A stretch of 64,000 nucleotides of DNA from Thiohalophilus sp. GTDB taxonomy: Bacteria; Pseudomonadota; Gammaproteobacteria; UBA6429; Thiohalophilaceae. Made by a program: the position numbers and the translations under genes. Location of the stretch: the NCBI RefSeq assembly GCF_034522235.1, contig NZ_JAXHLN010000003.1, positions 2,294,001 through 2,358,000 on the forward strand, in the 5' to 3' direction. The notes under the pieces were generated by a model that made no database searches, was not told the origin of the DNA, and saw only the letters and a program-made list of their open reading frames with translations. Positions 1-64,000 of this stretch are shown here, one piece after another. Every line of letters starts with the position of its first letter. The first letter of the stretch is position 1.

Positions 1-2001
1 AGCGCCCTGCCGTACGCCAACGGCTCGATACACCTTGGCCATCTGGTGGAGTATATCCAGACCGATATCTGGGTTCGCTTTCAGAAAATGCAAGGTCACC
101 AGTGCACCTATGTCTGCGCCGACGACGCCCACGGCACGCCGATCATGCTGCGCGCCCAGAGCGAAGGCATCGAGCCTGAAACGCTGATCGCCCGTACCCA
201 CGAGGAGCACACCGCCGATTTTGCCGCCTTCGACATCGGCTTCGACAATTACCACACCACCCATTCTGACGAGAACCGCGAGCTGGCCACGCTGATCTAT
301 CGTCGCCTGCGCGATGCCGGTCATATTCACACCAGGGTCATCAAGCAGGCATTCGACCCGGAAAAACAGATGTTTCTGCCGGACCGCTTCATCAAGGGCG
401 AATGTCCCAAATGCGGCGCCGCGGACCAGTATGGGGACAGCTGCGAGGCCTGCGGCGCCACTTATACGCCGACCGAACTGAAAAACCCGGTCTCGGCCCT
501 CTCCGGCGCCACGCCCGTAGAAAAGGAATCGGAGCACTACTTTTTCGCGCTGAGCGACTTCGAAGCCATGCTCCGCGACTGGACGTTGGGCGACCACGTG
601 CAGCCGGTCATCGCCAACAAGCTGCACGAATGGTTCGACGCCGGGCTGAAGGAGTGGGACATCTCCCGCGATGCGCCCTACTTCGGTTTCGAGATCCCCG
701 ACGCCCCCGGCAAGTATTTCTATGTCTGGCTGGACGCGCCCATCGGCTATATGGCCAGTTTCAAGCAACTGTGCGAGCGACGCAAGGATCTCGACTTCGA
801 CCGCTATTGGGACAGGGAAAGCGACTACGAGGTGTATCACTTCATCGGCAAGGACATCGCCTATTTCCATACCCTGTTCTGGCCGGCCATGCTGCATGGT
901 GCCGGGTTTCGCACGCCCAGCGCGGTTTTCTGCCACGGCTTTTTGACCGTCAACGGCCAGAAGATGTCCAAATCGCGCGGCACCTTTATTCAGGCGCGGA
1001 CCTATTTAAAGCATCTCAATCCCGAATACCTGCGCTATTACTTTGCGGCCAAGCTGGGCAGCGGGATCGAGGACATCGATCTGAGCCTGGAAGATTTCCA
1101 GCAGCGGGTGAACTCGGATCTGGTGGGCAAGGTGGTCAATATTGCCAGTCGTTGCGCCGGCTTTATCCACAAGCGCTTCGAAGGTCGGCTCGCCGACACC
1201 TGCAGCGAGCCCGAACTCTATCAGCAGTTTGTCGAGGCGCGCGAATCGATCGCGGAGTTGTATGAAAACCGCGAGTTCGCTCAGGCCATGCGCGAGATCA
1301 TGGCCCTGGCCGATCAGGCCAACCAGTACATCGACATGGAAAAACCGTGGGTCATCGCCAAACAGGCGGGCAGCGATCAGACCCTGCAGGCCATCTGCAG
1401 CGTCGGGCTCAACCTGTTTCGGGTGCTGGTCACCTACCTCAAGCCGGTATTGCCCAAACTGGCCGCCGGCGCCGAGGCATTTCTCAACATCGACGCCCTG
1501 CATTGGGACGACATGAGTGAACCGCTGATCGACCACGGGATCAACAAGTTCAAACCGCTGATGACCCGCATCGAAAAGGAGCACATCGACGCCATGATCG
1601 ACGAATCGAAACAGGATCTGCAGCAAACCGCGCCCGCCGCCTCAAAACCGGCCGCCAATATCGAGCCGATCGCCGAGCAAATTGAATTCGACGATTTCGC
1701 CAGAATCGATCTGCGCATCGCCCGCATCGTCAAGGCTGAACACGTGGAAGGTGCCGACAAGCTGCTGCAACTGACTCTGGATATCGGCGACGGCACCCGC
1801 AATGTCTTCGCCGGTATCAAGTCCGCCTATCAGCCGGAAGATCTCGAGGGCAAGCTCACCGTGATGGTCGCCAACCTCAAACCGCGTAAAATGCGCTTCG
1901 GCGTCTCCGAGGGCATGGTGCTGGCCGCCGGGCCCGGTGGCCAGGATCTGTGGATCCTCGAACCGCACGCGGGGGCGCAGCCGGGTATGCGCGTTAAATA
2001 A
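1..2001 (+). CDS. metG: Methionyl-tRNA synthetase, 5' end outside the window
   Basis: Cytoplasmic class I enzyme that charges tRNA-Met with methionine. The reading frame is open from base 1, so roughly the first dozen codons are missing. The HIGH signature reads SIHLGH at the very start (residues 9-14 of the visible 666). A Cys4 zinc knuckle (CPKCG then CEACG) lies near residue 135 and the KMSKS loop near residue 320. The anticodon-binding helical domain follows, then a C-terminal tRNA-binding OB domain (about residues 560-666, with the LRIARIV strand), typical of the dimeric, longer MetRS form. An ATG at position 46 is internal and cannot be the true start because it would remove the HIGH motif. 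The stop is followed by an intergenic repeat and then the rsx operon. Confidence 0.97.
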
Positions 2002-2007
2002 ATAACA

Positions 2008-2197
2008 GGGCCGAGGGACGAGTGACGAGTGACGAGGTACGAGGTACGAGGAAAACCCCTGTTTCTTATCGAAGCATGCACATAACCTGCAGGGATTTTG
2101 ATCGACCTCAAACCAGGTGGAAGCAAGCTATGCTTAAATTTCTTATCCTGACGGAGTACGCTATTACCTCGTCCCTCGGCCCTCGGCCCTCGTCACT
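2008..2197. repeat. Inverted pair of GACGAG-type short tandem repeats
   Basis: A left arm at 2008-2052 consists of near-tandem copies of GACGAGT and TACGAGG. A right arm at 2166-2197 carries the reverse complement (CCTCGTCCCTCGGCCCTCG). About 113 bases with no gene lie between them, immediately upstream of rsxA. Short GC-rich heptamer arrays of this sort are seen between genes in many gammaproteobacteria. Transcribed, the arms could pair into a long stem, so a role in termination after metG or in mRNA stability is possible but only inferred. Confidence 0.7.
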
Positions 2198-2205
2198 GTG
2201 ATGTA

Positions 2206-2787
2206 ATGATGGAATACGCCCTGATACTTGTCAGCACCGTCCTGGTCAACAACTTCGTTCTGGTGAAGTTTCTGGGGTTGTGTCCGTTCATGGGCGTCTC
2301 ACGCAAGCTGGAGACGGCCACGGGCATGGCGCTGGCCACCACCTTTGTGCTGACGCTGTCGTCCATCTCCAGTTATCTGGTCAACGAATACCTGCTGATG
2401 CCGCTGGGGCTGGAGTATCTGCGCACTATCGCCTTTATCCTGGTGATCGCGGTGGTAGTACAGTTCACCGAGATGCTGGTGCACAAGACCAGTCCATTGC
2501 TCTATCAGGTGCTGGGGATCTTTTTACCCTTGATCACCACCAACTGCGCGGTACTGGGCGTCGCGCTGCTCAATGTAAAGACGGAGCATGGCTTTATCGA
2601 ATCGGCCCTCTACGGCTTCGGCGCCGCGCTGGGCTTCTCGCTGGTGCTGATCCTGTTCGCCGCCATGCGCGAACGCCTGGCGGTGGCCGATGTGCCGGAG
2701 ATCTTTCGCGGCCCCTCCATTGCGCTGATCACCGCCGGATTGATGTCGATGGCCTTCATGGGCTTTGCCGGACTGGTCAGAGGCTAG
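2206..2787 (+). CDS. rsxA: Rnf/Rsx complex subunit A, integral membrane protein
   Basis: Subunit of the Rnf/Rsx membrane complex, which couples electron transfer between NADH and ferredoxin-type carriers to ion movement; in E. coli the same complex keeps SoxR reduced. The 193-residue product matches the family length exactly and contains about six hydrophobic segments. The family signatures [17 protein letters not shown] near the N-terminus and [15 protein letters not shown] in the middle are both present. RsxA and RsxE are homologous and have opposite topologies; the paired TNC motifs contribute to an intramembrane iron-sulfur site in known structures. Two ATGs are adjacent (2206, 2209); the first gives the usual length. 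First gene of a six-gene operon. Confidence 0.96.
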
Positions 2788-2797
2788 GGCGACTGTC

Positions 2798-3370
2798 ATG
2801 CTGGAAGCCATCATCGTCCTCGCCGTCCTTGCCGTGGTCTTCGGCCTGTTGCTGGGCTTTGCCGCGGTGCGTTTCAAGGTCGAAGGCGATCCGGTGGTGG
2901 ATCAGATCGATGCCATCCTGCCGCAAACCCAGTGCGGCCAGTGCGGCTACGCCGGTTGCCGCCCCTATGCCGAAGCCATCGCCAAGGGCGAGGCCGATAT
3001 CAACCAGTGTCCGCCCGGTGGCGAGTCGGTGATTCATGCCCTGTCAGACTTGCTCGGTGTCGATCCCAAACCGCTCAACGAGGAGCACGGTGAACACGGC
3101 GAGAAGACCGTGGTAGTGATCGACGAGAACGAATGCATCGGCTGCACCCTCTGTATCCAGGCCTGCCCGGTGGACGCCATCCTCGGCGCGCCCAAGCAGA
3201 TGCATACCGTAATCGAATCCGAATGCACCGGTTGCGATCTCTGTATCGAACCCTGTCCGGTGGATTGCATTCATATCGTCCCCGTCCCACAGACGCCGCA
3301 GACCTGGAAGTGGCCTGCGCCGCCTCTGCCGCTGGAAAAGCCGCCCCGTGAAGCCGGGGGTTCAACGTGA
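2798..3370 (+). CDS. rsxB: Rnf/Rsx complex subunit B, polyferredoxin
   Basis: Electron-carrying subunit of the Rnf/Rsx complex, 190 residues. An N-terminal membrane anchor (about residues 1-26) precedes a cysteine cluster ([10 protein letters not shown], then NQCPPGG) that binds one [4Fe-4S] centre. Two classical ferredoxin motifs follow ([12 protein letters not shown] near 116 and [12 protein letters not shown] near 146). I place the start at ATG 2798, which gives the standard MLEAIIV anchor; an upstream in-frame ATG at 2765 overlaps the end of rsxA and adds non-conserved residues. Its stop overlaps the rsxC start by four bases, implying translational coupling. Confidence 0.96.
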
Positions 3371-4932
3371 AGCGTCGGCTGTGGCATTTTCACGGCGGCT
3401 TGCGCCTGCCCGGTCACAAAGCCGAATCGATGCAGGAGCCGATCCAGACGGCGACCCTGCCAGAACGTTTGACCATTCCCCTGCAACAGCATATCGGCGA
3501 GCCCGCCGAGCCGGTGGTGGAAGTCGGGCAACGGGTATTGAAGGGCCAGATGCTGGCCCGCGCCAGCGAATACATCAGTGTGCCGGTACACGCCTCCACC
3601 TCCGGCACGATCGCCGCGATCGAGGATCGCCCCATTCCCCACCCGTCAGGCCTGCAGGCACCGTGTATCGTCCTCGACAGCGACGGGCAGGACGAATGGA
3701 TCGAGCATGCACCGATCAACGACTATACCGAACTGGAATCCAGCGCCCTGCGCAATGTGATTCGCGAAGCCGGCATTGTCGGCCTGGGCGGCGCCGGCTT
3801 CCCGGCCTTTATCAAGCTCAATCCCGGTCCCCGTAATGTAGTCGACACCCTGATCCTCAACGGCGCCGAATGCGAACCCTATATCACCTGCGATGCGATG
3901 CTGATGCAGGAGCAACCCCGCAAGATCATTGACGGGTTGCTGATCATGAAACATGCCCTGCAGGCACGCCGTTGCATCATCGCGCTGGAAGACAACAAGC
4001 GAAACGCACATACACTGCTGGTCAACGCCCTGCATGAGCATGAGAGCGAATTCATTGAAATCATCCAGATCCCGACCATCTATCCCACTGGCGGTGAGAA
4101 ACAGTTGATCAAGGTGCTGACCGGCAAGGAAGTCCCCAGCCACGGCCTGCCGCTGGACATCCATATGGTCTGTCATAATGTCGGCACCGCCGCTGCCATC
4201 GCTGATGCCATTCACGAAGGCAAACCGCTGATCACCCGCTATGTCACCGTCACCGGGGATGCCATCGGTCAACCCTGTAACCTGGAAGTGCGGATCGGCA
4301 CCCCCTTCGAGGCATTACTGGAACAGTGCGGCTGGCGCGATGACCGCAACGACGAGATCATCATGGGCGGGCCGTTGATGGGTTTTACCGTGGACAACCC
4401 CGCCGTACCGGTTATCAAGACCACCAACTGCATCCTTTCCTGGCCGACAACAAAAGAGCAGCAGACACCGATGCCCTGTATTCGCTGCGGCGAATGCGCG
4501 CGGGTCTGTCCGGCACAACTGTTGCCCCAGCAGCTTTACTGGTATGCCCGGGCCAAGAATTTTGATCGGGTGCAGGATTTTAATCTGTTCGACTGCATCG
4601 AGTGCGGCTGTTGCGCCTATGTCTGTCCCAGCCATATTCCGCTGGTGCAGTATTATCGCTTCGCCAAGACTGAAATCTGGGCCCAGGAACGGGACAAGAA
4701 AAAAGCCGATCAGGCCCGCGAGCGGCATGAATTTCGCCAGCAACGCATCGAACGTAAAAAACAGGAAGAGGAAGAACGCAAACGGCGCAAGAAAGAGATG
4801 CTCAAAAAGAGCCAGGGCGATGAAACGGGTGGCGAAGACAGCAAAAAAGCCGCCATCGAAGCCGCCATGGCACGGGCCAAGGCACGCCGCGGAGAAAAGA
4901 ATTCGCCATCCGGGGACAAGGAAGACGCATGA
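3367..4932 (+). CDS. rsxC: Rnf/Rsx complex subunit C, FMN/NADH and Fe-S protein
   Basis: Peripheral subunit that accepts electrons from NADH in the Rnf complex; related to the NADH-binding subunit of complex I. Start is a GTG overlapping the rsxB stop (GTGA). Order: N-terminal Rnf barrel-sandwich region, NADH/FMN-binding domain with a glycine-rich segment [13 protein letters not shown] (near residue 140), SLBB region, then two [4Fe-4S] motifs [12 protein letters not shown] and [12 protein letters not shown] (about 372-420). The last ~85 residues are a highly charged Lys/Glu/Arg tail, probably helical. It is shorter than the long repeat-bearing tail of the E. coli protein, giving 521 residues in all. 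Confidence 0.95.
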
Positions 4933-5960
4933 ACCTGTCGTTACACAGCTCACCACACATGAAGACCGACAACCGGGTTAACCGGATCATGCTGGCGGTC
5001 ATCTTCGCCCTGATCCCCGGTATTCTGGCCTGCATTCATTTTTTCGGCTGGGGTGTGCTGATCAACATCAGCCTGGCGATCATCACCGCCATGGCGGCCG
5101 AAGCGCTGATGTTGCGCCTGCGCAAACGGCCGATTAAACCCTTTCTACTCGACGGCAGTGCGCTGGTCACAGCGATCCTGCTGGGGGTGGCCATTCCCTC
5201 CCTGGCGCCGTGGTGGATCCCGGTACTGGGCGCCGCCTTTGCACTGATTATCGCCAAACACCTGTATGGTGGCCTGGGTTACAACCCCTTCAATCCGGCC
5301 ATGGTCGGCTACGCCATGTTGCTGATCGCCTTCCCGCGTGAGATGACTCTGTGGTTAACCCCCGAGTTGCACGACCTCACCTTCCTGGATAACCTGCGCT
5401 ACACCTTCCTGGAACAACTGCCCGCCAACTGGACCCTGGACGGTCTGACTGCCGCCACGCCCCTGGACGCGGTCAAAACCCAACTGGCACAGAACCTGAC
5501 ATTGACCGAAATTCACCAGGGCAGCACGGAACTGTTTGGCATGATATCGGCGCACGGCTGGGAATGGATCAATCTGCTGTTCATGCTCGGTGGCCTGGTA
5601 CTGATCTATATGCGCGTGATCAGCTGGCATATTCCGCTGGCCATGCTGACCACCCTGTTTCTGGTCTCCGGCCTGTTTCATCTCAATGATCCGGATGCCT
5701 TCACCTCGCCCCTGTTTCACCTGTTCAGCGGCGCCACCATGCTCGGCGCGTTCTTCATCGCCACCGATCCGGTGACCGCCGCGGCAACCAACCGGGGACG
5801 GATTATTTTCGGCATCGGCATCGGGCTGTTGCTGTATATCATCCGCACCTGGGGCGGCTACCCCGATGCCGTCGCCTTTGCCGTGCTGCTGATGAACATG
5901 GCGGTGCCCACTATCGATTATTACACCAGGCCACGGGTGTTTGGCGAGAGTCGGGACTGA
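4929..5960 (+). CDS. rsxD: Rnf/Rsx complex subunit D, flavin-bearing membrane protein
   Basis: Integral membrane subunit of the Rnf complex, homologous to NqrB, 343 residues with about nine to ten membrane segments. The motif SGATMLGAFFIATDPVT near residue 270 carries the threonine to which FMN is covalently attached in characterised RnfD/NqrB proteins. GYNPFNPAMVGYAMLL near residue 118 is also a family hallmark. ATG overlaps the rsxC stop (ATGA). Five bases separate its stop from rsxG. Confidence 0.95.
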   Translation: MNLSLHSSPHMKTDNRVNRIMLAVIFALIPGILACIHFFGWGVLINISLAIITAMAAEALMLRLRKRPIKPFLLDGSALVTAILLGVAIPSLAPWWIPVLGAAFALIIAKHLYGGLGYNPFNPAMVGYAMLLIAFPREMTLWLTPELHDLTFLDNLRYTFLEQLPANWTLDGLTAATPLDAVKTQLAQNLTLTEIHQGSTELFGMISAHGWEWINLLFMLGGLVLIYMRVISWHIPLAMLTTLFLVSGLFHLNDPDAFTSPLFHLFSGATMLGAFFIATDPVTAAATNRGRIIFGIGIGLLLYIIRTWGGYPDAVAFAVLLMNMAVPTIDYYTRPRVFGESRD

Positions 5961-5965
5961 CCCCC

Positions 5966-6610
5966 ATGCAACTGCTCAAACACATGTCAATCAGCGCCGT
6001 GTTACTGGGCGGCTTTGCCATTATCGGCAGCGGTCTGGTGGCCTGGATCCATCAACAGACCGCCCCCACCATCGTGGCCAACGAACAGGCTACCCTGCTG
6101 CGCAACCTGCACAGCCTGGTGCCCCCGGATAGCCATGACAATGATCTGACCCGGGACACGATTCAGGTGCGCAACGAAGCACTGCTGGGCACGCCCGAAC
6201 CGGTAACGGTCTACCGGGCACGCCAGAACGGGGAGCCGGTCACGGCGATTCTCAATGTCATCGCCCCGGACGGGTACAGCGGCCGCATCAACCTGCTGGT
6301 GGCCATTCGTTACAACGGGGAACTGGCCGGCGTACGCGTGATCAATCACCGCGAGACCCCGGGACTGGGCGACGCCATCGATGCCGACCGTTCCGACTGG
6401 ATCCACAGCTTTGCCGGTAAATCGCTCGATAACCCCGGCCCGGCCGGCTGGCGGGTCAAAAAAGACGGGGGTGAATTCGATCAGTTTACCGGTGCGACCG
6501 TAACCCCGCGGGCAGTTGTCAAAGCGGTGCATAACGCGCTTAAATATTATGCCGAACATCGCGAGCAACTGTTTCGCCCAACCGACAACACAAGCGACGA
6601 CGCCTCATGA
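5966..6610 (+). CDS. rsxG: Rnf/Rsx complex subunit G, covalent flavoprotein
   Basis: Periplasmically exposed Rnf subunit homologous to NqrC, 214 residues. One N-terminal membrane anchor (about residues 8-28) is followed by an FMN-binding domain. The motif [10 protein letters not shown] near residue 173 holds the threonine that receives FMN (S/T-G-A-T in the family). ETPGLGDAI is the other conserved loop. Start ATG at 5966, just after the rsxD stop. The end overlaps rsxE by four bases. Confidence 0.95.
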
Positions 6611-7308
6611 CAAACAATCCTTACGGCACCCTGATCCGCGACGGCCTGTGGACCAACAATGTGGCCTTTGTCCAGTTGCTGGGCCTGTGTCCCCTGTTGG
6701 CAGTCACCAATACCATGATCAACGGTCTGGGCCTCGGGCTGGCGACCATTCTCACCCTGGTTGCCTCCAACACTTCGGTATCCCTGATTCGTCGCTGGGT
6801 GCGCCCGGAGATCCGGGTGCCGGTATTCGTGCTGATCATCGCCTCGGTGGTGACCATGATCGAGCTGAGCATGAACGCCTGGTTTCATGAGCTGTACAAG
6901 ATCCTGGGGATCTTCATTCCGCTGATCGTCACCAACTGCTCGATTCTGGCGCGTGCCGAAAGCTTCGCCTCGAAAAATCCGGTCCCGCAGGCCTTCACCG
7001 ACGGCCTGTTCATGGGACTCGGCTTCACCGCCGTGCTGGTCACCCTCGGCGCCATGCGGGAAATCCTGGGCTTCGGTACCCTGCTGCGCCAGGCCGAACT
7101 GATGTTCGGCCAGGGCGCCGAGTGGATGACCCTGGTCCTGTTCGAAGACTACCGCGGCTACCTGCTGGCCATCCTCCCCCCCGGCGCCTTTATCGGTCTG
7201 GGATTGCTGATCGCCGTCAAAAACCTGATCGACCAGCGCCGCGCCGAAAGCCGCAAAGCAGCCATCGCTACCGAACAACCCGCCGGCGCAGGTGCAGGGG
7301 CAGGATAA
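6607..7308 (+). CDS. rsxE: Rnf/Rsx complex subunit E, integral membrane protein
   Basis: Membrane subunit paralogous to RsxA, 233 residues, about six membrane segments. [14 protein letters not shown] near residue 24 and [15 protein letters not shown] near residue 108 are the RsxE versions of the two RsxA motifs. ATG overlaps the rsxG stop (ATGA). The C-terminus is a short Ala/Gly-rich tail. It closes the rsxABCDGE operon; nth follows after a repeat-filled spacer, the same gene order as in E. coli. Confidence 0.96.
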
Positions 7309-7320
7309 ATCTGAATAAAG

Positions 7321-7450
7321 CTTCACCGCAGAGACGCAGAGGACGCAAAGTTTTGTGTGGTCTGCGCCATGGGGTTGGCCGAGGCATGGGATAATTACAA
7401 ACCCCGATCCACATAATTTTTTTCTCTGTGTTCTCTGCCTCTCTGCGGTA
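7321..7450. repeat. Inverted ACCGCAGAG / CTCTGCGGT intergenic repeat
   Basis: The rsxE-nth spacer begins with CACCGCAGAGACGCAGAGGA (7324-7343) and ends with its approximate reverse complement, reading GTTCTCTGCCTCTCTGCGGT (7430-7449). About 85 unrelated bases lie between. This is a widespread gammaproteobacterial intergenic repeat design with CGCAGAG units pointing towards each other. It could act as a long stem terminating or stabilising the rsx message. No protein is encoded here. Confidence 0.75.
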
Positions 7451-7484
7451 AAATAATCATCAATCTACCCTATACATCACTACA

Positions 7485-8120
7485 ATGAACCCCCAGAAGC
7501 GACGTGAGATTTTCAGGCGGCTGAAGAAAGAAAATCCGCACCCCACCACTGAACTGAACTACCGCAGCCCGTTTGAGCTGCTGATCGCGGTGATTCTCTC
7601 GGCCCAGGCAACCGACAAGGGCGTCAACAAGGCGACCAAAGAATTGTTCAAGGTGGCCCGCAGCCCGAAAAAGATGCTGGAGCTCGGCGAATCCGGCCTG
7701 AAGGAATACATCCAGACCATCGGCCTGTTCAACAGCAAGGCCAAAAACATCATCAAGACCTGCCAGATACTGGTCGAGCAACACGGCGGCAAGGTCCCCG
7801 AGGACCGGGCAGCGCTGGAGGCATTGCCCGGCGTGGGCCGCAAGACCGCCAACGTGATCCTCAACACCGCCTTCGGCCACCCCACCATCGCCGTGGACAC
7901 CCACATCTTCCGGGTCAGCAACCGCACCGGCCTGGCCCCGGGCAAGACCGTGCTGGAGGTGGAGAAAAAGCTGCTCAAGGTGGTGCCCGGGGAATTCAAA
8001 AAGGACGCCCACCACTGGCTGATCCTGCTGGGACGCTATACCTGCGTGGCCCGCAAACCGCGCTGCGGGGCCTGTGTCATCGAGGACCTGTGCGAATACA
8101 AGGACAAGACCTCCGACTGA
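7485..8120 (+). CDS. nth: Endonuclease III
   Basis: Base-excision repair DNA glycosylase and AP lyase that removes oxidised pyrimidines. The 211-residue product has all hallmarks: helix-hairpin-helix LPGVGRKTANVIL (about 114-126) with the catalytic lysine, the catalytic aspartate in VDTHIFRV (about 138), and the C-terminal [4Fe-4S] loop CVARKPRCGACVIEDLC with Cx6Cx2Cx5C spacing. Length equals the E. coli enzyme. It sits directly downstream of rsxE as in enterobacteria but behind a repeat, so it may have its own promoter. Confidence 0.97.
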   Translation: MNPQKRREIFRRLKKENPHPTTELNYRSPFELLIAVILSAQATDKGVNKATKELFKVARSPKKMLELGESGLKEYIQTIGLFNSKAKNIIKTCQILVEQHGGKVPEDRAALEALPGVGRKTANVILNTAFGHPTIAVDTHIFRVSNRTGLAPGKTVLEVEKKLLKVVPGEFKKDAHHWLILLGRYTCVARKPRCGACVIEDLCEYKDKTSD

Positions 8121-8364
8121 TTCCCTTTTTTATGACCGGAGGAATAAACGTTATTTCCAGCGTCCGGGCGAGTCCCGGTAAAGGCCGTATATTAGAAACC
8201 GCTAATTTACCGCCTCCTCGCGCCGGGCCCCGCCAGGAACCATCCGGTCCTGACAGGGTCACAATTATGCAATGGCGTGGTTTTTTTATATCATTTCTGT
8301 TGTAAGGTTTACCCCGATTCCACGACTAATAACCAACAAACAACACACATGGAGAATGCAGATT
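8121..8364. other. Leader region of the hvfABC-like operon
   Basis: No gene is visible. The stretch contains two potential hairpins: GGTAAA (8178-8183) pairing with TTTACC near 8205-8211, with an inner TTAG/CTAA stem; and CAGGA pairing with TCCTG around 8233-8252. An ECF-like promoter candidate follows. A Shine-Dalgarno GGAG at 8351-8354 lies ten bases before ATG 8365. A promoter and a structured 5' leader for the Cys-rich peptide gene are therefore plausible. Confidence 0.4.
8302..8329 (+). promoter_or_regulatory. Candidate ECF-sigma promoter upstream of the precursor gene
   Basis: GTAAG at 8302-8306 and CGACTAA at 8323-8329 are separated by 16 bases, resembling the GTAAC-N16-CGTC pattern of ECF sigma factors. 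ECF control of DUF692/bufferin-type operons by metal stress is known in other proteobacteria. No sigma gene is seen nearby, so this is inferred from sequence pattern alone. Confidence 0.3.
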
Positions 8365-8742
8365 ATGTCAAACCGTAAATCATCCAAGACCCTGACGCTT
8401 GCCCTGGGTACGGCCTTTGCCGCCAGCATGGCAGCCAGCAACATCGCCTCGGCGGCCGAAACCACCAGCAATCCCTTCGCCATGAACGAGTTGTCCAGCG
8501 GCTACATGCAGCTGGCCGATAACCATATGGAAGGCAAATGTGGCGGTAACAAAAAGTCTGAAAATGAAGGTCGTTGTGGCGAAGGCCGCGAAAGCAAGAA
8601 AAATGACATGGAAGGCAAGTGCGGCGAAGGTAAATGCGGCGGTAACAAGGAAATGAAGAAGAACATGGAAGGCAAATGTGGCGGCGACAAGGCCAAACAG
8701 GAAGGCAAGTGCGGCGAAGGTAAATGCGGCGCCAGCAAATAA
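8365..8742 (+). CDS. hvfA: Exported Cys-rich precursor peptide with EGKCG repeats (HvfA-like)
   Basis: 125-residue peptide. Residues 1-30 form a signal peptide (basic start, Ala/Leu-rich core, ASA cleavage-like end). The rest is low complexity, rich in Lys, Glu and Gly. It has seven cysteines at 59, 71, 86, 91, 105, 116 and 121, every one in the context E-G-K/R-C-G, plus one degenerate unit EGRE at 73-76 that lacks the Cys. In Haemophilus HvfA the Cys of EGKCG is converted to a copper-binding oxazolone/thioamide pair by the DUF692 enzyme HvfB with HvfC. The two partner genes follow directly here, so the same modification is inferred. ATG 8365 is chosen for its GGAGA ribosome site and because it begins the signal peptide. 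Confidence 0.85.
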   Translation: MSNRKSSKTLTLALGTAFAASMAASNIASAAETTSNPFAMNELSSGYMQLADNHMEGKCGGNKKSENEGRCGEGRESKKNDMEGKCGEGKCGGNKEMKKNMEGKCGGDKAKQEGKCGEGKCGASK

Positions 8743-8760
8743 GCTGCCAGGGGAACTGAC

Positions 8761-9618
8761 ATGAACACGACGACCTATCCTGTTCATGGCGCCGGACTGG
8801 GTCTGCGGCGCTCCATCATGGAGCCGCTCGCGGACCCGTTCCCTTCTCAGGTGCAGTTTATGGAAATTGCCCCGGAGAACTGGATCGGCGTTGGTGGCCG
8901 CTACGGTCGCAAGTTACGGGAATTCACCGAGCGCTATCCGTTTGTCACCCACGGGCTGTCGCTGTCGCTGGGCGGTCCCGCACCGCTGGACGAGGCCTTT
9001 TTACAGCGTCTCAAGCGTTTTCTCAAACAACACAATATCCGGATCTACAGCGAGCATCTGAGCTACTGCAGTGACGACGGGCACCTGTATGATTTGATGC
9101 CCATTCCGTTCACTGACGAGGCGGTCCATTACGTGGCCGGGCGGATTCGTCGTGTCCAGGAGATACTCGAACAACCCATTGCCGTCGAGAATGTCTCCTA
9201 CTACGCCGCCCCGGGCAAACAGATGGACGAGATCGAGTTCATCAATGCCGTGCTCGATGAAGCCGACTGCAAGCTGTTGCTGGATGTGAACAATATTTAT
9301 GTCAACAGCGTCAATCACCGCTACGACGCCCTGGAGTTCCTGCGCGCCCTGCCGGGCGAACGCATCAGTTATATCCATGTCGCCGGCCATTACAATGAAG
9401 CCGAGGATCTGATCGTCGACACCCACGGCGCGCCTGTCATCGATCCGGTCTGGGAGCTGCTCGATCAGACTTACCGCCATTTTGGTGTAACCCCCACCCT
9501 GCTGGAACGTGACTTCAACCTGCCGCCGGTCAATGAATTACTGACCGAAGTGGACATGATTCATACGCTCCAGCAACGCCAGGAACAATCGCATGACTTC
9601 CGTGCCGAATCAGTCTGA
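8761..9618 (+). CDS. hvfB: DUF692 multinuclear non-heme iron oxidase (HvfB/MbnB-like)
   Basis: 285-residue TIM-barrel enzyme of the UPF0276/DUF692 family. Relatives bind two or three iron atoms and rearrange peptide cysteines into oxazolone/thioamide or related heterocycles (MbnB, HvfB, bufferin enzymes). Conserved ligand-type motifs are visible: [10 protein letters not shown] (about 61-70), YSEHLSY (about 97-103), ENVSYY (about 142), [10 protein letters not shown] (about 173-182), YIHVAGH (about 203-209), DTHGAPV and LERDFNLP. The ribosome site AGGGGA precedes the ATG. It overlaps the next gene by 26 bases. Its substrate is inferred to be the EGKCG peptide encoded 18 bases upstream. Confidence 0.92.
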
Positions 9619-10396
9619 CAAGCCCGACTTCCGTCAGCAGCAATACCGGTTTGCGGCCCATATCCGCGACCCGCAGGCCGCTCCGTCTCCGGAGGGTATT
9701 GAGGATCGGCGCATGGCGATCTATCGGGAACTGTTCTACAACAATGTCCAGGGCTTTATGGCCGACAGTTTTCCGGTATTGCGCGCGCTGCTGAATGATG
9801 AACGCTGGCATCGACTGATTCGTAGTTATTTCGCCCGGCACAGGGCAAAAACCCCCCTGTTTCCCGAAATGCCGCGAGAGTTTCTCAAATATCTCGAACA
9901 CGAACGTGAACCGGCGGCGGATGATCCCCCGTTTCTGTTTGAGCTGGCCCATTACGAATGGGTGGAACTGGCACTGAGCCTCGCCGATCAGGAACCGGAC
10001 TGGGCCCGGCTCGACCCCCAGGGGGACCTGTTGGCGGCGCAACCGGTGCTCTCGCCCCTGGCCTGGCCGCTCAGCTACCACTTTCCGGTTCACCGGATTG
10101 GTCCCGATTTCCAGCCCGGACAGCCGGGCGAGCAACCCACCTGCCTGCTGGTTTATCGGGATGAGCGGGATGAGATCACCTTTATGGAGCTTAACCCGGT
10201 CACCGCCCGCCTGCTGGCCCTGATCGACGAGAACAACGGACAAAGCGGCGAAGCGCTGTTGCGGCAGATTGCCGGGGAGCTGAATCATCCCGATCCCGGC
10301 ACGGTCATTCAGGGCGGCCAACAAATTCTGAACGATCTGCACCAGCGCGGTGTCATACCCGGTACCCGACGCTCTGACACCGACGTGTCGAGCTAG
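9593..10396 (+). CDS. hvfC: DUF2063 RiPP partner protein (HvfC/MbnC-like)
   Basis: 267 residues. The N-terminal ~100 residues match the DUF2063 'putative DNA-binding' domain ([15 protein letters not shown], then [21 protein letters not shown]). In DUF692 systems this domain is a peptide-recognition and enzyme-partner subunit rather than a DNA binder. The C-terminal part (about 140-250) is the HvfC-type C domain. It starts inside the end of hvfB, so the two proteins are probably made in a fixed ratio. No DoxX-like membrane gene, common in related operons, follows. Confidence 0.88.
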
Positions 10397-10433
10397 TCGG
10401 AACACGTTTTTAGATCTCCTCCTGTGGTCTGTT

Positions 10434-10462
10434 GCCGGTCGAAGTTTTGGCCGGCTTTTCTT
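10434..10462 (+). terminator. Possible terminator after the hvfABC-like operon
   Basis: GCCGG at 10434-10438 can pair with CCGGC at 10451-10455 across a 12-base loop, followed by TTTTCTTTTT. The stem is short, so this is a weak intrinsic terminator candidate about 40 bases past the hvfC stop. Confidence 0.4.
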
Positions 10463-10563
10463 TTTGCGCACGACGGGCATTGGATCACGCTTTTCCCGCG
10501 CTAACTTGCTGATAATGATGATACAATCCTCTGCCGTATCGGTGGAGGGAGCCCCTGCGCTGT

Positions 10564-10575
10564 ACCTGTACAGGT
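10564..10575. promoter_or_regulatory. 12-bp perfect palindrome, candidate operator
   Basis: ACCTGTACAGGT equals its own reverse complement. It lies about 40-60 bases after the likely -10 boxes and 137 bases before the first codon of the five-gene operon. It could be a dimeric repressor site or an mRNA hairpin. The cognate regulator is unknown. Confidence 0.3.
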
Positions 10576-10712
10576 CTCTTGTATTACACTGCAACGGCGC
10601 CGCTGTGGGCCAACCCTGGAGGCACTCAGGGACTACCGGGGACCGGCCAAACCCAATCCGGATACCGCATCACTCACATGCCAGCCATGCTGACAGCTGA
10701 ACGACGTTTAAC

Positions 10713-11720
10713 ATGAAAATTTCCGCCTCGATTTATTCCAACAAGCACAAGGCACTGCAGGACATCGTTGCCGAGCTGGATGCGCACGGCACGGATTTTT
10801 TTCATATCGACTGCAATGATGACCCGAAGGTGTTCGACGACATCGCGCAAATCCGCCAGCTCAGCAGCACACCGCTCGATTTGCACATCATTACCCCGAC
10901 ACCGGGCAAGTATTACGATTTGATCGCGTCCCATCAGGTGGATGCGGTCTGTTTTCAGTATGAGGCGTTGCAGGAAGCACTGGCGATTCCCGGGACGATT
11001 CATGCCCGCATCGGTCTGGCCATCAGCTCGAATACCGATATCGACGTGTTCGCCCCCTATGCCGATCAACTCGACTTTGTGCTGATCATGGCCACCACGC
11101 CGGGACAGAGTGGCGGCACCTTCGACAAGCACAATTTCCGCAAGATCCGTCAGTTCCGGCAGAAGTTTCCGCGCACCCGAATTCATGTCGATGGCGGGGT
11201 CAATCACGAGGTCTCCTTTATCCTGCGCAACATGGGGGTTTATGCCGCGGTTTCCGGCTCCTACCTGATGAACAGTGATTCCATCGGCGCGGCCATGTTG
11301 AACCTCAAGACCCATGACATTGGCTCGCACTATCTGGTCGGCGATTTCATGCGCCAGCGGGATGAGACGCCGCTATTACGCCCCGACGAACTGAGTGTGC
11401 GCAATATCCTGCAATCCATTGAGGACAACAAACTCGGGTTTACCCTGGTGGCCGATGAGAGCGGTATATTACTGGGCATGATCACCAATGCCGATGTGCG
11501 CAAAGGGCTGCTGAAACATATCGACAATCTCAATGCCCTGGAAGTCACCGACATGATCAACCCGTCGCCCGCTGCCGCGCGCGAGGATTTTACCGTACAG
11601 GAACTGCTGGCCTATATTCAGGAGCAGACGTTTCCCGTGAATTATTTACCCGTCGTCAACAACAAGCATGAAGTGACCGGCTCGGTTACGTTCATGAATC
11701 TCGTTAAAGGTGAAGTATGA
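10713..11720 (+). CDS. Ribulose-phosphate 3-epimerase-like barrel fused to tandem CBS domains
   Basis: 335 residues. Residues 1-215 form a ribulose-5-phosphate 3-epimerase-type TIM barrel. The metal/catalytic positions are kept: His31 and Asp33 in HIDCNDD, His58 in LDLHII, Asp160 in VDGGVN, with PGQSGG as the phosphate loop. The family's usual H-x-D-x-M-D-G is changed to H-I-D-C-N-D-D, so substrate specificity may differ. Residues ~225-335 are a CBS pair (EVTDMINPSP between the two repeats), a nucleotide-sensing module. CBS pairs normally sit on the arabinose-5-phosphate isomerase KdsD; here an epimerase fold takes that place in a Kdo-like operon. Its stop overlaps the next start (ATGA). Substrate unknown. 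Confidence 0.82.
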   Translation: MKISASIYSNKHKALQDIVAELDAHGTDFFHIDCNDDPKVFDDIAQIRQLSSTPLDLHIITPTPGKYYDLIASHQVDAVCFQYEALQEALAIPGTIHARIGLAISSNTDIDVFAPYADQLDFVLIMATTPGQSGGTFDKHNFRKIRQFRQKFPRTRIHVDGGVNHEVSFILRNMGVYAAVSGSYLMNSDSIGAAMLNLKTHDIGSHYLVGDFMRQRDETPLLRPDELSVRNILQSIEDNKLGFTLVADESGILLGMITNADVRKGLLKHIDNLNALEVTDMINPSPAAAREDFTVQELLAYIQEQTFPVNYLPVVNNKHEVTGSVTFMNLVKGEV

Positions 11721-12715
11721 TTATCCATTTCGACAAAAATACCGACCAGAAAACGCTCGACAAGATCGGTCGGGAGCTGGACGCCTTTCATATCAAAAAA
11801 CCGGACTATCATGTGATGGTCACCCCCTCGGCCCTGCAGGAAGTGCCGAAAGAATATCAAAGCATGGTGGTGGAAAGTTTCGTCTTTCCCAACGACATGC
11901 AACTGTCCAGCGCCGAATACCTGCCGGAAAAACGCCGCATTGACATCGGCAACATCAGCATCGGCGGCAACACCCGCAACACCATGATTATCGGCGGTCC
12001 CTGTTCGGTGGAATCCGAAGAGCAGATCACCGCCTCGGCCAAACTGATGAAGGAACTGGGCATCTCCACCCTGCGTGCCGGCTGCTACAAGCCGCGCACC
12101 TCGCCGTATAGTTTTCAGGGGCTGGGTACCGAAGGCCTGCGCCTGCTGGACAAGATGCGCAGCGAATACGGCCTGAACATCATTACCGAAGTGCGCGACT
12201 CCACCCATGTGGACGAAGTGATCGAAACCACCGACATTGTGCAAATCGGCGCCAAGGCCATGTACGACCAGGGGATCCTGCGCACCTGCGGCCGCAGCAA
12301 CAAGCCGATCCTGATCAAACGCGGCTTCGGCACCACCCTGCAGGAGTTCGTCCAGGCCGCCGAATTTGTGCTCTCCGGCGGCAATGACAACGTTATCCTG
12401 TGCGAGCGCGGCATCCGCACCTTCGAGACCAAGACCCGCTTTACCCTGGATCTGTGCGGCGTGGCCTATCTGAAGGAATACACCAACCTGCCGATCATCG
12501 TCGATCCCAGTCACGCCATGGGCTATCGCTACGGTGTGCCGGATCTGGCCCGGGCCTCGACGGCCATGGGTGTCGACGGCTTGCTGATCGAGGTCCATCC
12601 CGATCCGTCCATAGCCAAGTCCGATGCCTCCCAGCAGCTGGATCACGACGCCTTCCGCGAACTGATCGGCACTCTGCGACCCATCGCCCAGGCGATCGGT
12701 TACAACATTGTCTAG
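11717..12715 (+). CDS. DAHP synthase type I-beta-like aldolase in a Kdo-type operon
   Basis: 332 residues. The first ~85 residues are a ferredoxin/ACT-like N-terminal domain as in Thermotoga-type DAHP synthase. The barrel carries GPCSVES, GCYKPRTSPYSFQG, IQIGAKAM, LIKRGFGTT, CERGIRTFE and VDPSHAMG. The KPRTSPY loop is the DAHP-synthase version; Kdo-8-phosphate synthases have a KANRSS-type loop instead. These enzymes condense phosphoenolpyruvate with an aldose phosphate (erythrose-4-phosphate for DAHP). The gene is sandwiched between the epimerase-CBS gene and a kdsC-like phosphatase. A role in a 3-deoxy-ulosonate for surface glycans is therefore as likely as aromatic biosynthesis. Confidence 0.85.
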   Translation: MIIHFDKNTDQKTLDKIGRELDAFHIKKPDYHVMVTPSALQEVPKEYQSMVVESFVFPNDMQLSSAEYLPEKRRIDIGNISIGGNTRNTMIIGGPCSVESEEQITASAKLMKELGISTLRAGCYKPRTSPYSFQGLGTEGLRLLDKMRSEYGLNIITEVRDSTHVDEVIETTDIVQIGAKAMYDQGILRTCGRSNKPILIKRGFGTTLQEFVQAAEFVLSGGNDNVILCERGIRTFETKTRFTLDLCGVAYLKEYTNLPIIVDPSHAMGYRYGVPDLARASTAMGVDGLLIEVHPDPSIAKSDASQQLDHDAFRELIGTLRPIAQAIGYNIV

Positions 12716-12719
12716 CTCC

Positions 12720-13202
12720 ATGACCCGCCGCACGGACATCAAAATGCTGGCCCTGGATATCGACGGGGTCATGACCGACGGCGGCATGTACTACACCGAG
12801 AGCGGCGAGGAGGTCAAACGCTTCGATACCAAGGACGGGCGCGGTATTATTCACCTGTTACGCGAGGGCGTACAGGTTGTCGTGTTGAGCTCCGGCTTTA
12901 AAAACACCATTATCGCCGAACGCTGCAAGACCCTCGGCATCGATAAGTTTTATGTCGGCACCGAGCCCAAACTGGATATTCTCAAACAGTTCTGTACCGA
13001 GCTTGGCATCAAGCTGGACGAGGTCGCCTATATCGGGGATGACATCAACGATCGCGATATCATTCACAATGTCGGCTTTAGCGCCTGCCCCGCCGACGCG
13101 GTCGGCTCGATCAAACCGATCGTGGACGTGGTGCTGGAAAAAAACGGCGGATATGGTTGTATTCGCGAGTTCATCGACGAGCATCTCGGCTACCATTTTT
13201 AA
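12720..13202 (+). CDS. kdsC: KdsC-like HAD phosphatase
   Basis: 160-residue HAD superfamily phosphatase of the 3-deoxy-D-manno-octulosonate-8-phosphate phosphatase type. Motif I is DIDGVMTDGG (about 12-21), motif II SSG, the conserved lysine lies in GTEPKLDIL, and motif IV is IGDDINDRDI. The small size without a cap domain fits tetrameric KdsC. The end, GGYGCIREFIDEHL, replaces the usual GGxGAVRE tail. ATG 12720 is four bases past the aldolase stop. It presumably removes the phosphate from the sugar acid made by the upstream enzyme; the exact substrate cannot be read from sequence. Confidence 0.9.
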   Translation: MTRRTDIKMLALDIDGVMTDGGMYYTESGEEVKRFDTKDGRGIIHLLREGVQVVVLSSGFKNTIIAERCKTLGIDKFYVGTEPKLDILKQFCTELGIKLDEVAYIGDDINDRDIIHNVGFSACPADAVGSIKPIVDVVLEKNGGYGCIREFIDEHLGYHF

Positions 13203-13219
13203 CCTGGACCCCGAACGCC

Positions 13220-14308
13220 ATGCCGTTACCCTTCTCTTCGCCACCGAACAACCTGTGCATCCTGCGTCTTTCCGCCATTGGAGATATCTGCCATACCCTG
13301 CCCGTGGTGCGCACCATCCAGCAGGCCTGGCCACAAACCCGGCTGACCTGGATCATCGGTAAAAGCGAATACGCGTTGCTGGAGGGAATTGTGGATATAG
13401 AATTCGTCGTCTTCGATAAATCCGCGGGAATGAGCGCCTACCGCGACGTGCGCCGGCAACTCAACTCAAGAGCTTTCGACGCCCTGTTGCACATGCAGAT
13501 GTCGCTGCGCTCCAGTCTGCTCAGCCTGCTGGTCAACTCACCGGTTAAACTGGGTTTTGATCGGGACCGTGCCGGTGACATGCAATGGCTGTTCAGTAAT
13601 CACAAAATTGCCCCACAAAAAAATCAACACGTGCTGGACAGCCTGTTTGGCTTCAGCCAGGCATTGGGAATCAGGGAAAAACAGTTACGCTGGGACATTC
13701 CGGTGACGCCGGAGGATATGCAACTGGCCCGGCAACTGGCCGATCCCGCGCAGCCCTACCTGGTCATCAGTCCCAGCTCCAGCAAACCTTATCGTAACTG
13801 GCACACAAGCGGTTACGCGCAACTGGCCGACCATGCGGCGAACGAACATGGTCTGCGGGTCTATATCACCGGCGGCAATACCCCACTGGAGCGACAGTTG
13901 GCGGAAGATATCTGCACCAAAAGCACGACCGACGCCATCACCAACCTCGCGGGCAAAACGTCACTGAAACAGTTGCTGGTGGTTTTGCAAAATGCGCTCG
14001 GCGTCATCGCCCCCGACTCGGGACCGGCGCATATGGCCACCGCCGTCGGCACGCCGGTTATCGGTCTGTATGCCTGTACCAATCCCGATCGCGCCCGGCC
14101 CTATCTGAGTGCCGAATGGACAGTCAACCGTTACCCCGAGGCGGTACAGGCCAGATACCACAAACCGGTCGAAGCACTGCCGTGGGGGCTCCGTGTACGT
14201 GACGCGGGAACCATGGACCGGATCAGTGTTGAGGAAGTAAAATCCACCCTCGACCGGCTGATTCATGCCAGCGGCGCACATTCATCGGCAAAAGATAACA
14301 CCCTATGA
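13220..14308 (+). CDS. Glycosyltransferase family 9 (heptosyltransferase-like)
   Basis: 362-residue GT-B enzyme of family GT9, which includes LPS heptosyltransferases. Motifs: ILRLSAIGDICHTLPVV near the N-terminus, VISPSSSKPYRNW in the donor-binding domain, and IAPDSGPAHMATAVGTPVIGLY (starting near residue 255), the hallmark GT9 donor site. ATG 13220 begins the conserved part; an earlier in-frame ATG at 13157 overlaps kdsC. The stop overlaps kdsB (ATGA). Probably transfers a sugar to an envelope glycan, possibly in the same pathway as its neighbours. Confidence 0.88.
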   Translation: MPLPFSSPPNNLCILRLSAIGDICHTLPVVRTIQQAWPQTRLTWIIGKSEYALLEGIVDIEFVVFDKSAGMSAYRDVRRQLNSRAFDALLHMQMSLRSSLLSLLVNSPVKLGFDRDRAGDMQWLFSNHKIAPQKNQHVLDSLFGFSQALGIREKQLRWDIPVTPEDMQLARQLADPAQPYLVISPSSSKPYRNWHTSGYAQLADHAANEHGLRVYITGGNTPLERQLAEDICTKSTTDAITNLAGKTSLKQLLVVLQNALGVIAPDSGPAHMATAVGTPVIGLYACTNPDRARPYLSAEWTVNRYPEAVQARYHKPVEALPWGLRVRDAGTMDRISVEEVKSTLDRLIHASGAHSSAKDNTL

Positions 14309-15069
14309 GCTTTCATATTGTCATTCCCGCCCGCTACGCATCCGGCCGACTGCCGGGCAAACCACTACGCGAGATCGCCGGCAAGCCGATGATCGCCCAT
14401 GTCATCGACAACGCCCTGCAGAGTGATGCCGAACGCATCATTGTCGCCACCGATGACGCACGCATCATGGAAGCGTCCGCCGGCTTCCCGGTGGAATGCT
14501 GTATGACTTCGGAGCAGCACAATTCCGGGACCGAGCGCATTCACGAGGTCATCGAAAAATTCGAGATCGCGGACGAGACGATCATCGTCAACATGCAGGG
14601 TGACGAACCCCTGATGCCGGGGGCCTGTCTCAACCAGGTCGGCCATGCCCTGGCGCAGGATAGCAACGCGGAGATGGCCACCCTCAGCACCCCGGCCGAA
14701 ACTGTTGAGGAATTGTTCGACTGGAATGTGATTAAACTGGTTCGCGATCATGACGACAATGCAATCTACTTCAGCCGCGCACCGATCCCCTGGGATCGCG
14801 AGGCCTTTCGCGAATCAACACCCACGCTGGATGACTTCAGCCACTTTCACCGCCATATCGGTCTATATGCCTACCGCGCGGGTTTCGTCAAACAATACAT
14901 CGAATGGGGCAGCTGTGCCCTGGAGCGGATTGAATCGCTGGAGCAGTTGCGGGTGTTATATCACGGCAGGAAGATCAAGGTGGTAACGGCCATGCAGGTG
15001 CCCGGGCCGGGTGTCAATACCGAGGAAGAGTTACAGCGGGTGGAGGAAATTCTTCTGGCAGACCAGTAG
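14305..15069 (+). CDS. kdsB: CMP-3-deoxy-ulosonate cytidylyltransferase (KdsB-like)
   Basis: 254 residues, the usual KdsB length. It activates Kdo or a related 3-deoxy sugar acid with CTP to give the CMP-sugar donor. Motifs: IPARYASGRLPGKPL (nucleotide loop), VATDD, MQGDEPL (metal-binding Asp), ALERIESLEQLRVL. The family phrase H-x-G-x-Y-x-Y is present as HIGLYAYRAGF. Last gene of the five-gene overlapping operon; convergent with the PAS-GGDEF-EAL gene 17 bases away. Whether it acts on Kdo, 8-amino-Kdo or a heptulosonate is not decidable by eye. Confidence 0.93.
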   Translation: MSFHIVIPARYASGRLPGKPLREIAGKPMIAHVIDNALQSDAERIIVATDDARIMEASAGFPVECCMTSEQHNSGTERIHEVIEKFEIADETIIVNMQGDEPLMPGACLNQVGHALAQDSNAEMATLSTPAETVEELFDWNVIKLVRDHDDNAIYFSRAPIPWDREAFRESTPTLDDFSHFHRHIGLYAYRAGFVKQYIEWGSCALERIESLEQLRVLYHGRKIKVVTAMQVPGPGVNTEEELQRVEEILLADQ

Positions 15070-15086
15070 TATCCATATAAAGACGC

Positions 15087-17453
15087 TTACTTTTCAACTT
15101 CCTCGGGATGACCGATATGGTATCCCTGTACATAATCAATACCGACCTCCAGCATTTTTTCATAGATCGTTTCATCTTCCACAAATTCTGCCACAGTAGC
15201 AATTCCCATGGCATGGCCAATGTCGACAATCGCCTTGACCATTGATTCGTTGATCTTGTTAGTTACGCTGTTACGCACCAGGCTGCCGTCAATCTTCAGG
15301 TAGTCCACATGCAGGTTCTGCAAATAGGCAAATGAGCTTACCCCGCTACCGAAGTCGTCCAGTGCAAAATGGCAGCCGACATCACTCATAATTGACATAA
15401 ACTTCTTCGCATTGGCCAGATTGGTGACCATTGCGGTTTCAGTGATCTCAAAAATCAGCCCCTTCGGATCAATCTGGTATTCTTCCAGCTTGTTGATTAC
15501 GTAAGTAACCATATCGATGTCGCCCAGTGCTTCACCGGAAAGGTTAATCGATATTTCATTGCCGTCGATATGACCGGCTTGAATCAGACTGAATGCTTCA
15601 TTGACTACCCACTTATCAATGCTCTTTATAAGATTGAAGCGTTCCGCAGCCGGTATAAATGCGCCGGGAGCATAAAGCTTGCCGTCTTCATCTTTCATAC
15701 TGACCAGCAACTCATAGCGATCGCGCTTCCCCGTTCGGGTGGATCGTATCAGCTGTTTACGCAAACAAAACCGACCGTGACTCAGCGCCTGCTGCAGCCG
15801 ATGCGCCCATTCTATATTCTTGATATGCCGGCCCAGTTCATAGTCGTCCTGATGGTATACATGTACCCGATCCCGTCCGGTATCCTTGGCAACATAGCAG
15901 GCCGTGTCGGCAGCCCGCATAACTTCCTTGACACCACCACTGTGTCGATTAATCGACACCAGGCCAATACTGGCCCCGACGGTAAATGTGTGACTCTCCC
16001 ATGAAAACCGGTATTCGGCAATAACCTTGCGAATTGCCTCTGCGATCTCTTTGGCTTTTTCGATTCCACAGCCCGGCAACAGCAGGCCGAATTCATCACC
16101 CCCCAGTCGGGCCAGTGTATCGGTATCCCGAATCGTTTCCTGTAGCAACCGGCCCAGTTGGCGCAAGAGCTCATCGCCCGCACTGTGACCACATTTGTCG
16201 TTAACAATCTTGAACTGATCGAGATCGATATAACACATACCGTGCGCCTGATTCTCGCGGATACTCTGATCATGTAGCTGGTTAATTCGGCGATCAAATT
16301 CGCTGCGATTGATCAGTCCGGTCAACCCATCATGGGTCGCGAAATACTCCATCTCGTCGGCCATATCCCGGATCTCGGTAATATCCCAGGAATAGATCCG
16401 CACAACCTCATTCTCCCTGACATAGGAAAATTGCTGTTCATAGACCATGCCGCCCACTTCGATACTGCGAAACACCGGCCGTTCACTTCCCACGACCATG
16501 TTAACCATGGCCTGCAAGTTGGACAGGGCCGGATGCGCGATTCCCAGCGTTCCAAGTTCGCTGAAAGTAACCTTGGCCGCCGGGTTGGTGTAGGTGAGCT
16601 CTCCTTGGCGGGTAATCTCGATAATCGGCATCGGACTGAGTTCCGGGAAACTGGCCAGCCGCTGTAATTCCTGTTCCGCTTGCTTACGCTCACTGATATC
16701 ACGAATCACGGCGCAGATGGAAACGGCCTGGTCGGTAGTGATCGAGGTCAGACTGACTTCCACGGGAATAACACTGCCATCCTTGCGCAGACAAGTCAGT
16801 TCACTATTCCCCATGGGTCGTGCCCACGGTGCACTGTTAAACATCTGGCGAAAGTTCACGTGACGCTGGCGAAGATGCTCCGGCAGCAACACCTCGACGG
16901 ACTCACCGATCAGTTCCGTATTCTTGTAGCCGAGCACACCGAAACATTGGGCATTGGCCTGTTCGATGATGCCGTCGCTGTCGACGATGATTTGTGGATC
17001 CGGTGAGGCTTCGAACAGGCTGCGAAAACGCCGCTGGGTATCAAGATATTTACTTTCCGCCTGACGGATCAGAGTCAGATCCTGGATATGCTGCACAATG
17101 CCGGTGGGATTGCCCTGGGCATCGCGCACCACACCGATACGCACCTGGATGGAACGCCCGGCATGGTTACGCGGATCATCCGCCTCCAGGGTAATGACGG
17201 CATCGCGCCGATCATAGCGCGCCCGACAGACCGGACAGGGGACTTCTTCTCCCTCCGGGTGGAAAAACAGGCTAATCGGCTTGCCAATAACTTCGTCAGA
17301 CCGGCGCCCCAGATGGGCGAAAAAGGTTTTATTCGCCTGGACCACCTGATCGTCCAGATCCAACAGACAGATGGGCTCATCAAGAAAGTCGAGTGCAGTT
17401 TTCCAGCCGTGAGAAAGGTTGTTGATAATCGAAGCCTCGGGGACCAATGGCAT
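15087..17453 (-). CDS. PAS-PAS-PAS-GGDEF-EAL cyclic-di-GMP signalling protein
   Basis: 788 residues, no clear membrane segment, so likely cytoplasmic. Three PAS-type sensor modules occupy about residues 10-370; the first contains a CPVC pair that could bind metal or sense redox, and the second and third are joined by a PAC segment. The GGDEF domain (about 375-540) has an intact RLGGDEFGLLLPG, so cyclase activity is possible. The EAL domain (about 555-788) has YELLVSM at the signature (ELL instead of EAL), but keeps INLSGE, EITET, DDFGSGVSSFAYL, LKIDGS, AEFVE and the terminal GYHIGHP, so phosphodiesterase activity is also possible. Monocistronic, convergent with kdsB. Confidence 0.93.
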   Translation of the reverse strand: MPLVPEASIINNLSHGWKTALDFLDEPICLLDLDDQVVQANKTFFAHLGRRSDEVIGKPISLFFHPEGEEVPCPVCRARYDRRDAVITLEADDPRNHAGRSIQVRIGVVRDAQGNPTGIVQHIQDLTLIRQAESKYLDTQRRFRSLFEASPDPQIIVDSDGIIEQANAQCFGVLGYKNTELIGESVEVLLPEHLRQRHVNFRQMFNSAPWARPMGNSELTCLRKDGSVIPVEVSLTSITTDQAVSICAVIRDISERKQAEQELQRLASFPELSPMPIIEITRQGELTYTNPAAKVTFSELGTLGIAHPALSNLQAMVNMVVGSERPVFRSIEVGGMVYEQQFSYVRENEVVRIYSWDITEIRDMADEMEYFATHDGLTGLINRSEFDRRINQLHDQSIRENQAHGMCYIDLDQFKIVNDKCGHSAGDELLRQLGRLLQETIRDTDTLARLGGDEFGLLLPGCGIEKAKEIAEAIRKVIAEYRFSWESHTFTVGASIGLVSINRHSGGVKEVMRAADTACYVAKDTGRDRVHVYHQDDYELGRHIKNIEWAHRLQQALSHGRFCLRKQLIRSTRTGKRDRYELLVSMKDEDGKLYAPGAFIPAAERFNLIKSIDKWVVNEAFSLIQAGHIDGNEISINLSGEALGDIDMVTYVINKLEEYQIDPKGLIFEITETAMVTNLANAKKFMSIMSDVGCHFALDDFGSGVSSFAYLQNLHVDYLKIDGSLVRNSVTNKINESMVKAIVDIGHAMGIATVAEFVEDETIYEKMLEVGIDYVQGYHIGHPEEVEK

Positions 17454-17640
17454 AAATAAACATCTGTCTGCTCCCGTTCCCTGGCATTAGATGGGAAAAC
17501 CCTCCCGGATTCCGTGAGTACAGGCGTATGTCGGCCTGCGGCGCCGGAACTTTACTTCAATCCCGCTACACCGCGACCCGACTCATAAGACGGGATATGG
17601 GTAAGATTATTCCAATCCCTTGATTTCATAAGGATTTATG

Positions 17641-17663
17641 CCTCCGGGCAGGACGTCCGGAGG
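17641..17663 (-). terminator. Hairpin downstream of argG
   Basis: CCTCCGG and CCGGAGG form a perfect 7-bp stem with a 9-base loop, 23 bases past the argG stop on the minus strand. The following bases are not T-rich, so it may be a stabilising hairpin rather than an intrinsic terminator. Confidence 0.35.
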
Positions 17664-17685
17664 AGACTTGCCGGATCCCGTGGTC

Positions 17686-18900
17686 TCAGCTTCGGCGCTT
17701 GGCAGCGATACGCAGGCGCAGCGCGTTGAGCTTGATGAAACCTTCGGCATCCTTCTGGTCGTAGGCACCGGCGTCCTCTTCAAAGGTGGCGATTTTCTCG
17801 TCAAACAGCGAGTCGCTGTCGGACTGGCGCCCGGTAACAATGACATTACCCTTGTACAGCTTGAGCCGCACCAGCCCGTTCACATGCGCCTGCGAGGCGT
17901 CGATCAGGGTCTGCAGCATTTCCCGCTCCGGCGACCACCAGTAGCCATTGTAGATGAGCGAGGCATATTTGGGCATCAGCTCGTCCTTGAGATGGGCCAC
18001 TTCGCGATCCAGGGTCAGGGACTCAATGGCCCGATGGGCCTTGAGCATCACCGTGCCGGCGGGGGTCTCGTAGCAGCCGCGGGATTTCATGCCTACATAG
18101 CGGTTCTCGACCAGATCGTCGCGGCCGATGCCATTGGCGCCGGCCACCTCGTTGAGCGTGCTCATCACCTGGGCCGGGCTCATGGCCTTGCCATCGATGG
18201 CCACGATATCCCCCTGCTCATAGCGCAATGTCAGCTCGGTGGGCTTGTCCGGCGCCGCCTCGGGGGAGACACTCCAGCGCCACATGTCCTCTTCCGGCTC
18301 GGCCCAGGGATCCTCCAGAATCCCGCCCTCGTAGGAAATGTGCAGCAGGTTGGCGTCCATCGAATAGGGCGACTTCTTGCCAGCCTTGGCGAAATCGACC
18401 GGGATGTCGTGTTCCTTCGCGTAGGCCATCAGCTTCTCGCGGGAGTTAAGGTCCCACTCGCGCCAGGGGGCGATGACCTTCACATCCGGCTTGAGCGCAT
18501 AGGCCCCCAGCTCGAAGCGGACCTGGTCGTTACCCTTGCCGGTGGCGCCGTGGGAGATGGCATCGGCGCCGGTCTGGTTGGCAATCTCCACCAGCCGTTT
18601 GGCGATCAGCGGCCGGGCGATGGAAGTCCCCAGCAGGTACTCGCCCTCGTAGACGGTATTGGCGCGGAACATGGGGAAGACGTAATCGCGGGCGTACTCC
18701 TCGCGCAGATCCTCGATATAGATCTCCTTCACGCCCATGGCCTCGGCCTTGGCCCGGGCCGGTTCAACCTCCTCGCCCTGACCGATGTCGGCGGTGAAAG
18801 TCACCACCTCGCAGCCGTAGGTCTGCTCCAGCCATTTGAGGATGATGGATGTATCCAGGCCACCGGAATAGGCCAGTACTACCTTCTTGATATCGCTCAT
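17686..18900 (-). CDS. argG: Argininosuccinate synthase
   Basis: Joins citrulline and aspartate using ATP in arginine biosynthesis. The 404-residue product matches the family: [10 protein letters not shown]-loop (residues 10-18), [34 protein letters not shown] (citrulline/aspartate site) and [13 protein letters not shown]. Start ATG 18900 gives the standard N-terminus [14 protein letters not shown]. It stands alone; no other arg genes are visible. About 225 bases upstream separate it from a divergent small membrane gene. Confidence 0.97.
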
Positions 18901-19125
18901 GAAAATCAGCTCCGTCGCAAATGCGCCACAATCGGTGTAAATCGCGGCGCATTATAACGGAAAGTTGCCGGGCCGCGGCGCCGGATCCCGGCTTCTTTGC
19001 GCCAATGTTCGTAGCGAGAAAAAACCGGGCTCTGCGCTCGCGGCATGCTATATTGGCCTGCGGTTTATTGAGTGCGCCGCAAGACTGAATCCTCCCATCC
19101 TCGACAACCTCAGCGGTCCCGCACT

Positions 19126-19368
19126 ATGCAACGAAATATCGGTCAAAAAATTGCCTTACTCTTCGCTATCGCCTGCTATCTGGCGGCGGTCGGTTGCCTC
19201 GTGGCCTCGGTATTGTACGAGCCTGTTCAAAGCAGTGACCCGATTCAGGCCTCGCTCATTGCCTCGGTCATTTTCTTCGGCGGCTGCGCCATCGTCCTGC
19301 ACGTTATCGCCCGCACCCGGCTCAAGGGACTCGTGAGCCTCAAAGATCCTGGAAATAACCCGGAATAA
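19126..19368 (+). CDS. Small two-helix membrane protein, unknown function
   Basis: 80 residues with two hydrophobic stretches (about 8-28 and 42-62) joined by a short polar loop, and a charged C-terminus. ATG 19126 is chosen because residues upstream of it in the same frame are not hydrophobic and lack a ribosome site. I do not recognise a family. Divergent from argG. Confidence 0.55.
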   Translation: MQRNIGQKIALLFAIACYLAAVGCLVASVLYEPVQSSDPIQASLIASVIFFGGCAIVLHVIARTRLKGLVSLKDPGNNPE

Positions 19369-19583
19369 TCGCCAAATTCTGTGATTTGTATCCATTTTCG
19401 CCAAAAAGCGGTTGCCTCCAAAACCCGGAAATTTGTCGGTTAAATGACGGGAAAACTGCAAAATCGGGCGATAACAGGCCCAATTTGCCGGATTCATCAC
19501 AAACCGGCACATTTCCCCCTTAACCCGCATCAAAAGTCATGCTATACAGGGTTATTCACTAACCATAATGTGTGATGGAGAAG

Positions 19584-19769
19584 ATGGGACGACTGGTCTT
19601 GATCATTCTGGTTCTGTTTTCGGTGACCGCCATCTACAGCGAAGCCCATGCTGGCGGGCAACGAAATCAGGCCCTGGCAACGGGGTATTCACCCGACTGG
19701 CGGAATGCCGAATCCGACTGCGCCGACACCCGGGCGCTTGTCCCCGGCCACACTCGGCTCGGCGACTGA
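19584..19769 (+). CDS. Short exported peptide, MGRL family, copy 1
   Basis: 61-residue peptide. The N-terminus MGRLVLIILVLFSVTAIYSEA is a signal peptide, followed by a short unrelated-looking mature part with one Cys. The first 22 residues and about 70 bases of upstream DNA match a second gene at 52760-52942 on the other strand, including a shared AAAAGTCATGCTATA segment that looks like a promoter with an extended -10. The mature parts diverge except around Asn/Ala-Leu-Ala. This copy runs into the decayed ars region and may be damaged at its 3' end. Function unknown. Confidence 0.5.
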   Translation: MGRLVLIILVLFSVTAIYSEAHAGGQRNQALATGYSPDWRNAESDCADTRALVPGHTRLGD

Positions 19770-19970
19770 GCGCTTCACCCGGCCGGCGCCCGCTCGCGCC
19801 AGATCCCCCGCTTGCGCCAAACCCCCTCTTTCGCCAAATCCAACTCTCACCAAATCAAGAAACGACACCAAACACGGCATTAATGCCCCGGCTGCGTATG
19901 CAGACCCGCGGGACAGCATTGTGCGTGCGGCACAACCCCCTCGCGCGCTTCGTACCAGTGGCGACTGCGA

Positions 19971-20024
<54 letters not shown>

Positions 20025-20460
20025 CACACGATTGAGCAGATAGGCCGGGCCTGAATTGAAAAACATCTGAATCAGGATCGGCACCGCCAGCAGCGCGATA
20101 ATCAATGGCTGATTGATGATCTGCTCGTCCTGAAAACCGAACAGCAGCACCAGCGTCACCAGCAGGGCCACAAAGGAAACCGGATGCATGGCATTAAGCA
20201 CCCGCTGCAGACGCAGATAACCGTGCTCATAGTCCAGCAGCCCAGCTGCGCCACAGGTTGGCAATAATCAACGGAATCACGATATAGACCAGCACCGACA
20301 ACAGCAGTGTCTCCCACGGCACCGTGATCGCGGACAAACCGAGCAACAGCGCGAGGATGGCTTGAAACGTGTCGGTGAAAAAGTGCCCCAGGCCGATGCC
20401 GAAGAGAATGCACAAAAACACCCGGCCGGTCAGATAGCGTTCGAAAACCCCATCCCGGCG
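20025..20460 (-). pseudogene. acr3: Arsenite permease Acr3, internally deleted and frameshifted
   Basis: Remnant of the Acr3 arsenite efflux permease (normally ~350 residues, ten helices). The start of helix 1 is recognisable (FERYLTGRVFLCILFGIGLG), then the sequence jumps to the late-middle segment LGLSAITVPWETLLLSV..YIVIPLI, removing roughly 130 residues. A frameshift near 20235-20250 is needed to continue into HPVSFVALLVTLVLLFGFQ and NSGPAYLLNR. After that the gene is cut off by the heptamer repeat at 19971-20024. No start codon with a ribosome site is evident. It is inactive as a transporter. Confidence 0.85.
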
Positions 20461-20551
20461 CCGGCGGACTTTTTCGCGGTGATTTCGCCGATTGGATCGA
20501 GGCGAGGGCCATGCGCCAGGGATGGCGCGTTTTTGGACTCGCACTGCGCGC

Positions 20552-21499
20552 TCATGGTTCAGGCAGCTCCCCGGTCTGGTTGTTTTCAAACTGGGCGTAA
20601 CTGCGGTGCACGTTGCCGCCGTGTAACTGATCGTGATTTTTCAAAAACGCCCAGCGCGGCGCATCACCGTACTGCGCCAGCGTCGCTTCAAGGCCTTCCC
20701 AGTTTTCCGCCGCCGGGCGTATATTATCTATCAGCCAGGCGAGGTACTCGCCGGTATCACGCTTCGCCCTGGCCACATCGCAGACATTACCGTGCCCCGG
20801 CACGATCGCTTTGGGCGCGAAGGCGGCCATGACCCCGTTAAACGCCTGGTGCCAGCTGGTGACCCGGCTTTCCGGACGCACGCTCAGCATGCGATCGACA
20901 TAGATCAGATCGCCGCTGAACAGGATCTGCTGCTGCGGCAGCCAGACACTGACATCGCCGGGAAAATGCGCATCGCCGAACCAGTGCAGCTCGATGGCCA
21001 CACCGCCGGGTTTCATTTCGGCCCGGTTGCCGGGCAGCGGTTCGGCCGCGTAGGTCGCACGGGTCCCGGCCAGCGCGTCCCCGAGCACACGCTTGAGGCT
21101 GGCCATGTGTTGCCCGGCAAGCCCGCGCTGGGTATCAACCGTGCGTTGCAGGGCAATGATCGTCGCCCCCCGGTCGGCAAAATAGCCGTTACCCAGCCAG
21201 CGATGATCCTGCGAACCGGTATTGATCACCCAGCGGATCGGCTGCTCGGTGACCGAACGCACCGCCCGCTCGATGACCTCGGCGCCGCTGTTGGAGGCCC
21301 CGCTGTCGATCAGCACCACGCCCTCACCGGTGACGATGAAACCGTAATTAGCGTTGAGCGCCAGATTCTCCGGCGTGCGGCCGGTGGTCGGGCCGATCAG
21401 CGCATAGATGCCTTCGTCCACCTGCTGCGGTGTCAGGCTCATGGCCGAAGCCAGGGCGCTGATCAACATGAGTCCGGCTGCCAGTGCTGTCTTAATCAT
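20552..21499 (-). CDS. Exported metallo-beta-lactamase-fold hydrolase
   Basis: 315 residues with an N-terminal signal peptide (MIKTALAAGLMLISALASA). MBL-fold domain: YGFIVTGEGVVLIDSGAS (strand before the metal site), FSGDLIYVDR, and VPGHGNV near residue 220. The usual HxHxDH metal motif reads T-G-S-Q-D-H, so two expected histidine ligands are missing; this variant occurs in the periplasmic SoxH/quinoprotein-relay branch, to which it probably belongs. A ribosome site AGGAG precedes ATG 21499, and the start overlaps the stop of the arsC remnant (ATGA). It is the only intact gene in the decayed ars operon. Confidence 0.8.
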   Translation of the reverse strand: MIKTALAAGLMLISALASAMSLTPQQVDEGIYALIGPTTGRTPENLALNANYGFIVTGEGVVLIDSGASNSGAEVIERAVRSVTEQPIRWVINTGSQDHRWLGNGYFADRGATIIALQRTVDTQRGLAGQHMASLKRVLGDALAGTRATYAAEPLPGNRAEMKPGGVAIELHWFGDAHFPGDVSVWLPQQQILFSGDLIYVDRMLSVRPESRVTSWHQAFNGVMAAFAPKAIVPGHGNVCDVARAKRDTGEYLAWLIDNIRPAAENWEGLEATLAQYGDAPRWAFLKNHDQLHGGNVHRSYAQFENNQTGELPEP

Positions 21500-21621
21500 T
21501 GGTTTTGCTCCTGAAGTTGTTGTATCAGCTTGCGCACCCGACACTGGATAGCATCCCGGGTGGCGCGAAACACTTGCATTGAGCGGCAGGCGTTCCCCGT
21601 GCAAAGGAACAGTCGATTCAT
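21496..21621 (-). pseudogene. arsC: Arsenate reductase ArsC (LMW-PTP type), middle deleted
   Basis: A 41-codon frame starts with a good ribosome site (AGGAGG) and MNRLFLCTGNACRS, the P-loop Cx5R of thioredoxin-dependent arsenate reductases. It then continues in frame into FRATRDAIQCRVRKLIQQL, which resembles the C-terminal helix of the same family. About 100 central residues, including the catalytic Asp and the redox cysteines, are missing. The lesion is an in-frame deletion, so a short peptide may still be translated and couple to the MBL gene. Confidence 0.75.
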
Positions 21622-21702
21622 TCAGCCACCTCCTGGCGAATTGTCCCAACCTGTGCGGCGAACAAAGCGGTTTCGTAGGGTTGGGGGAGAGATGGTCCGC
21701 TA

Positions 21703-22048
21703 TCAGGCACAGCAGGCTGTCCCCGGCCGGTTGGGCATGGCGGCCAGGGCCGCGCGATCAGCAGCGTAAGGCGTCCGGTCGGCCACGCCCTGTGCCGTCT
21801 CCGCCAGTACCTGCTGCGCCCACTCGGGAAGCGCCGGGTTGCAGCCGGTAGTAAACCCACAGTCCCTGACGCCGGTCACTGACCAGCCCCGCCTGGCGCG
21901 ACTGGGCCAGATGGCGCGAGATATCATCGGTTAGCGCATGGGTCAGCTCACACACGCACAGCTCGCCCTCCTGCTGCATGAGCAACAAGGCGCGCAGGCG
22001 CAGCAGGTGGGCCAGGGCACTGAACAGACTGTCGGAATTAATCATCAT
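21703..22048 (-). pseudogene. arsR: ArsR arsenic-responsive repressor, frameshifted
   Basis: The N-terminal half is a winged-helix ArsR repressor: LFSALAHLLRLRALLL, then ELCVCELTHAL with the As(III)-binding CxC, then ISRHLAQSRQAGLVSDRRQGLWVYYRL. Three residues of the recognition-helix region appear deleted (HALTDDISRHL versus a longer family loop). A frameshift near 21840 is needed to reach the conserved C-terminus LPEWAQQVLAETAQGV..AADRAALAAMPNRPG. With both lesions DNA binding is doubtful. It heads the decayed arsR-arsC-MBL-acr3 operon. Confidence 0.8.
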
Positions 22049-22140
22049 GCGCCAAATATATGATCAAATATATGATTATCCATATATCCGGTCAAGCAGA
22101 CATTCTGTCCGGGCATAACGCGCCTACCCGGCGTTGAGCG

Positions 22141-23295
22141 TCATTCCAGGCGTAAGAATTGTTCGGCAATCTCAGAGGCATCGAACCGCCGGTACAGCGC
22201 CGGGGTGATCTCGGGCGGATTGTCCAGCCCCTCGCGAATCTTGTCGGCCAGCCCTTGCACCGTATTGTCGGCAATCAGCCGCTTTTGATCGCCGCTGAGC
22301 ACATCATGGACACCGCCCGGGCAATCGGTGGCCACAACCGGTGTGCCGCAAATCATGGCCTCAGCGAGCACCAGGCCAAATCCTTCAAAGCGCGAGCTCA
22401 GGACAAACAGACTTGCCTGGCGCATCCAGGGATAAGGATTTGACTGTTCACCGACGAACCTGACCCGGCTGTCGATCGCCAGTTCCCTGGCCAGTTGACG
22501 CAAGCGTGGCTCGTCCTGACCGCCACCGACGATCACCAGCTTCTGGTTGACCCCCGAAGCCTGATAGGCGCGTAACAAAAGCGATTGATGCTTTTGGTAA
22601 GTGAGTCGACTGACATGAACGATATAGGGCTCATCAGGTAACGGCGCCGGCTCCCGGGACTGGGCCTGAATCCGGGCAACCGGCAGCGGGTTGTAAATCA
22701 GCTTCAGGCTGCGGGGTATCAAACTGTAGGCCTGCAGACGTTCTTCGAGTGAAGCCTGCACACCGCTGGAATTGGTAACCAGATTTTTCCGATGATAGAG
22801 CGCTTTTGAAAAGACCCGCTCCCAGAAGCCACCCCGCATGGCCCATAACGGACTGACCACCACCTGATAGAAACGCGGATCCCGATAGTTCCAGAACAGT
22901 TCAAACGCCCCTTGCCCGAGGGCGATGATCTTGTCAAAACGACCAGACTTGCGTTCCTGCCAATAGAGAAAGAGCCGCAGATACCAGCCGCCGTAAAGGC
23001 CGCGCCAATAGAAGTTTGAACGCTTGATCAGCGGCGCCAGCAACAGCCGGGTAATGAGGTCATAAACCAGGCCGATCCCCGTCAGCCGGTTAATCTTGTC
23101 CACATCAAAATAGTGAACCGTTACCGCCGCATCGGGCTGTAACACGACACGCCGTTTGAGCACCAGAATATGCACATCATGACCATCGGCCGCCATGGCG
23201 TTAGCCAGATTGATGGTATGGCGCTCAATGCCGCCCATTTGCAAACTGCGTACGATAAGCAGTATACGCTGCCTGCCTGCTCTATCCGACATCAT
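22141..23295 (-). CDS. Glycosyltransferase family 4
   Basis: 384-residue GT-B glycosyltransferase. N-terminal acceptor domain with LQMGGIERHTINLANAMAADGH. C-terminal donor domain with YIVHVSRLTYQKHQ, VGGGQDEPRLRQLA and SSRFEGFGLVLAEAMICGTPVVATDCPGG, the E-x7-E nucleotide-sugar motif of GT4. ATG 23295 follows GGGAG. Probably acts on an exopolysaccharide or LPS sugar; the donor cannot be read from sequence. Stands alone. Confidence 0.9.
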   Translation of the reverse strand: MMSDRAGRQRILLIVRSLQMGGIERHTINLANAMAADGHDVHILVLKRRVVLQPDAAVTVHYFDVDKINRLTGIGLVYDLITRLLLAPLIKRSNFYWRGLYGGWYLRLFLYWQERKSGRFDKIIALGQGAFELFWNYRDPRFYQVVVSPLWAMRGGFWERVFSKALYHRKNLVTNSSGVQASLEERLQAYSLIPRSLKLIYNPLPVARIQAQSREPAPLPDEPYIVHVSRLTYQKHQSLLLRAYQASGVNQKLVIVGGGQDEPRLRQLARELAIDSRVRFVGEQSNPYPWMRQASLFVLSSRFEGFGLVLAEAMICGTPVVATDCPGGVHDVLSGDQKRLIADNTVQGLADKIREGLDNPPEITPALYRRFDASEIAEQFLRLE

Positions 23296-23514
23296 TATCT
23301 CCCGAGTTCATACACACTGGCCTGTCACATTCCCGGATGTTGTGAAATCATTGCTTAACCGGATTTATAATATCACATCCGGCAAGATAGAAAATCCGCA
23401 CAACAGCGCGTAAACTCAATGACGGGCTCATAAGAATCCGCGTCTTGAATCCGATGTCATTGACAGGTCACCTGCTCACAGCCGAATATATCGTGAAAAC
23501 CGCCGGGTAATCCG

Positions 23515-24477
23515 ATGGATATTCTGCTGATCAATCATCAACAGGTCACGCCGCTGGAAAGCCTGCCGGAACATTTGCCGGAATCCGGCTTTCTGTGGCT
23601 GGATATTATCCGCGGCGAGGAGAGTGACTGGCCGCAACAGGTCGAACGCTTGTGCGGCGCAAGCATCCACGAACGGCATGTGCGTGACAGCCAGAACCTG
23701 GAGCACCCGTCCTTTTATGACGGGACCCAGAATTACGAGATGCTCATCTTTCGCGGCCTGTCTCCGGCGGATCAGACCGGGGATTTTCAGACCCGACCGA
23801 CAGTGTTCTTTGTGCTCGAACATCTGCTACTGACCATTCGCCCCACCGACAGCGTTTCGGTCGCCCAGATCAAGCCGCGCCTGCTGGACAAGGCCGTGCG
23901 CATCCCCCGCCGCCCGGCCGGCCTGATGCACCTGCTGATGACCTACATGGTGGATCGCTACCTTGCCCTGCGTGAGCCACTGCTGAATCGCTACGATGAA
24001 TGGCGCCGGGATCTGCTCGACCCCCGCCATGACTTCAGTGACTGGATGGCGGTGATGGATTACACCAGCGACCTGCGAAAACTGGAGCGCCTGTGTGACG
24101 AACAGATCACCGCGCTGCAGGCCTGGCGCGAGGACACCGATACCGAATTCGATGATCACCTCACGGTCCGGTTCAACGATCTGGTCGAACATATTCAGCG
24201 CGTGATCAAATTCGCCGAAGACCAGAAAAACGAAACCGAAGCGCTGGTGCAGCTGCATTTTTCCGCCGTGGCCCATCGTACCAACGAGATTGTGCGGGTG
24301 CTGACTGTCCTCTCCGCTATCTTCCTGCCACTGACCTTCATCGCCGGTATCTTCGGCATGAACTTCGAGAACATGCCGGAGCTGCAACTGGAATACGCCT
24401 ACTTCTTTACCCTCGGCGGCATGGCCACACTGGCCGTCGTTCTGCTGATCCTGTTCAAGTTCAAGAAGTGGTTGTGA
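23515..24477 (+). CDS. CorA-family magnesium/zinc transporter
   Basis: 320-residue inner-membrane divalent-cation channel. A cytoplasmic alpha/beta domain and long helices precede two C-terminal membrane segments. The signature GMN (IFGMNFENMPEL) lies just after the first segment, and the protein ends in the Lys-rich FKFKKWL. The acidic loop between the helices (NFENMPELQLEY) is typical of CorA/ZntB. Metal specificity (Mg, Co or Zn efflux) is not determinable. Confidence 0.92.
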   Translation: MDILLINHQQVTPLESLPEHLPESGFLWLDIIRGEESDWPQQVERLCGASIHERHVRDSQNLEHPSFYDGTQNYEMLIFRGLSPADQTGDFQTRPTVFFVLEHLLLTIRPTDSVSVAQIKPRLLDKAVRIPRRPAGLMHLLMTYMVDRYLALREPLLNRYDEWRRDLLDPRHDFSDWMAVMDYTSDLRKLERLCDEQITALQAWREDTDTEFDDHLTVRFNDLVEHIQRVIKFAEDQKNETEALVQLHFSAVAHRTNEIVRVLTVLSAIFLPLTFIAGIFGMNFENMPELQLEYAYFFTLGGMATLAVVLLILFKFKKWL

Positions 24478-24539
24478 GCTGAAAGAACAAAGCCTGGTAC
24501 CAGCGAAACACTGAACTTACAAAATTTACCGGAAAAGCA

Positions 24540-24887
24540 TTATCCTGACTCATTCCTTTCGCTGTTCTCCATGCCTTCGGCGCGATCGTTCAGTGTATAA
24601 TCCCGCACTATCGTTCCGACGCGTATCCGGTAATCCTGGAACAGCCTGTCTCGACCTTTTGTTTGTGCCACGCGGTGTTGTTCCAGATTTCGCCAGCGGG
24701 AGATAGCTTCTTCATCCTCCCAGAAGGAAAGCGACAGTATCTTTCTTTCATCACTCAGACTCTGGAACCGCTCGACGGAGATAAACCCGGGCATCTCTTT
24801 TAAATACTCCCGCAGCTGCGCCGCGATGGACAGGTACTCCTGTTTACCCTCGGCAGTGGGAATCACTTCGAATATTACCGCAATCAT
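24540..24887 (-). CDS. Antibiotic biosynthesis monooxygenase-type (ABM) protein
   Basis: 115 residues with a ferredoxin-like ABM dimer fold: MIAVIFEVIPTAEGKQEYL, PGFISVERFQSLSDERKILSLSFWEDEEAISRWR, then an H-R-x-A-Q segment. Relatives include quinol monooxygenases and heme-degrading enzymes; many are uncharacterised. Ribosome site GAGGTG precedes the ATG. Convergent with the CorA gene. Confidence 0.85.
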   Translation of the reverse strand: MIAVIFEVIPTAEGKQEYLSIAAQLREYLKEMPGFISVERFQSLSDERKILSLSFWEDEEAISRWRNLEQHRVAQTKGRDRLFQDYRIRVGTIVRDYTLNDRAEGMENSERNESG

Positions 24888-24964
24888 GGGTCACCTCTGT
24901 AAATGGCAGGCCGGACGCGCATCCGGCAAAGCGTGTTCAGACTCTATGCTGGACAGTTGCCGGA

Positions 24965-25816
24965 TTACACCTCGTTGGCGCGGCGCAGTTTAGCCTCGAC
25001 CCGGGCGGTGTTCAGCAGACTCTCATCAACTACCTCGGGATAGAGGGGATAGAACCGTTCCACTTCGAAGACATGTTCGCACGCGGCCTGTTCCAGGCGT
25101 TGCCGCACCGCACTGGGGAGGTCCCCAAGCATTAACAGGCGGGGGGCAAGCCGCTGCAGATAAAGATCGCAAAGCCGCTGGCATTCCGGATCCGCCCACG
25201 CCTCCCTGATCAGACAGGGCGGAAAATCGTCCGTCGCCTGCGGGCGTTCGAACCAGGCCACCCGTGGCTTGTTGCCGGCCCGCGCCTCGATCTGTTGCTG
25301 CAGGCGATAGTTGACCGGCGGCAGGTAGGTCGCCTGCGCCGGGGGAGCCGGATCGGGGACCACGAGTTTCGCCGCGGGCATGGCCAGCCATTCCGGCGGC
25401 GGGAGCGGAAGTTGCATATCTGCCTCATTGACGCAGGAATGCAACAGTGCGAGGGGGCTGTCGTCGCTGCCATCCAGCAACCAGTATTCATAACGGTCCG
25501 CCGCCTCAAAGGGTATCCGGGTGTCGCGGATCGCTTCGAAAAGCTGTTGGCTGTCCGCGCGGACCCGTTCAGGATCCAGAAAGGGGTGGATGGCGCGGGT
25601 CTCCAGCCGGTCCTCAGCGATGGTTACCACCAGAGAAGAATTCACTCTCGGATCGTCTCTGAATGGCCCAATTTTTACCTGCTCGTTGTCGTTCTGCGCG
25701 TAGCGTATCGCCCAGTTCTTCCCGTCCAGGCTCAGGGCACGCCCCCAGTCCAGTTCTGCAACCTGGACCACGCCGACGAAGGGCAACAGAAATTTTTTGG
25801 AGTACAAACGGGTCAT
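24965..25816 (-). CDS. Conserved hypothetical cytoplasmic protein
   Basis: 283 residues, no signal peptide or membrane segment. The middle is Pro-rich (LPLPPPEW, VVPDPAPPAQATYLPP), and the C-terminal ~110 residues are predicted helical with CDLYLQRLAPRLLMLGDLP. I do not recognise a characterised family. It lies between the ABM gene and sufSE on the same strand. Confidence 0.65.
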   Translation of the reverse strand: MTRLYSKKFLLPFVGVVQVAELDWGRALSLDGKNWAIRYAQNDNEQVKIGPFRDDPRVNSSLVVTIAEDRLETRAIHPFLDPERVRADSQQLFEAIRDTRIPFEAADRYEYWLLDGSDDSPLALLHSCVNEADMQLPLPPPEWLAMPAAKLVVPDPAPPAQATYLPPVNYRLQQQIEARAGNKPRVAWFERPQATDDFPPCLIREAWADPECQRLCDLYLQRLAPRLLMLGDLPSAVRQRLEQAACEHVFEVERFYPLYPEVVDESLLNTARVEAKLRRANEV

Positions 25817-25956
25817 TTTCGAAACACGAATAATCAGTTGTCGACACTGCCAACTGTGCCACCAACTTTTGCTTCATGGCCAGCTTTTCATTGCGCACCG
25901 TACAGCAGGCAATTTCTCGAAATACACATTACGCTGCATGAACGGGAGAGGCTATC

Positions 25957-26394
25957 TTATTTATGTTCCAGCGCGTACTGTTTCATCTGTCTGATCATAT
26001 TAACCAGACCGTTTGAGCGCGTCGGCGAGAGGTTTTCTTTAAGACCTATGTCGTCAATAAAGTGTAAATCGGCGTTAATAATCTCAGCGGGGGTTCGGCC
26101 GGACAGAACACGTACTAACAGGGCAATGATACCTTTGGTGATCATGGCATCGCTGTCGGCGAAAAAGTAAATCCTGCCGTCTTTCATCTCCGGCACGACC
26201 CAGACCCGGCTCTGGCAACCTCGGATGAGATGTTCTTCGGTTTTGAGTTTGTCATCCAGGGGGGCGAGCTTTTTTCCCAGATCGATCAGATAACTGTATC
26301 GATCCATCCATTCGTCAATGATGCCGAATTCATCGACAATTTCCTTTTGAGCATCTTCCAGGTTCAACGTTTTTACCTGCATTCCATCTTTCAT
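25957..26394 (-). CDS. sufE: SufE-type cysteine desulfuration protein
   Basis: About 145 residues. Accepts persulfide sulfur from SufS and raises its activity. The catalytic cysteine lies in LIRGCQSRVWV (near residue 60), and DIGLKENLSPTRSNGLVNMI matches the family C-terminus. I choose ATG 26394; TTG at 26400 is also in frame. It starts 15 bases after sufS, so the two are co-transcribed. No sufBCD is in the window. Confidence 0.93.
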   Translation of the reverse strand: MKDGMQVKTLNLEDAQKEIVDEFGIIDEWMDRYSYLIDLGKKLAPLDDKLKTEEHLIRGCQSRVWVVPEMKDGRIYFFADSDAMITKGIIALLVRVLSGRTPAEIINADLHFIDDIGLKENLSPTRSNGLVNMIRQMKQYALEHK

Positions 26395-26409
26395 TATCAA
26401 ACGAACTAC

Positions 26410-27627
26410 TTAAAACATTTCCCTGACTTTCATAATCCCTTCATATAACCGGTCCACCTCGTCAATGGTATTGTACATCGCAAACGAGGCACGGGCGGTG
26501 CCTTCAATGCCGAAGCGCTTCAGCAACGGTTCGGTGCAGTGGGTACCGGTGCGCATGGCAATGCCCAGTTTGTCGAGGATCATGCCTGTGTCGTAAGGAT
26601 GAATACCTTCTAGCAGGAATGAGACAATACTCACCTTGTCGGGGACATTACCATAGATGGTCAAGCCATCAATAGCGGACAGTCGCTCGGTGGCATATTC
26701 CAGCAGCTTTCGCTCGTGCGTGGCGATTTCATCGAGACCAACGGCTCGCAAATAGTCGATGGCGGCGGCCAGGCCAATGGCGCCGACATAGTTAATCGTG
26801 CCTGCCTCAAATTTGAGAGGAAGCTCGGCATAAGAGGTTTTTTCGAAGGATACACTGGCGACCATATCACCGCCGCCCTGGTATGGCGGCAGTTCCTCCA
26901 GCCACTTCTCCTTGCCATAGAGAACGCCAATGCCGGTGGGCCCGTACATCTTATGCCCCGAGAACGTATAAAAATCGCAATCAAGTGCCTGCACATCCAC
27001 GCCTACATGATGAATTCCCTGGGCGCCATCGATAAGTACAGGCACACCATGTTTGTGCGCGGTGTCAATGATTTTCCGAATCGGATTAATTGTGCCAAGT
27101 GTATTGGACACGTGGTTGACTGCAAGAATCTTCACCTTGTCCGTAAGCAGGTTGTCTAATTCATCAACACGTAATACACCAGGGGGATCAAATGGTAGCA
27201 CCTTGAGTCGGGCGCCCTTACGCTCGCAAAGCAATTGCCAGGGCACCAGGTTGGAATGGTGCTCCATGCCGGTTACAAGAACCTCATCGCCCTCGTGGAC
27301 AAATTTTTCGCCAAAACTGAAGGCAACCAGGTTGATGGCGCCTGTGGTACCCGAGGTAAATACAACTTCCCGTGTCGAGGCCGCATTGATGAAGTCACGC
27401 ACATTCTGGCGGGCATGCTCGAACTGTTCGGTGCACTGTTCGCTCAGGTAATGCGTGCCGCGATGAACATTGCTGTTGAATTGGCGGTGTATACGGTCAA
27501 TCGCATCCAGAACCTGGACCGGTTTTTGTGCGGTAGCAGCATTGTCCAGATAAATAAGAGGCTTACCGTGAACCGACTGATGCAGGATGGGAAAATCGTC
27601 CCGGATATTGTTGACATCTAAGGTCAT
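26410..27627 (-). CDS. sufS: SufS-type cysteine desulfurase
   Basis: 405-residue PLP-dependent group II cysteine desulfurase that releases sulfur from cysteine for Fe-S assembly. YLDNAATAQKP at the N-terminus, TSGTTGAINLVA, MEHHSNLVPWQ, the PLP lysine in SGHKMYGPTG (about residue 225), and the active-site cysteine in RTGTHCTEP (about residue 365) are all present. Followed by sufE. Confidence 0.96.
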   Translation of the reverse strand: MTLDVNNIRDDFPILHQSVHGKPLIYLDNAATAQKPVQVLDAIDRIHRQFNSNVHRGTHYLSEQCTEQFEHARQNVRDFINAASTREVVFTSGTTGAINLVAFSFGEKFVHEGDEVLVTGMEHHSNLVPWQLLCERKGARLKVLPFDPPGVLRVDELDNLLTDKVKILAVNHVSNTLGTINPIRKIIDTAHKHGVPVLIDGAQGIHHVGVDVQALDCDFYTFSGHKMYGPTGIGVLYGKEKWLEELPPYQGGGDMVASVSFEKTSYAELPLKFEAGTINYVGAIGLAAAIDYLRAVGLDEIATHERKLLEYATERLSAIDGLTIYGNVPDKVSIVSFLLEGIHPYDTGMILDKLGIAMRTGTHCTEPLLKRFGIEGTARASFAMYNTIDEVDRLYEGIMKVREMF

Positions 27628-28025
27628 CGCGGGGTTCGGGTTCGCTGACTATAAGTGTATTAATCAGCATAACCTGTAGGTATGTAGAGGGCAAGGTGGG
27701 AAAATGTCAAAAATCACCCGGATCGTTCCGGCTCAGGGCACTCCGGCGGGACGCTCGCTTCAATCCATTGCGCCCGCCTCTGCGGCCTGTTCTGGCCACC
27801 CTGTTTGTAGCGGCGTGTAGCCCCACTCGCTGGGCAATCTGCGATCAGGCTCCCTGCGGCCTTGACCGGGCACGCGCTCTGCGCGCCGTACAGTCGCATA
27901 ATTATCCATGAAGCGCATCAGCGCCACTGGGTCAGGATCTTAGCTGGAAGGTAAAACGGCGGGGCCGATCAGAATAACAGAAAGTAGGAGGCGCATTAGC
28001 TAACGCCAGAAATGATTGAAGAGAA
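27628..28025. other. Gene-free stretch upstream of sufS
   Basis: Nothing convincing is encoded. The GC-rich middle part (27720-27900) contains frames without start signals or recognisable motifs and may be old debris. The first ~60 bases presumably hold the sufSE promoter, reading leftward. Confidence 0.4.
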
Positions 28026-28053
28026 GCCGCGCGACTGTTGAGGGTCGCGCGGC
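28026..28053 (-). terminator. Intrinsic terminator at the end of the apr-linked gene group
   Basis: GCCGCGCGAC and GTCGCGCGGC form a perfect 10-bp stem with an 8-base loop, nine bases after the stop of the 53-residue peptide gene. Reading leftward the hairpin is followed by TTCTCTTC. It closes the group of genes downstream of aprA. Confidence 0.75.
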
Positions 28054-28061
28054 TGATCGCC

Positions 28062-28223
28062 TCAGGGCTTCTTGGGGGTGGTGTAGGGCACTTCTTTCTG
28101 GAAGGATTCCCAGATGGTGTCATAACCAACGTAACCTTTCTCATTAGCCGGCATTTGACGGGTTGTCAGAAAACGTGACTTGCCATCGGGAACCTTGGGC
28201 CGGGTTTTTGGTGCATCACTCAT
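28062..28223 (-). CDS. 53-residue soluble peptide, unknown function
   Basis: Small ORF with a strong ribosome site (AGGAG ten bases before ATG 28223) and a strong terminator just after its stop, so it is very likely a real gene. The product is polar, Lys/Pro-rich and contains an aromatic centre (GYVGYDTIWESFQKEV). It ends in TTPKKP. No signal peptide, no Cys. I do not recognise it. It is the last gene of the row aprMBA, 130-aa protein, SlyD-like, HIT, this peptide. Confidence 0.7.
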   Translation of the reverse strand: MSDAPKTRPKVPDGKSRFLTTRQMPANEKGYVGYDTIWESFQKEVPYTTPKKP

Positions 28224-28308
28224 AATCATCACTCCTCAATGGTTGAAACGGGAGGAATTAAAACAGGGATGTCAGCCCCTCCCACTTAACTGACGTAAAT
28301 CATACTCT

Positions 28309-28722
28309 CTAGCGCGTGTAATGTCCCTTTTTGGGAATCACATGCCGCACGCCCCCCTGGGGATTTTCAACATCCCCCGTGTAGCGGGGTATGACATGAA
28401 TATGGACGTGGAAGATACTCTGTCCGGCCGCCGGTCCAATATTAACGCCGATGTTGTAGCCGTCAGGGTTGAACTCCTCGTCCAGCAACCTGCGCTCCTC
28501 GGTGATCAGCGCCATGCAGGCGTTGATCTCTTCGGGCGTCAGGTCAAAAAAGCTGGCAACATGGCGACGCGGAATCACCAGGGTATGCCCCGGGCTCACC
28601 GCGTAGGTGTCACGAGCACTGTAAGCCAGTTCATTTTCCAGTGATACCCCGCGTGGATCTGTACAAAACAGGCACGGATTATTGGGGTCTCTTTTTTGTT
28701 CTGCTTTTGCTTCAGACGACAA
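28309..28722 (-). CDS. HIT-family nucleotide hydrolase/transferase linked to APS reductase
   Basis: 137 residues. Histidine-triad signature QSIFHVHIHVIPRY (about 108-121) with the catalytic central His, preceded by TLVIPRRHVASFFDLTPEE. N-terminal CLFC pair. HIT proteins hydrolyse or phosphorolyse nucleoside phosphoramidates and related compounds; some family members act on adenylylsulfate (APS). It is downstream of aprMBA, whose product is APS when running oxidatively. A role in releasing sulfate and AMP/ADP from APS is therefore an attractive inference, not shown. Confidence 0.9.
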   Translation of the reverse strand: MSSEAKAEQKRDPNNPCLFCTDPRGVSLENELAYSARDTYAVSPGHTLVIPRRHVASFFDLTPEEINACMALITEERRLLDEEFNPDGYNIGVNIGPAAGQSIFHVHIHVIPRYTGDVENPQGGVRHVIPKKGHYTR

Positions 28723-28751
28723 ACTTCTACTCCCGTTCGTCTGGCACCCGG

Positions 28752-29276
28752 TTATTGCACAGGAACCCTGGTAGTCCCTTCAACATCCGGAACGTCGTCG
28801 ACCTTGCCACCGAACTCGATTTCTTCTTCGCTGGCATCACGAACTTCCTTGATTTCCAGTTTGAAAATGACTTCCCTGCCACACAGCGGGTTGTTGCCAT
28901 CGATAGTGACGGTCTTTTTATCCACTCTTGTGACCAGAAATGTCTTGGTCTGCCCCCTCTCGTTTTCCATCAGGATGGACGTGCCGACTTCGCGATATTC
29001 CTCAGGCACATTTTCGATAGGCTCGACAATGACCAGAGATTCGTCTCTGGGACCATACAACTGGTTACAGTCTATCGGCACCTCGATCACATCACCCGCG
29101 AGCTTGCCTTCCAGCTCGGCGGTAACGGCAGGTGCGAGGACTTCACTTACCCCGTGAACATAACCCAGGGGGTATTCGATCTCGGTCAGTACAGATCCTG
29201 ACTTTTTATCGATGACCTTGTACTTGAGTTCGACGTACTTGTTGTCAGCGATGGCGTCTTCGAGTTGTTGATTCAT
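28752..29276 (-). CDS. SlyD-like FKBP-type peptidyl-prolyl isomerase
   Basis: 174 residues. FKBP core with PLGYVHGVSEVLAPAVTAELEGKLAGD and an inserted flap domain, then IDGNNPLCGREVIFKLEIKEVR, the SlyD signature. It lacks the His-rich metal-binding tail of E. coli SlyD. ATG 29276 begins the conserved region; a few extra codons upstream are possible. Likely a folding helper; its place in the apr gene group suggests an APS reductase-related role but that is inference. Confidence 0.88.
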   Translation of the reverse strand: MNQQLEDAIADNKYVELKYKVIDKKSGSVLTEIEYPLGYVHGVSEVLAPAVTAELEGKLAGDVIEVPIDCNQLYGPRDESLVIVEPIENVPEEYREVGTSILMENERGQTKTFLVTRVDKKTVTIDGNNPLCGREVIFKLEIKEVRDASEEEIEFGGKVDDVPDVEGTTRVPVQ

Positions 29277-29336
29277 ATTACAAGCTTTCAATCTGTATTG
29301 ATTAAGGTATTAAAAACAGGATCAGATGATTCGAAC

Positions 29337-29723
29337 TCAGAATATGGAGGCACCAAAGATTCTGACTTCACCATCTTCATAACCCAGTACCATGCGGCCC
29401 AGCCACTCACCTTCTTTCTTCTTACTGCGAACCCGGTAGAGAATCGTGACATGTTCGCCACGGCGAATCGTCCCCAGATAGTCATAATCTTCGGACAAGC
29501 TTCTCGTCAGCTCGCTTTTGGCAAACTGCTTGCCGACTTCGACTTCATTCAGGCCAAACAGCAGGTTGTAGGAGAATTTTTTGATGAATTTACCGTACTG
29601 GCCTTTATTGGAATATTTGATCAGGTCTTCCCACATGGGATGTGCAATAGCCAGCAACTCCTCATCGGGCATATTAATAATATTCTGCTGGTTTTGTGTC
29701 TCGATTGATGCTTCAGTTGTCAT
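29337..29723 (-). CDS. Conserved hypothetical protein downstream of aprA
   Basis: 128 residues, soluble, no Cys, no signal peptide. N-terminal helix-rich part (MPDEELLAIAHPMWEDLIKYS) then a beta-rich part resembling a small NTF2/cystatin-like fold (YDYLGTIRRGEHVTILYRV, EWLGRMVLGYEDGEVRIFGASIF). The fold is an impression only. ATG 29723 is preferred over GTG 29729. Function unknown. It follows aprA after a terminator and may have its own promoter. Confidence 0.75.
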   Translation of the reverse strand: MTTEASIETQNQQNIINMPDEELLAIAHPMWEDLIKYSNKGQYGKFIKKFSYNLLFGLNEVEVGKQFAKSELTRSLSEDYDYLGTIRRGEHVTILYRVRSKKKEGEWLGRMVLGYEDGEVRIFGASIF

Positions 29724-29805
29724 AGTCACGCTTCTATTGCTACCAATAATCAGTTTTCCAGTTAAGCAACCCGGGGCCTTAAAACTTTTCCAACAGGAAA
29801 AGAAA

Positions 29806-29842
29806 CACCAGCAACCACTTTAAAAACAAGAAGTTGCTGGTG
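29806..29842 (-). terminator. Intrinsic terminator of the aprMBA operon
   Basis: CACCAGCAAC (29806-29815) and GTTGCTGGTG (29833-29842) form a perfect 10-bp stem with a 17-base loop. Reading leftward it is followed by TTTCTTTT. It begins 23 bases after the aprA stop. Confidence 0.8.
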
Positions 29843-29865
29843 CTTTACGGCCTTCAGGGCAGATC

Positions 29866-31734
29866 TTATTCGTTTTCGTCTACCAGGTGATAACAAGGAG
29901 CTTTCTCCATTGTGTATTCACCTGTTTTGGGATCACGACGAGAAACGGTCAGCACATGCCAGTTTTCATCATCCAGCTTCAGTGCATCACCACGGTAGTA
30001 ATAGCCGGGCCAGCGGGTTTCCCTGCGGAACAGCGTATGATGCATTACAGATTCTGAAGCGCGATGACGATGCATCAGTTCCCATGCACGCAAAAGTTCA
30101 TGGAAATCTTTTGCGGCAATCTTCTCCAGATCCTCTTCCAGAATGGCCAGTTTCTTCAGACCGATATGCAGAAGCTTCTCGTTGGTCATGTAGTTGACGC
30201 TGGCGCCACCACAGTACTCATCCATCAATTTCTGCAAACGATCCAGGCCCTGGCGAGGATTGATGTAGTTGGGGTTAACATCACCGGCAGTGATCTCGTT
30301 GCGGTAAATCTTGTAGTGCTCCATCGGCTTGAAGATCTGCGTCTTGCGGTCGTTGATCTGCTTCTCGGAGACCACAATGCCTTCGGCCTTGCCGTCGTCG
30401 ATGTACTTGCAGGCGGCCTTGGCAGCCAGACGACCTTCGGTAAAGGAACCGGAGGAAAAGGCGTGCGGCGTACCGCCCACCGCGTCACCGGCACCGAACA
30501 GACCCTCAACGGTGGTCATGCGGTTATAACCCCAGAAGTATTCTTCCGGTGAGATATCCTCGGGACCTGAACACCATGCGCCACAACCGGTCGCATGTGA
30601 ACCCATAACATAGGGCTCGGAGGTAGTCAGCTCGGGGTTTTCGTTCTTGGGATCCACGTCGGTGGCAGCCCACAGTACCGCCTGACCGACGGTCATGCCC
30701 AGAAAGTTATGCCAGCCGATCTCTTCGAGATGCGGATCCTGGAAGGCTTCCATGGTGACCATGTGAATCGGACCACGACCGGCATTTACCTCGGAGATCA
30801 AGGCGTGGTTACGCAGGCAGGTCGGAATCGGACGATGCGTTACGTGAGAAGCATCGGGATCCAGGTATTCCTTACCGACGATTTCCTGCAGACCGGGCCA
30901 CCACTTGGACTCATACTCTTCGCCCAGGCAGTTCTGGGTGTAGGTCTTCAGATGCAGAAAGTATGCACCCACCGGACCGTAACCGTCTTTGAAACGGGCC
31001 AGTACGATACGGTTTTCCATCTGGGTCATTTTTGCGCCGGCTTCGATCAACAAACCATAAGCTGAACCGGATGACCACGGTGCATACCAGACACGACCCG
31101 CACCTTCACCCACGGAACGCGGTTTGAAGATGTTGGAAGCACCACCGGCACCGACGATGACGGTCTTGGACTTGAATACGTGGTAGTTACCGGTACGGAC
31201 GTTGAAACCGACGGCACCGGCAACGCGGTTTTCCTTGGCTTCGTCCATCAGCAGGTGAGTGACACAGATACGGTTGAAGACCTCATCCGCGGATTTCTTG
31301 GCGGCTTCGGCCACAATCGGCTTGTAGGACTCACCGTGAATCATGATCTGCCAGCGACCTTCACGCTGATAGGCACCGGTTTTGGGATCGCGCATCAGCG
31401 GCAGCCCCCATTCCTCGAACTGATGTACAGCCGAGTCCACGTGACGGGCCATATCAAACAACAGATCTTCACGCACCATGCCCATCAGGTCGATACGTGC
31501 GTAACGCACGTGATCTTCCGGGTTATTTTCACCGAAGCGCGTACCCATGTAGCAGTTAATGGCGTACAGGCCCTGTGCAACCGCACCGGAACGATCGATG
31601 TTTGCCTTTTCGGCGATAACAATCTTCTTGTCCTGACCCCAGTATCTGGCTTCGAATGCAGCACCGGTCCCACCGAGGCCCGCACCTGCTACCAGGACAT
31701 CAATATTGTCTTCTATTATTGTTTTGTAAGCCAT
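29866..31734 (-). CDS. aprA: Adenylylsulfate reductase alpha subunit
   Basis: 622-residue FAD subunit of dissimilatory APS reductase; in sulfur oxidisers it works in reverse, oxidising sulfite plus AMP to APS. N-terminal dinucleotide fold VLVAGAGLGGTGAAFEARYW, KANIDRSGAVAQGLYAINCY, QREGRWQIMIHGESYKPIVAEAA, GAGGASNIFKPRSVGEG, and HPIPTCLRN-type substrate motif (HRPIPTCLRNHALISEV). GLFGAGDAVGGTPHAFSSGSFTEGRLAAKAA closes the FAD site. The ATG shares one base with the aprB stop. Cytoplasmic heterodimer with AprB. Confidence 0.98.
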   Translation of the reverse strand: MAYKTIIEDNIDVLVAGAGLGGTGAAFEARYWGQDKKIVIAEKANIDRSGAVAQGLYAINCYMGTRFGENNPEDHVRYARIDLMGMVREDLLFDMARHVDSAVHQFEEWGLPLMRDPKTGAYQREGRWQIMIHGESYKPIVAEAAKKSADEVFNRICVTHLLMDEAKENRVAGAVGFNVRTGNYHVFKSKTVIVGAGGASNIFKPRSVGEGAGRVWYAPWSSGSAYGLLIEAGAKMTQMENRIVLARFKDGYGPVGAYFLHLKTYTQNCLGEEYESKWWPGLQEIVGKEYLDPDASHVTHRPIPTCLRNHALISEVNAGRGPIHMVTMEAFQDPHLEEIGWHNFLGMTVGQAVLWAATDVDPKNENPELTTSEPYVMGSHATGCGAWCSGPEDISPEEYFWGYNRMTTVEGLFGAGDAVGGTPHAFSSGSFTEGRLAAKAACKYIDDGKAEGIVVSEKQINDRKTQIFKPMEHYKIYRNEITAGDVNPNYINPRQGLDRLQKLMDEYCGGASVNYMTNEKLLHIGLKKLAILEEDLEKIAAKDFHELLRAWELMHRHRASESVMHHTLFRRETRWPGYYYRGDALKLDDENWHVLTVSRRDPKTGEYTMEKAPCYHLVDENE

Positions 31735-32216
31735 CAGTAGTACACCCCTGCTTTCATTTTTAACCCGTTTGATTTCAAGGTGTGTATATCCCCGTCATCA
31801 AGACGAATATATTTCGGTTCGTTATACAGCAACTGGCTGTTACGCATTTCCTGGGTCGGACCTTGCACTGAAGCGAGCTTGGGAATGTGTTTGCCCCATG
31901 GCTTGGTTGTAATCGGTGCAAGCAGTTCCATGTCTTTTTCGCCGTTGCGGAACTTGATGCGCCAGGCAATAACACCTTTTTCCTCGTCACGTTTCACACG
32001 TACCGAGTGCCCCAGCGGCGCAAAGTCTGCGTAACCACGCACATCAATGGCGTTCATCGGACAGGCTTTTACACAGGAGTAGCACTCCCAGCACATGTTG
32101 GGTTCGATGTTGTACGCACGGCGAGTTACCTTGTCGATATGCATAATGTCCGACGGACAGATATCGACGCAATGACCACAGCCATCACAACGCGTCATAT
32201 ATACAAAAGTTGGCAT
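31734..32216 (-). CDS. aprB: Adenylylsulfate reductase beta subunit
   Basis: 160-residue ferredoxin-like subunit carrying two [4Fe-4S] clusters: CDGCGHCVDICP (residues 10-21) and CWECYSCVKACP (about 42-53). It has the long C-terminal tail that wraps around AprA in known structures. It moves electrons between AprA's FAD and the membrane partner. Preceded by aprM with a 21-base gap, followed by aprA with a TGATG overlap. Confidence 0.98.
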   Translation of the reverse strand: MPTFVYMTRCDGCGHCVDICPSDIMHIDKVTRRAYNIEPNMCWECYSCVKACPMNAIDVRGYADFAPLGHSVRVKRDEEKGVIAWRIKFRNGEKDMELLAPITTKPWGKHIPKLASVQGPTQEMRNSQLLYNEPKYIRLDDGDIHTLKSNGLKMKAGVYY

Positions 32217-32237
32217 TTTTTATCTCCTGCTATCGAA

Positions 32238-33077
32238 TTAGTAGTGGCGCGGTGCTTCACGCTTGATACCAAGGCCCATGTCTGAAGGGTTCTTGCCCAT
32301 ATATTCAGGAATATCCGGAAATTTTGCCTGTACTGCAGGGTCCGACAGATCATAGTCAGCCGGCAGGTTTTCTCTGGAACCATCCGCTTTAATCGTCCGT
32401 TTCTGGAAGGCCGCAGCAGGTTTGAAGAACATGTGAGCAAACTTGGACCACAGCACGGTACTAAACAGAACAGTCGTGGCTACGATGAACAGAACAAAGA
32501 ACAACATATCCCAGCCGGCAGCACCAGCGGACTGCAGGATGGACCAGATCAGGCCAAATGTCGCCATGGTGATCAGAGAAAGGATGAAGATATCGGCCTG
32601 ACGCAATTGATACCACTTGACAGCTTCTGCAGAAACATCAACGCGGATGGAGAACCAGAACCAGTAACCACCGATGACTAGCATCAGGGCACCGACATGC
32701 CACAGCAGCGGTACAGTACCGGATGAAGTGTCCGCTCCGAAAATCATCATCACGGTTGTCACGACGAAGATAATGAAGCCGTACATGGTCAACAGGTGAG
32801 AGATTCTGCGACGGATATTGCAGAACTCGGAAGAAGTGATGACTTCACTGGCTACGGTCTTGACCAGCAGTGATGCTTTTTCACCACCACCGACTGTTCG
32901 TTTGGCAGCCTTCTGCGACTTTTTCGAATTTTCGAAAAAGTACTGGGCACTTTTCTTGTGCATCATATCCAGCACTGTACCCAGCACCACCAGGATAATC
33001 ATTAAAATGATGTAACCCTGCATGATCTCGGGAGATATCAATGCTGTTAGTTCAGAGAAGGGGTTGGTGGTCAGCAT
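32238..33077 (-). CDS. aprM: AprM membrane anchor/electron acceptor of APS reductase
   Basis: 279 residues, about five membrane segments (near 20-42, 95-118, 130-150, 168-190, 200-222) and a soluble C-terminus. AprM is the membrane protein found with aprBA in sulfur oxidisers that lack QmoABC, and is thought to pass electrons from AprBA to the quinone pool. It resembles the membrane part of QmoC. ATG 33077 follows AGAGGAAG; an upstream TTG at 33119 is less likely. First gene of aprMBA. Confidence 0.88.
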   Translation of the reverse strand: MLTTNPFSELTALISPEIMQGYIILMIILVVLGTVLDMMHKKSAQYFFENSKKSQKAAKRTVGGGEKASLLVKTVASEVITSSEFCNIRRRISHLLTMYGFIIFVVTTVMMIFGADTSSGTVPLLWHVGALMLVIGGYWFWFSIRVDVSAEAVKWYQLRQADIFILSLITMATFGLIWSILQSAGAAGWDMLFFVLFIVATTVLFSTVLWSKFAHMFFKPAAAFQKRTIKADGSRENLPADYDLSDPAVQAKFPDIPEYMGKNPSDMGLGIKREAPRHY

Positions 33078-33111
33078 ATGAGACACTTCCTCTAATTTAT
33101 TGTTTATGATT

Positions 33112-33127
33112 TGTAACAATCGTTACA
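33112..33127. promoter_or_regulatory. Perfect 16-bp inverted repeat upstream of aprM
   Basis: TGTAAC-AATC-GTTACA lies 34 bases upstream of the aprM start. Symmetry and position fit an operator for a dimeric regulator or a site overlapping the promoter. The regulator is unknown. Confidence 0.5.
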
Positions 33128-33396
33128 CCCGCAATAACGCGGCCAAGGTTAACATTGCTCTTGCGGTTCGACCAGACAATCACGATAAACGTTTTTTATC
33201 CGTCATTCCGAAAGTTGATAAGAGCCTCAGCTCGTGGAGGGAGGCGAAGCCCGCTATTATAGCGCGGAGCGGCTCTCAACACCAGATGGCTGGATAGTCC
33301 GTGTGCAATTCATGGAGTTACGATTCTGACTCTATTTTAGTATTTGCTAATATTGTAATAATCCTTCGGCGAACTTAGAATCTTTCTAAATCACGA

Positions 33397-33753
33397 CTAC
33401 TCCGCCCAGACGTGGATCTCGACCTCGACGATACTGCCCGCGTCATCCAGCACGGCATTGACGCCGCGGGCCTTGCAGTCAGTCTGCCCCGGAACGGACA
33501 TTGGCTGTTTGAATTCGGCACATACCTTTACCCGGGGTAGCGCGTTATTCAATTCATAGACATATTCGACGCGAACGGGAGTCAGCATCGATGCATCGAG
33601 GGTTTGATCAAACACGACCAACTCGCCCCGCTTAACCGCCTTTAAATAGATCCGGACAATCTCGCGCGGTTCATCGAACTCATGATCGACGGGATGCTGT
33701 GACATCCCGGTAACATGCGCAGACGCCTGGCCATTCATCGCAGACCCGATCAT
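33397..33753 (-). CDS. Conserved hypothetical protein
   Basis: Up to 118 residues. The start is uncertain (ATGs at 33753, 33738 and 33705, none with a clear ribosome site). The core is beta-rich (GELVVFDQTLDASMLTPVRVEYVYELN, VKVCAEFKQPM, GSIVEVEIHVWAE). No signal peptide. No family recognised. Upstream of the aprMBA promoter region on the same strand. Confidence 0.55.
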   Translation of the reverse strand: MIGSAMNGQASAHVTGMSQHPVDHEFDEPREIVRIYLKAVKRGELVVFDQTLDASMLTPVRVEYVYELNNALPRVKVCAEFKQPMSVPGQTDCKARGVNAVLDDAGSIVEVEIHVWAE

Positions 33754-33914
33754 TGAAAAATTAACACGATGAATACTGTTTCATTTTAAAACCTTCACAC
33801 TGTCTAAAATTCATAGCGCCAGTGTAGACAATCGGGTGACCCGCCGCTGCTCCGGGCTGAGGCATTCATGATCCTGCTGCCCGATATCGCCCACATTGTT
33901 CCCAACCCGCGCAT

Positions 33915-34215
33915 CGAACTTGCGACTGACCCGGCTGTCGCCGGATGCCACCGAATCCCCCAACAGGTGGAACAACTCGAACAGCGGGTAATGGACAAAA
34001 TCCGCAGCGAACTGCCCGACGTCAACTGGCTGCACAACTTTGCCACCCTGGGGCCTTACGATTACGTGGGCATTTTCGAGGCCCCCGACGTCGAGACCGC
34101 AACCCGAGTATCAATGCTGGTGCAGATATTCGGCCATGCCACCTCGGAGATCTGGGCGGCCACCGAGTGGCAACGCTTCAGGGAGTTGCTGCACGATATG
34201 CCACGGGCGGCGTAA
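33915..34215 (+). pseudogene. GYD-domain protein, frameshifted and lacking a start
   Basis: GYD domain proteins are ~95 residues and begin with a strand plus LTRLSPDA. Here LRLTRLSPDATESPN is readable in one frame (33923-33967). The rest, VEQLEQRVMDKIRSELPDVNWLHNFATLGPYDYVGIFEAPD..ATEWQRFRELL, continues in another frame to 34215. A single indel near 33960, within the run of Cs and As, explains this. No start codon precedes the first part. A shorter product starting at ATG 33868 or 33991 might still be made. Confidence 0.65.
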
Positions 34216-34396
34216 AGGTCTTTATCTGCCACCGCCAGGAATCGATTCAGCGCAGCGCTGGCGCAGAACCCTGCAAACAAGCTGTTCGCTCCCTTCTGCG
34301 CCTGAGGCATGCCAAAAAACCGGGCTCAGGGCACAGGTTTGTCCGACAGGTCAAAACAATTGGGCGCTCTTCCCGGTTTTCTTCTTACCCGTCTTT

Positions 34397-34708
34397 TTAT
34401 TCCGGATAAGGATCCATCTCCAGCTTTTGTACGTGATGGGCCAGCATGTGAATGTAACCGTGATGGCGACGCTCCCCACTACTGGTGAATTCGAAGCCAT
34501 ACACCCGGTAAAGCGCCAGGGCACCGCGCGGCCCGCGCCGCACTCGCAGTTTGTGCAGCGCGACGCTATCGTCGAGAAACTGTACCCCGGCCTCGCGGCA
34601 GGCTTGGATGCCGGCACGACGCGCGATCTCCTTGCTGCCCATCCCCTTCCACCACAATACCGCCAGCAGGGCGACGGGGATAAAGACAAGCAATCCCGTC
34701 AGCGTCAT
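34397..34708 (-). CDS. DUF3301 family small membrane-anchored protein
   Basis: 103 residues: an N-terminal membrane helix (residues 4-20) then a soluble part with ARRAGIQACREAGVQFLDDSVALHKLRVRRGPRGALALYRVYGFEFTSSGERRHHGYIHML, matching the DUF3301 family found in gammaproteobacteria. Function unknown. Confidence 0.8.
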   Translation of the reverse strand: MTLTGLLVFIPVALLAVLWWKGMGSKEIARRAGIQACREAGVQFLDDSVALHKLRVRRGPRGALALYRVYGFEFTSSGERRHHGYIHMLAHHVQKLEMDPYPE

Positions 34709-34865
34709 TCGACCCGCTCCGTCAGCAGATGCGTACGCATGTAAGAATGATTCGTAGTGTCATTTGTCATGGCCCGATTTTGCCAACTAACCGCGGTCAG
34801 TGCACGCTTATTACTGATATTAAGAAAATCTGTATCCTGTCCCGGGTATTGCCACCAGTGGCACC

Positions 34866-35189
34866 TTGTCGGTCGAACCGGCTATCCAGAGCGAGGTCAA
34901 CCGCGAAGGGCACGGCAGCTACGCGGAACCGACCAACCCCAAAGAGTATGAAAAGGACCGCTTCGCCCGGGAACTGGCAAACGTCCTTAACAAGGCGCGC
35001 AGTGAGAATCAGTTCAACGAACTGGTCATCGTCGCCTCTCCCCACTTTCATGGCCTCATCAATCAGCATCTTTATGATGAATCGAGCGAGAAGGTAAGCC
35101 ACAACATCGAAAAAGATTACACCCAGGTAAAGGATAGCGATATGCTGGATACGCTCCTTCCCTACCTGCGTCCGTACCTGAAGGAATAA
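34866..35189 (+). pseudogene. Host-attachment (AtsA-like) family protein, N-terminus lost
   Basis: The last ~85 residues (SYAEPTNPKEYEKDRFARELANVLNKARSENQFNELVIVASPHFHGLINQHL, then VSHNIEKDYTQVKDSDMLDTLL) match the C-terminal two-thirds of the 'protein required for attachment to host cells' family, normally ~145 residues. The expected N-terminal strand with its SRARLF-type motif is missing in this frame; a degraded echo (VSARLL) appears in another frame at 34790-34815. Only a TTG start is available. It is probably inactive. Confidence 0.6.
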
Positions 35190-35265
35190 ACATGCACCGC
35201 CTCCCGGTCACATCAAACCGGGAGGACGAACAATGTGTCATTTGCCCGCCACAATGTTCGGCGCC

Positions 35266-35880
35266 TCAAACATAGACCAGTATGGCCACGTAATGGCTGA
35301 TGCTGCCGGCCAGCACACACAGATGCCACAGGCCGTGCATCCACGGGTAACGACGGTCCAGGGCAAAAAAGACGATCCCGCCCGTATAGAAAAGCCCCCC
35401 GGCCAGCAACCAGACAAAACCGCTGAATGGCAAACCGGCCAGCAAGGGCCCAAGCGCCAGCAGGATAAGCCAGCCCATCAGCAAATAGATAATAAACGGG
35501 GCAACACGCGTCCCGTTTCGAAACACACCATCGATCACGATACCCAGCACCGCCAGTCCCCAGATGACCCCGAACAGCCACCAGCCCACGCTGCCTTCCA
35601 GCGTCACCAGCGTAAACGGGGTATAGGTGCCGGCAATAAGCAGATAAATGGCCTGGTGATCCAGAACACGAAACACCCGCTTCGCCCGGCCACGCAATCC
35701 GTGATAAAGCGTCGAGATCAGATAAAGCAGGAACAGCGAGCCGCCGTACACGCTGAATGACACGATCTTGAATCCATCACCGCTGTTTGTCGCAACAACC
35801 AGCAGCACGACCACACCCGCCAGCGCGAGTGTGGCGCCAACGAGGTGAGAGATGGTATTGAAACGCTCGCCCTTTTTCAT
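35266..35880 (-). CDS. Hemolysin III / YqfA-type membrane protein
   Basis: 204 residues, seven membrane segments, PAQR/HlyIII family. Motifs NTISHLVGATLAL near the N-terminus, STLYHGL in the first loop, RVLDHQAIYLLIAGTYTPF, and HGLWHLCVLAGSISHY near the end supply the conserved His/Asp metal site. The name 'hemolysin III' is historical; the likely role is a membrane hydrolase or lipid-homeostasis protein. Confidence 0.9.
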   Translation of the reverse strand: MKKGERFNTISHLVGATLALAGVVVLLVVATNSGDGFKIVSFSVYGGSLFLLYLISTLYHGLRGRAKRVFRVLDHQAIYLLIAGTYTPFTLVTLEGSVGWWLFGVIWGLAVLGIVIDGVFRNGTRVAPFIIYLLMGWLILLALGPLLAGLPFSGFVWLLAGGLFYTGGIVFFALDRRYPWMHGLWHLCVLAGSISHYVAILVYV

Positions 35881-35976
35881 ACCACTATTATAATTATGAA
35901 GGGATCGAAGTGTTTTACAGATTTTTACTTTATAAAGACGGGAGGAACAAAGGCAGGATCTGCTCCGATCACCGCG

Positions 35977-36690
35977 CTAATGAGAATCGTTTGTCACAGC
36001 CGCATCACAATGATTGTATTTGAAAACATCGCCGAGAAAAACCATTTCGTAGCTGGCCCTTAATGCGGCTTGTTTCCATTCGCGACTCACTTCGCCCTCA
36101 ATCTCAATCGGCAGGGCCTCGACCACCTTGCGAAACTTTTCCAGCAGCTCCCGCGTATCGTCGGCACCAACATAGATATTTGCCAGGTCAAAACTGTAAC
36201 TGTCCTGTTCAATCATGGCGGACAGCTGCGTACCTTTTTCAACATTGATATCAATATCAACCCCGGGAATAGAATTGCGCAGGCGATCGAGTTCATCGGC
36301 ACCCGGTACATGACTGACCTTTCCATCCTTGAAGCGGCGCAAATAAAACTTGGCGGCACAAGCAAACCGTCCGGCCCGGGCCTTGAAATCCGGCTTATTT
36401 CCGAGGGCCAGATCCACCATTATCTGATGATTTGAGGTCCCGTCGACGAACTGAAACATTTCACTGTGAGACTGGGAAATCCGGGGATTGATCTCCAGCA
36501 ATTGATAATCGCCAGTATTCATATCGTAAAAATATTCAATATTGAAAGCGCCATTGTCAAAGCCGATATGCGACATAATCGTCCGGGAAGTCTCAACCAT
36601 CGCATCCTTGACCTCCTGCGGAAGTTGCGAGGGATACTCATAGCGAAAGAAAGAATCGTCCGCGCCGAGAACAAAGATATTTTGCACCAT
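35977..36690 (-). pseudogene. ATP-grasp protein with the central ATP-binding region deleted
   Basis: Begins with MVQNIFVLGADD, the N-terminus of a ~450-residue ATP-grasp family. It then jumps in frame to RYEYPSQLPQEVKDAM, FNIEYFYDMNTGDYQLLEINPRISQSHSEMFQFVDG, the C-terminal ATP-grasp half with the metal-binding E-x-N. Roughly 200 residues containing most of the ATP-binding lobe appear to be missing between residues 12 and 15. The frame is intact (237 residues), so a protein may be made, but ligase activity is unlikely. Confidence 0.65.
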
Positions 36691-37143
36691 ACCAGCATGG
36701 CCCCTGATTCATGCAATGCGCTAAAAGCGTCGCTGACAAACTATTTCATTCACCATTGAAGGTAGAGCATTCTCTTCCTTGATGCCAGGTCTGCCCCGCT
36801 TCGCATGCCCTGTACGGCCTGAAGCCGCCTAAAAGTACATAACATAAAGCAAAGGGATAGAGGGATTCACTTTTGTTCGGGCCCGGCCTGTGATTGGCAT
36901 CGTGGAATCACTCGCCGCTAACCCGCAATCAAAATATAGAATTATCAACCAGGCGAATAACGTCGATTGTTGGTGCACTTCTTCTGTGTTCTTCTACAAT
37001 AATCAGAGCAGAAGGTAAGGCCGGATACCTCTGCTCAGACTCCCGGGTTTGTTGCGCGATCAACTTCAAAGTAGCATGTTGACATCAACCGCCCGGCACA
37101 CATACCGCATCAGGTGCAAATAGATCTTACTCTGAATCATACG
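36691..37143. other. Gene-free stretch
   Basis: No convincing gene. Frames on both strands lack ribosome sites and recognisable motifs. The composition is less GC-rich than the following gene. It may contain the promoter of the large ACP/AMP-ligase gene near its right end. Confidence 0.4.
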
Positions 37144-39972
37144 ATGACCTGCCCGCCCCACAGCGAACCGGACACGGACGTCGATATCCGGCACAGGCTG
37201 CTGGATATCGTGCGCACGCTCAGCCGCGAACTGCATCCCGATCGCGATGACAGCGAGGTTCAGCTCGACGCCGCACTGGAGCGCGAGCTGGGCTTCGACA
37301 GCCTGACACGCGCGGAATTGCTGACACGTCTCGAACGCGAATTTCAGATCGGCCTGTCCGAACAATTGCTGGCCAGCGCCGAAACCCCGCGCGATCTGCT
37401 GCGGGCCGTTACCAGCGCCGCGCCGCAGCAAGCCCAAAAACAGGAACGCTCGCAGCCGGCGGCCCCCGCCAACAGAACGGAAGCCGGGGCCGCGCCACAC
37501 CGTGCCACGACCCTGCTCGAGGTGCTTGACTGGCATGTGCAGACCCGGCCCGAGCGGGTGCAGCTCTACCTGTATGATGAAGCCGAGGATCCGCAACCGA
37601 TCAGTTACCGGTCCCTGCGCGACGGCGCGCTGGCCATCGCCGCCGGGCTGCTGGCGCATGGGGTCAAACCGGGACAAACCGTGGCCATCATGCTGCCCAC
37701 CGGCCGGGAATATCTGTTTTGTTTTTTCGGCATTTTATATGCCGGGGCGATTCCGGTGCCCATCTACCCCCCGGCGCGGCCCTCGCAACTGGAGGATCAT
37801 CTGCAACGCCATGCCGGCATCCTGGCCAATGCCGCGACGGTACTGCTGATCACCGTCAGCGAAGCCCGGCCGCTGGCGCGCCTGCTCAAATCCCGGGTGC
37901 AGACGCTGGACACGATCACCACGCCGGACGACCTGCACCGGGAACCGGCCGAGCTGCTGCCGCCGGTCACGTCGCAGGATATCGCATTTTTGCAATACAC
38001 CTCCGGCAGCACCGGCCAACCCAAGGGCGTGGTGCTCAGCCACGCGGATCTGCTGGCCAACATCCGCGCCATGGGCCGCGCCATCCGGGTGGATTCCACC
38101 GACGTGTTCGTCAGCTGGTTGCCGCTTTATCATGACATGGGGTTGATCGGCGCCTGGCTCGGCAGCCTGTACTATGCGATGACCCTGGTGCTGATGTCAC
38201 CGCTGACGTTTCTGACCCGCCCGCAACGCTGGTTGTGGGCCGTGCACCGCCATCGCGGCACGCTCAGCGCCGGGCCCAATTTTGCCTATGAACTGTGTCT
38301 GACCCGCATTCCCGATGAGGCCCTCGCCGGTCTGGATCTGGGCTCCCTGCGCATGCTGTTCAACGGCGCCGAACCGGTCAGCCCGCAAACCATCCGGCGT
38401 TTCAACCGGCGCTTCGCGCAATACGGTTTGCACCCGACCGCAATAGCGCCGGTTTACGGACTGGCCGAAGCGGCGGTGGGACTGGCCTTTCCGCCGCTGG
38501 GGCGCGGCCCGCGAATCGATCGCATCGTGCGCGATATTTTCGTCGATGAAGCACGCGCGCAACCCGCCGCCGAAGAGGATCCCCATGCCCTGGAATATGT
38601 CGCCTGCGGCCAGCCACTGCCGGGTTATGAACTGCGCGTCGTCGATGACAGCAGCCGCGAGTTACCCGATCGGCAGCAGGGCCGGCTGCAATTTCGCGGG
38701 CCATCCGCCACCAGCGGTTACTATCGCAATCCCAAAGCCACCCGCGCGCTGTTCGATGATGGCTGGCTGGAAACCGGCGATCTCGCCTATATCGCCGACG
38801 GCGAGGTGTACCTGACCAGCCGCATCAAGGACGTCATCATCCGCGGCGGGCGCAATATTTACCCTTACGAGGCGGAACACGCCATCGGCGAGCTGGAAGG
38901 GGTGCGCAAAGGCTGCGTGGCAATATTCGGCAGCGTGGATCCGGATTCCGGCACCGAACGGCTGGTGGTGATGGCCGAAACCCGGCTGACCGATCCCGCC
39001 GCGCGCGCCGATCTGCAAACCCGCATCCGCCACACCAGCCACGATCTGCTCGGCCTGCCGCCGGACAAAGTGGTACTGGCACCGCCGCGCACCATTCTCA
39101 AAACCTCCAGCGGCAAAATCCGTCGTCCCGCCACGCGCGAGCTGTACGAGCAGGGCCGGGTCGGCGACAAGTCCCGTGCGGTCTGGTGGCAGATCGTACG
39201 CCTGGTCGGCGCCAGCCTGCTGCCCGAAACCCGCCGGGTCTGGCGCGGCCTGCGCCATCTCACCTACGCCGCCTATGTGCAACTGCTGTTCTGGCTGCTG
39301 GCCCCGCCAGTCTGGACGCTGGTGGTAATACTGCCGCGCGAGTCCTGGCGCTGGGCCGTCATGCGGCGCGGCGCGCGCCTGCTGCTGCGCCTGGCCGGCG
39401 TGCCGCTGCAGGTGCACGGCACTGAATACCTGGCGGGCAATGGCACCCGTGTAATGGTCGCTAATCATGCGAGTTACCTGGACGGCGTGATGCTGGTGGC
39501 GGCGCTGGATCGCCCCTTCAGCTTCGTCGCCAAGGGGGAACTGCAGTCACAATGGCTGGCCGGCCTGTTTCTCAAGCGCATCGGCACGCAATTTGTCGAA
39601 CGCTTCGACAAGCAAAAAGGCGTGATCGACGCCCGACGGATTACCGGGCTCGCACGTGGCGGACGCAGCCTGCTGTTTTTCCCCGAAGGCACGCTGCGAC
39701 GCATGCCGGGGCTGATGGCCTTTCACATGGGCGCCTTCGCCGCCGCGGCGGAAGCCGGCCTCGCGGTAGTGCCGATCACCCTGCGGGGCACCCGCTCAAT
39801 CCTGCGCGGCGACACCTGGTTCCCGCGCCACGGGGCCGTAAGCGTGTTGATTAGCGAACCCATCATACCGCACGGAAATGACTGGGCCGCGGCAGTGCGC
39901 CTGCGCGATGCCGCGCGCAACCGGATACTCAAACAACTCGGCGAACCGGATCTGGCGAGGGATATGTCCTGA
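37144..39972 (+). CDS. Three-domain ACP - fatty acyl-AMP ligase - PlsC acyltransferase
   Basis: 942 residues in one chain. Domain 1 (about 15-85): acyl carrier protein with phosphopantetheine serine in ELGFDSLTRAEL. Domain 2 (about 120-690): acyl-AMP ligase of the FAAL type, with LQYTSGSTGQPKGVVLSH, SWLPLYHDMGL, YGLAEAAVGL, ETGDLAYI and the lysine region ILKTSSGKIRR. Domain 3 (about 755-935): PlsC-type acyltransferase with NHASYLDG (HX4D) and FPEGT. A short hydrophobic segment near 715-745 may anchor it. Predicted chemistry: activate a fatty acid as acyl-AMP, load it on the in-built ACP, and transfer it to an acceptor. The substrate is unknown. A GTG at 37114 is an alternative start. Monocistronic. 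Confidence 0.9.
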   Translation: MTCPPHSEPDTDVDIRHRLLDIVRTLSRELHPDRDDSEVQLDAALERELGFDSLTRAELLTRLEREFQIGLSEQLLASAETPRDLLRAVTSAAPQQAQKQERSQPAAPANRTEAGAAPHRATTLLEVLDWHVQTRPERVQLYLYDEAEDPQPISYRSLRDGALAIAAGLLAHGVKPGQTVAIMLPTGREYLFCFFGILYAGAIPVPIYPPARPSQLEDHLQRHAGILANAATVLLITVSEARPLARLLKSRVQTLDTITTPDDLHREPAELLPPVTSQDIAFLQYTSGSTGQPKGVVLSHADLLANIRAMGRAIRVDSTDVFVSWLPLYHDMGLIGAWLGSLYYAMTLVLMSPLTFLTRPQRWLWAVHRHRGTLSAGPNFAYELCLTRIPDEALAGLDLGSLRMLFNGAEPVSPQTIRRFNRRFAQYGLHPTAIAPVYGLAEAAVGLAFPPLGRGPRIDRIVRDIFVDEARAQPAAEEDPHALEYVACGQPLPGYELRVVDDSSRELPDRQQGRLQFRGPSATSGYYRNPKATRALFDDGWLETGDLAYIADGEVYLTSRIKDVIIRGGRNIYPYEAEHAIGELEGVRKGCVAIFGSVDPDSGTERLVVMAETRLTDPAARADLQTRIRHTSHDLLGLPPDKVVLAPPRTILKTSSGKIRRPATRELYEQGRVGDKSRAVWWQIVRLVGASLLPETRRVWRGLRHLTYAAYVQLLFWLLAPPVWTLVVILPRESWRWAVMRRGARLLLRLAGVPLQVHGTEYLAGNGTRVMVANHASYLDGVMLVAALDRPFSFVAKGELQSQWLAGLFLKRIGTQFVERFDKQKGVIDARRITGLARGGRSLLFFPEGTLRRMPGLMAFHMGAFAAAAEAGLAVVPITLRGTRSILRGDTWFPRHGAVSVLISEPIIPHGNDWAAAVRLRDAARNRILKQLGEPDLARDMS

Positions 39973-40034
39973 ATACCGGACATTCCGGGCAGATTTCTGC
40001 GCTGAAGCAGAACCTCGAAGCACAGCGCCCATTG

Positions 40035-40421
40035 TCAAAAAAACGATGCGCCGGCTTCGCTGGTTCCCTGGGCTCCCTGGCGGCCCTCAATCAATTGCCG
40101 CTTCGCCGTTGTTCGGTAATTCTCGTGAAACAATCTTATCAACCACCGGTTTTGCGTGTTTAAGCGGCGAAACATCAAACCAAACCCGTGACCATTGGCG
40201 TGTACAACCTGCCCCGGCAGGCATAAATTGATACGATTATCAGCAGATTGAATGTACACATCGAGACCTGTATTGATCGCCGGGCGCATATTACTCAGCA
40301 CGAAAATACCATCCTGGCTGATATTATATAACAGCCCGGCCCGGCACTCGCCTGCACGATCACTTCGACAAACACGAACCAGAGCCAGGGCCCGAATACG
40401 TTCACCATGCCGGTGTTCCAT
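40035..40421 (-). CDS. PilZ-domain protein, possible cyclic-di-GMP receptor
   Basis: 128 residues. PilZ fold with ERIRALALVRV at the N-terminus, YNISQDGIFVLSN matching the D/N-x-S-x-x-G motif, and a closing GHGFGLMFRRL. The RxxxR motif at the N-terminus is present as R4-x3-R8 (RHGER, then IR). Strong ribosome site AGGAGAGAA before ATG 40421. Convergent with the large ligase gene. It could be a target of the c-di-GMP enzyme at 15087-17453. Confidence 0.85.
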   Translation of the reverse strand: MEHRHGERIRALALVRVCRSDRAGECRAGLLYNISQDGIFVLSNMRPAINTGLDVYIQSADNRINLCLPGQVVHANGHGFGLMFRRLNTQNRWLIRLFHENYRTTAKRQLIEGRQGAQGTSEAGASFF

Positions 40422-40846
40422 ATCTTCTCTCCTTTTATCCAGCAGCTCAGCTACAGGCCCCGGGGGGTGGCTTGCCGGGTTAGCTGCTCATCCATTGGTG
40501 GTCTCATATCAGCCATTTTGTTCCATGGCGCGTTGCCATGTTGATAGCTTCATTGAAAGTCTAGTTGGTCGCCGGGACAAAAAAAGATGGATTTAAAATC
40601 AGGCCATCAGGTATCGAAGTAAAAGAGAAGAAAAGCGCGTTGGATTATTGAATAAATCTGTTCAAGGGGTGGCAAAACCCGGGGTGTTTGCACGCACTTT
40701 TTAAAGGTCCATAATCGATCACCTCGCGGGAAAGGTAATACTATTTTTCATGGTATAAAGCGGCGAGGGTACGATAACCCTTGCCGGCTCTGCCTGAGTT
40801 CCAGCTGGTTTGCTACGCTTGGCTTATTACTTCAGGAGACCGCGTC
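40422..40846. other. Intergenic region between PilZ and UspA genes
   Basis: No gene seen. It should contain divergent promoters for the PilZ gene (leftward) and the UspA gene (rightward). A ribosome site AGGAGA at 40834-40839 serves the UspA start. The middle is AT-rich (40560-40680) without recognisable repeats. Confidence 0.4.
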
Positions 40847-41290
40847 ATGTACAAACACATCCTGGTTGCCATCGACGGTAGCGAAACAGCGCAACATGCC
40901 CTCAAAGCCGCAATCCGGCTCGCCAAAGTGCAGCAATCGGAATTGCTGGTTGTGCATGTCATCAATGAAATCAGCATGAGCTTGCCGGAGGGGGGTTATG
41001 TCCCCGATGTACAAGAAGCGTTCCGCGAATCCGGGCGCGAGATCCTGAGACAGGCCGAGTCGGACGCCCGCAAGGCCGGCGTGACAGCCGAGACGATACT
41101 GCTCGAGATCGACAAATTCGGTCAAAATGCCGCCGATATGATCGTGGCCGAAGCAGAGAACCGGGGAGCCGACCTCATCGTGATCGGCAGCCACGGACGA
41201 CGCGGCATTCGCCGCCTGTTACTGGGCAGCATTGCCGAGAGCGTGATGCGCCTTGCATCCAGACCGGTACTGTTGATCCGGGGCGAATAA
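40847..41290 (+). CDS. Universal stress protein, single UspA domain
   Basis: 147 residues. MYKHILVAIDGSETAQHALKAAIRLA at the start and GSHGRRGIRRLLLGSIAESVMRLASRPVLLIRGE at the end give the ATP-binding G-x2-G-x9-G-S type Usp. Start ATG 40847 follows AGGAGA. First gene of a stress/envelope cluster that continues to 46851. Confidence 0.93.
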   Translation: MYKHILVAIDGSETAQHALKAAIRLAKVQQSELLVVHVINEISMSLPEGGYVPDVQEAFRESGREILRQAESDARKAGVTAETILLEIDKFGQNAADMIVAEAENRGADLIVIGSHGRRGIRRLLLGSIAESVMRLASRPVLLIRGE

Positions 41291-41429
41291 GACCAAACAG
41301 GCTTTGTCGCTTGTCGAAAGGGCCACACCTTTTGCGAATGGAAGGGCCAGGCCGGAACTTCAGGCGGGTAGTCATGTCCAGAAAAATAAATCTGTCCCGG
41401 CTTTCCTACTGGCCCGGCGTTTGGAGTCG

Positions 41430-42185
41430 ATGGTGAAACAGGCCGCGCACAGGTCCCGCTTTAATCCCCTGCAGTCACCGCTGTTCGGTATCACGGTCAG
41501 TATTTTATTTGTCGCTGCGGCACTCGCTGTCATGGTCTACTCCGGTGCCCATGAACAGGTTTTTAACCTGCTGGCATTGATTGATGAACAGGGGGCATGG
41601 GCGCCGCTACTCTTTATCCTGATCATGATGGCCGTGGTGGTGCTTCTGCTGCCCGGCATACTGTTCACTGCTGGCGCCGGCTTCGTATTCGGCCTTGTAG
41701 AGGGTTCGATCTATGTCGTGCTGGGGACGACGCTCGGGTCCACCGTTTCATTCCTTCTGGCACGCTACCTGTTCGGCAGACGGGCGAGGCGGTTCGTTAT
41801 AAATCACGTCAAGCTTCGGCTAGTGAGCGAGGAGCTGACACCCAATGGCTGGAAAATCGTGCTGCTGACGCGCCTGATACCTTTTTTTCCCGGCAAGATA
41901 TCCAATTATTTCTTCGGGCTGACCCAGTTTTCCCTGCGAGGTTATGTTGGCGGTTCGCTACTGGGCTTCATACCCTTCTCGGTCCACAATGTTTATCTTG
42001 GTTCCATTGCGGCCGATATTACCACCCTGGCTGTGCGCGACCTGGAACGCAGTCCGCTGCAGTGGACGCTATATGGCGCGGGCTTCCTTGTCACCGTGGC
42101 CACAGTCCTTTATCTCAACCACCTTGCGCGGCGCGCGCTGGCTCGCTATACCGAAAAAGGTGTCATAGAAGAGGAGGTGTCGTGA
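41430..42185 (+). CDS. TVP38/TMEM64 (VTT-domain) membrane protein
   Basis: 251 residues with about six hydrophobic segments. VTT/DedA-like core: LPGILFTAGAGFVFGLVEGSIYVVLGTTLGSTVSFLLARYLFGR, then LLTRLIPFFPGKISNYFFGLT. DedA-type proteins move phospholipids or support envelope homeostasis. ATG 41430 is preceded by GGAG. It overlaps the glycoside hydrolase gene by four bases (GTGA). Confidence 0.88.
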   Translation: MVKQAAHRSRFNPLQSPLFGITVSILFVAAALAVMVYSGAHEQVFNLLALIDEQGAWAPLLFILIMMAVVVLLLPGILFTAGAGFVFGLVEGSIYVVLGTTLGSTVSFLLARYLFGRRARRFVINHVKLRLVSEELTPNGWKIVLLTRLIPFFPGKISNYFFGLTQFSLRGYVGGSLLGFIPFSVHNVYLGSIAADITTLAVRDLERSPLQWTLYGAGFLVTVATVLYLNHLARRALARYTEKGVIEEEVS

Positions 42186-44428
42186 GCTGGATGAAGTGGC
42201 TCCCCTGGCGTTTTATAGTGCGTTACCTGGCGCGCAAGCACGGCTTTCTTGATCCCATTGCATTGCTGGGCAGACTGCACAATTTTGCCCAGCCTTCCGA
42301 AGTCGGGGAGCCCATCGAGCTGTTGCGGGCGGGAGTGGTATTTCATGCCCGCGGACTGGTCAACAGCCGGGTCATACAGCATAACATGGACTGGGTATGG
42401 CCCTACTGGATCGAGCGCCAGTTCGATCCTCTCGACGAGTCATTCGTTCCACGCGCTTTTTCGATCACCCATATCAATCTAACCCAGCGCAACTGGACCG
42501 CCATCGGCTATCCGGACTTCGAGGAACTGCCGATTGTCGATCCCAGAGGACTGCTCACCCCTTTCCTGGACGGCTGGTCACTCGATACCTGGCTGCTTGC
42601 GGAAGACGGACGATGCCTGCTGCCTTCGCGGGCGAAGATCTGCCGGCAACGACAGGAGATGGAATCGGGGGTAAGCATTAATACAGAGACCCAACTCGAT
42701 GATCTTGTCCTGTCATGTAACGCCTTGGTCCGGATGGAATCAGGCGTCCCGGTTTGCGAGCTGCGGATGCGAGCCCATGCCGATACCAAGGCCTGGCTGG
42801 TCGTGGCGCTGCGGCCGTATAATCCGGAAGGCATCAGCTTTATCCACGAGGTCCGGCTGGCGGAGAATCGACAAGCCTGGATCATAGACAATACCCGGCG
42901 GGTCGAATTCAGTCGTGCAGCACAAAGGCATCATGTCTCAGATTACCGCAATGGTGATGTATACATTCACCTCAGGGATACGGATGCTCAGGATAAAGAA
43001 GTGTGTGACGTGGGTATGGCCACGGCGGCGGCATTGTTCCCGGTGCAGGCAGGCGTGGAGGGCGAAGTTACCGCGACAATACCTCTGGCGGCGGCGGATA
43101 CCGGGATGCTTCGCCCGGATGCCTGGCTGCAGGCACGCAACAATAGCTGCCAGCTTGAATGTCCTGATCCCGATTACCGGTTTCTCTACGATGCCGCGGT
43201 AACCTCCTTGATTCTGCACTCGCCGGATGATGTCTACCCGGGCCCCTTTACCTACAAGCGGTTCTGGTTTCGTGACGCCGCCTTCATCATTCACGCACTG
43301 CTTTGTGCGGGGATGACGGATCGCGCCGAGCGGGCGCTGGCAAGATTTCCGGAGCGGCAAACGGTGCTCGGCTACTTCCGCTCCCAGGAAGGCGAATGGG
43401 ACTCCAATGGTGAGGTTCTGTGGATTTTGCAACGGTTCTTCGCCCTGACCGGCCGGGCACCCCCGACGGAATGGCTGGGCCCTGTCAAGCGAGGGGCCCG
43501 CTGGATCATACGCAAGCGGCTGAATAACAATACAGGCCTCCCCCATGCCGGCCTGTTGCCGGCCGGTTTCAGTGCGGAACATCTGGGTCCCAATGATTAT
43601 TATTACTGGGATGACTTTTGGGGAGTCACGGGACTGCGGGCGGCGGCAGCGATGATGGCGGACCGGGACGCTGATTGCGCGGCGGAATTCGCGCAGGCCG
43701 CGGACGACTTTGCAAAGGCGATCGATCACAGCCTGGAAAGCTGTGCGCAACGCCTGGCTCGTCCGGCCATGCCCGCGTCACCTTACCGACGCCTGGATGC
43801 GGGCGCCATAGGTTCGCTGGCATCCGGCTATCCCTTGCAGCTCTTCGCGCCGGACGATCCCCGTCTTCTGGACAATGTGGAATTTCTGCTGGATCGATGT
43901 TTCGTCAAGGGCGCGTTTTACCAGGATATGATCCATTCCGGTCTCAATGCTTACCTGACTCTGCATGTCGCCCAGGTGCTGTTGCGGGCCGGCGATCCGC
44001 GCTACCTGGATCTGATGGACAAAGTTGCCGCCCTGGCTTCACCGACAGGACAATGGCCGGAAGCCATTCATCCGCGTACCGGGGGTGGCTGCATGGGAGA
44101 CGGGCATCATGTGTGGGCCTCTGCCGAGTGGGTCATGATGATACGCAACTGTTTCGTGCGCGAGGAGGCGCATCGCCTCATTCTTTGCGCAGGCATACCG
44201 CCACGCTGGCTTGACCAGGCTGAGCCCATTCGATTCGGACCCGCGCCGACATCCTTTGGTGTAATACGCGTAAGCATTACGCCGGGCACGAATGGCGATC
44301 CCCGCATTGACTGGCAGGCAGAGTGGCACCATGACGCCCCCGCGATCGAGATCCATATGCCCGGATTCGAGCGGGTAACAGCCAGTCCGGGCACGACTTC
44401 CATCACGCTTGCCAGGAAACAGCCTTAA
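42182..44428 (+). CDS. Glycoside hydrolase with alpha/alpha toroid (amylo-alpha-1,6-glucosidase-like)
   Basis: 748 residues, no signal peptide. The N-terminal ~330 residues are a beta-rich domain (LPWRFIVRYLARKHGFLDP, NWTAIGYPDFEELPIVDPRGLLTPFLDGW). The C-terminal ~400 residues are an (alpha/alpha)6 toroid with YPGPFTYKRFWFRDAAFIIHALL, QEGEWDSNGEVLWIL and YYYWDDFWGVTGLRAAA; the acidic residues in these motifs are candidate catalytic acid/base. Start is GTG 42182. The frame is open further upstream, but that part lies over the VTT gene and is a shadow. Acts presumably on a cytoplasmic glucan or mannosylated compound; specificity unknown. Confidence 0.82.
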   Translation: MSWMKWLPWRFIVRYLARKHGFLDPIALLGRLHNFAQPSEVGEPIELLRAGVVFHARGLVNSRVIQHNMDWVWPYWIERQFDPLDESFVPRAFSITHINLTQRNWTAIGYPDFEELPIVDPRGLLTPFLDGWSLDTWLLAEDGRCLLPSRAKICRQRQEMESGVSINTETQLDDLVLSCNALVRMESGVPVCELRMRAHADTKAWLVVALRPYNPEGISFIHEVRLAENRQAWIIDNTRRVEFSRAAQRHHVSDYRNGDVYIHLRDTDAQDKEVCDVGMATAAALFPVQAGVEGEVTATIPLAAADTGMLRPDAWLQARNNSCQLECPDPDYRFLYDAAVTSLILHSPDDVYPGPFTYKRFWFRDAAFIIHALLCAGMTDRAERALARFPERQTVLGYFRSQEGEWDSNGEVLWILQRFFALTGRAPPTEWLGPVKRGARWIIRKRLNNNTGLPHAGLLPAGFSAEHLGPNDYYYWDDFWGVTGLRAAAAMMADRDADCAAEFAQAADDFAKAIDHSLESCAQRLARPAMPASPYRRLDAGAIGSLASGYPLQLFAPDDPRLLDNVEFLLDRCFVKGAFYQDMIHSGLNAYLTLHVAQVLLRAGDPRYLDLMDKVAALASPTGQWPEAIHPRTGGGCMGDGHHVWASAEWVMMIRNCFVREEAHRLILCAGIPPRWLDQAEPIRFGPAPTSFGVIRVSITPGTNGDPRIDWQAEWHHDAPAIEIHMPGFERVTASPGTTSITLARKQP

Positions 44429-44431
44429 GTC

Positions 44432-45718
44432 ATGAATATTCTCATCCTCACCAATACCTTTGCACCGCATGTTGGTGGTGTGGCGCGCTCGGTGGCGGCA
44501 TTCGTCGATGAATATCGAAAGCGCGGTCACCAGGTCCTGATCGTCGCCCCGCAATTCCCGGAGATGCCGCAGGATGAAGTCGGCGTGGTGCGCGCCCCGG
44601 CAATCCAGAAGTTCAACGCCAGCGATTTTTCAGTCGCATTGCCACCAATTGCCGGGCTGCGGGAAAGGCTTGATGAATTCCAGCCGGAAATCGTGCATTC
44701 CCAACATCCCTTCCTGCTTGGCATGACTGCCTTGCGGATCGCGCGATCCCGGGGTTTGCCGCTGGTGTTCACCCACCACACACTCTATGAACAATATACC
44801 CACTATGTCCCCGGTGATTCGGCCGCCATGAAACACTTCGCGATAGAGTTGGCCACGCGATACGCCAATCTGTGCGACCAGGTATTCGCTCCCAGTGAAA
44901 GTATCGCCGGCCTGCTGCGGGAAAGAGGTGTCATCAGGCCTGTTTCCGTCGTGCCGACCGGTGTTCGCCTGGAGGATTTCAAACAGGGCGACGGCAAGGC
45001 CGTGCGCAAGGCGATGGGTATACCGGAAGAGGCTTTTGTGGTCGGACACCTGGGACGACTGGCGCCGGAAAAAAACCTGGAATTTATGACCCGGGCCATA
45101 GCCGACTTCGTACAAGGTCACCCGGATGCGCATTTTCTCGTAGTGGGAAGGGGCCCCTCCGAGGATGCCATGCGCGCGATATTCGCGCGCGCAGGGATTG
45201 AAGACCGACTCCATATGGTGGGCATTCTTCAGCAACCACAACTTGCCGATACGTTGCATGCAATGAACCTGTTCGCTTTTGCCTCCCTGAGTGAAACCCA
45301 GGGGATGGTACTGACCGAAGCCATGGCCGCCGGTCTGCCGGTCATTGCCCTGGATGCCCCCGGGGCACGGGAAGTGGTCAAGGATGGGCGTAACGGGCGC
45401 CTGCTGCAGGATCAAACGCCCGCGGCATTCAGCGCCGCATTGCAATGGCTGGCGGCGCTGCCGCCAGTGACCAGGCAAGACATGAAACAGGCGGCGCTGG
45501 GCACCGCCAAGGCTTTTTCCATGTCACGTACCGCGGAGAAAGCCCTGTCCTGCTATGAAGCGGTCAGATCGCGGAATACCGCGCGTGCCAGTCACGGTGA
45601 ACGGGACTGGGAGAATGTCGTTGCCTGGATCAGGACGGAATGGGCGATATTGAAAAGCGTGGCCGGCGCGGGCGATGCGGCCATCGGCACCAGTCGTTCC
45701 TCTGACAAGGAGAAGTGA
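44432..45718 (+). CDS. Glycosyltransferase family 4 (mannosyltransferase-like)
   Basis: 428 residues. N-terminus MNILILTNTFAPHVGGVARSV, acceptor region FTHHTLYEQYTHYVPGDS, donor region VGHLGRLAPEKNLEFM, LVVGRGPSEDAMR and SLSETQGMVLTEAMAAGLPVIALDAPGAREVV, the GT4 E-x7-E motif. The sequence style resembles PimB/alpha-mannosyl- or glucosyltransferases for glycolipids. It follows the hydrolase gene by three bases. Confidence 0.9.
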   Translation: MNILILTNTFAPHVGGVARSVAAFVDEYRKRGHQVLIVAPQFPEMPQDEVGVVRAPAIQKFNASDFSVALPPIAGLRERLDEFQPEIVHSQHPFLLGMTALRIARSRGLPLVFTHHTLYEQYTHYVPGDSAAMKHFAIELATRYANLCDQVFAPSESIAGLLRERGVIRPVSVVPTGVRLEDFKQGDGKAVRKAMGIPEEAFVVGHLGRLAPEKNLEFMTRAIADFVQGHPDAHFLVVGRGPSEDAMRAIFARAGIEDRLHMVGILQQPQLADTLHAMNLFAFASLSETQGMVLTEAMAAGLPVIALDAPGAREVVKDGRNGRLLQDQTPAAFSAALQWLAALPPVTRQDMKQAALGTAKAFSMSRTAEKALSCYEAVRSRNTARASHGERDWENVVAWIRTEWAILKSVAGAGDAAIGTSRSSDKEK

Positions 45719-45758
45719 TGCCGCTCTCGTCCTGCTCGAGCGATTTGCGGCCTGACCC

Positions 45759-46025
45759 ATGATCGGTCGAATCGAAGTCTTTTTCAGGCGTATACGCCGC
45801 AAGCTCAGCCGCAGCGCCTGGTTGGCGCGCCTGCTGCAATTGCCCGTTTCCGAAGGATCGCCAACCCGACCCGGGCTGCTCCTGATCCAGATCGACGGCC
45901 TCTCGCAGTCGCAATTCGAACGCGCCCTCAAACGCAGGGAGCTGCCGTTTCTCAGACGCTTGATGCGGCGTGAACATTACCGGGAACACGCACATTATTC
46001 CGGCTTGCCGGCAACGACGCCTGGG
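45759..46025 (+). pseudogene. Alkaline-phosphatase-superfamily phosphodiesterase, N-terminal stub
   Basis: About 88 codons of an alkaline-phosphatase-superfamily enzyme: GLLLIQIDGLSQSQFERALKRRELPFLRRLMRREHYREHAHYSGLPATTP, including the metal-binding Asp. The usual protein is several hundred residues long. After LPATTP the similarity stops and the sequence passes into the start of the EEP-family gene in another frame, so the rest has been deleted. The truncated frame runs on to a stop at 46106. Confidence 0.7.
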
Positions 46026-46095
46026 ACGCGCCGGTCAGCAACCCGCCGCGGCCCGCGAACGGGCCGCGGCCACAGAGATCGACACCCTGCGGATC

Positions 46096-46851
46096 ATGAC
46101 CTATAACGTGCATAGTTGTATCGGGATGGATGGCAAGATCGATGCTGAACGCATCGCGCGTGTGATTGCCCGCGCCAGACCCGATGTGGTGGCACTGCAG
46201 GAGCTGGATGTGGGGCGTGAGCGCAGTCTTGGCGTGGACCAGGCGCACCAGATTGCCCGTTATCTGGAAATGGAGTTTCATTTCCATCCGGCCATGCACC
46301 TGGAGGAAGAACGCTACGGGGACGCGATCCTGACCCACCTGCCCCAGCGTCTGGTAAAAACAGGCTCACTACCGGGACTCGCCGACAAGCCGGACCAGGA
46401 GCCACGCGGTGCCCTCTGGGTCGCCATCGATCTGCATGGCCGGGAGGTACAGGTCATCAATACTCACCTGGGACTGTCCCCGCGCGAACGCATGGCGCAG
46501 ATCGACGCGTTGCTGGATCCTGACTGGCTGGGCAATGAAGCGTATCGCGGCCCCGTGGTGTTCTGTGGCGATCTCAATGCGCCGCCCTCCTCGCCCGTGT
46601 ACCGCCGTTTTGCTGAGCAGCTCAAAGATGTGCAAGCCATGGTGCCAGGCCATCGCCCCCGGAGTACATTTTCCAGCCGTTTTCCCTCCCTGCGTATCGA
46701 CCATGTATTCGTCGCACCGGGTATCCGGGTAAGCGGGATCGAGATCCCCGGTTCGGAACTGACACGCGTTGCCTCCGACCATCTGCCCCTGCTTGTGGAG
46801 TTGCGGATCCCGTGTCCTGATAGCGACAGGTGCAGCAGCACCCGGCTTTGA
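46096..46851 (+). CDS. Endonuclease/exonuclease/phosphatase (EEP) family protein
   Basis: About 251 residues. MTYNVHSCIGMDGKIDAERIARVI, VVALQELDVGRERS, VINTHLGLSPRERMAQ, VVFCGDLNAPPSSPVYR, RIDHVFVAPGI and ASDHLPLLVELRI give the complete EEP metal-dependent phosphodiesterase core (N, E, D/N, SDH). The reading frame is open back to a GTG at 45970, but those residues come from DNA of the deleted upstream gene; the native N-terminus may have been lost with that deletion. Substrate could be nucleic acid or phospholipid. Confidence 0.82.
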   Translation: MTYNVHSCIGMDGKIDAERIARVIARARPDVVALQELDVGRERSLGVDQAHQIARYLEMEFHFHPAMHLEEERYGDAILTHLPQRLVKTGSLPGLADKPDQEPRGALWVAIDLHGREVQVINTHLGLSPRERMAQIDALLDPDWLGNEAYRGPVVFCGDLNAPPSSPVYRRFAEQLKDVQAMVPGHRPRSTFSSRFPSLRIDHVFVAPGIRVSGIEIPGSELTRVASDHLPLLVELRIPCPDSDRCSSTRL

Positions 46852-47184
46852 GGCCGTGATGTTCGCCGGGTGACCTGGCCCGGTTGCCGGGTTGGGGCGC
46901 CTTCTGGAACCACGCATCGGTATACTGCAGGTGCGGCGGGAGAAGCGCGACCAGCGCGCCAACCTGCTCACGGCCAACCGGATGACGGCGTCAGGCTTGT
47001 TTTTGTAAAACCGACCACCAGGCCGGAACAGCCGCTTCAACCAAGTCTGGCCCCGCCTGTTGCTGCTAATATTAGTATTAACAGTGCCCTGATTCCCTTT
47101 ATGTTTTTTTCATCCCGCAAGGGGACGAGTTTGGACCTGTGAAAAGTCATCACGCGTACTATACTTCTTATAAGGAGGTGTAGT
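46852..47184. other. Gene-free stretch upstream of the DUF2189 gene
   Basis: No gene recognised. GC-rich up to about 47050, then AT-richer with likely promoter sequence. It ends in a strong ribosome site (AAGGAGGTG at 47172-47180). Confidence 0.4.
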
Positions 47185-47937
47185 ATGAAAAGTACAGATT
47201 CAGTCAAAAATGACTCCCCACTCTATGCACCTTGCCGCAACCTCATGTTCGATGCGCCATTTGAGTGGCTAAAAAAAGGCTGGCAGGACTTCCGCCGCGC
47301 GCCCTGGCACAGCCTGATCTACGGAGCGATATTCACGGCAATCGGTTGGCTGCTAGTTTATTTATCCTGGACCAGTGAGAGTTATTTACTGGTTGCTCTG
47401 TTTATCTGTCTGCTGGTAGTGGGGCCCGCACTCGCATTCGGTCTTTACGATATAAGCCAGCAACTCGAACAAAACCACAAGCCGAGTTTTCGTCACGAGC
47501 GTAGTAAGGCTTTGCATGAAATGGGACACGAACTCATGCTGGCGCTGTTGCTGAGCCTGATGTTTATGTTTCTGCTTATCGTGATATCGATAGTGATAAA
47601 TATTGCTGCCATATCCGGGCAGTCGGCGGCTTCTGCGGCGGTGCCGCTGTCTAATGCAGGGTTCCTTATTATTGCCGTTATTTTCGGCGGCTTGCTGTTT
47701 TGTGCCAGTTCATTTGCCCTGCCGATGATTCTGGATCAGGATGCCGATGCCATGACGGCAATCACAACAAGCCTCCATGCGGTGTGGCGAAACAAGTCGG
47801 CTTTGGCGATCTGGGCAATGCTGGTTCTGGCACTGACGGCGGCAGGTTTCGCGACGGCACTGATAGGTTTCGTGCTCATCGTGCCGGTTCTCGGTTACGC
47901 GAGCTGGCACGCCTACCGTGAAACGATCATCGCATAA
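47185..47937 (+). CDS. DUF2189 integral membrane protein
   Basis: 250 residues with about six membrane segments. FEWLKKGWQDFRRAPWHSLIYGAIF at the N-terminus and ALPMILDQDADAMTAITTSLHAVWRNK near residue 195 are signatures of the DUF2189 family, sometimes annotated as cytochrome c oxidase-associated. Very strong Shine-Dalgarno upstream. Function unknown. Confidence 0.85.
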   Translation: MKSTDSVKNDSPLYAPCRNLMFDAPFEWLKKGWQDFRRAPWHSLIYGAIFTAIGWLLVYLSWTSESYLLVALFICLLVVGPALAFGLYDISQQLEQNHKPSFRHERSKALHEMGHELMLALLLSLMFMFLLIVISIVINIAAISGQSAASAAVPLSNAGFLIIAVIFGGLLFCASSFALPMILDQDADAMTAITTSLHAVWRNKSALAIWAMLVLALTAAGFATALIGFVLIVPVLGYASWHAYRETIIA

Positions 47938-48043
47938 TATGTTGGCCAAAGAATATCGGCCCACATAGGGGCGGCCAGTCAGGCTTCAAAAATAAATCTG
48001 GCCCGGTTTGAATTTAAGTGTTCTGACCCTAATCCCTCTTCCA

Positions 48044-48190
48044 TCAGCCGCAGAGCTCCAGTTTAAACTCTCGAGTATAGGTCTTGTAGGGCTTTCGTTG
48101 TTTGGTCATTGGGACACTCCTTCTGCGAGACGACTGCCTCCGATTTAAAGTGTCCGTTAAACTGGGGGAGGTTCACTTCGCCCCCCCCTT
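48044..48190 (-). mobile_element. Left-end fragment of an IS3-family element
   Basis: On the minus strand, GTGAACCTCCCCCAGTTTAA (IS end-like sequence near 48180) leads to a 21-codon frame starting at ATG 48109 that reads MTKQRKPYKTYTREFKLEL, the start of an IS3-family OrfA. The frame then ends. Only the tip of the element remains. Confidence 0.6.
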
Positions 48191-48293
48191 TTTTTAAGAT
48201 AAAATTGGCAGTCTGAGTTTGGTTAAAACCAGCTTTCATATAGGCCTGAATTTGGTATTGTTGCCCCTGGGCAAGCTGCATGTATTGCTTCAT
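48190..48293 (-). pseudogene. IS30-family transposase, N-terminal fragment
   Basis: MKQYMQLAQGQQYQIQAYMKAGFNQTQTANFIL matches the N-terminal helix-turn-helix of IS30-type transposases. After ~33 codons it is replaced by the IS3-derived end, so one element inserted into or recombined with the other. Confidence 0.6.
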
Positions 48294-48423
48294 GCGCGCT
48301 CCTCAGACTTTGGTCGGCGAGAGAAGCCGCATAGGCTACCGTAGCTTACCCTCTTACCAAGCCGGTTGAGTTGCACATACAAATTGAATTCACGACATAT
48401 ATTTTCATAATTGGTGACATTCT

Positions 48424-49077
48424 ATGAGCTCGATACTTAGAACCAGGTCATTATTAAAAACAATAACGCGTGGAAGTTGGCCTTATAGGCGCTATATGGA
48501 TAGACATGATGCTATTTTTATCCATATTCCAAAAGCAGCAGGAACATCGATCATTAAATCGCTAGCTGGTCGTTCGCTACCGCGTGATCACGCTTCTTGG
48601 CATCATTTCCTTCAGGTAGACAAGAGACGCTTTTACCACTACTCAAAATTCACCTTCGTCCGCAACCCTTGGGATAGAGCTGTCTCGCTCTATAACTATC
48701 TTTCAAATGGTGGGAATCAAAGCAGTGATCTCAAATTTTCTCAGTATTTTAAAGAGCATAGAATTACCTTTGAAAAATTTGTTATGGAATATCTAAACGA
48801 ATATAAAATTCACGAACATATTCTTCTGCGACCACAGTACTTATTTGTTTGTGATGACGACTTGAATTTGAAGGTTGATTATCTTGGTTATTTTGAAAAT
48901 ATTGATCACGATTTCTCAAATATTTGCAAGATACTAGGCGTCAAAATGGAACTAACTAAACAGAATTCTTCGGGAAAAAACCAGGATTATAAAGAGTTTT
49001 ATCACTCCCAGGAACTTATTGAAAGGATAGAATATCTGTATTTACGCGATGTTGAATTATTTAACTACTCGTTCTAG
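48424..49077 (+). CDS. Sulfotransferase family protein (imported)
   Basis: 217 residues. 5'-phosphosulfate loop IFIHIPKAAGTSI (about 32-44) and 3'-phosphate site FTFVRNPWDRAVSLYNYL (about 77-94) are the two PAPS-binding motifs of the carbohydrate sulfotransferase group (Sulfotransfer_2). Predicted to sulfate a surface polysaccharide. The gene is clearly more AT-rich than its surroundings and sits next to IS fragments, so it was probably acquired by transfer. No glycan biosynthesis partner lies beside it. Confidence 0.88.
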   Translation: MSSILRTRSLLKTITRGSWPYRRYMDRHDAIFIHIPKAAGTSIIKSLAGRSLPRDHASWHHFLQVDKRRFYHYSKFTFVRNPWDRAVSLYNYLSNGGNQSSDLKFSQYFKEHRITFEKFVMEYLNEYKIHEHILLRPQYLFVCDDDLNLKVDYLGYFENIDHDFSNICKILGVKMELTKQNSSGKNQDYKEFYHSQELIERIEYLYLRDVELFNYSF

Positions 49078-49330
49078 CCTTTTTATTTCTTTACGACATG
49101 TTTCCCCACGGACCAATACAAAAATTATCCAAGCTGGCTGGCCTGCCAAACCCGGGCAACGAAAACGAAAGTTAACGGGAAAAGGGGCCGGGGAATGTTT
49201 TAAGGAGTCAAAGCTCTTTTCGTTGACTGACTCCCTCGCCTTTCTCCCTTCTCTCTCCTGGTCAAAATTTAATTTCTACGTCCCTTTTCCCGGGGTTTTA
49301 CTCTGACCCTGAATATCGGCATGGGGCCGG

Positions 49331-50641
49331 CTAAAGCATAAACGAAAGCAACAAGGCAGTACCCAGGAAGGAGAAGAAGCCGGCGACATCAGTAATGGTG
49401 GTGAGAATGATCGAGGAGGCCGTGGCCGGATCCTGACCGAGGCGGGTGAGGATGATCGGCACCAGCGAGCCGGCGATGCCGGCGGCGAGCATGGACATGA
49501 CCATGGCGACGCCGATCACCAGCGCCAGGCCGACACTGCTGCTCCAGACGAAGACAGCCAGGCCGCAGGTGATGGCCAGTACCAGGCCGTTGATCAAGCC
49601 GACCATCACTTCCTTGCCCAAAACGGAGCGCCATTGGCGTATTCCCACCTCCCGCAGAAACAGCCCGCGCATGGTGACCGCCAACGCCTGGGCGCCGGCA
49701 TTGCCGGACTGACCGGCGACCACCGGCAAAAGCACCGCCAGGGCAGTGAACTGGGCAATGAGGTTCTCGAACAGGCCGACTACGGCGGCCGCAAGAAAGG
49801 CGGTCAGCAAATTGATATGCAACCAGGGTAATCGGCGACGAATGGCGAAACCGGGTGTCGACAGGGCGCGCTCTTCCGGGCTGACACCGACCATTTTCTG
49901 CAAATCGGCGGTGGCGACATCCTCAATGGCATGAAACAAACTGCGATAACGGACCACGCCCATCAAGCGTCCATCGGCATCCACCACGGGGACCGAATCC
50001 TGGCGGGATCGATCCAGCAGCGCCACCAGTTCCTCCCGGCTGGTCCGGGTATCGACGGCTTCATGGACCGGCGCCACCAGGGTGGCAAGGGTCTGTTCCG
50101 GGGCGGCCAGTGCCAGGTCCTGAATGTCCACCCGGCCATCGAGTCGGCCGTCGCCGGTGACCACGAACAGGGACCGGGCGCCGCGGATGGCCGATTGCTG
50201 CAGCCGTTTCAGCGCCTGCCCGACCGTCATCTCAGCCTGGGCCGCCACAAAGGCGGTGCTCATCAGCCGACCGGCGGAGTCTTCGGGAAACGACAGCAAC
50301 CGTTTCAGGTCGTCGCGGCTGACCGGGCGCAGTTCCGCGAGCAGACTGTCGCGATCCGCTTCCGGTAACTGGATCAGCAGGGTGACAGCGAGTCGGGGCG
50401 GGGCCCGGTCGAGCACATCGAGTTGCTGCGAACGGGGCAACAGGGAGAACACCGTCAACGCCTTGACCGGGCTGAGGTATTCCATGGTCACGGCCAGGGC
50501 CGCGCTGTCCACGCCGAGCAGCACGTCGCCAAGCGCCCTGTCCGGCAGATCTTCTATCTGTCCGGCGGCGGCGACCGGGTGGCGGCGCAGGTATTCGTTC
50601 GGGATGCTGTTTTCGATATCGGGGGACGCCGCCATGGTCAT
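49331..50641 (-). CDS. mgtE: MgtE-family magnesium transporter
   Basis: 436 residues. N-terminal MgtE intracellular domain (about 20-130), CBS pair (about 135-265, with VPVVDADGRLMGVVRYRSLFHAIEDVA), and a C-terminal five-helix channel (about 285-436) with LPVVAGQSGNAGAQALAVTMRGL and SLVPIILTRLGQDPATASSIILTTITDV, the selectivity region. Length is near the family norm. ATG overlaps the preceding gene's stop (ATGA). Confidence 0.93.
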   Translation of the reverse strand: MTMAASPDIENSIPNEYLRRHPVAAAGQIEDLPDRALGDVLLGVDSAALAVTMEYLSPVKALTVFSLLPRSQQLDVLDRAPPRLAVTLLIQLPEADRDSLLAELRPVSRDDLKRLLSFPEDSAGRLMSTAFVAAQAEMTVGQALKRLQQSAIRGARSLFVVTGDGRLDGRVDIQDLALAAPEQTLATLVAPVHEAVDTRTSREELVALLDRSRQDSVPVVDADGRLMGVVRYRSLFHAIEDVATADLQKMVGVSPEERALSTPGFAIRRRLPWLHINLLTAFLAAAVVGLFENLIAQFTALAVLLPVVAGQSGNAGAQALAVTMRGLFLREVGIRQWRSVLGKEVMVGLINGLVLAITCGLAVFVWSSSVGLALVIGVAMVMSMLAAGIAGSLVPIILTRLGQDPATASSIILTTITDVAGFFSFLGTALLLSFML

Positions 50642-51456
50642 TTCCCTCGTGAACCGAACAGCGCCCCGAGACAGATCCCCATCACGCGAAAGTACTGCCC
50701 GGTCAGCTCGTTCATACTTTGGCCAAGGCTGTTTTCGGCGGCGTTGCCGCCAGCCAGCGCCACCATCAGCGCTTCCCGGGACAGGCTGCCGAGCAGGTGG
50801 TTAAGATGATCGGTGACCGGCAGCGTCGTGTGTCGGAGCCACTCCGGGAAATCACGGGCGTTGGCGAGGCGGGTTTCCGCCCGCAGCGCCTCGACCGGCA
50901 TCAGGAACGCGGACAATGTCGCGGTCTCGCTCCGGGCCATCAATACGCCGCCGAGATCCAGCCGGCCGAGATAACCGCCGCCGTCATCCACCAGCCAGAC
51001 CGGTTGCTCCGGGTCGGGGGCATGCTCGTGTAACAGGACCACGGCGTCGGGCACCAGCATGCCCGCGTTCAGTTGCATGGCGGACGGGTCCGCCAGCGCG
51101 CCGACCTTGTCCGGCGGGTAAATGACCAGCTTTTCCAGTGTGCGCCGCATGCGCCGGCTCGGGAGCCCCTGCAGTATTCGCGCTCGTCGGGATTCCTCAA
51201 TGTGCAGCAGCAGGCTGAGGGCATGATCGACCCCCGCCGCGTTCAGCCAGCGGATCAGGGTTTCATCATCCTGTTTGCCCAGCACCGCCAGCGCCTGGCG
51301 ATGGGGCAGCATGGCCACCAGCGGCGCGGCCGTTTCCGCTGGCAGATCATCCAGTGTCTGCAATACGGCCTCGGTGCCCCGGGTGGCGAGAAAGGTCGCC
51401 AGTTCGCCCGGGTAGTCGCGTGCATAGGCCAGTTTCAATGGGTGAGTCGTGGTCAT
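50638..51456 (-). CDS. MgtE N-domain/CBS protein without a channel
   Basis: 272 residues. Resembles the cytoplasmic half of MgtE: helical repeats (LATFLATRGTEAVLQTLDDLPAETAAPLVAMLP) then a degenerate CBS pair (LVDDGGGYLGRLDLGGVLMA). It has no membrane segments. Placed immediately before a full-length MgtE gene and translationally coupled to it, it may be a regulatory partner. It could instead be a diverged duplicate. Confidence 0.75.
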   Translation of the reverse strand: MTTTHPLKLAYARDYPGELATFLATRGTEAVLQTLDDLPAETAAPLVAMLPHRQALAVLGKQDDETLIRWLNAAGVDHALSLLLHIEESRRARILQGLPSRRMRRTLEKLVIYPPDKVGALADPSAMQLNAGMLVPDAVVLLHEHAPDPEQPVWLVDDGGGYLGRLDLGGVLMARSETATLSAFLMPVEALRAETRLANARDFPEWLRHTTLPVTDHLNHLLGSLSREALMVALAGGNAAENSLGQSMNELTGQYFRVMGICLGALFGSRGK

Positions 51457-51460
51457 GATC

Positions 51461-52231
51461 TCAGCTTTGTGACGCCGATCGGGGGGTAATCCGGACGACC
51501 CGGCCGCGGGCCAGGCGGGCAGCGGGAATGGAGACCAGGCCTTCATCCGTCTCCAGTATCAGCCCGGTCCGGTAAATCTCGACAATCACGCCTTCGTCAT
51601 CGTCGATGCGCAGGCGGTCACCGCTGGCATAACGGGTCATTTCCGGCTGGGCCACCAGGTTCGCGACATATTGCCGTGCACCCAGGGCAAAGGCGATTGA
51701 CAGGCCGCCCAGCAGCGAAGCCAGGATGATCAATGAAAGCTGGGTAATAAACGAAATATCAATGCCCAGTTGCTGCAGGCCGGTAATCACCGCCACCGCC
51801 ACGACAGCGGCATGTACCAGCCGAGGCAACAGGGCATTGCCGTCACCCTGGGCGATCATCCCGGCGGTAAGGTTGCGCAACAGGGCACCGACGACATTCC
51901 CCATGCCAATGATCACCAGACCCAGGACAAAACGCGGCAGATAATCAAACAACATGTCCAGCCAGGCCGTAAGCTGGGGAATATTCAGCAACCGCACGGC
52001 AATCACCGCCGCCAGCACCAGCACCGTGGCAAAGACCAGCAAGGCTAAACCCTGCTGAAAAAGCGGAGAAACCACATAGTGGCTGCGACCGGAAAACCGG
52101 CTGATCATCCTGTCGCCGAGAAGGAACAATCGCCGGACAGCCAGCTCTGCCAGCTTGCCGACAATCACACCCAGTATGAGTACCAGAACAGCCGCCAGCT
52201 CCGGATATGTTTCAACAAGATTTCGCAACAT
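51461..52231 (-). CDS. Small MscS-like / TM-helix mechanosensitive channel protein
   Basis: 256 residues: four to five membrane segments, then a short beta domain. LLGGLSIAFALGARQYVANLVAQ is the MscS pore helix and the start of the beta domain; RYASGDRLRIDDDEGVIVEI follows. The C-terminal cage is truncated compared with full MscS. First gene of a three-gene operon with the two MgtE-type genes, suggesting linked osmotic and magnesium control. Confidence 0.8.
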   Translation of the reverse strand: MLRNLVETYPELAAVLVLILGVIVGKLAELAVRRLFLLGDRMISRFSGRSHYVVSPLFQQGLALLVFATVLVLAAVIAVRLLNIPQLTAWLDMLFDYLPRFVLGLVIIGMGNVVGALLRNLTAGMIAQGDGNALLPRLVHAAVVAVAVITGLQQLGIDISFITQLSLIILASLLGGLSIAFALGARQYVANLVAQPEMTRYASGDRLRIDDDEGVIVEIYRTGLILETDEGLVSIPAARLARGRVVRITPRSASQS

Positions 52232-52387
52232 GCTCTCTCCGTATCCTGACGGGCGTCCCACCTGTTAAGAGCTTAGCCGAAAACCCCTGCACAAAAAAAC
52301 CGGCAAAATCCGGGGGCAGAAAAAATCGGGCTCAAAGAACAGTTTTCTCAAATATTAGCAACAATTGTTCTCTGGCCCTGGCGGATC

Positions 52388-52460
52388 TCAGCCAGCATGA
52401 ATCTCAAACTCCGTCGCCTTCGCAACTGGCACGATCCGCTTGTCTTTCTTCTTCAGTTTA
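52388..52460 (-). pseudogene. 3' end of a winged-helix regulator, copy A
   Basis: VKLKKKDKRIVPVAKATEFEIHAG then stop. It matches the C-terminus of the regulator at the window's right end (63871-64000). The rest of the gene is absent, cut off at an AAAAGGAGACG duplication near 52465-52487. Confidence 0.65.
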
Positions 52461-52505
52461 ACTAAAAGGAGACGAACTAAAAGGAGACGCCCATAAGTCG
52501 TCGCC

Positions 52506-52763
52506 TTTTTTGATGCGAGCCAGGACAGGGATATCCGTCAGGTGGTTATCGAGGGTTATACGGATAGTATCGGTTTGAGCTGGGTGAACCTGGTGGTTGC
52601 CCATCAACGTATCGACGCGGTGCGGGCCTATCTGATAGAGCAGGGTGTGGATAGCAAGCTCATCAAGACCCGGGCTTACGATGAGAGTGTAGCCAAATTC
52701 AGTAACCGGACGGAAGAAGGACGCAGCAAAAACCGCCGGGTGGAAATTACTCTCAGTCGTTAA
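52506..52763 (+). pseudogene. OmpA-like C-terminal domain fragment
   Basis: FFDASQDRDIRQVVIEGYTDSIGLSWVNLVVAHQRIDAVRAYLIEQGVDSKLIKTRAYDES..NRTEEGRSKNRRVEI is the peptidoglycan-binding domain of OmpA-family proteins, about 80 residues. No start codon, signal peptide or upstream domain is present; the frame begins at a repeat junction (GGCGACGACTTATG reversed, 52489-52503). It overlaps the stop of the exported peptide gene on the other strand. Confidence 0.75.
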
Positions 52764-52942
52764 TTGTTGCCGGTGGGTGGCGTCCCCAGTCCCCAGGCCG
52801 CGCCGGGACGGCAAACTATATTGTCCTGCCATGCCAGTGCGTTGCCTTCCACCTGAGCATACCTTTCCTCGACAGCGCTGGCTTCGCTGTAGATGGCGGT
52901 CACTGAAAACAGCACCAGAATAATCAGAATCAGTCGTCCCAT
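52760..52942 (-). CDS. Short exported peptide, MGRL family, copy 2
   Basis: 60 residues. Signal peptide MGRLILIILVLFSVTAIYSEA (followed by SA) is nearly identical to copy 1 at 19584. The mature part is about 38 residues with one Cys, ending GLGTPPTGNN. Upstream DNA (52943-53005) is also similar to that of copy 1, with the shared AAAAGTCATGCTATA segment, so gene and promoter were duplicated together. Function unknown. Confidence 0.6.
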   Translation of the reverse strand: MGRLILIILVLFSVTAIYSEASAVEERYAQVEGNALAWQDNIVCRPGAAWGLGTPPTGNN

Positions 52943-53359
52943 ACAATCCGTCGTGTTTGGTTGGTCATTAATTAACCTTTATAGCATGACTTTTCTTGCG
53001 GGTTAAAGTCAGAATCTGCGCGTTTGTGACAAAAAACACGTAAATTGGTGACTTTTGAGGAGAAATGCGGACAATGTGGTCGTTTCAGTCCTGATTGTTA
53101 TGACCTGGCCACACTGTTTTGTCCCAGGCAACCCAACCCACCTCCGGGACCGACTCGCGGTTCCCGCAATCCACCCCGGCAGCACGGCGCGTTGCCATGT
53201 CTGGTCGGCGTCGGTATGATTGCCGGCTTTATCCCGGTACTGATTTCGTATCAGGTCATGGGTATCGGTAGGGTGGTTCGGGTGCTTGTTGTGATACCCG
53301 ATGTGGGGCCGGGTCGTCGGTCTGGGTGTATTAATCACTAAACTGGAGAAAAGCCTGTC
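52943..53359. other. Spacer between the MGRL peptide and TauE genes
   Basis: The left ~60 bases are the probable promoter of the leftward peptide gene. The rest has an open rightward frame ending at 53341 with a hydrophobic stretch, but it lacks a start with a ribosome site and a recognisable family. GGAG at 53346-53349 is the ribosome site for the TauE/SafE gene. Confidence 0.4.
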
Positions 53360-54310
53360 ATGTTATCCCGGTGGTGGAAAACAAGCCTTGTGATTCTGGG
53401 AATGCTGGGTCTGGCCGCGGTTGGCCCGCTGTGGGCGGAAATACCGATGAACGAGACGAGTGAAATGCCCTGGTGGGGCTGGCCGTTATTGCTGTTCATT
53501 GTGACTTTCTTCCTTGGGATTGTCGCGGTTTTGGGTGGCGTGGGTGGTGGCGTGCTGTTCGTGCCGATCGTCGGCGGCTTTTTCCCGTTTCATCTCGATT
53601 TTGTGCGTGGTGCCGGCCTGCTGGTGGCCCTGGCCGGGGCGCTTGCGGCGGGCCCCGGATTGCTGCGCGGGGGGCTGGCGAGTCTGCGCCTGGTGTTGCC
53701 GTTGGCGGTGATCGCCTCGGCCTCGGCCATTGTCGGGGCCATGGTGGGGTTGGCGCTGCCGACCAATCTGGTGCAAACCCTGCTGGGTGTGACTATCCTG
53801 GCCATCGTGGTGCTGATGTGGCTGGCCAAGAAATCCGAGTATCCGAATGTGCCCGTCGCCGATCGGTTGTCCTCCTCCCTGCGTATTACCGGCATTTATA
53901 ACGAGCCCCATTCCGGACAGGATATCGACTGGAAAGTGCACCGCACCCCGCTGGGGCTGGTAATGTTCTTTTTTATCGGCATGCTGGCCGGAATGTTTGG
54001 CCTCGGGGCCGGCTGGGCCAACGTGCCGGTGCTGAACCTGTTGATGGGCGCGCCGCTCAAGGTATCGGTCGCCTCCAGTAAATTTCTGTTGTCCATCGTC
54101 GATACTTCGGCGGCCTGGGTATATATCAATCAGGGCGCGGTGCTGGCGATGATTGCGGTGCCGTCGATTATCGGGATTATGCTCGGATCCCTCGTTGGTG
54201 TGCGTCTTCTCAAGCGGACCCGGGCCGCGATGATTCGCAAGATTGTGATTATCATCCTGACACTGGCCGGCTCCCGGGCATTGCTCAAGGGCCTGGGCAT
54301 CTGGGAATAA
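53360..54310 (+). CDS. TauE/SafE-family sulfite/sulfonate exporter-type membrane protein
   Basis: 316 residues, about eight membrane segments in two repeats: GIVAVLGGVGGGVLFVPIVGG in the first and GMLAGMFGLGAGWANVPVLNLLMGAPLKVSVASSK in the second, the TauE/SafE signatures. The family exports organosulfur compounds or sulfite. In a sulfur oxidiser this is a reasonable function but unproven. First gene of a three-gene group. Confidence 0.88.
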   Translation: MLSRWWKTSLVILGMLGLAAVGPLWAEIPMNETSEMPWWGWPLLLFIVTFFLGIVAVLGGVGGGVLFVPIVGGFFPFHLDFVRGAGLLVALAGALAAGPGLLRGGLASLRLVLPLAVIASASAIVGAMVGLALPTNLVQTLLGVTILAIVVLMWLAKKSEYPNVPVADRLSSSLRITGIYNEPHSGQDIDWKVHRTPLGLVMFFFIGMLAGMFGLGAGWANVPVLNLLMGAPLKVSVASSKFLLSIVDTSAAWVYINQGAVLAMIAVPSIIGIMLGSLVGVRLLKRTRAAMIRKIVIIILTLAGSRALLKGLGIWE

Positions 54311-54320
54311 GGAGAGCATC

Positions 54321-54743
54321 ATGACTGACAATCAACAACACAGATATGCCAGTGAAGAGCAGCAAGTCTATGCCATCTGGCTGGACTGGGGCATGCGCAT
54401 CGGATTTATGATTCTGGTGGCGTCATTTGCAGGCTACCTGTTCGGTGTGTTTGAACCGTATGTGCCGGTGGAAAAACTGCCGGAATACTGGAGCATGTCC
54501 GCCAATGACTACCTTGACGCCGCACAGGTCCCGACCGGCTGGGGCTGGCTGGCGCTGGCCCACAAGGGCGATTTCATGAACTTTGTCGGCATCGTCTTTT
54601 TATCCGCTGTGACGATCGTCTGTTATTTGCGCGTGATTCCGATCTTTTTGCGCGATGGTGACAGAGCCTACACGATCATTGCCGGCGTGACGGTGCTGGT
54701 GTTGCTGCTGGCCGCTTCCGGTATTCTGGTGATCGGCCACTAG
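54321..54743 (+). CDS. Small membrane protein linked to TauE (DUF1634-like)
   Basis: 140 residues with three membrane segments (about 28-48, 85-108, 115-137). The N-terminal soluble part is acidic. Position just after a TauE/SafE gene is typical of DUF1634-type partners. GGAG precedes the ATG. Confidence 0.65.
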   Translation: MTDNQQHRYASEEQQVYAIWLDWGMRIGFMILVASFAGYLFGVFEPYVPVEKLPEYWSMSANDYLDAAQVPTGWGWLALAHKGDFMNFVGIVFLSAVTIVCYLRVIPIFLRDGDRAYTIIAGVTVLVLLLAASGILVIGH

Positions 54744-54789
54744 GCGGGATGTCACAAGCGTGACCAATCTCAAGAGGGAGAGTTGAATT

Positions 54790-55632
54790 ATGGCAGACAT
54801 GGATTCACCCATTGCAGGCTTCGAGACCCTTCTACTGGCGACCGACGGCACTGAATACAGTGCCGGCGCTGAATCTGCCGCACTGGATATGGCCGCCAAA
54901 TGCGGCGCCCGATTGCTGGCCGTGCGGGTCGTGCTGACAAATCCCGAATACGAGGCGCTGGCGCCGGAACGGGTTGAAAAAGATGCGCTGGCCGCGCGCG
55001 AGGCTCTGGATGAACTGGTTTCCCGGGCGCAAGCCAACGGCGTTGAATGCGAAGGCATTATTCGCCATGGCGCCGATCCATACATGGAGGTCGCGGATCT
55101 GGCCGGGGAGCGCAATGCAGACATGATGGTGATCGGCCGGCGCACGCAAAGTGATCTGACGCGCCTGATGGTCGGGGATTCCACGGCCCGGGTGATTGGA
55201 CATGCTCCCTGTCATGTGTTTGTCGTGCCGCGTGCCGCGCAAATGCCTGCCAGGGGCATCGTGGCCGGGACCGATGGATCCGAACGGGGGAATGCCGCCG
55301 CCCTGGCAGCGGGTTATCTGGCCCGGACCTGTCAATTACCTTTATATGTGGTGTCAGCGACTTTACCGGGACACAGCGAGGCACGCCGGGCCGAGGCCAA
55401 AACGGCCGTGCAGCAGTTGGGGGACAGACTCAAGGCGCAGTCCATTGAGGCGGTGTGCAGCGTGGTCGAAGGCCGCCCGGAAGACGTGATCGTGGATGCC
55501 GCTACGAAGCATGGCGCGGATTTGATCGTGGTTGGCAGTCATGGCCGTACCGGCCTGGCGCGCCTGCTGATGGGCAGTGTCGCCGAGCGGGTTATTGGTC
55601 ACGCCAGTTGCGCGGTGCTGGTGATCAAATAA
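54790..55632 (+). CDS. Tandem universal stress protein
   Basis: 280 residues made of two UspA domains (about 10-145 and 150-280). The second ends in GSHGRTGLARLLMGSVAERVIGHASCAVLVIK, an intact ATP-binding motif. In the first the matching motif reads GRRTQSDLTRLMVGDSTARVIGHAPCHVFVV and is partly degenerate. GAGGGAGAG precedes the ATG. Third gene of the TauE group. Confidence 0.93.
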   Translation: MADMDSPIAGFETLLLATDGTEYSAGAESAALDMAAKCGARLLAVRVVLTNPEYEALAPERVEKDALAAREALDELVSRAQANGVECEGIIRHGADPYMEVADLAGERNADMMVIGRRTQSDLTRLMVGDSTARVIGHAPCHVFVVPRAAQMPARGIVAGTDGSERGNAAALAAGYLARTCQLPLYVVSATLPGHSEARRAEAKTAVQQLGDRLKAQSIEAVCSVVEGRPEDVIVDAATKHGADLIVVGSHGRTGLARLLMGSVAERVIGHASCAVLVIK

Positions 55633-55675
55633 ACGCGGAATAAACCGCGCGGAGCAAAATTTTATGAGTGAGATC

Positions 55676-55762
55676 AAGGAAAAAAGGGGACGGAGGGATT
55701 ATTTTTAGGAAAAAAGGGGACGGAGGGATGGAAAAAAGGGGACGGAGGGATTATTTTTTAAC
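55676..55762. repeat. Three tandem copies of an AAAAAAGGGGACGGAGGGAT unit
   Basis: The unit AAAAAAGGGGACGGAGGGAT occurs three times in a row, each preceded by GG; two copies are followed by TATTTTT. Such GGGGACGG sequences often flank REP-associated transposase debris, and one such fragment follows immediately. Confidence 0.8.
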
Positions 55763-55834
55763 CAACGTCCTCGTCTTTCTTTTTCTTCGGCCTGCCCCGT
55801 TTTGCTTGCCCCAGCTTGATACTAAAGCGAACGG
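55759..55834 (-). pseudogene. REP-associated transposase, C-terminal fragment
   Basis: On the minus strand KLGQAKRGRPKKKKDEDVG then stop resembles the basic C-terminus of Y1 (RAYT) transposases. Only about 20 codons remain. Confidence 0.5.
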
Positions 55835-55877
55835 GGTCAGGTCTTGCCTTTTGCCTACGATAGAAACGACGAAACAC

Positions 55878-55951
55878 TCAGGCCGCATGAATCTCAAACT
55901 CCGTTGTCCTGGCGATTGGCACAATGCGTATACCCTGTTCTTTTGATTCAA
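55878..55951 (-). pseudogene. 3' end of a winged-helix regulator, copy B
   Basis: VESKEQGIRIVPIARTTEFEIHAA then stop, related to the C-terminus at 63871-64000. It joins directly onto the stop codon of the 76-residue gene at 55952, so the 5' part was removed. Confidence 0.6.
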
Positions 55952-56182
55952 CTATGCGGCTTTTACCAGAGCCTCTTCCGCAGCTTTTGATAATTCAATA
56001 TGGACAAAATACTCCTCCGGATAGAAGTAATCCTCACCGGACTCGTCAATAATGCGCAGTTGATGATGTTTCTCGGCTTCCTGATCAGGAATCGCCTCGT
56101 AGATTTTTCGCGTTTCCAGCGAGGCGGGGTATTCGTCATTGCGAATACAGATTACAAATCGATGTTCGGTATAATGTTCCAT
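55952..56182 (-). CDS. 76-residue conserved hypothetical protein
   Basis: Acidic soluble protein: FVICIRNDEYPASLETRKIYEAIPDQEAEKHHQLRIIDESGEDYFYPEEYFVHIELSKAAEEAL. Similar small proteins occur widely, sometimes beside toxin-antitoxin-like or transposon debris. Function unknown. Confidence 0.75.
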   Translation of the reverse strand: MEHYTEHRFVICIRNDEYPASLETRKIYEAIPDQEAEKHHQLRIIDESGEDYFYPEEYFVHIELSKAAEEALVKAA

Positions 56183-56248
56183 GCTCTCTACCTTACATAC
56201 CGTTTGATCTTAAATTCCTTCTTCCCAATACCTGACGCTTCATACCAG

Positions 56249-56318
56249 GGTCTCCAAGGGGTCAGAGTACTTGAACAGCGACTAGTTCATAGTTTCAAGT
56301 GATCTGACACCTTGATTT
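56249..56318. repeat. 70-bp direct repeat, copy 1
   Basis: Identical over 70 bases to 60261-60330. Internally it has imperfect inverted arms (AAGGGGTCAGAGTACTTGAA against AAGGTGTCAGATCACTTGAA read on the other strand) around a 17-19-base centre, so it can fold into a long hairpin like a REP/MITE unit. Confidence 0.92.
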
Positions 56319-56431
56319 TCCGCTCGCCCACTTGACAGGCGACGACTTATGGGCGACCCCTTTTATTTCCGGCTTGCCGCCGACCGGGTCAACGAGGCCC
56401 GACATCAACCCCCACGGCAAGGACCTGACCG

Positions 56432-57340
56432 ATGATCAAGACTTTACTGCTACTTTTGTTGATCACCTTGTCCGAGGCCACGATCGGCGTGTTCGTGAAG
56501 CTCACCGACGGCCGCATCCCCATCCAGACCCTGAACTTCTACGCTCTGGCCTTCGCGGCCGTCTTCCTGATGGTGGCCATGCCGCTGGCAACGGGACGAG
56601 CGCTGCGCTTCCCCCGGGGCAATCTCACCGATACGATTATTATCGGGTTACTCATCGCCGCCCAGATCAGCGTGTTCAACTTCGCCATGACTCTGGCGCC
56701 CATCGCCAACGTAGTAATCTTCTGGTCGGTGGCCCCGTTTTTCACCTTCATCTTCTCATGGCTCTTCCTGGATGAGCGGGCTCGCTGGAGTTATCTCGGG
56801 ATCTTTGCCCTGGCCCTGGTCGGCCTGGTGATTGCCAAACCCTTGGCCGGTGGACACATGGCGGGCAACCTGGTGGCATTAGGCGATGGTGCCGTCTACG
56901 CAGCCATGGTCACCTACATGCGCCATGAGGGAAAAACCGAAAGCCGCAGCGACATCCCCTGGTCCATGCTGACGGGGGCGATCGTGCTATCGCCGGCACT
57001 GGTTCTCACCGGGCCAGGAGCGCTAACCGGGACCATTTTCTATCAGGAACTGGGGATGGCACTGCCGGTGATGCTATGGGCGGCATGCCTTGGACTTGTC
57101 TCCACCGGCTTCGCCTATTTCGGCATCGCGATCGTGCTCAAGCGGCTCCGGGCCAATACCTATGCATTGGTCGACATCATTGTTTCGCCGGTCGTGGCAA
57201 CCTTCCTGGGCTATCTGATTTTCGGCGAGGTGCCGGCCCCCGGCATGATCCTCGGCGGAGGAATGCTGCTGGGCGCCGGTTTCTGGTTAACCCGCGCGAT
57301 GGCGCGGACCAAAGGGGGAAAACCGGCTAATCGAAAATAA
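56432..57340 (+). CDS. EamA/DMT-superfamily transporter
   Basis: 302 residues, ten membrane segments in two EamA repeats (about 3-140 and 150-290): GVFVKLTDGRIPIQTLNFYAL, NFAMTLAPIANVVIFWSVAPFFTFIFSWLFLDER, and VLKRLRANTYALVDIIVSPVVATFLGYLIFGE. Substrate unknown; family members export amino acids or metabolites. A strong terminator follows. Confidence 0.9.
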   Translation: MIKTLLLLLLITLSEATIGVFVKLTDGRIPIQTLNFYALAFAAVFLMVAMPLATGRALRFPRGNLTDTIIIGLLIAAQISVFNFAMTLAPIANVVIFWSVAPFFTFIFSWLFLDERARWSYLGIFALALVGLVIAKPLAGGHMAGNLVALGDGAVYAAMVTYMRHEGKTESRSDIPWSMLTGAIVLSPALVLTGPGALTGTIFYQELGMALPVMLWAACLGLVSTGFAYFGIAIVLKRLRANTYALVDIIVSPVVATFLGYLIFGEVPAPGMILGGGMLLGAGFWLTRAMARTKGGKPANRK

Positions 57341-57358
57341 GCAGGAAAAGGGATAGGA

Positions 57359-57399
57359 AAAAGGGTCGGTGTGAACCTACCGCTTTTACCGACCCTTTT
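57359..57399. terminator. Bidirectional-type terminator after the DMT transporter gene
   Basis: AAAAGGGTCGGT (57359-57370) and ACCGACCCTTTT (57388-57399) form a perfect 12-bp stem with a 17-base loop, with A-tract before and T-tract after. It can end transcription of the transporter gene and, from the other side, of the HdeD gene. Confidence 0.85.
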
Positions 57400-57459
57400 A
57401 CGTATTTCCCGCAACAGTCATGATAAATTTTCTCACCAAACCAGCCCCAGAATATAGAA

Positions 57460-58044
57460 CTATCCACCAGGGGCGGTCTGTTTTCGGCTGGTCATGGTCA
57501 GGGACAGCAACCACCAGCCCGAGAACAGGAAATCAACACCGACCAGAATCCCGATCAGCCACAACGCCGCTTCTGGCAACTGGGTAATGACCAGAACACT
57601 CAGCAACAGCGCAAGGATGCCGCTGGCGAGGATCCAGCCCCAAGAATCATAGGGTTTGAGCTGAAAAGCCAGGATCGTACGAAATGCCCCGGAAACCAGG
57701 AACAGGGCCGTAATCAACAGGGTCACGGTCATGATGCCTTCCATGGGAAATCCGAGCAGCAGGACCCCGATTACCAGCGTTAACAGCGAAATCAGCAAAC
57801 CAATCCAGAAACCTTTCCAGGGTCTGACGCGCAGGGCATGAACAATGCCAAACAGACCCGCTACCAGCAGTATGGCACCCAGTGCGAGCGTGCCTGCCAG
57901 GGTGGCAACAAACGGAAACAGCAACGCACCAATTCCAGTCAGTACCATCACGATACCGAGAAACCGGAACCAGCCACGATGCTCCCGGACTTCCTGACTG
58001 GCAAAGTAGAGCTCTTGCCCAAAAACGGTACTCGGTGTTGTCAT
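57460..58044 (-). CDS. HdeD-family membrane protein
   Basis: 194 residues, six membrane segments in three short repeats: FLGIVMVLTGIGALLFPFVATLAGTLALGAILLVAGLFGIVHAL, then SLLTLVIGVLLLGFPMEGIMTVTLLITALFLVSG. HdeD (DUF308) is linked to acid resistance in E. coli. The ATG overlaps the stop of a small CcoQ-like gene (ATGA). Confidence 0.9.
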   Translation of the reverse strand: MTTPSTVFGQELYFASQEVREHRGWFRFLGIVMVLTGIGALLFPFVATLAGTLALGAILLVAGLFGIVHALRVRPWKGFWIGLLISLLTLVIGVLLLGFPMEGIMTVTLLITALFLVSGAFRTILAFQLKPYDSWGWILASGILALLLSVLVITQLPEAALWLIGILVGVDFLFSGWWLLSLTMTSRKQTAPGG

Positions 58045-58220
58045 TTTTCCTCCTTCCCGGGTGATGAATTTTGTCGAGTCTCACCCGCCTGATTGACCGG
58101 TATCTTCGCATCCTGCTTGTAACGTTTCCTGGCGCCGGGGCGATAGACATAAACCACAATCCCGATGAATATAATCGGGATACCGATTAGCCATATATAT
58201 GTTGTCACATCGTATGCCAT
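58041..58220 (-). CDS. CcoQ/FixQ-like small membrane protein
   Basis: 59 residues: one N-terminal membrane helix (YIWLIGIPIIFIGIVVYVY) followed by RPGARKRYKQDAKIPV, the layout of the small subunit (CcoQ/FixQ) of cbb3 cytochrome oxidase. No other oxidase subunit genes lie nearby. It is translationally coupled to the HdeD gene. It could be an orphan oxidase subunit or an unrelated single-helix protein of similar design. Confidence 0.6.
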   Translation of the reverse strand: MAYDVTTYIWLIGIPIIFIGIVVYVYRPGARKRYKQDAKIPVNQAGETRQNSSPGKEEK

Positions 58221-58364
58221 ATCTATTCGACACCAGACAGGTCAGCCTCCATAATTCAACTATAGAATGGCACAGGGAACAGCCCGCGGCGTTGAGAAAT
58301 CTCAATGCTATCCTGCCAGATAGCGGCATAATCACCATGAAGCATGGATAAATGGGAGGCAAAC

Positions 58365-58727
58365 GTGATCCAACCAGAGCTCATGCGTGATAAAGGAATT
58401 GTAATAGTCCAGCCGGAGGGCAAGCTTGAAAAAGTCGATTTCGAACAACTGGCGAATCTGGTTGATCCGTATATTCAGGAGCAAGGCAACCTGAATGGCC
58501 TGATGGTCTATGCCACTGATTTTTCAGGCTGGGAAGATATGGCATCCATGGTTTCACACTTTCAGTTTATTGAAGACCATCACGAGAAAGTAAAGAAAGT
58601 CGCGGTCGTCACCGATGACAATGTCCTCTCTTTACTGCCCTCTATCGGCAACCATTTCACCAGTGCCGAGGTAAAGCATTTTCCTGTCAAAGATAGAGAG
58701 CAGGCCGAATCTTGGTTAGAAAAATAG
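58365..58727 (+). CDS. SpoIIAA-like (STAS-related) protein
   Basis: 120 residues. IVIVQPEGKLEKVDFEQLANLVDPYI, GLMVYATDFSGWEDMASMVSHFQFIEDHHEKVKKVAVVTDD and HFTSAEVKHFPVKDREQAESWL match the SpoIIAA-like family, soluble and associated with membrane or stress proteins. GTG 58365 is preferred because GGGAGG lies just upstream; ATG 58344 is in frame but has no ribosome site. Confidence 0.85.
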   Translation: MIQPELMRDKGIVIVQPEGKLEKVDFEQLANLVDPYIQEQGNLNGLMVYATDFSGWEDMASMVSHFQFIEDHHEKVKKVAVVTDDNVLSLLPSIGNHFTSAEVKHFPVKDREQAESWLEK

Positions 58728-58792
58728 GTAAAAACCCTGATCAAAGAAAAGTTTTATCTACTATTTAGAATCACTTTTTAAGGAGTCAAAGC

Positions 58793-60130
58793 CTGAGGTA
58801 TCCCCACAAAATTGCGATCAAAAACAATGATTTAGGTATAAAAATGATTGGGTAGACATGCATTAATGATTTTGATCTTCTTGTTGGTGACCAAACGCAA
58901 CAGGAGATCCATCAATGCATGCCACCCATTTACTACATAAACATTTATCGAAGATGTGTCAAGGGATCCACAAAAAGCGAATGACTGTACTGATGGATGT
59001 CGTTCAGGCCTGTGTACATGGCAAAAAACTTTCCGTCACGGGCCTGGGCCGTGCGATCAAAAATGCCGTATTCGAAAAACACAACATCAAACGAGCGGAC
59101 CGCTTGATTGGTAACCCGGCCTTAAATCAGGAACGAGGCCTGATTTACCGTGCGCTTGCCAGATGGATTATTGGCCAGTCTCCCCAGCCGGTTATTCTGG
59201 TCGACTGGTCGGATCTGGGTGCAGATCGGCATTATCATATGCTGCGGGCTTCGCTGCCGGTAGGTGGTCGCGCCTTGACACTGTATGACGAGGTACACCC
59301 GATAGCCAAGCTAGGGAACCCAGGTGTGGAAAAGCGGTTTTTAAAAACCTTGAAAACGTTATTGCCCGAGTATTGTTGTCCGATTGTCGTTACGGATTCT
59401 GGCTTCCGCAATCCTTGGTTCCGTGCCGTATTGGCAATGGGTTGGAACTTTGTAGGCCGAGTCGGTGGACGTCCCCTGATTAGCACGCAGGGTGACGCGG
59501 ACTGGGTCCGCGTAGAACAGGTTTTCGAGACAGCCACGACTCGCCCAAAGTATCTTGGTTATATTGATCTGGTAAAAAATGTACCTCTGGCCTGTCACGC
59601 CTATCTGGTGAAGAAAAAGAAACGTGGAAGAGTCAAGAAAACTGTTTACGGGCAACGCAGCACTGCGAAATACAGCGAGAAAAATGCTCACCGAGAACGG
59701 ACACCCTGGCTGATCGTCACCTCGCTTGATGGCGGTGAAAAAATGACAAAGCGCATAATGAATTTGTATAAAACCCGAATGCAGATCGAAGAAGGATTTA
59801 GAGATTTTAAAAACAGTCGCTGGGGATTCAGTCTGGATGAGGCGCGAGCCTATGCCTCGTATCGTTATGAAAACCTATTACTGGTCGGTGCGTTAGCGAC
59901 CTTTGCCGTCTGGCTGGTCGGCAAACTGGCTGAAATGAAAAAACAGCACCAACATTATCAGGCCAATACCGTGAAATCACGCAGCGTTTTGTCCATCTTT
60001 TATCTGGGTTGTCGTGTGTTACAGAAAGAGAGGCAAGAATTTCGAGATACGGACTTCAAGCAGGCGCTATGGGCACTTCAGGAGCAATTTGAGGTGCAAT
60101 GTTATGCGTGATTTTGTGGGGATCCCTCAG
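58793..60130 (+). mobile_element. Intact IS4-family (IS10-like) insertion sequence
   Basis: 1338 bp. Terminal inverted repeats start CTGAGGTATCCCCACAAAAT on the left and CTGAGGGATCCCCACAAAAT on the right (reverse complement), close in style to IS10 ends. The 9-bp AGTCAAAGC is duplicated on both sides (58784-58792 and 60131-60139). One transposase gene fills it. The clean ends and direct repeats show a recent insertion. Confidence 0.95.
58915..60111 (+). CDS. IS4-family transposase
   Basis: 398 residues. DDE catalytic positions: DWSDLG (first Asp, near residue 97), VTDSGFRNPWF (second Asp, near 161), and the YREK signature in YKTRMQIEEGFRDFKNSRWG (near 280). The full-length frame and intact motifs suggest an active enzyme. 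Carried by the IS10-like element. Confidence 0.95.
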   Translation: MHATHLLHKHLSKMCQGIHKKRMTVLMDVVQACVHGKKLSVTGLGRAIKNAVFEKHNIKRADRLIGNPALNQERGLIYRALARWIIGQSPQPVILVDWSDLGADRHYHMLRASLPVGGRALTLYDEVHPIAKLGNPGVEKRFLKTLKTLLPEYCCPIVVTDSGFRNPWFRAVLAMGWNFVGRVGGRPLISTQGDADWVRVEQVFETATTRPKYLGYIDLVKNVPLACHAYLVKKKKRGRVKKTVYGQRSTAKYSEKNAHRERTPWLIVTSLDGGEKMTKRIMNLYKTRMQIEEGFRDFKNSRWGFSLDEARAYASYRYENLLLVGALATFAVWLVGKLAEMKKQHQHYQANTVKSRSVLSIFYLGCRVLQKERQEFRDTDFKQALWALQEQFEVQCYA

Positions 60131-60139
60131 AGTCAAAGC

Positions 60140-60262
60140 CCTTTTTGGTCGTCCGCGCCGCGCCTGCCCCACTTTGGTCTTCAATTTACGCTCAATCTTT
60201 TCCTTGAAATAGACATTGCCCAGCGGCGTCCCCGTCTGCCAGGCGGCACGGATATCCTTCGG
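60140..60262 (-). pseudogene. REP-associated (Y1) transposase, C-terminal fragment
   Basis: Read leftward: KDIRAAWQTGTPLGNVYFKEKIERKLKTKVGQARRGRPKKG, matching the C-terminal end of RAYT transposases (about 41 codons). The 70-bp hairpin repeat abuts it on the right. The IS10-like element is inserted at its left edge. Confidence 0.7.
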
Positions 60263-60330
60263 TCTCCAAGGGGTCAGAGTACTTGAACAGCGACTAGTTC
60301 ATAGTTTCAAGTGATCTGACACCTTGATTT
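60261..60330. repeat. 70-bp direct repeat, copy 2
   Basis: Identical to 56249-56318 over all 70 bases. It lies next to a RAYT fragment, as expected for a REP-type element mobilised by that enzyme. Confidence 0.92.
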
Positions 60331-60453
60331 CTGTGCAATTCATCCATGTTCGGTCAACCATTTTATTTAACAAGGTTACCGGGGGGTCCCCGCTAATCTT
60401 GCCTGCCTTATTTTAACCAGCCAGGAAAAAGACTGGAAGCGGACTGCTATGGC

Positions 60454-61110
60454 TTACAGATCTTTCTTGCAGAAATACCAGTCAGTGCATTCATAACCTT
60501 CATTCATACGCGCTTCTGCCGCTTTGGCATCCTGGGGTGGTGGCACGATAACCTTGTCGCCCGGTTGCCAACCCTCGGGGGTCGCAATCTTATTCTTGTC
60601 GGAGGCCTGCAGAGCTTTGATTACGCGCAGGAACTCGGGGATCGAGCGACCATTGGTCATGGGATAGTAGACCATGGCCCGCAGAACCCCTTCCGGATCG
60701 ATAATGAAAGTGGCGCGCACCGCCGAGGTATCCGCCGCACCCGGATGAATCATGCCGTAGGCATTGGCAACGGTCATGGACAGATCCTCGATAATGGGGA
60801 ACTGAATCTCGACGCCGAACTTCTCCTTGATGTTACGCACCCAGGCAACGTGGCTATAGTAACTGTCGATGGACAGCCCCAACAGTTCCGCATTTACCGC
60901 CTTAAACTCATCGTAGTGATTGGCAAAAGCAATGAATTCGGTAGTACAAACCGGGGTAAAGTCCGCCGGATGGGAAAACAACACCAGCCATTTTCCCTTG
61001 TAGTCGGACAGTTTCCTTACTCCATGCGTGGTCTTCGCCTCAAAATCGGGGGCCGGCTTGTTCAATTGCGGGAACTGGGGGGACTTCGTGTGAAGTGTTT
61101 CGGTTTCCAT
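60454..61110 (-). CDS. 1-Cys peroxiredoxin (Prx6-type)
   Basis: 218 residues. Peroxidatic cysteine in HPADFTPVCTTEF (near residue 50), then LLGLSIDSYYSHVAWVRNI, FPIIEDLSMTVANAYGMIHP, VRATFIIDPEGVLRAMVYYP and a C-terminal Prx6-type extension ending YECTDWYFCKKDL. It reduces hydrogen peroxide and alkyl hydroperoxides. ATG 61110 has AAGGA at the right distance; ATG 61116 is too close to it. Confidence 0.93.
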   Translation of the reverse strand: METETLHTKSPQFPQLNKPAPDFEAKTTHGVRKLSDYKGKWLVLFSHPADFTPVCTTEFIAFANHYDEFKAVNAELLGLSIDSYYSHVAWVRNIKEKFGVEIQFPIIEDLSMTVANAYGMIHPGAADTSAVRATFIIDPEGVLRAMVYYPMTNGRSIPEFLRVIKALQASDKNKIATPEGWQPGDKVIVPPPQDAKAAEARMNEGYECTDWYFCKKDL

Positions 61111-61299
61111 TGTCATTTCCTTGTCGATTAAGTATTGCGTCGCACAGAAAACCACCTGGAAGCGTCACGACCCGAACGCGTCTTTTCGGGTTGCATTAAC
61201 AGGCAGGGGCTAACACCAAGGTTAGAAGTATATTTCGGACTAGTACAGGCCAGAGAAACGGCTTACCGGAGAAATAATATTTTCAGAAAATCGGGCTCC

Positions 61300-61397
61300 A
61301 AGAAAGGGGTCGGTGACAAACGAGAATCATTCAAGAAAGGGGTCGGTGACAAACGAGAATCATTCGTACTACCATGTGTCACCGACCCCTTTTATTG
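61300..61397. repeat. 33-bp tandem repeat joined to a GGGGTCGGTGACA hairpin
   Basis: A 33-base unit is repeated exactly at 61300-61332 and 61333-61365. The second copy plus the following 32 bases form a hairpin element: GGGGTCGGTGACA at 61339-61351 and TGTCACCGACCCC at 61377-61389, a perfect 13-bp stem. Bases 61346-61397 match 62218-62269 with one difference. Confidence 0.9.
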
Positions 61398-62131
61398 TAG
61401 TGGCCGACCTGGGCAAAGCGTTCGATGGGTCCGGTCTCCAGCAGGATGGTGAGCCCCAGGATCTTGCCGATCCCGGGCGCGCTGGTGAGCCGGGCATAGT
61501 CGGCCTGGTGTGCACAGTCCGCCAGGACCTGCGTTTCGATCGCGTCGATCTGACTGTCGAGCTGTTGTTTCAGCTGAAGGGCCTGTTGCGCGGCCAGTAA
61601 CGCCGCCGGCTCGGTGAAATAGCCGGCCAGGTCCGCGCGCTGCAGTTGCTTGATGCGCAGCGCCGACAGCCGCTGGCCCGTGTGGCGGCCGATCTGGCTT
61701 TGCAGGCTCAGGATTTGCGCGGTGCGCTGCTTGACCATCAGCAGCCGGCGGCGCAGCAAGTCACGTATCGCGCGCATCGCTTTGGGATAGATATAACCGG
61801 TGGGCAGAATCCCCAGGCGTAACAGCTGGGCCAGATAGCGGGCATCGGTGGCATCGTTGGTGTACTTGATGCCGTTGTATTGCTGGATGGCCAGGGTATT
61901 GGCCAGGTGGACCGGATAGCCCTGCTCCATCAGCCCGTCCACCAGCCAGTACCAGTTGTAGGTGGACTCCACCACCACGCCCTGGATATCGGACTGATAG
62001 GGTCCAAGCAGGTCAACGACCGTATCGAGCTCATTGGGCAGCCGCTGTTCACGAATAACCCGATCATCATTATCAATTAAGGAGACCAGGCTGTTATTGC
62101 TATGCAAATCGATTCCGCAGTACAGTGTCAT
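61379..62131 (-). pseudogene. IS110-family transposase, 3' end truncated by a hairpin repeat
   Basis: 250 codons remain of ~340. N-terminal DEDD RuvC-like domain: YCGIDLHSNNSLVSLID, VVVESTYNWYWLVDGL, NDATDARYLAQLLR. The Tnp_20 domain begins with LTSAPGIGKILGLTILLETGPIERFAQVGHY and is then cut by the repeat at 61397, losing the catalytic serine. The ~85-base leader upstream (62132-62216) would hold the start of the bridge-RNA-type noncoding region in related elements. Inactive. Confidence 0.85.
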
Positions 62132-62217
62132 CGTCGCGCCTCCTCTGTTGTGAGCGTAAGCCCACGGAGTTTATCTCTGGATGCCTCCGCAGGGGAGGCG
62201 ACGACTTATGATTTTCA

Positions 62218-62269
62218 GTGACAAACGAGAATCATTCGTACTACTATGTGTCACCGACCCCTTTTATTG
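62218..62269. repeat. GGGGTCGGTGACA hairpin repeat, half copy
   Basis: 52 bases match 61346-61397 except one C/T change. The left arm of the hairpin is incomplete here and joins to GGCGACGACTTATG at 62195-62210. It interrupts the 3' end of the small exported-protein gene to its right. Confidence 0.88.
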
Positions 62270-62476
62270 GAATTGATGAAAGACATGCTTCCCATTTGGA
62301 TCGGGTTTGCCTTGAAATATTGTGAACTTCGCCCCCTCGACATCCAAGCGCATGATTTGTCGTACGTCGGTAGGTTTGTTACCTTCACCTTGGTATTGAG
62401 CTTGGTAATAGAAAACGTCGGCATGAGCAATACCAGCCACTAATACAGACAAGACCAGAAAAATAATGAATCGCAT
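62264..62476 (-). pseudogene. Small exported protein, 3' end lost
   Basis: 70 codons. Signal peptide MRFIIFLVLSVLVAGIAHA, then DVFYYQAQYQGEGNKPTDVRQIMRLDVEGAKFTIFQ. The frame ends in sequence belonging to the hairpin repeat, so the native C-terminus is missing. I do not recognise the family. The IS256-type element sits 33 bases upstream of its start and may also have separated it from its promoter. Confidence 0.6.
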
Positions 62477-62509
62477 TGTAGCACCCCATATTTGAAAGCG
62501 GCTCGGGAT

Positions 62510-63837
62510 GAGACTGTAAATTAAATTGTGTAACTGCTCAAAGTCCCATACCCTTGATAATAAAGGAGAAGACACATGAGCAGAAGAACAAAAACCAAAA
62601 CCGATCTCGACCCGCAGCTTGAAGAACTGGTCAAGGCAGTCAAAACGCCAGAACAGCTTGCCGCATTGACCCAGCAGCTTCAGCAAAAAGCCTTTGAGGC
62701 CATGCTCGAAGGCGAGATGACTGACCATCTCGGCTATCCCAAGCACGCCACAGCCGGCCACAACACCGGCAACAGCCGTAACGGGTATAGCGCCAAAACC
62801 CTCAAAGGCGAACAGGGCGCACTGACCCTCGATGTGCCTCGAGACCGTAACGGCGAGTTTGAGCCGCTCATTATTCCCAAGGGGCAGACGCGTCTGCCGA
62901 TGTTCAACGATAAAATCCTGGCGCTCTACAGTCGGGGCATGAGTACCCGCGATATCGTTGCCATGCTACTAGAGCTCTACGGCGTCGAGGTTTCCCCTAC
63001 GCTCATCTCCCAGGTCACCGCGCAGGTGATTGAGGAAGTGCAGCAGTGGCAGTGCCGACCGCTGGACGAGATCTATCCCATCGTCTATCTGGACTGCATC
63101 CACATCAAGATCCGCCAGGACAAGCGGGTCAGCAACAAGGCCATCTATCTGGCGCTGGGTATCAACCTGGACGGCCAGAAAGAACTGCTGGGGCTCTGGC
63201 TCAATGAGAACGAGGGGGCTAAGTTCTGGTTGTCCGTGTTGACCGAACTCCAGCAGCGGGGTGTCCGGGATATCTTTATCGCCGCCGTGGACGGTCTGAC
63301 CGGCTTCCCCGAGGCGATCAATACCGTCTACCCCAAAACAAAAATCCAGCTGTGTATCGTCCACATGGTGCGCAACTCGCTGAAGTTCGTGGCCTGGAAA
63401 CAGCGCAAGGCGGTCGCCGCGGATTTGAAAAAGATCTACACCTCCCTGACGGTGGCCGAAGCCGAGCAGGAGCTCGACGCCTTTGCGGCTCGCTGGGATG
63501 ATCAGTTCCCGTCGATCAGTGCCAGCTGGCGGCGACACTGGCCCAACCTGATTACCCTGTTCGACTATCCGGATGACATCCGTCGGGTGATCTACACGAC
63601 CAACGCCATCGAATCACTGAACAGCGTGATCCGCAAGGCGGTCAAAAATCGCAAGGTTTTCCCTAACGATGAATCCGCCCTCAAGGTCGTCTACCTGGCC
63701 ATCCAGGCGGCATCGAAAAAATGGACCATGCCCATTCACCATTGGAAGAACGCGCTCAATCGCTTTATGATTGAATTCCCGGACAGAATGCCGGAGCAGT
63801 TCTAAGCGGGCAGTTACACAGAATTATTTACAGTCTC
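62510..63837 (+). mobile_element. Intact IS256-family insertion sequence
   Basis: 1328 bp. Inverted ends begin GAGACTGTAAAT on both sides and extend, with a few mismatches, to GTGTAACTGC. The 8-bp CTCGGGAT is duplicated at 62502-62509 and 63838-63845. The single transposase gene is complete. Recent insertion. Confidence 0.95.
62576..63805 (+). CDS. IS256-family (mutator-type) transposase
   Basis: 409 residues. Mutator signature IFIAAVDGLTGFPEAINTVYP..IQLCIVHMVRNSLKFV (near residue 240-270), first catalytic Asp in PIVYLDCIHIKI (near residue 173), and the Glu region YTTNAIESLNSVIRK (near 340). Full length, likely active. Confidence 0.96.
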   Translation: MSRRTKTKTDLDPQLEELVKAVKTPEQLAALTQQLQQKAFEAMLEGEMTDHLGYPKHATAGHNTGNSRNGYSAKTLKGEQGALTLDVPRDRNGEFEPLIIPKGQTRLPMFNDKILALYSRGMSTRDIVAMLLELYGVEVSPTLISQVTAQVIEEVQQWQCRPLDEIYPIVYLDCIHIKIRQDKRVSNKAIYLALGINLDGQKELLGLWLNENEGAKFWLSVLTELQQRGVRDIFIAAVDGLTGFPEAINTVYPKTKIQLCIVHMVRNSLKFVAWKQRKAVAADLKKIYTSLTVAEAEQELDAFAARWDDQFPSISASWRRHWPNLITLFDYPDDIRRVIYTTNAIESLNSVIRKAVKNRKVFPNDESALKVVYLAIQAASKKWTMPIHHWKNALNRFMIEFPDRMPEQF

Positions 63838-63870
63838 CTCGGGATTACAATTTAATCACCCTCATCCCCA

Positions 63871-64000
63871 TCAGCCCGCATGAATCTCAAACTCCGTCGC
63901 CCTCGCTATCGGCACAATCCGCTTGTCTTTCTTTTTCAACTCAACAAACCCATAGCTTTCCAGTGTCCTGAGCGTGCGCGACAGATTACTCGGTTGGCGA
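63871..64000 (-). CDS. Winged-helix regulator, C-terminal part (runs off the window)
   Basis: The visible 42 codons read RQPSNLSRTLRTLESYGFVELKKKDKRIVPIARATEFEIHAG. The first part looks like the recognition helix and wing of a winged helix-turn-helix domain. The start lies beyond base 64000. Two shorter copies of its 3' end occur at 52388 and 55878. Regulators of this shape are often paired with a toxin-like gene, but none is visible here. Confidence 0.6.
   Translation of the reverse strand, partial: RQPSNLSRTLRTLESYGFVELKKKDKRIVPIARATEFEIHAG

Follow-up and report, generated by a model that had tools for sequence, protein, structure and literature searches.

The DNA analysed here (the window, 64,000 nucleotides from Thiohalophilus sp.) carries a compact operon for a cysteine-rich repeat peptide and two partner proteins, which raises the question of what the peptide becomes, what it does for the cell, and whether the operon is self-contained. 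Our answer, to which we assign a probability of about 85%, is that the operon is a captophorin cluster, hvfABC, whose proteins HvfB and HvfC (HvfBC) act on two precursors encoded at separate loci, that both loci answer to a common ECF switch, and that the products buffer copper. This answer draws on gene identities, on repeat and promoter statistics, on the presence of one MNIO for two precursors, and on conservation in a second species.

Gene content of the hvfABC operon

All three genes lie on the forward strand. The first, hvfA (hvfA1; 8365..8742), encodes a captophorin precursor of 125 amino acids, identified by NCBIfam NF050137 and by an alignment of relatives; its ATG start codon at 8365 lies behind a ribosome-binding site, GGAG (8351..8354, + strand), which was read from the sequence and is kept in the sister species. 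The second, hvfB (8761..9618), encodes a MNIO (DUF692) RiPP maturase of 285 amino acids (NF003818, PF05114; a relative of PDB 3BWW), and overlaps by 26 nt with hvfC (9593..10396), which encodes a DUF2063/PME1 partner of 267 amino acids (NF050145, PF09836; a relative of PDB 3DEE). A terminator-like hairpin with a T tail (10434..10465, + strand; a 9-pair stem followed by TTTTCTTTTT) marks the end of the operon. The span of 8365–10396 proposed in the sequence-only reading of this DNA fits both the start and the end so defined.

That reading had also recognized an HvfA-type RiPP with MNIO and PME1 neighbors, and all three proteins indeed exceed the NCBIfam Hvf cut-offs: HvfA1 scored 56 bits against NF050137 (KCGExKCG_twice; cut-off 19.5), HvfB 452 bits against NF003818 (cut-off 360) and HvfC 339 bits against NF050145 (cut-off 142). 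Pfam matches of the hvfB and hvfC products were MbnB_TglH_ChrH, DUF2063, and NGO1945_C. HvfA1 falls below the cut-off of NF050188, the equivalog for HvfA proper (36 bits vs. 95 required), and the MNIO is not of the methanobactin type (39 bits vs. the MbnB-type cut-off of 325). Residues R16/R17 and D251-F252 of HvfB are the counterparts of the two Arg and the Asp-Phe through which FonB contacts its substrate (PMC13097082). Clusters that combine an EGKCG-repeat precursor, a MNIO and a PME1 protein have been named Buf_EGKCG/oxazolins or captophorins (PMC12452194, PMC13097082), and judged from its sequence hvfABC is an ordinary member of this group.

The closest named relative of the host is Thiohalophilus thiocyanatoxydans, in which HvfB is 94% identical. 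The dN/dS values against this species (0.19 for hvfA, 0.09 for hvfB and 0.12 for hvfC) indicate purifying selection on all three genes. The genome encodes SoxB (838 bits, cut-off 550), which supports the earlier view of the host as a sulfur oxidizer.

It had further been stated that no DoxX-like gene follows. This holds at the window locus, since the gene after hvfC, beyond the terminator at 10434, starts at 10713 and encodes an unrelated epimerase-CBS protein; it does not hold for the genome, in which an HvfX gene lies beside a second precursor gene (see below). The lack of an adjacent DoxX gene is not unusual. The fon cluster is also without one, and by ORF-based tallies, which are lower bounds, an EGKCG-type precursor stands directly 5' of hvfB in at least 55 of the 70 close relatives whose upstream sequence was long enough, while hvfC is present in at least 59, and HvfX within 2.5 kb in only 31 or more, of the 67 with downstream sequence available.

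A separate observation concerns the neighboring row of genes at 10713–15069, which is Kdo-like and encodes a ribulose-phosphate-epimerase-CBS fusion, a DAHP-synthase-type protein, a KdsC-like phosphatase, a heptosyltransferase, and KdsB. The genome has no KdsA-like match other than this DAHP-synthase-type protein, and as it scores under the KdsA cut-off, the row may represent a variant route to Kdo or to another ulosonic acid.

Repeats and leader of the precursor

The Cys residues of HvfA1 are at positions 59, 71, 86, 91, 105, 116, and 121, and every one is within an EG[K/R]CG unit (six EGKCG and one EGRCG), as the sequence-only reading had described. Among 20,000 shuffles of the mature sequence none contained more than one such motif; together with the dN/dS range of 0.09–0.19, this rules out a chance repeat or a pseudogene. 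The degenerate repeat previously placed at residues 73–76 was located as EGRES at residues 73–77 (8581..8595, + strand). Its counterpart in the sister species is EGRGD, and because T. thiocyanatoxydans thus also carries a Cys-less unit (EGRCGEGRGDE), a sequencing error was ruled out. The EGRCG unit would be expected to undergo modification, since FonBC tolerates Arg in place of Lys (PMC13097082).

Ahead of the repeats, residues 1–31 resemble a Sec-type signal, a call made by eye and from the family alignment that agrees with the signal peptide proposed earlier; the leader motif is NPFAMNELSSGYMQLA. A stretch of the form NPF..xEL.SGYM, between the signal and the repeats (8470–8520 in the window), is strongly conserved in the precursor leaders of the relatives (loci L005–L113), and is likely the docking site for HvfC. 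A structured leader RNA over 8336–8420 was rejected, as the fold was worse than those of all shuffles.

A second precursor locus without a MNIO gene

A second EGKCG precursor gene, hvfA2 (C3:279913-280242; 109 amino acids, six Cys), was found on the same contig approximately 2.0 Mb from the window. Downstream, it is adjoined by an HvfX-family DoxX gene (202 bits, cut-off 80), the two forming a locus (L130:5122-6243; G000:C3:279121-280242) that has no MNIO gene nearby, as is also the case in T. thiocyanatoxydans (L172). HvfA2 scored 67 bits against NF050188, below the 95 required. Facing hvfA2-hvfX is an operon (L130:3101-4815), itself behind a TGTAAGG promoter motif, for a membrane protein, a thioredoxin-like protein, an ECF sigma factor (matching TIGR02943), and an MseR-like zinc anti-sigma factor (matching NF052368). 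The residues Cys4, His30, Cys34, and Cys37 of the latter form a ZAS pattern (His-x3-Cys-x2-Cys plus Cys4), and meningococcal MseR has been described with exactly these positions (PMC2893595). The arrangement of hvfA2-hvfX and the sigma operon, as well as the hvfA2 sequence, is conserved in T. thiocyanatoxydans; in two further genomes (G015 and G017) a precursor, an hvfX-like gene, the sigma and the anti-sigma gene stand in a single row.

Genomes with several precursors are already on record, with up to four Buf_EGKCG genes in one genome (PMC12452194). Here two EGKCG precursors are matched by one detected MNIO gene, and no second MNIO was found in the genome, which leaves HvfBC as the sole candidate to act on both; from this lone MNIO we infer that HvfA1 and HvfA2 are probably both modified by it. 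That HvfA2 is instead no substrate of HvfBC, and either stays unmodified or acts with HvfX alone, would agree with its position away from any MNIO gene, but we regard this as distinctly improbable: HvfA2 has the same leader motif as HvfA1 (NPFAM.EL..GYM), canonical EGKCG doublets and the same promoter motif, it is conserved in a second species, and EGKCG precursors without MNIO genes occur in few genomes (PMC12452194, Table 3).

Promoter candidates and a predicted ECF switch

The regions upstream of hvfA1 and hvfA2 in both species have in common the motif TGTAAGG-N15-CGAC[TC]AAT, with identical spacing. In the window, it gives a SigmaE/MseR-type promoter candidate, TGTAAGG-N15-CGACTAAT, at 8301..8330 (+ strand), for which the start site is expected a few bases past 8330. 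The pattern TGTAAGGN{14,16}CGACYA occurs four times in the 3.06 Mb genome, and a reversed-control pattern gave zero matches in the same sequence. The four sites precede hvfA1 (window 8301), hvfA2, the sigma operon, and an acetolactate-synthase-like gene adjoining hvfA2, and three of them are within 6 kb around the sigma gene. In T. thiocyanatoxydans the motif is kept at both precursors, without any change in the boxes at hvfA1, and related sites also precede hvfA in G015 and G017. The acetolactate-synthase-like gene (L130:6927-8793; named from its sequence) is missing from the matching place in T. thiocyanatoxydans.

Searching the literature for the TGTAAGG motif found nothing relevant. The motif had been fixed before it was compared with the Neisseria sigmaE consensus, GTMAGBWTT, 12–13 nt, CGTCTAAH (PMC2893595), to which window positions 8302–8330 have one mismatch; this is the only window site with two or fewer mismatches, where 0.06 would be expected.

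A second, upstream ECF-type promoter candidate, AGGAACCAT-N12-GGGTCACAA, was identified at 8235..8264 (+ strand) by a matrix derived from the relatives and by conservation in the sister species. This GGAACC...GTCACA site is the best match in the 64 kb to the matrix, which was trained with the window left out, and of 2000 shuffled versions of the upstream region 2 scored as high; in T. thiocyanatoxydans its boxes are conserved and its spacer has diverged. The TGTAAGG site and the GGAACC dyad are, on their sequences, two possible ECF inputs to hvfA. An AACT...GTCA dyad, first seen in relatives, was demoted to a second promoter candidate only, and no sigma-70 promoter was found in 8100–10740.

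Among the relatives (L005–L113), a dyad of the form GAAACTT-N13-xxGTCATA stands before approximately one-third of the hvfA genes, 100–160 nt from the start codon and far above its frequency in shuffles. A strong match to GAAACTT...GTCATA was also seen at L136:1644 (+); an ORF whose sequence resembles a ZapE/AFG1-type ATPase follows some 50 nt downstream.

Control of the window operon mainly by another ECF sigma factor, through GGAACC...GTCACA and with the TGTAAGG match unused, is suggested by the fact that this site belongs to the GAAACTT...GTCATA form, common ahead of the hvfA genes of relatives that for the most part have no TIGR02943 sigma. We consider it unlikely, as both boxes of the TGTAAGG block are conserved unchanged and three of its only four genomic matches fall within the 6 kb around the sigma gene. 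Our preferred reading is that the ECF sigma/zinc anti-sigma pair encoded next to hvfA2-hvfX probably turns on both loci in answer to a presumed inducer. The cognate sigma is not proven, since the genome has ten sigma-70-like matches besides the TIGR02943 sigma.

Proposed maturation and function

The sequence-only reading had expected an oxazolone/thioamide product, an assignment that published work has overtaken: the modified residues of oxazolin, fontiphorin, and gonophorin are 5-thiooxazoles, two groups having corrected the earlier oxazolone/thioamide proposal for oxazolin (PMC13097082, PMC13419390). We have rejected it for HvfA1 on the basis of this reassignment. In the scheme that we propose, HvfC would hold the HvfA1 leader while HvfB, an iron enzyme, would form a 5-thiooxazole by oxidizing the Cys in every EG[K/R]CG unit, with a predicted loss of approximately 4 Da at each of as many as seven Cys. 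Taken to the periplasm by its Sec signal, modified HvfA1 would bind Cu(I) through the sulfurs of its thiooxazoles and so buffer excess copper. HvfBC would probably also mature HvfA2, whose gene is approximately 2.0 Mb away beside HvfX/DoxX, and the promoters of the form TGTAAGG-N15-CGACYA at both loci would probably be read by the ECF sigma next to hvfA2-hvfX.

Copper buffering appears, from precedent in the family, to be the best-supported role for the HvfA1 product. Caulobacter bufferins respond to metals via sigmaF (PMC3511200); in Microbulbifer, a cluster similar to hvfABC was silent under added copper (PMC12538549), which counts against a copper response. Alternatively, the captophorin could serve to acquire copper or to deliver it to copper enzymes rather than to detoxify it. 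Related enzymes make the methanobactins, which serve copper acquisition, and the sulfidic habitats of sulfur oxidizers, among which SoxB places this host, can be copper-poor. Such a role is very unlikely in our judgment, because neither locus has an adjoining uptake receptor gene, the promoters resemble ECF stress promoters, and the characterized 5-thiooxazole clusters are tied to copper, gold or oxidative stress (PMC13097082, PMC3511200).

We tentatively suggest, as a possibility that we would rate below even, a divided captophorin system in which a lone HvfBC serves two precursors whose genes are separated by about 2 Mb, the first lying next to the enzyme genes and the second paired with HvfX, under one sigmaE/MseR-type switch, the peptides having distinct tasks such as bulk periplasmic buffering and hand-over at the membrane.

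The family to which the cluster adds one more case already counts thousands of members, and in Neisseria and Caulobacter such clusters are known to be under ECF control. The new detail is the division of the system over two loci that a single ECF switch is predicted to govern. With two natural precursors for one enzyme pair, an HvfX gene that stands apart from those for the enzymes, and a regulon predicted to comprise four promoters, it offers a test bed that could reveal, for captophorins generally, the role of HvfX and what the sigma factor senses.

Comparison with known systems

The fonABC cluster of Fontimonas thermophila (PMC13097082) is the most similar in layout, consisting, like the window operon, of only a precursor, a MNIO, and a PME1 gene with no DoxX. 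Both precursors are of the Sec type with seven EGKCG-type sites each, and seven Cys are modified in the fon product. The window HvfA1 differs in having one EGRCG and one Cys-less unit, and the Thiohalophilus genome adds a second precursor with HvfX elsewhere, fon having been compared as a cluster only. With hvfABCX of Haemophilus influenzae (PMC13419390) our system shares EGKCG repeats, relatives of HvfB and HvfC, and an HvfX family member in the genome; unlike in that operon, HvfX adjoins the second precursor rather than the enzyme genes, and HvfA1 has seven instead of six Cys in irregularly spaced repeats.

The Neisseria NMB2140-2145/gonophorin system (PMC2893595, PMC3240639, PMC13097082) has the same gene set, namely DoxX, precursor, MNIO, PME1, ECF sigma, and ZAS anti-sigma, and its sigmaE promoter consensus is nearly the same as the Thiohalophilus TGTAAGG motif. 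In Neisseria, however, sigmaE drives a single operon in the order DoxX-precursor-MNIO-PME1-sigma-MseR (PMC3240639, PMC13097082), whereas Thiohalophilus has two unlinked loci and two precursors. The sigmaF regulon of Caulobacter, with its bufferins (PMC3511200), likewise places two precursor operons under one ECF sigma and has MNIO, DUF2063, and DoxX partners, but its precursors are of the DUF2282 type, its anti-sigma factor is a different one, and each precursor has a MNIO of its own.
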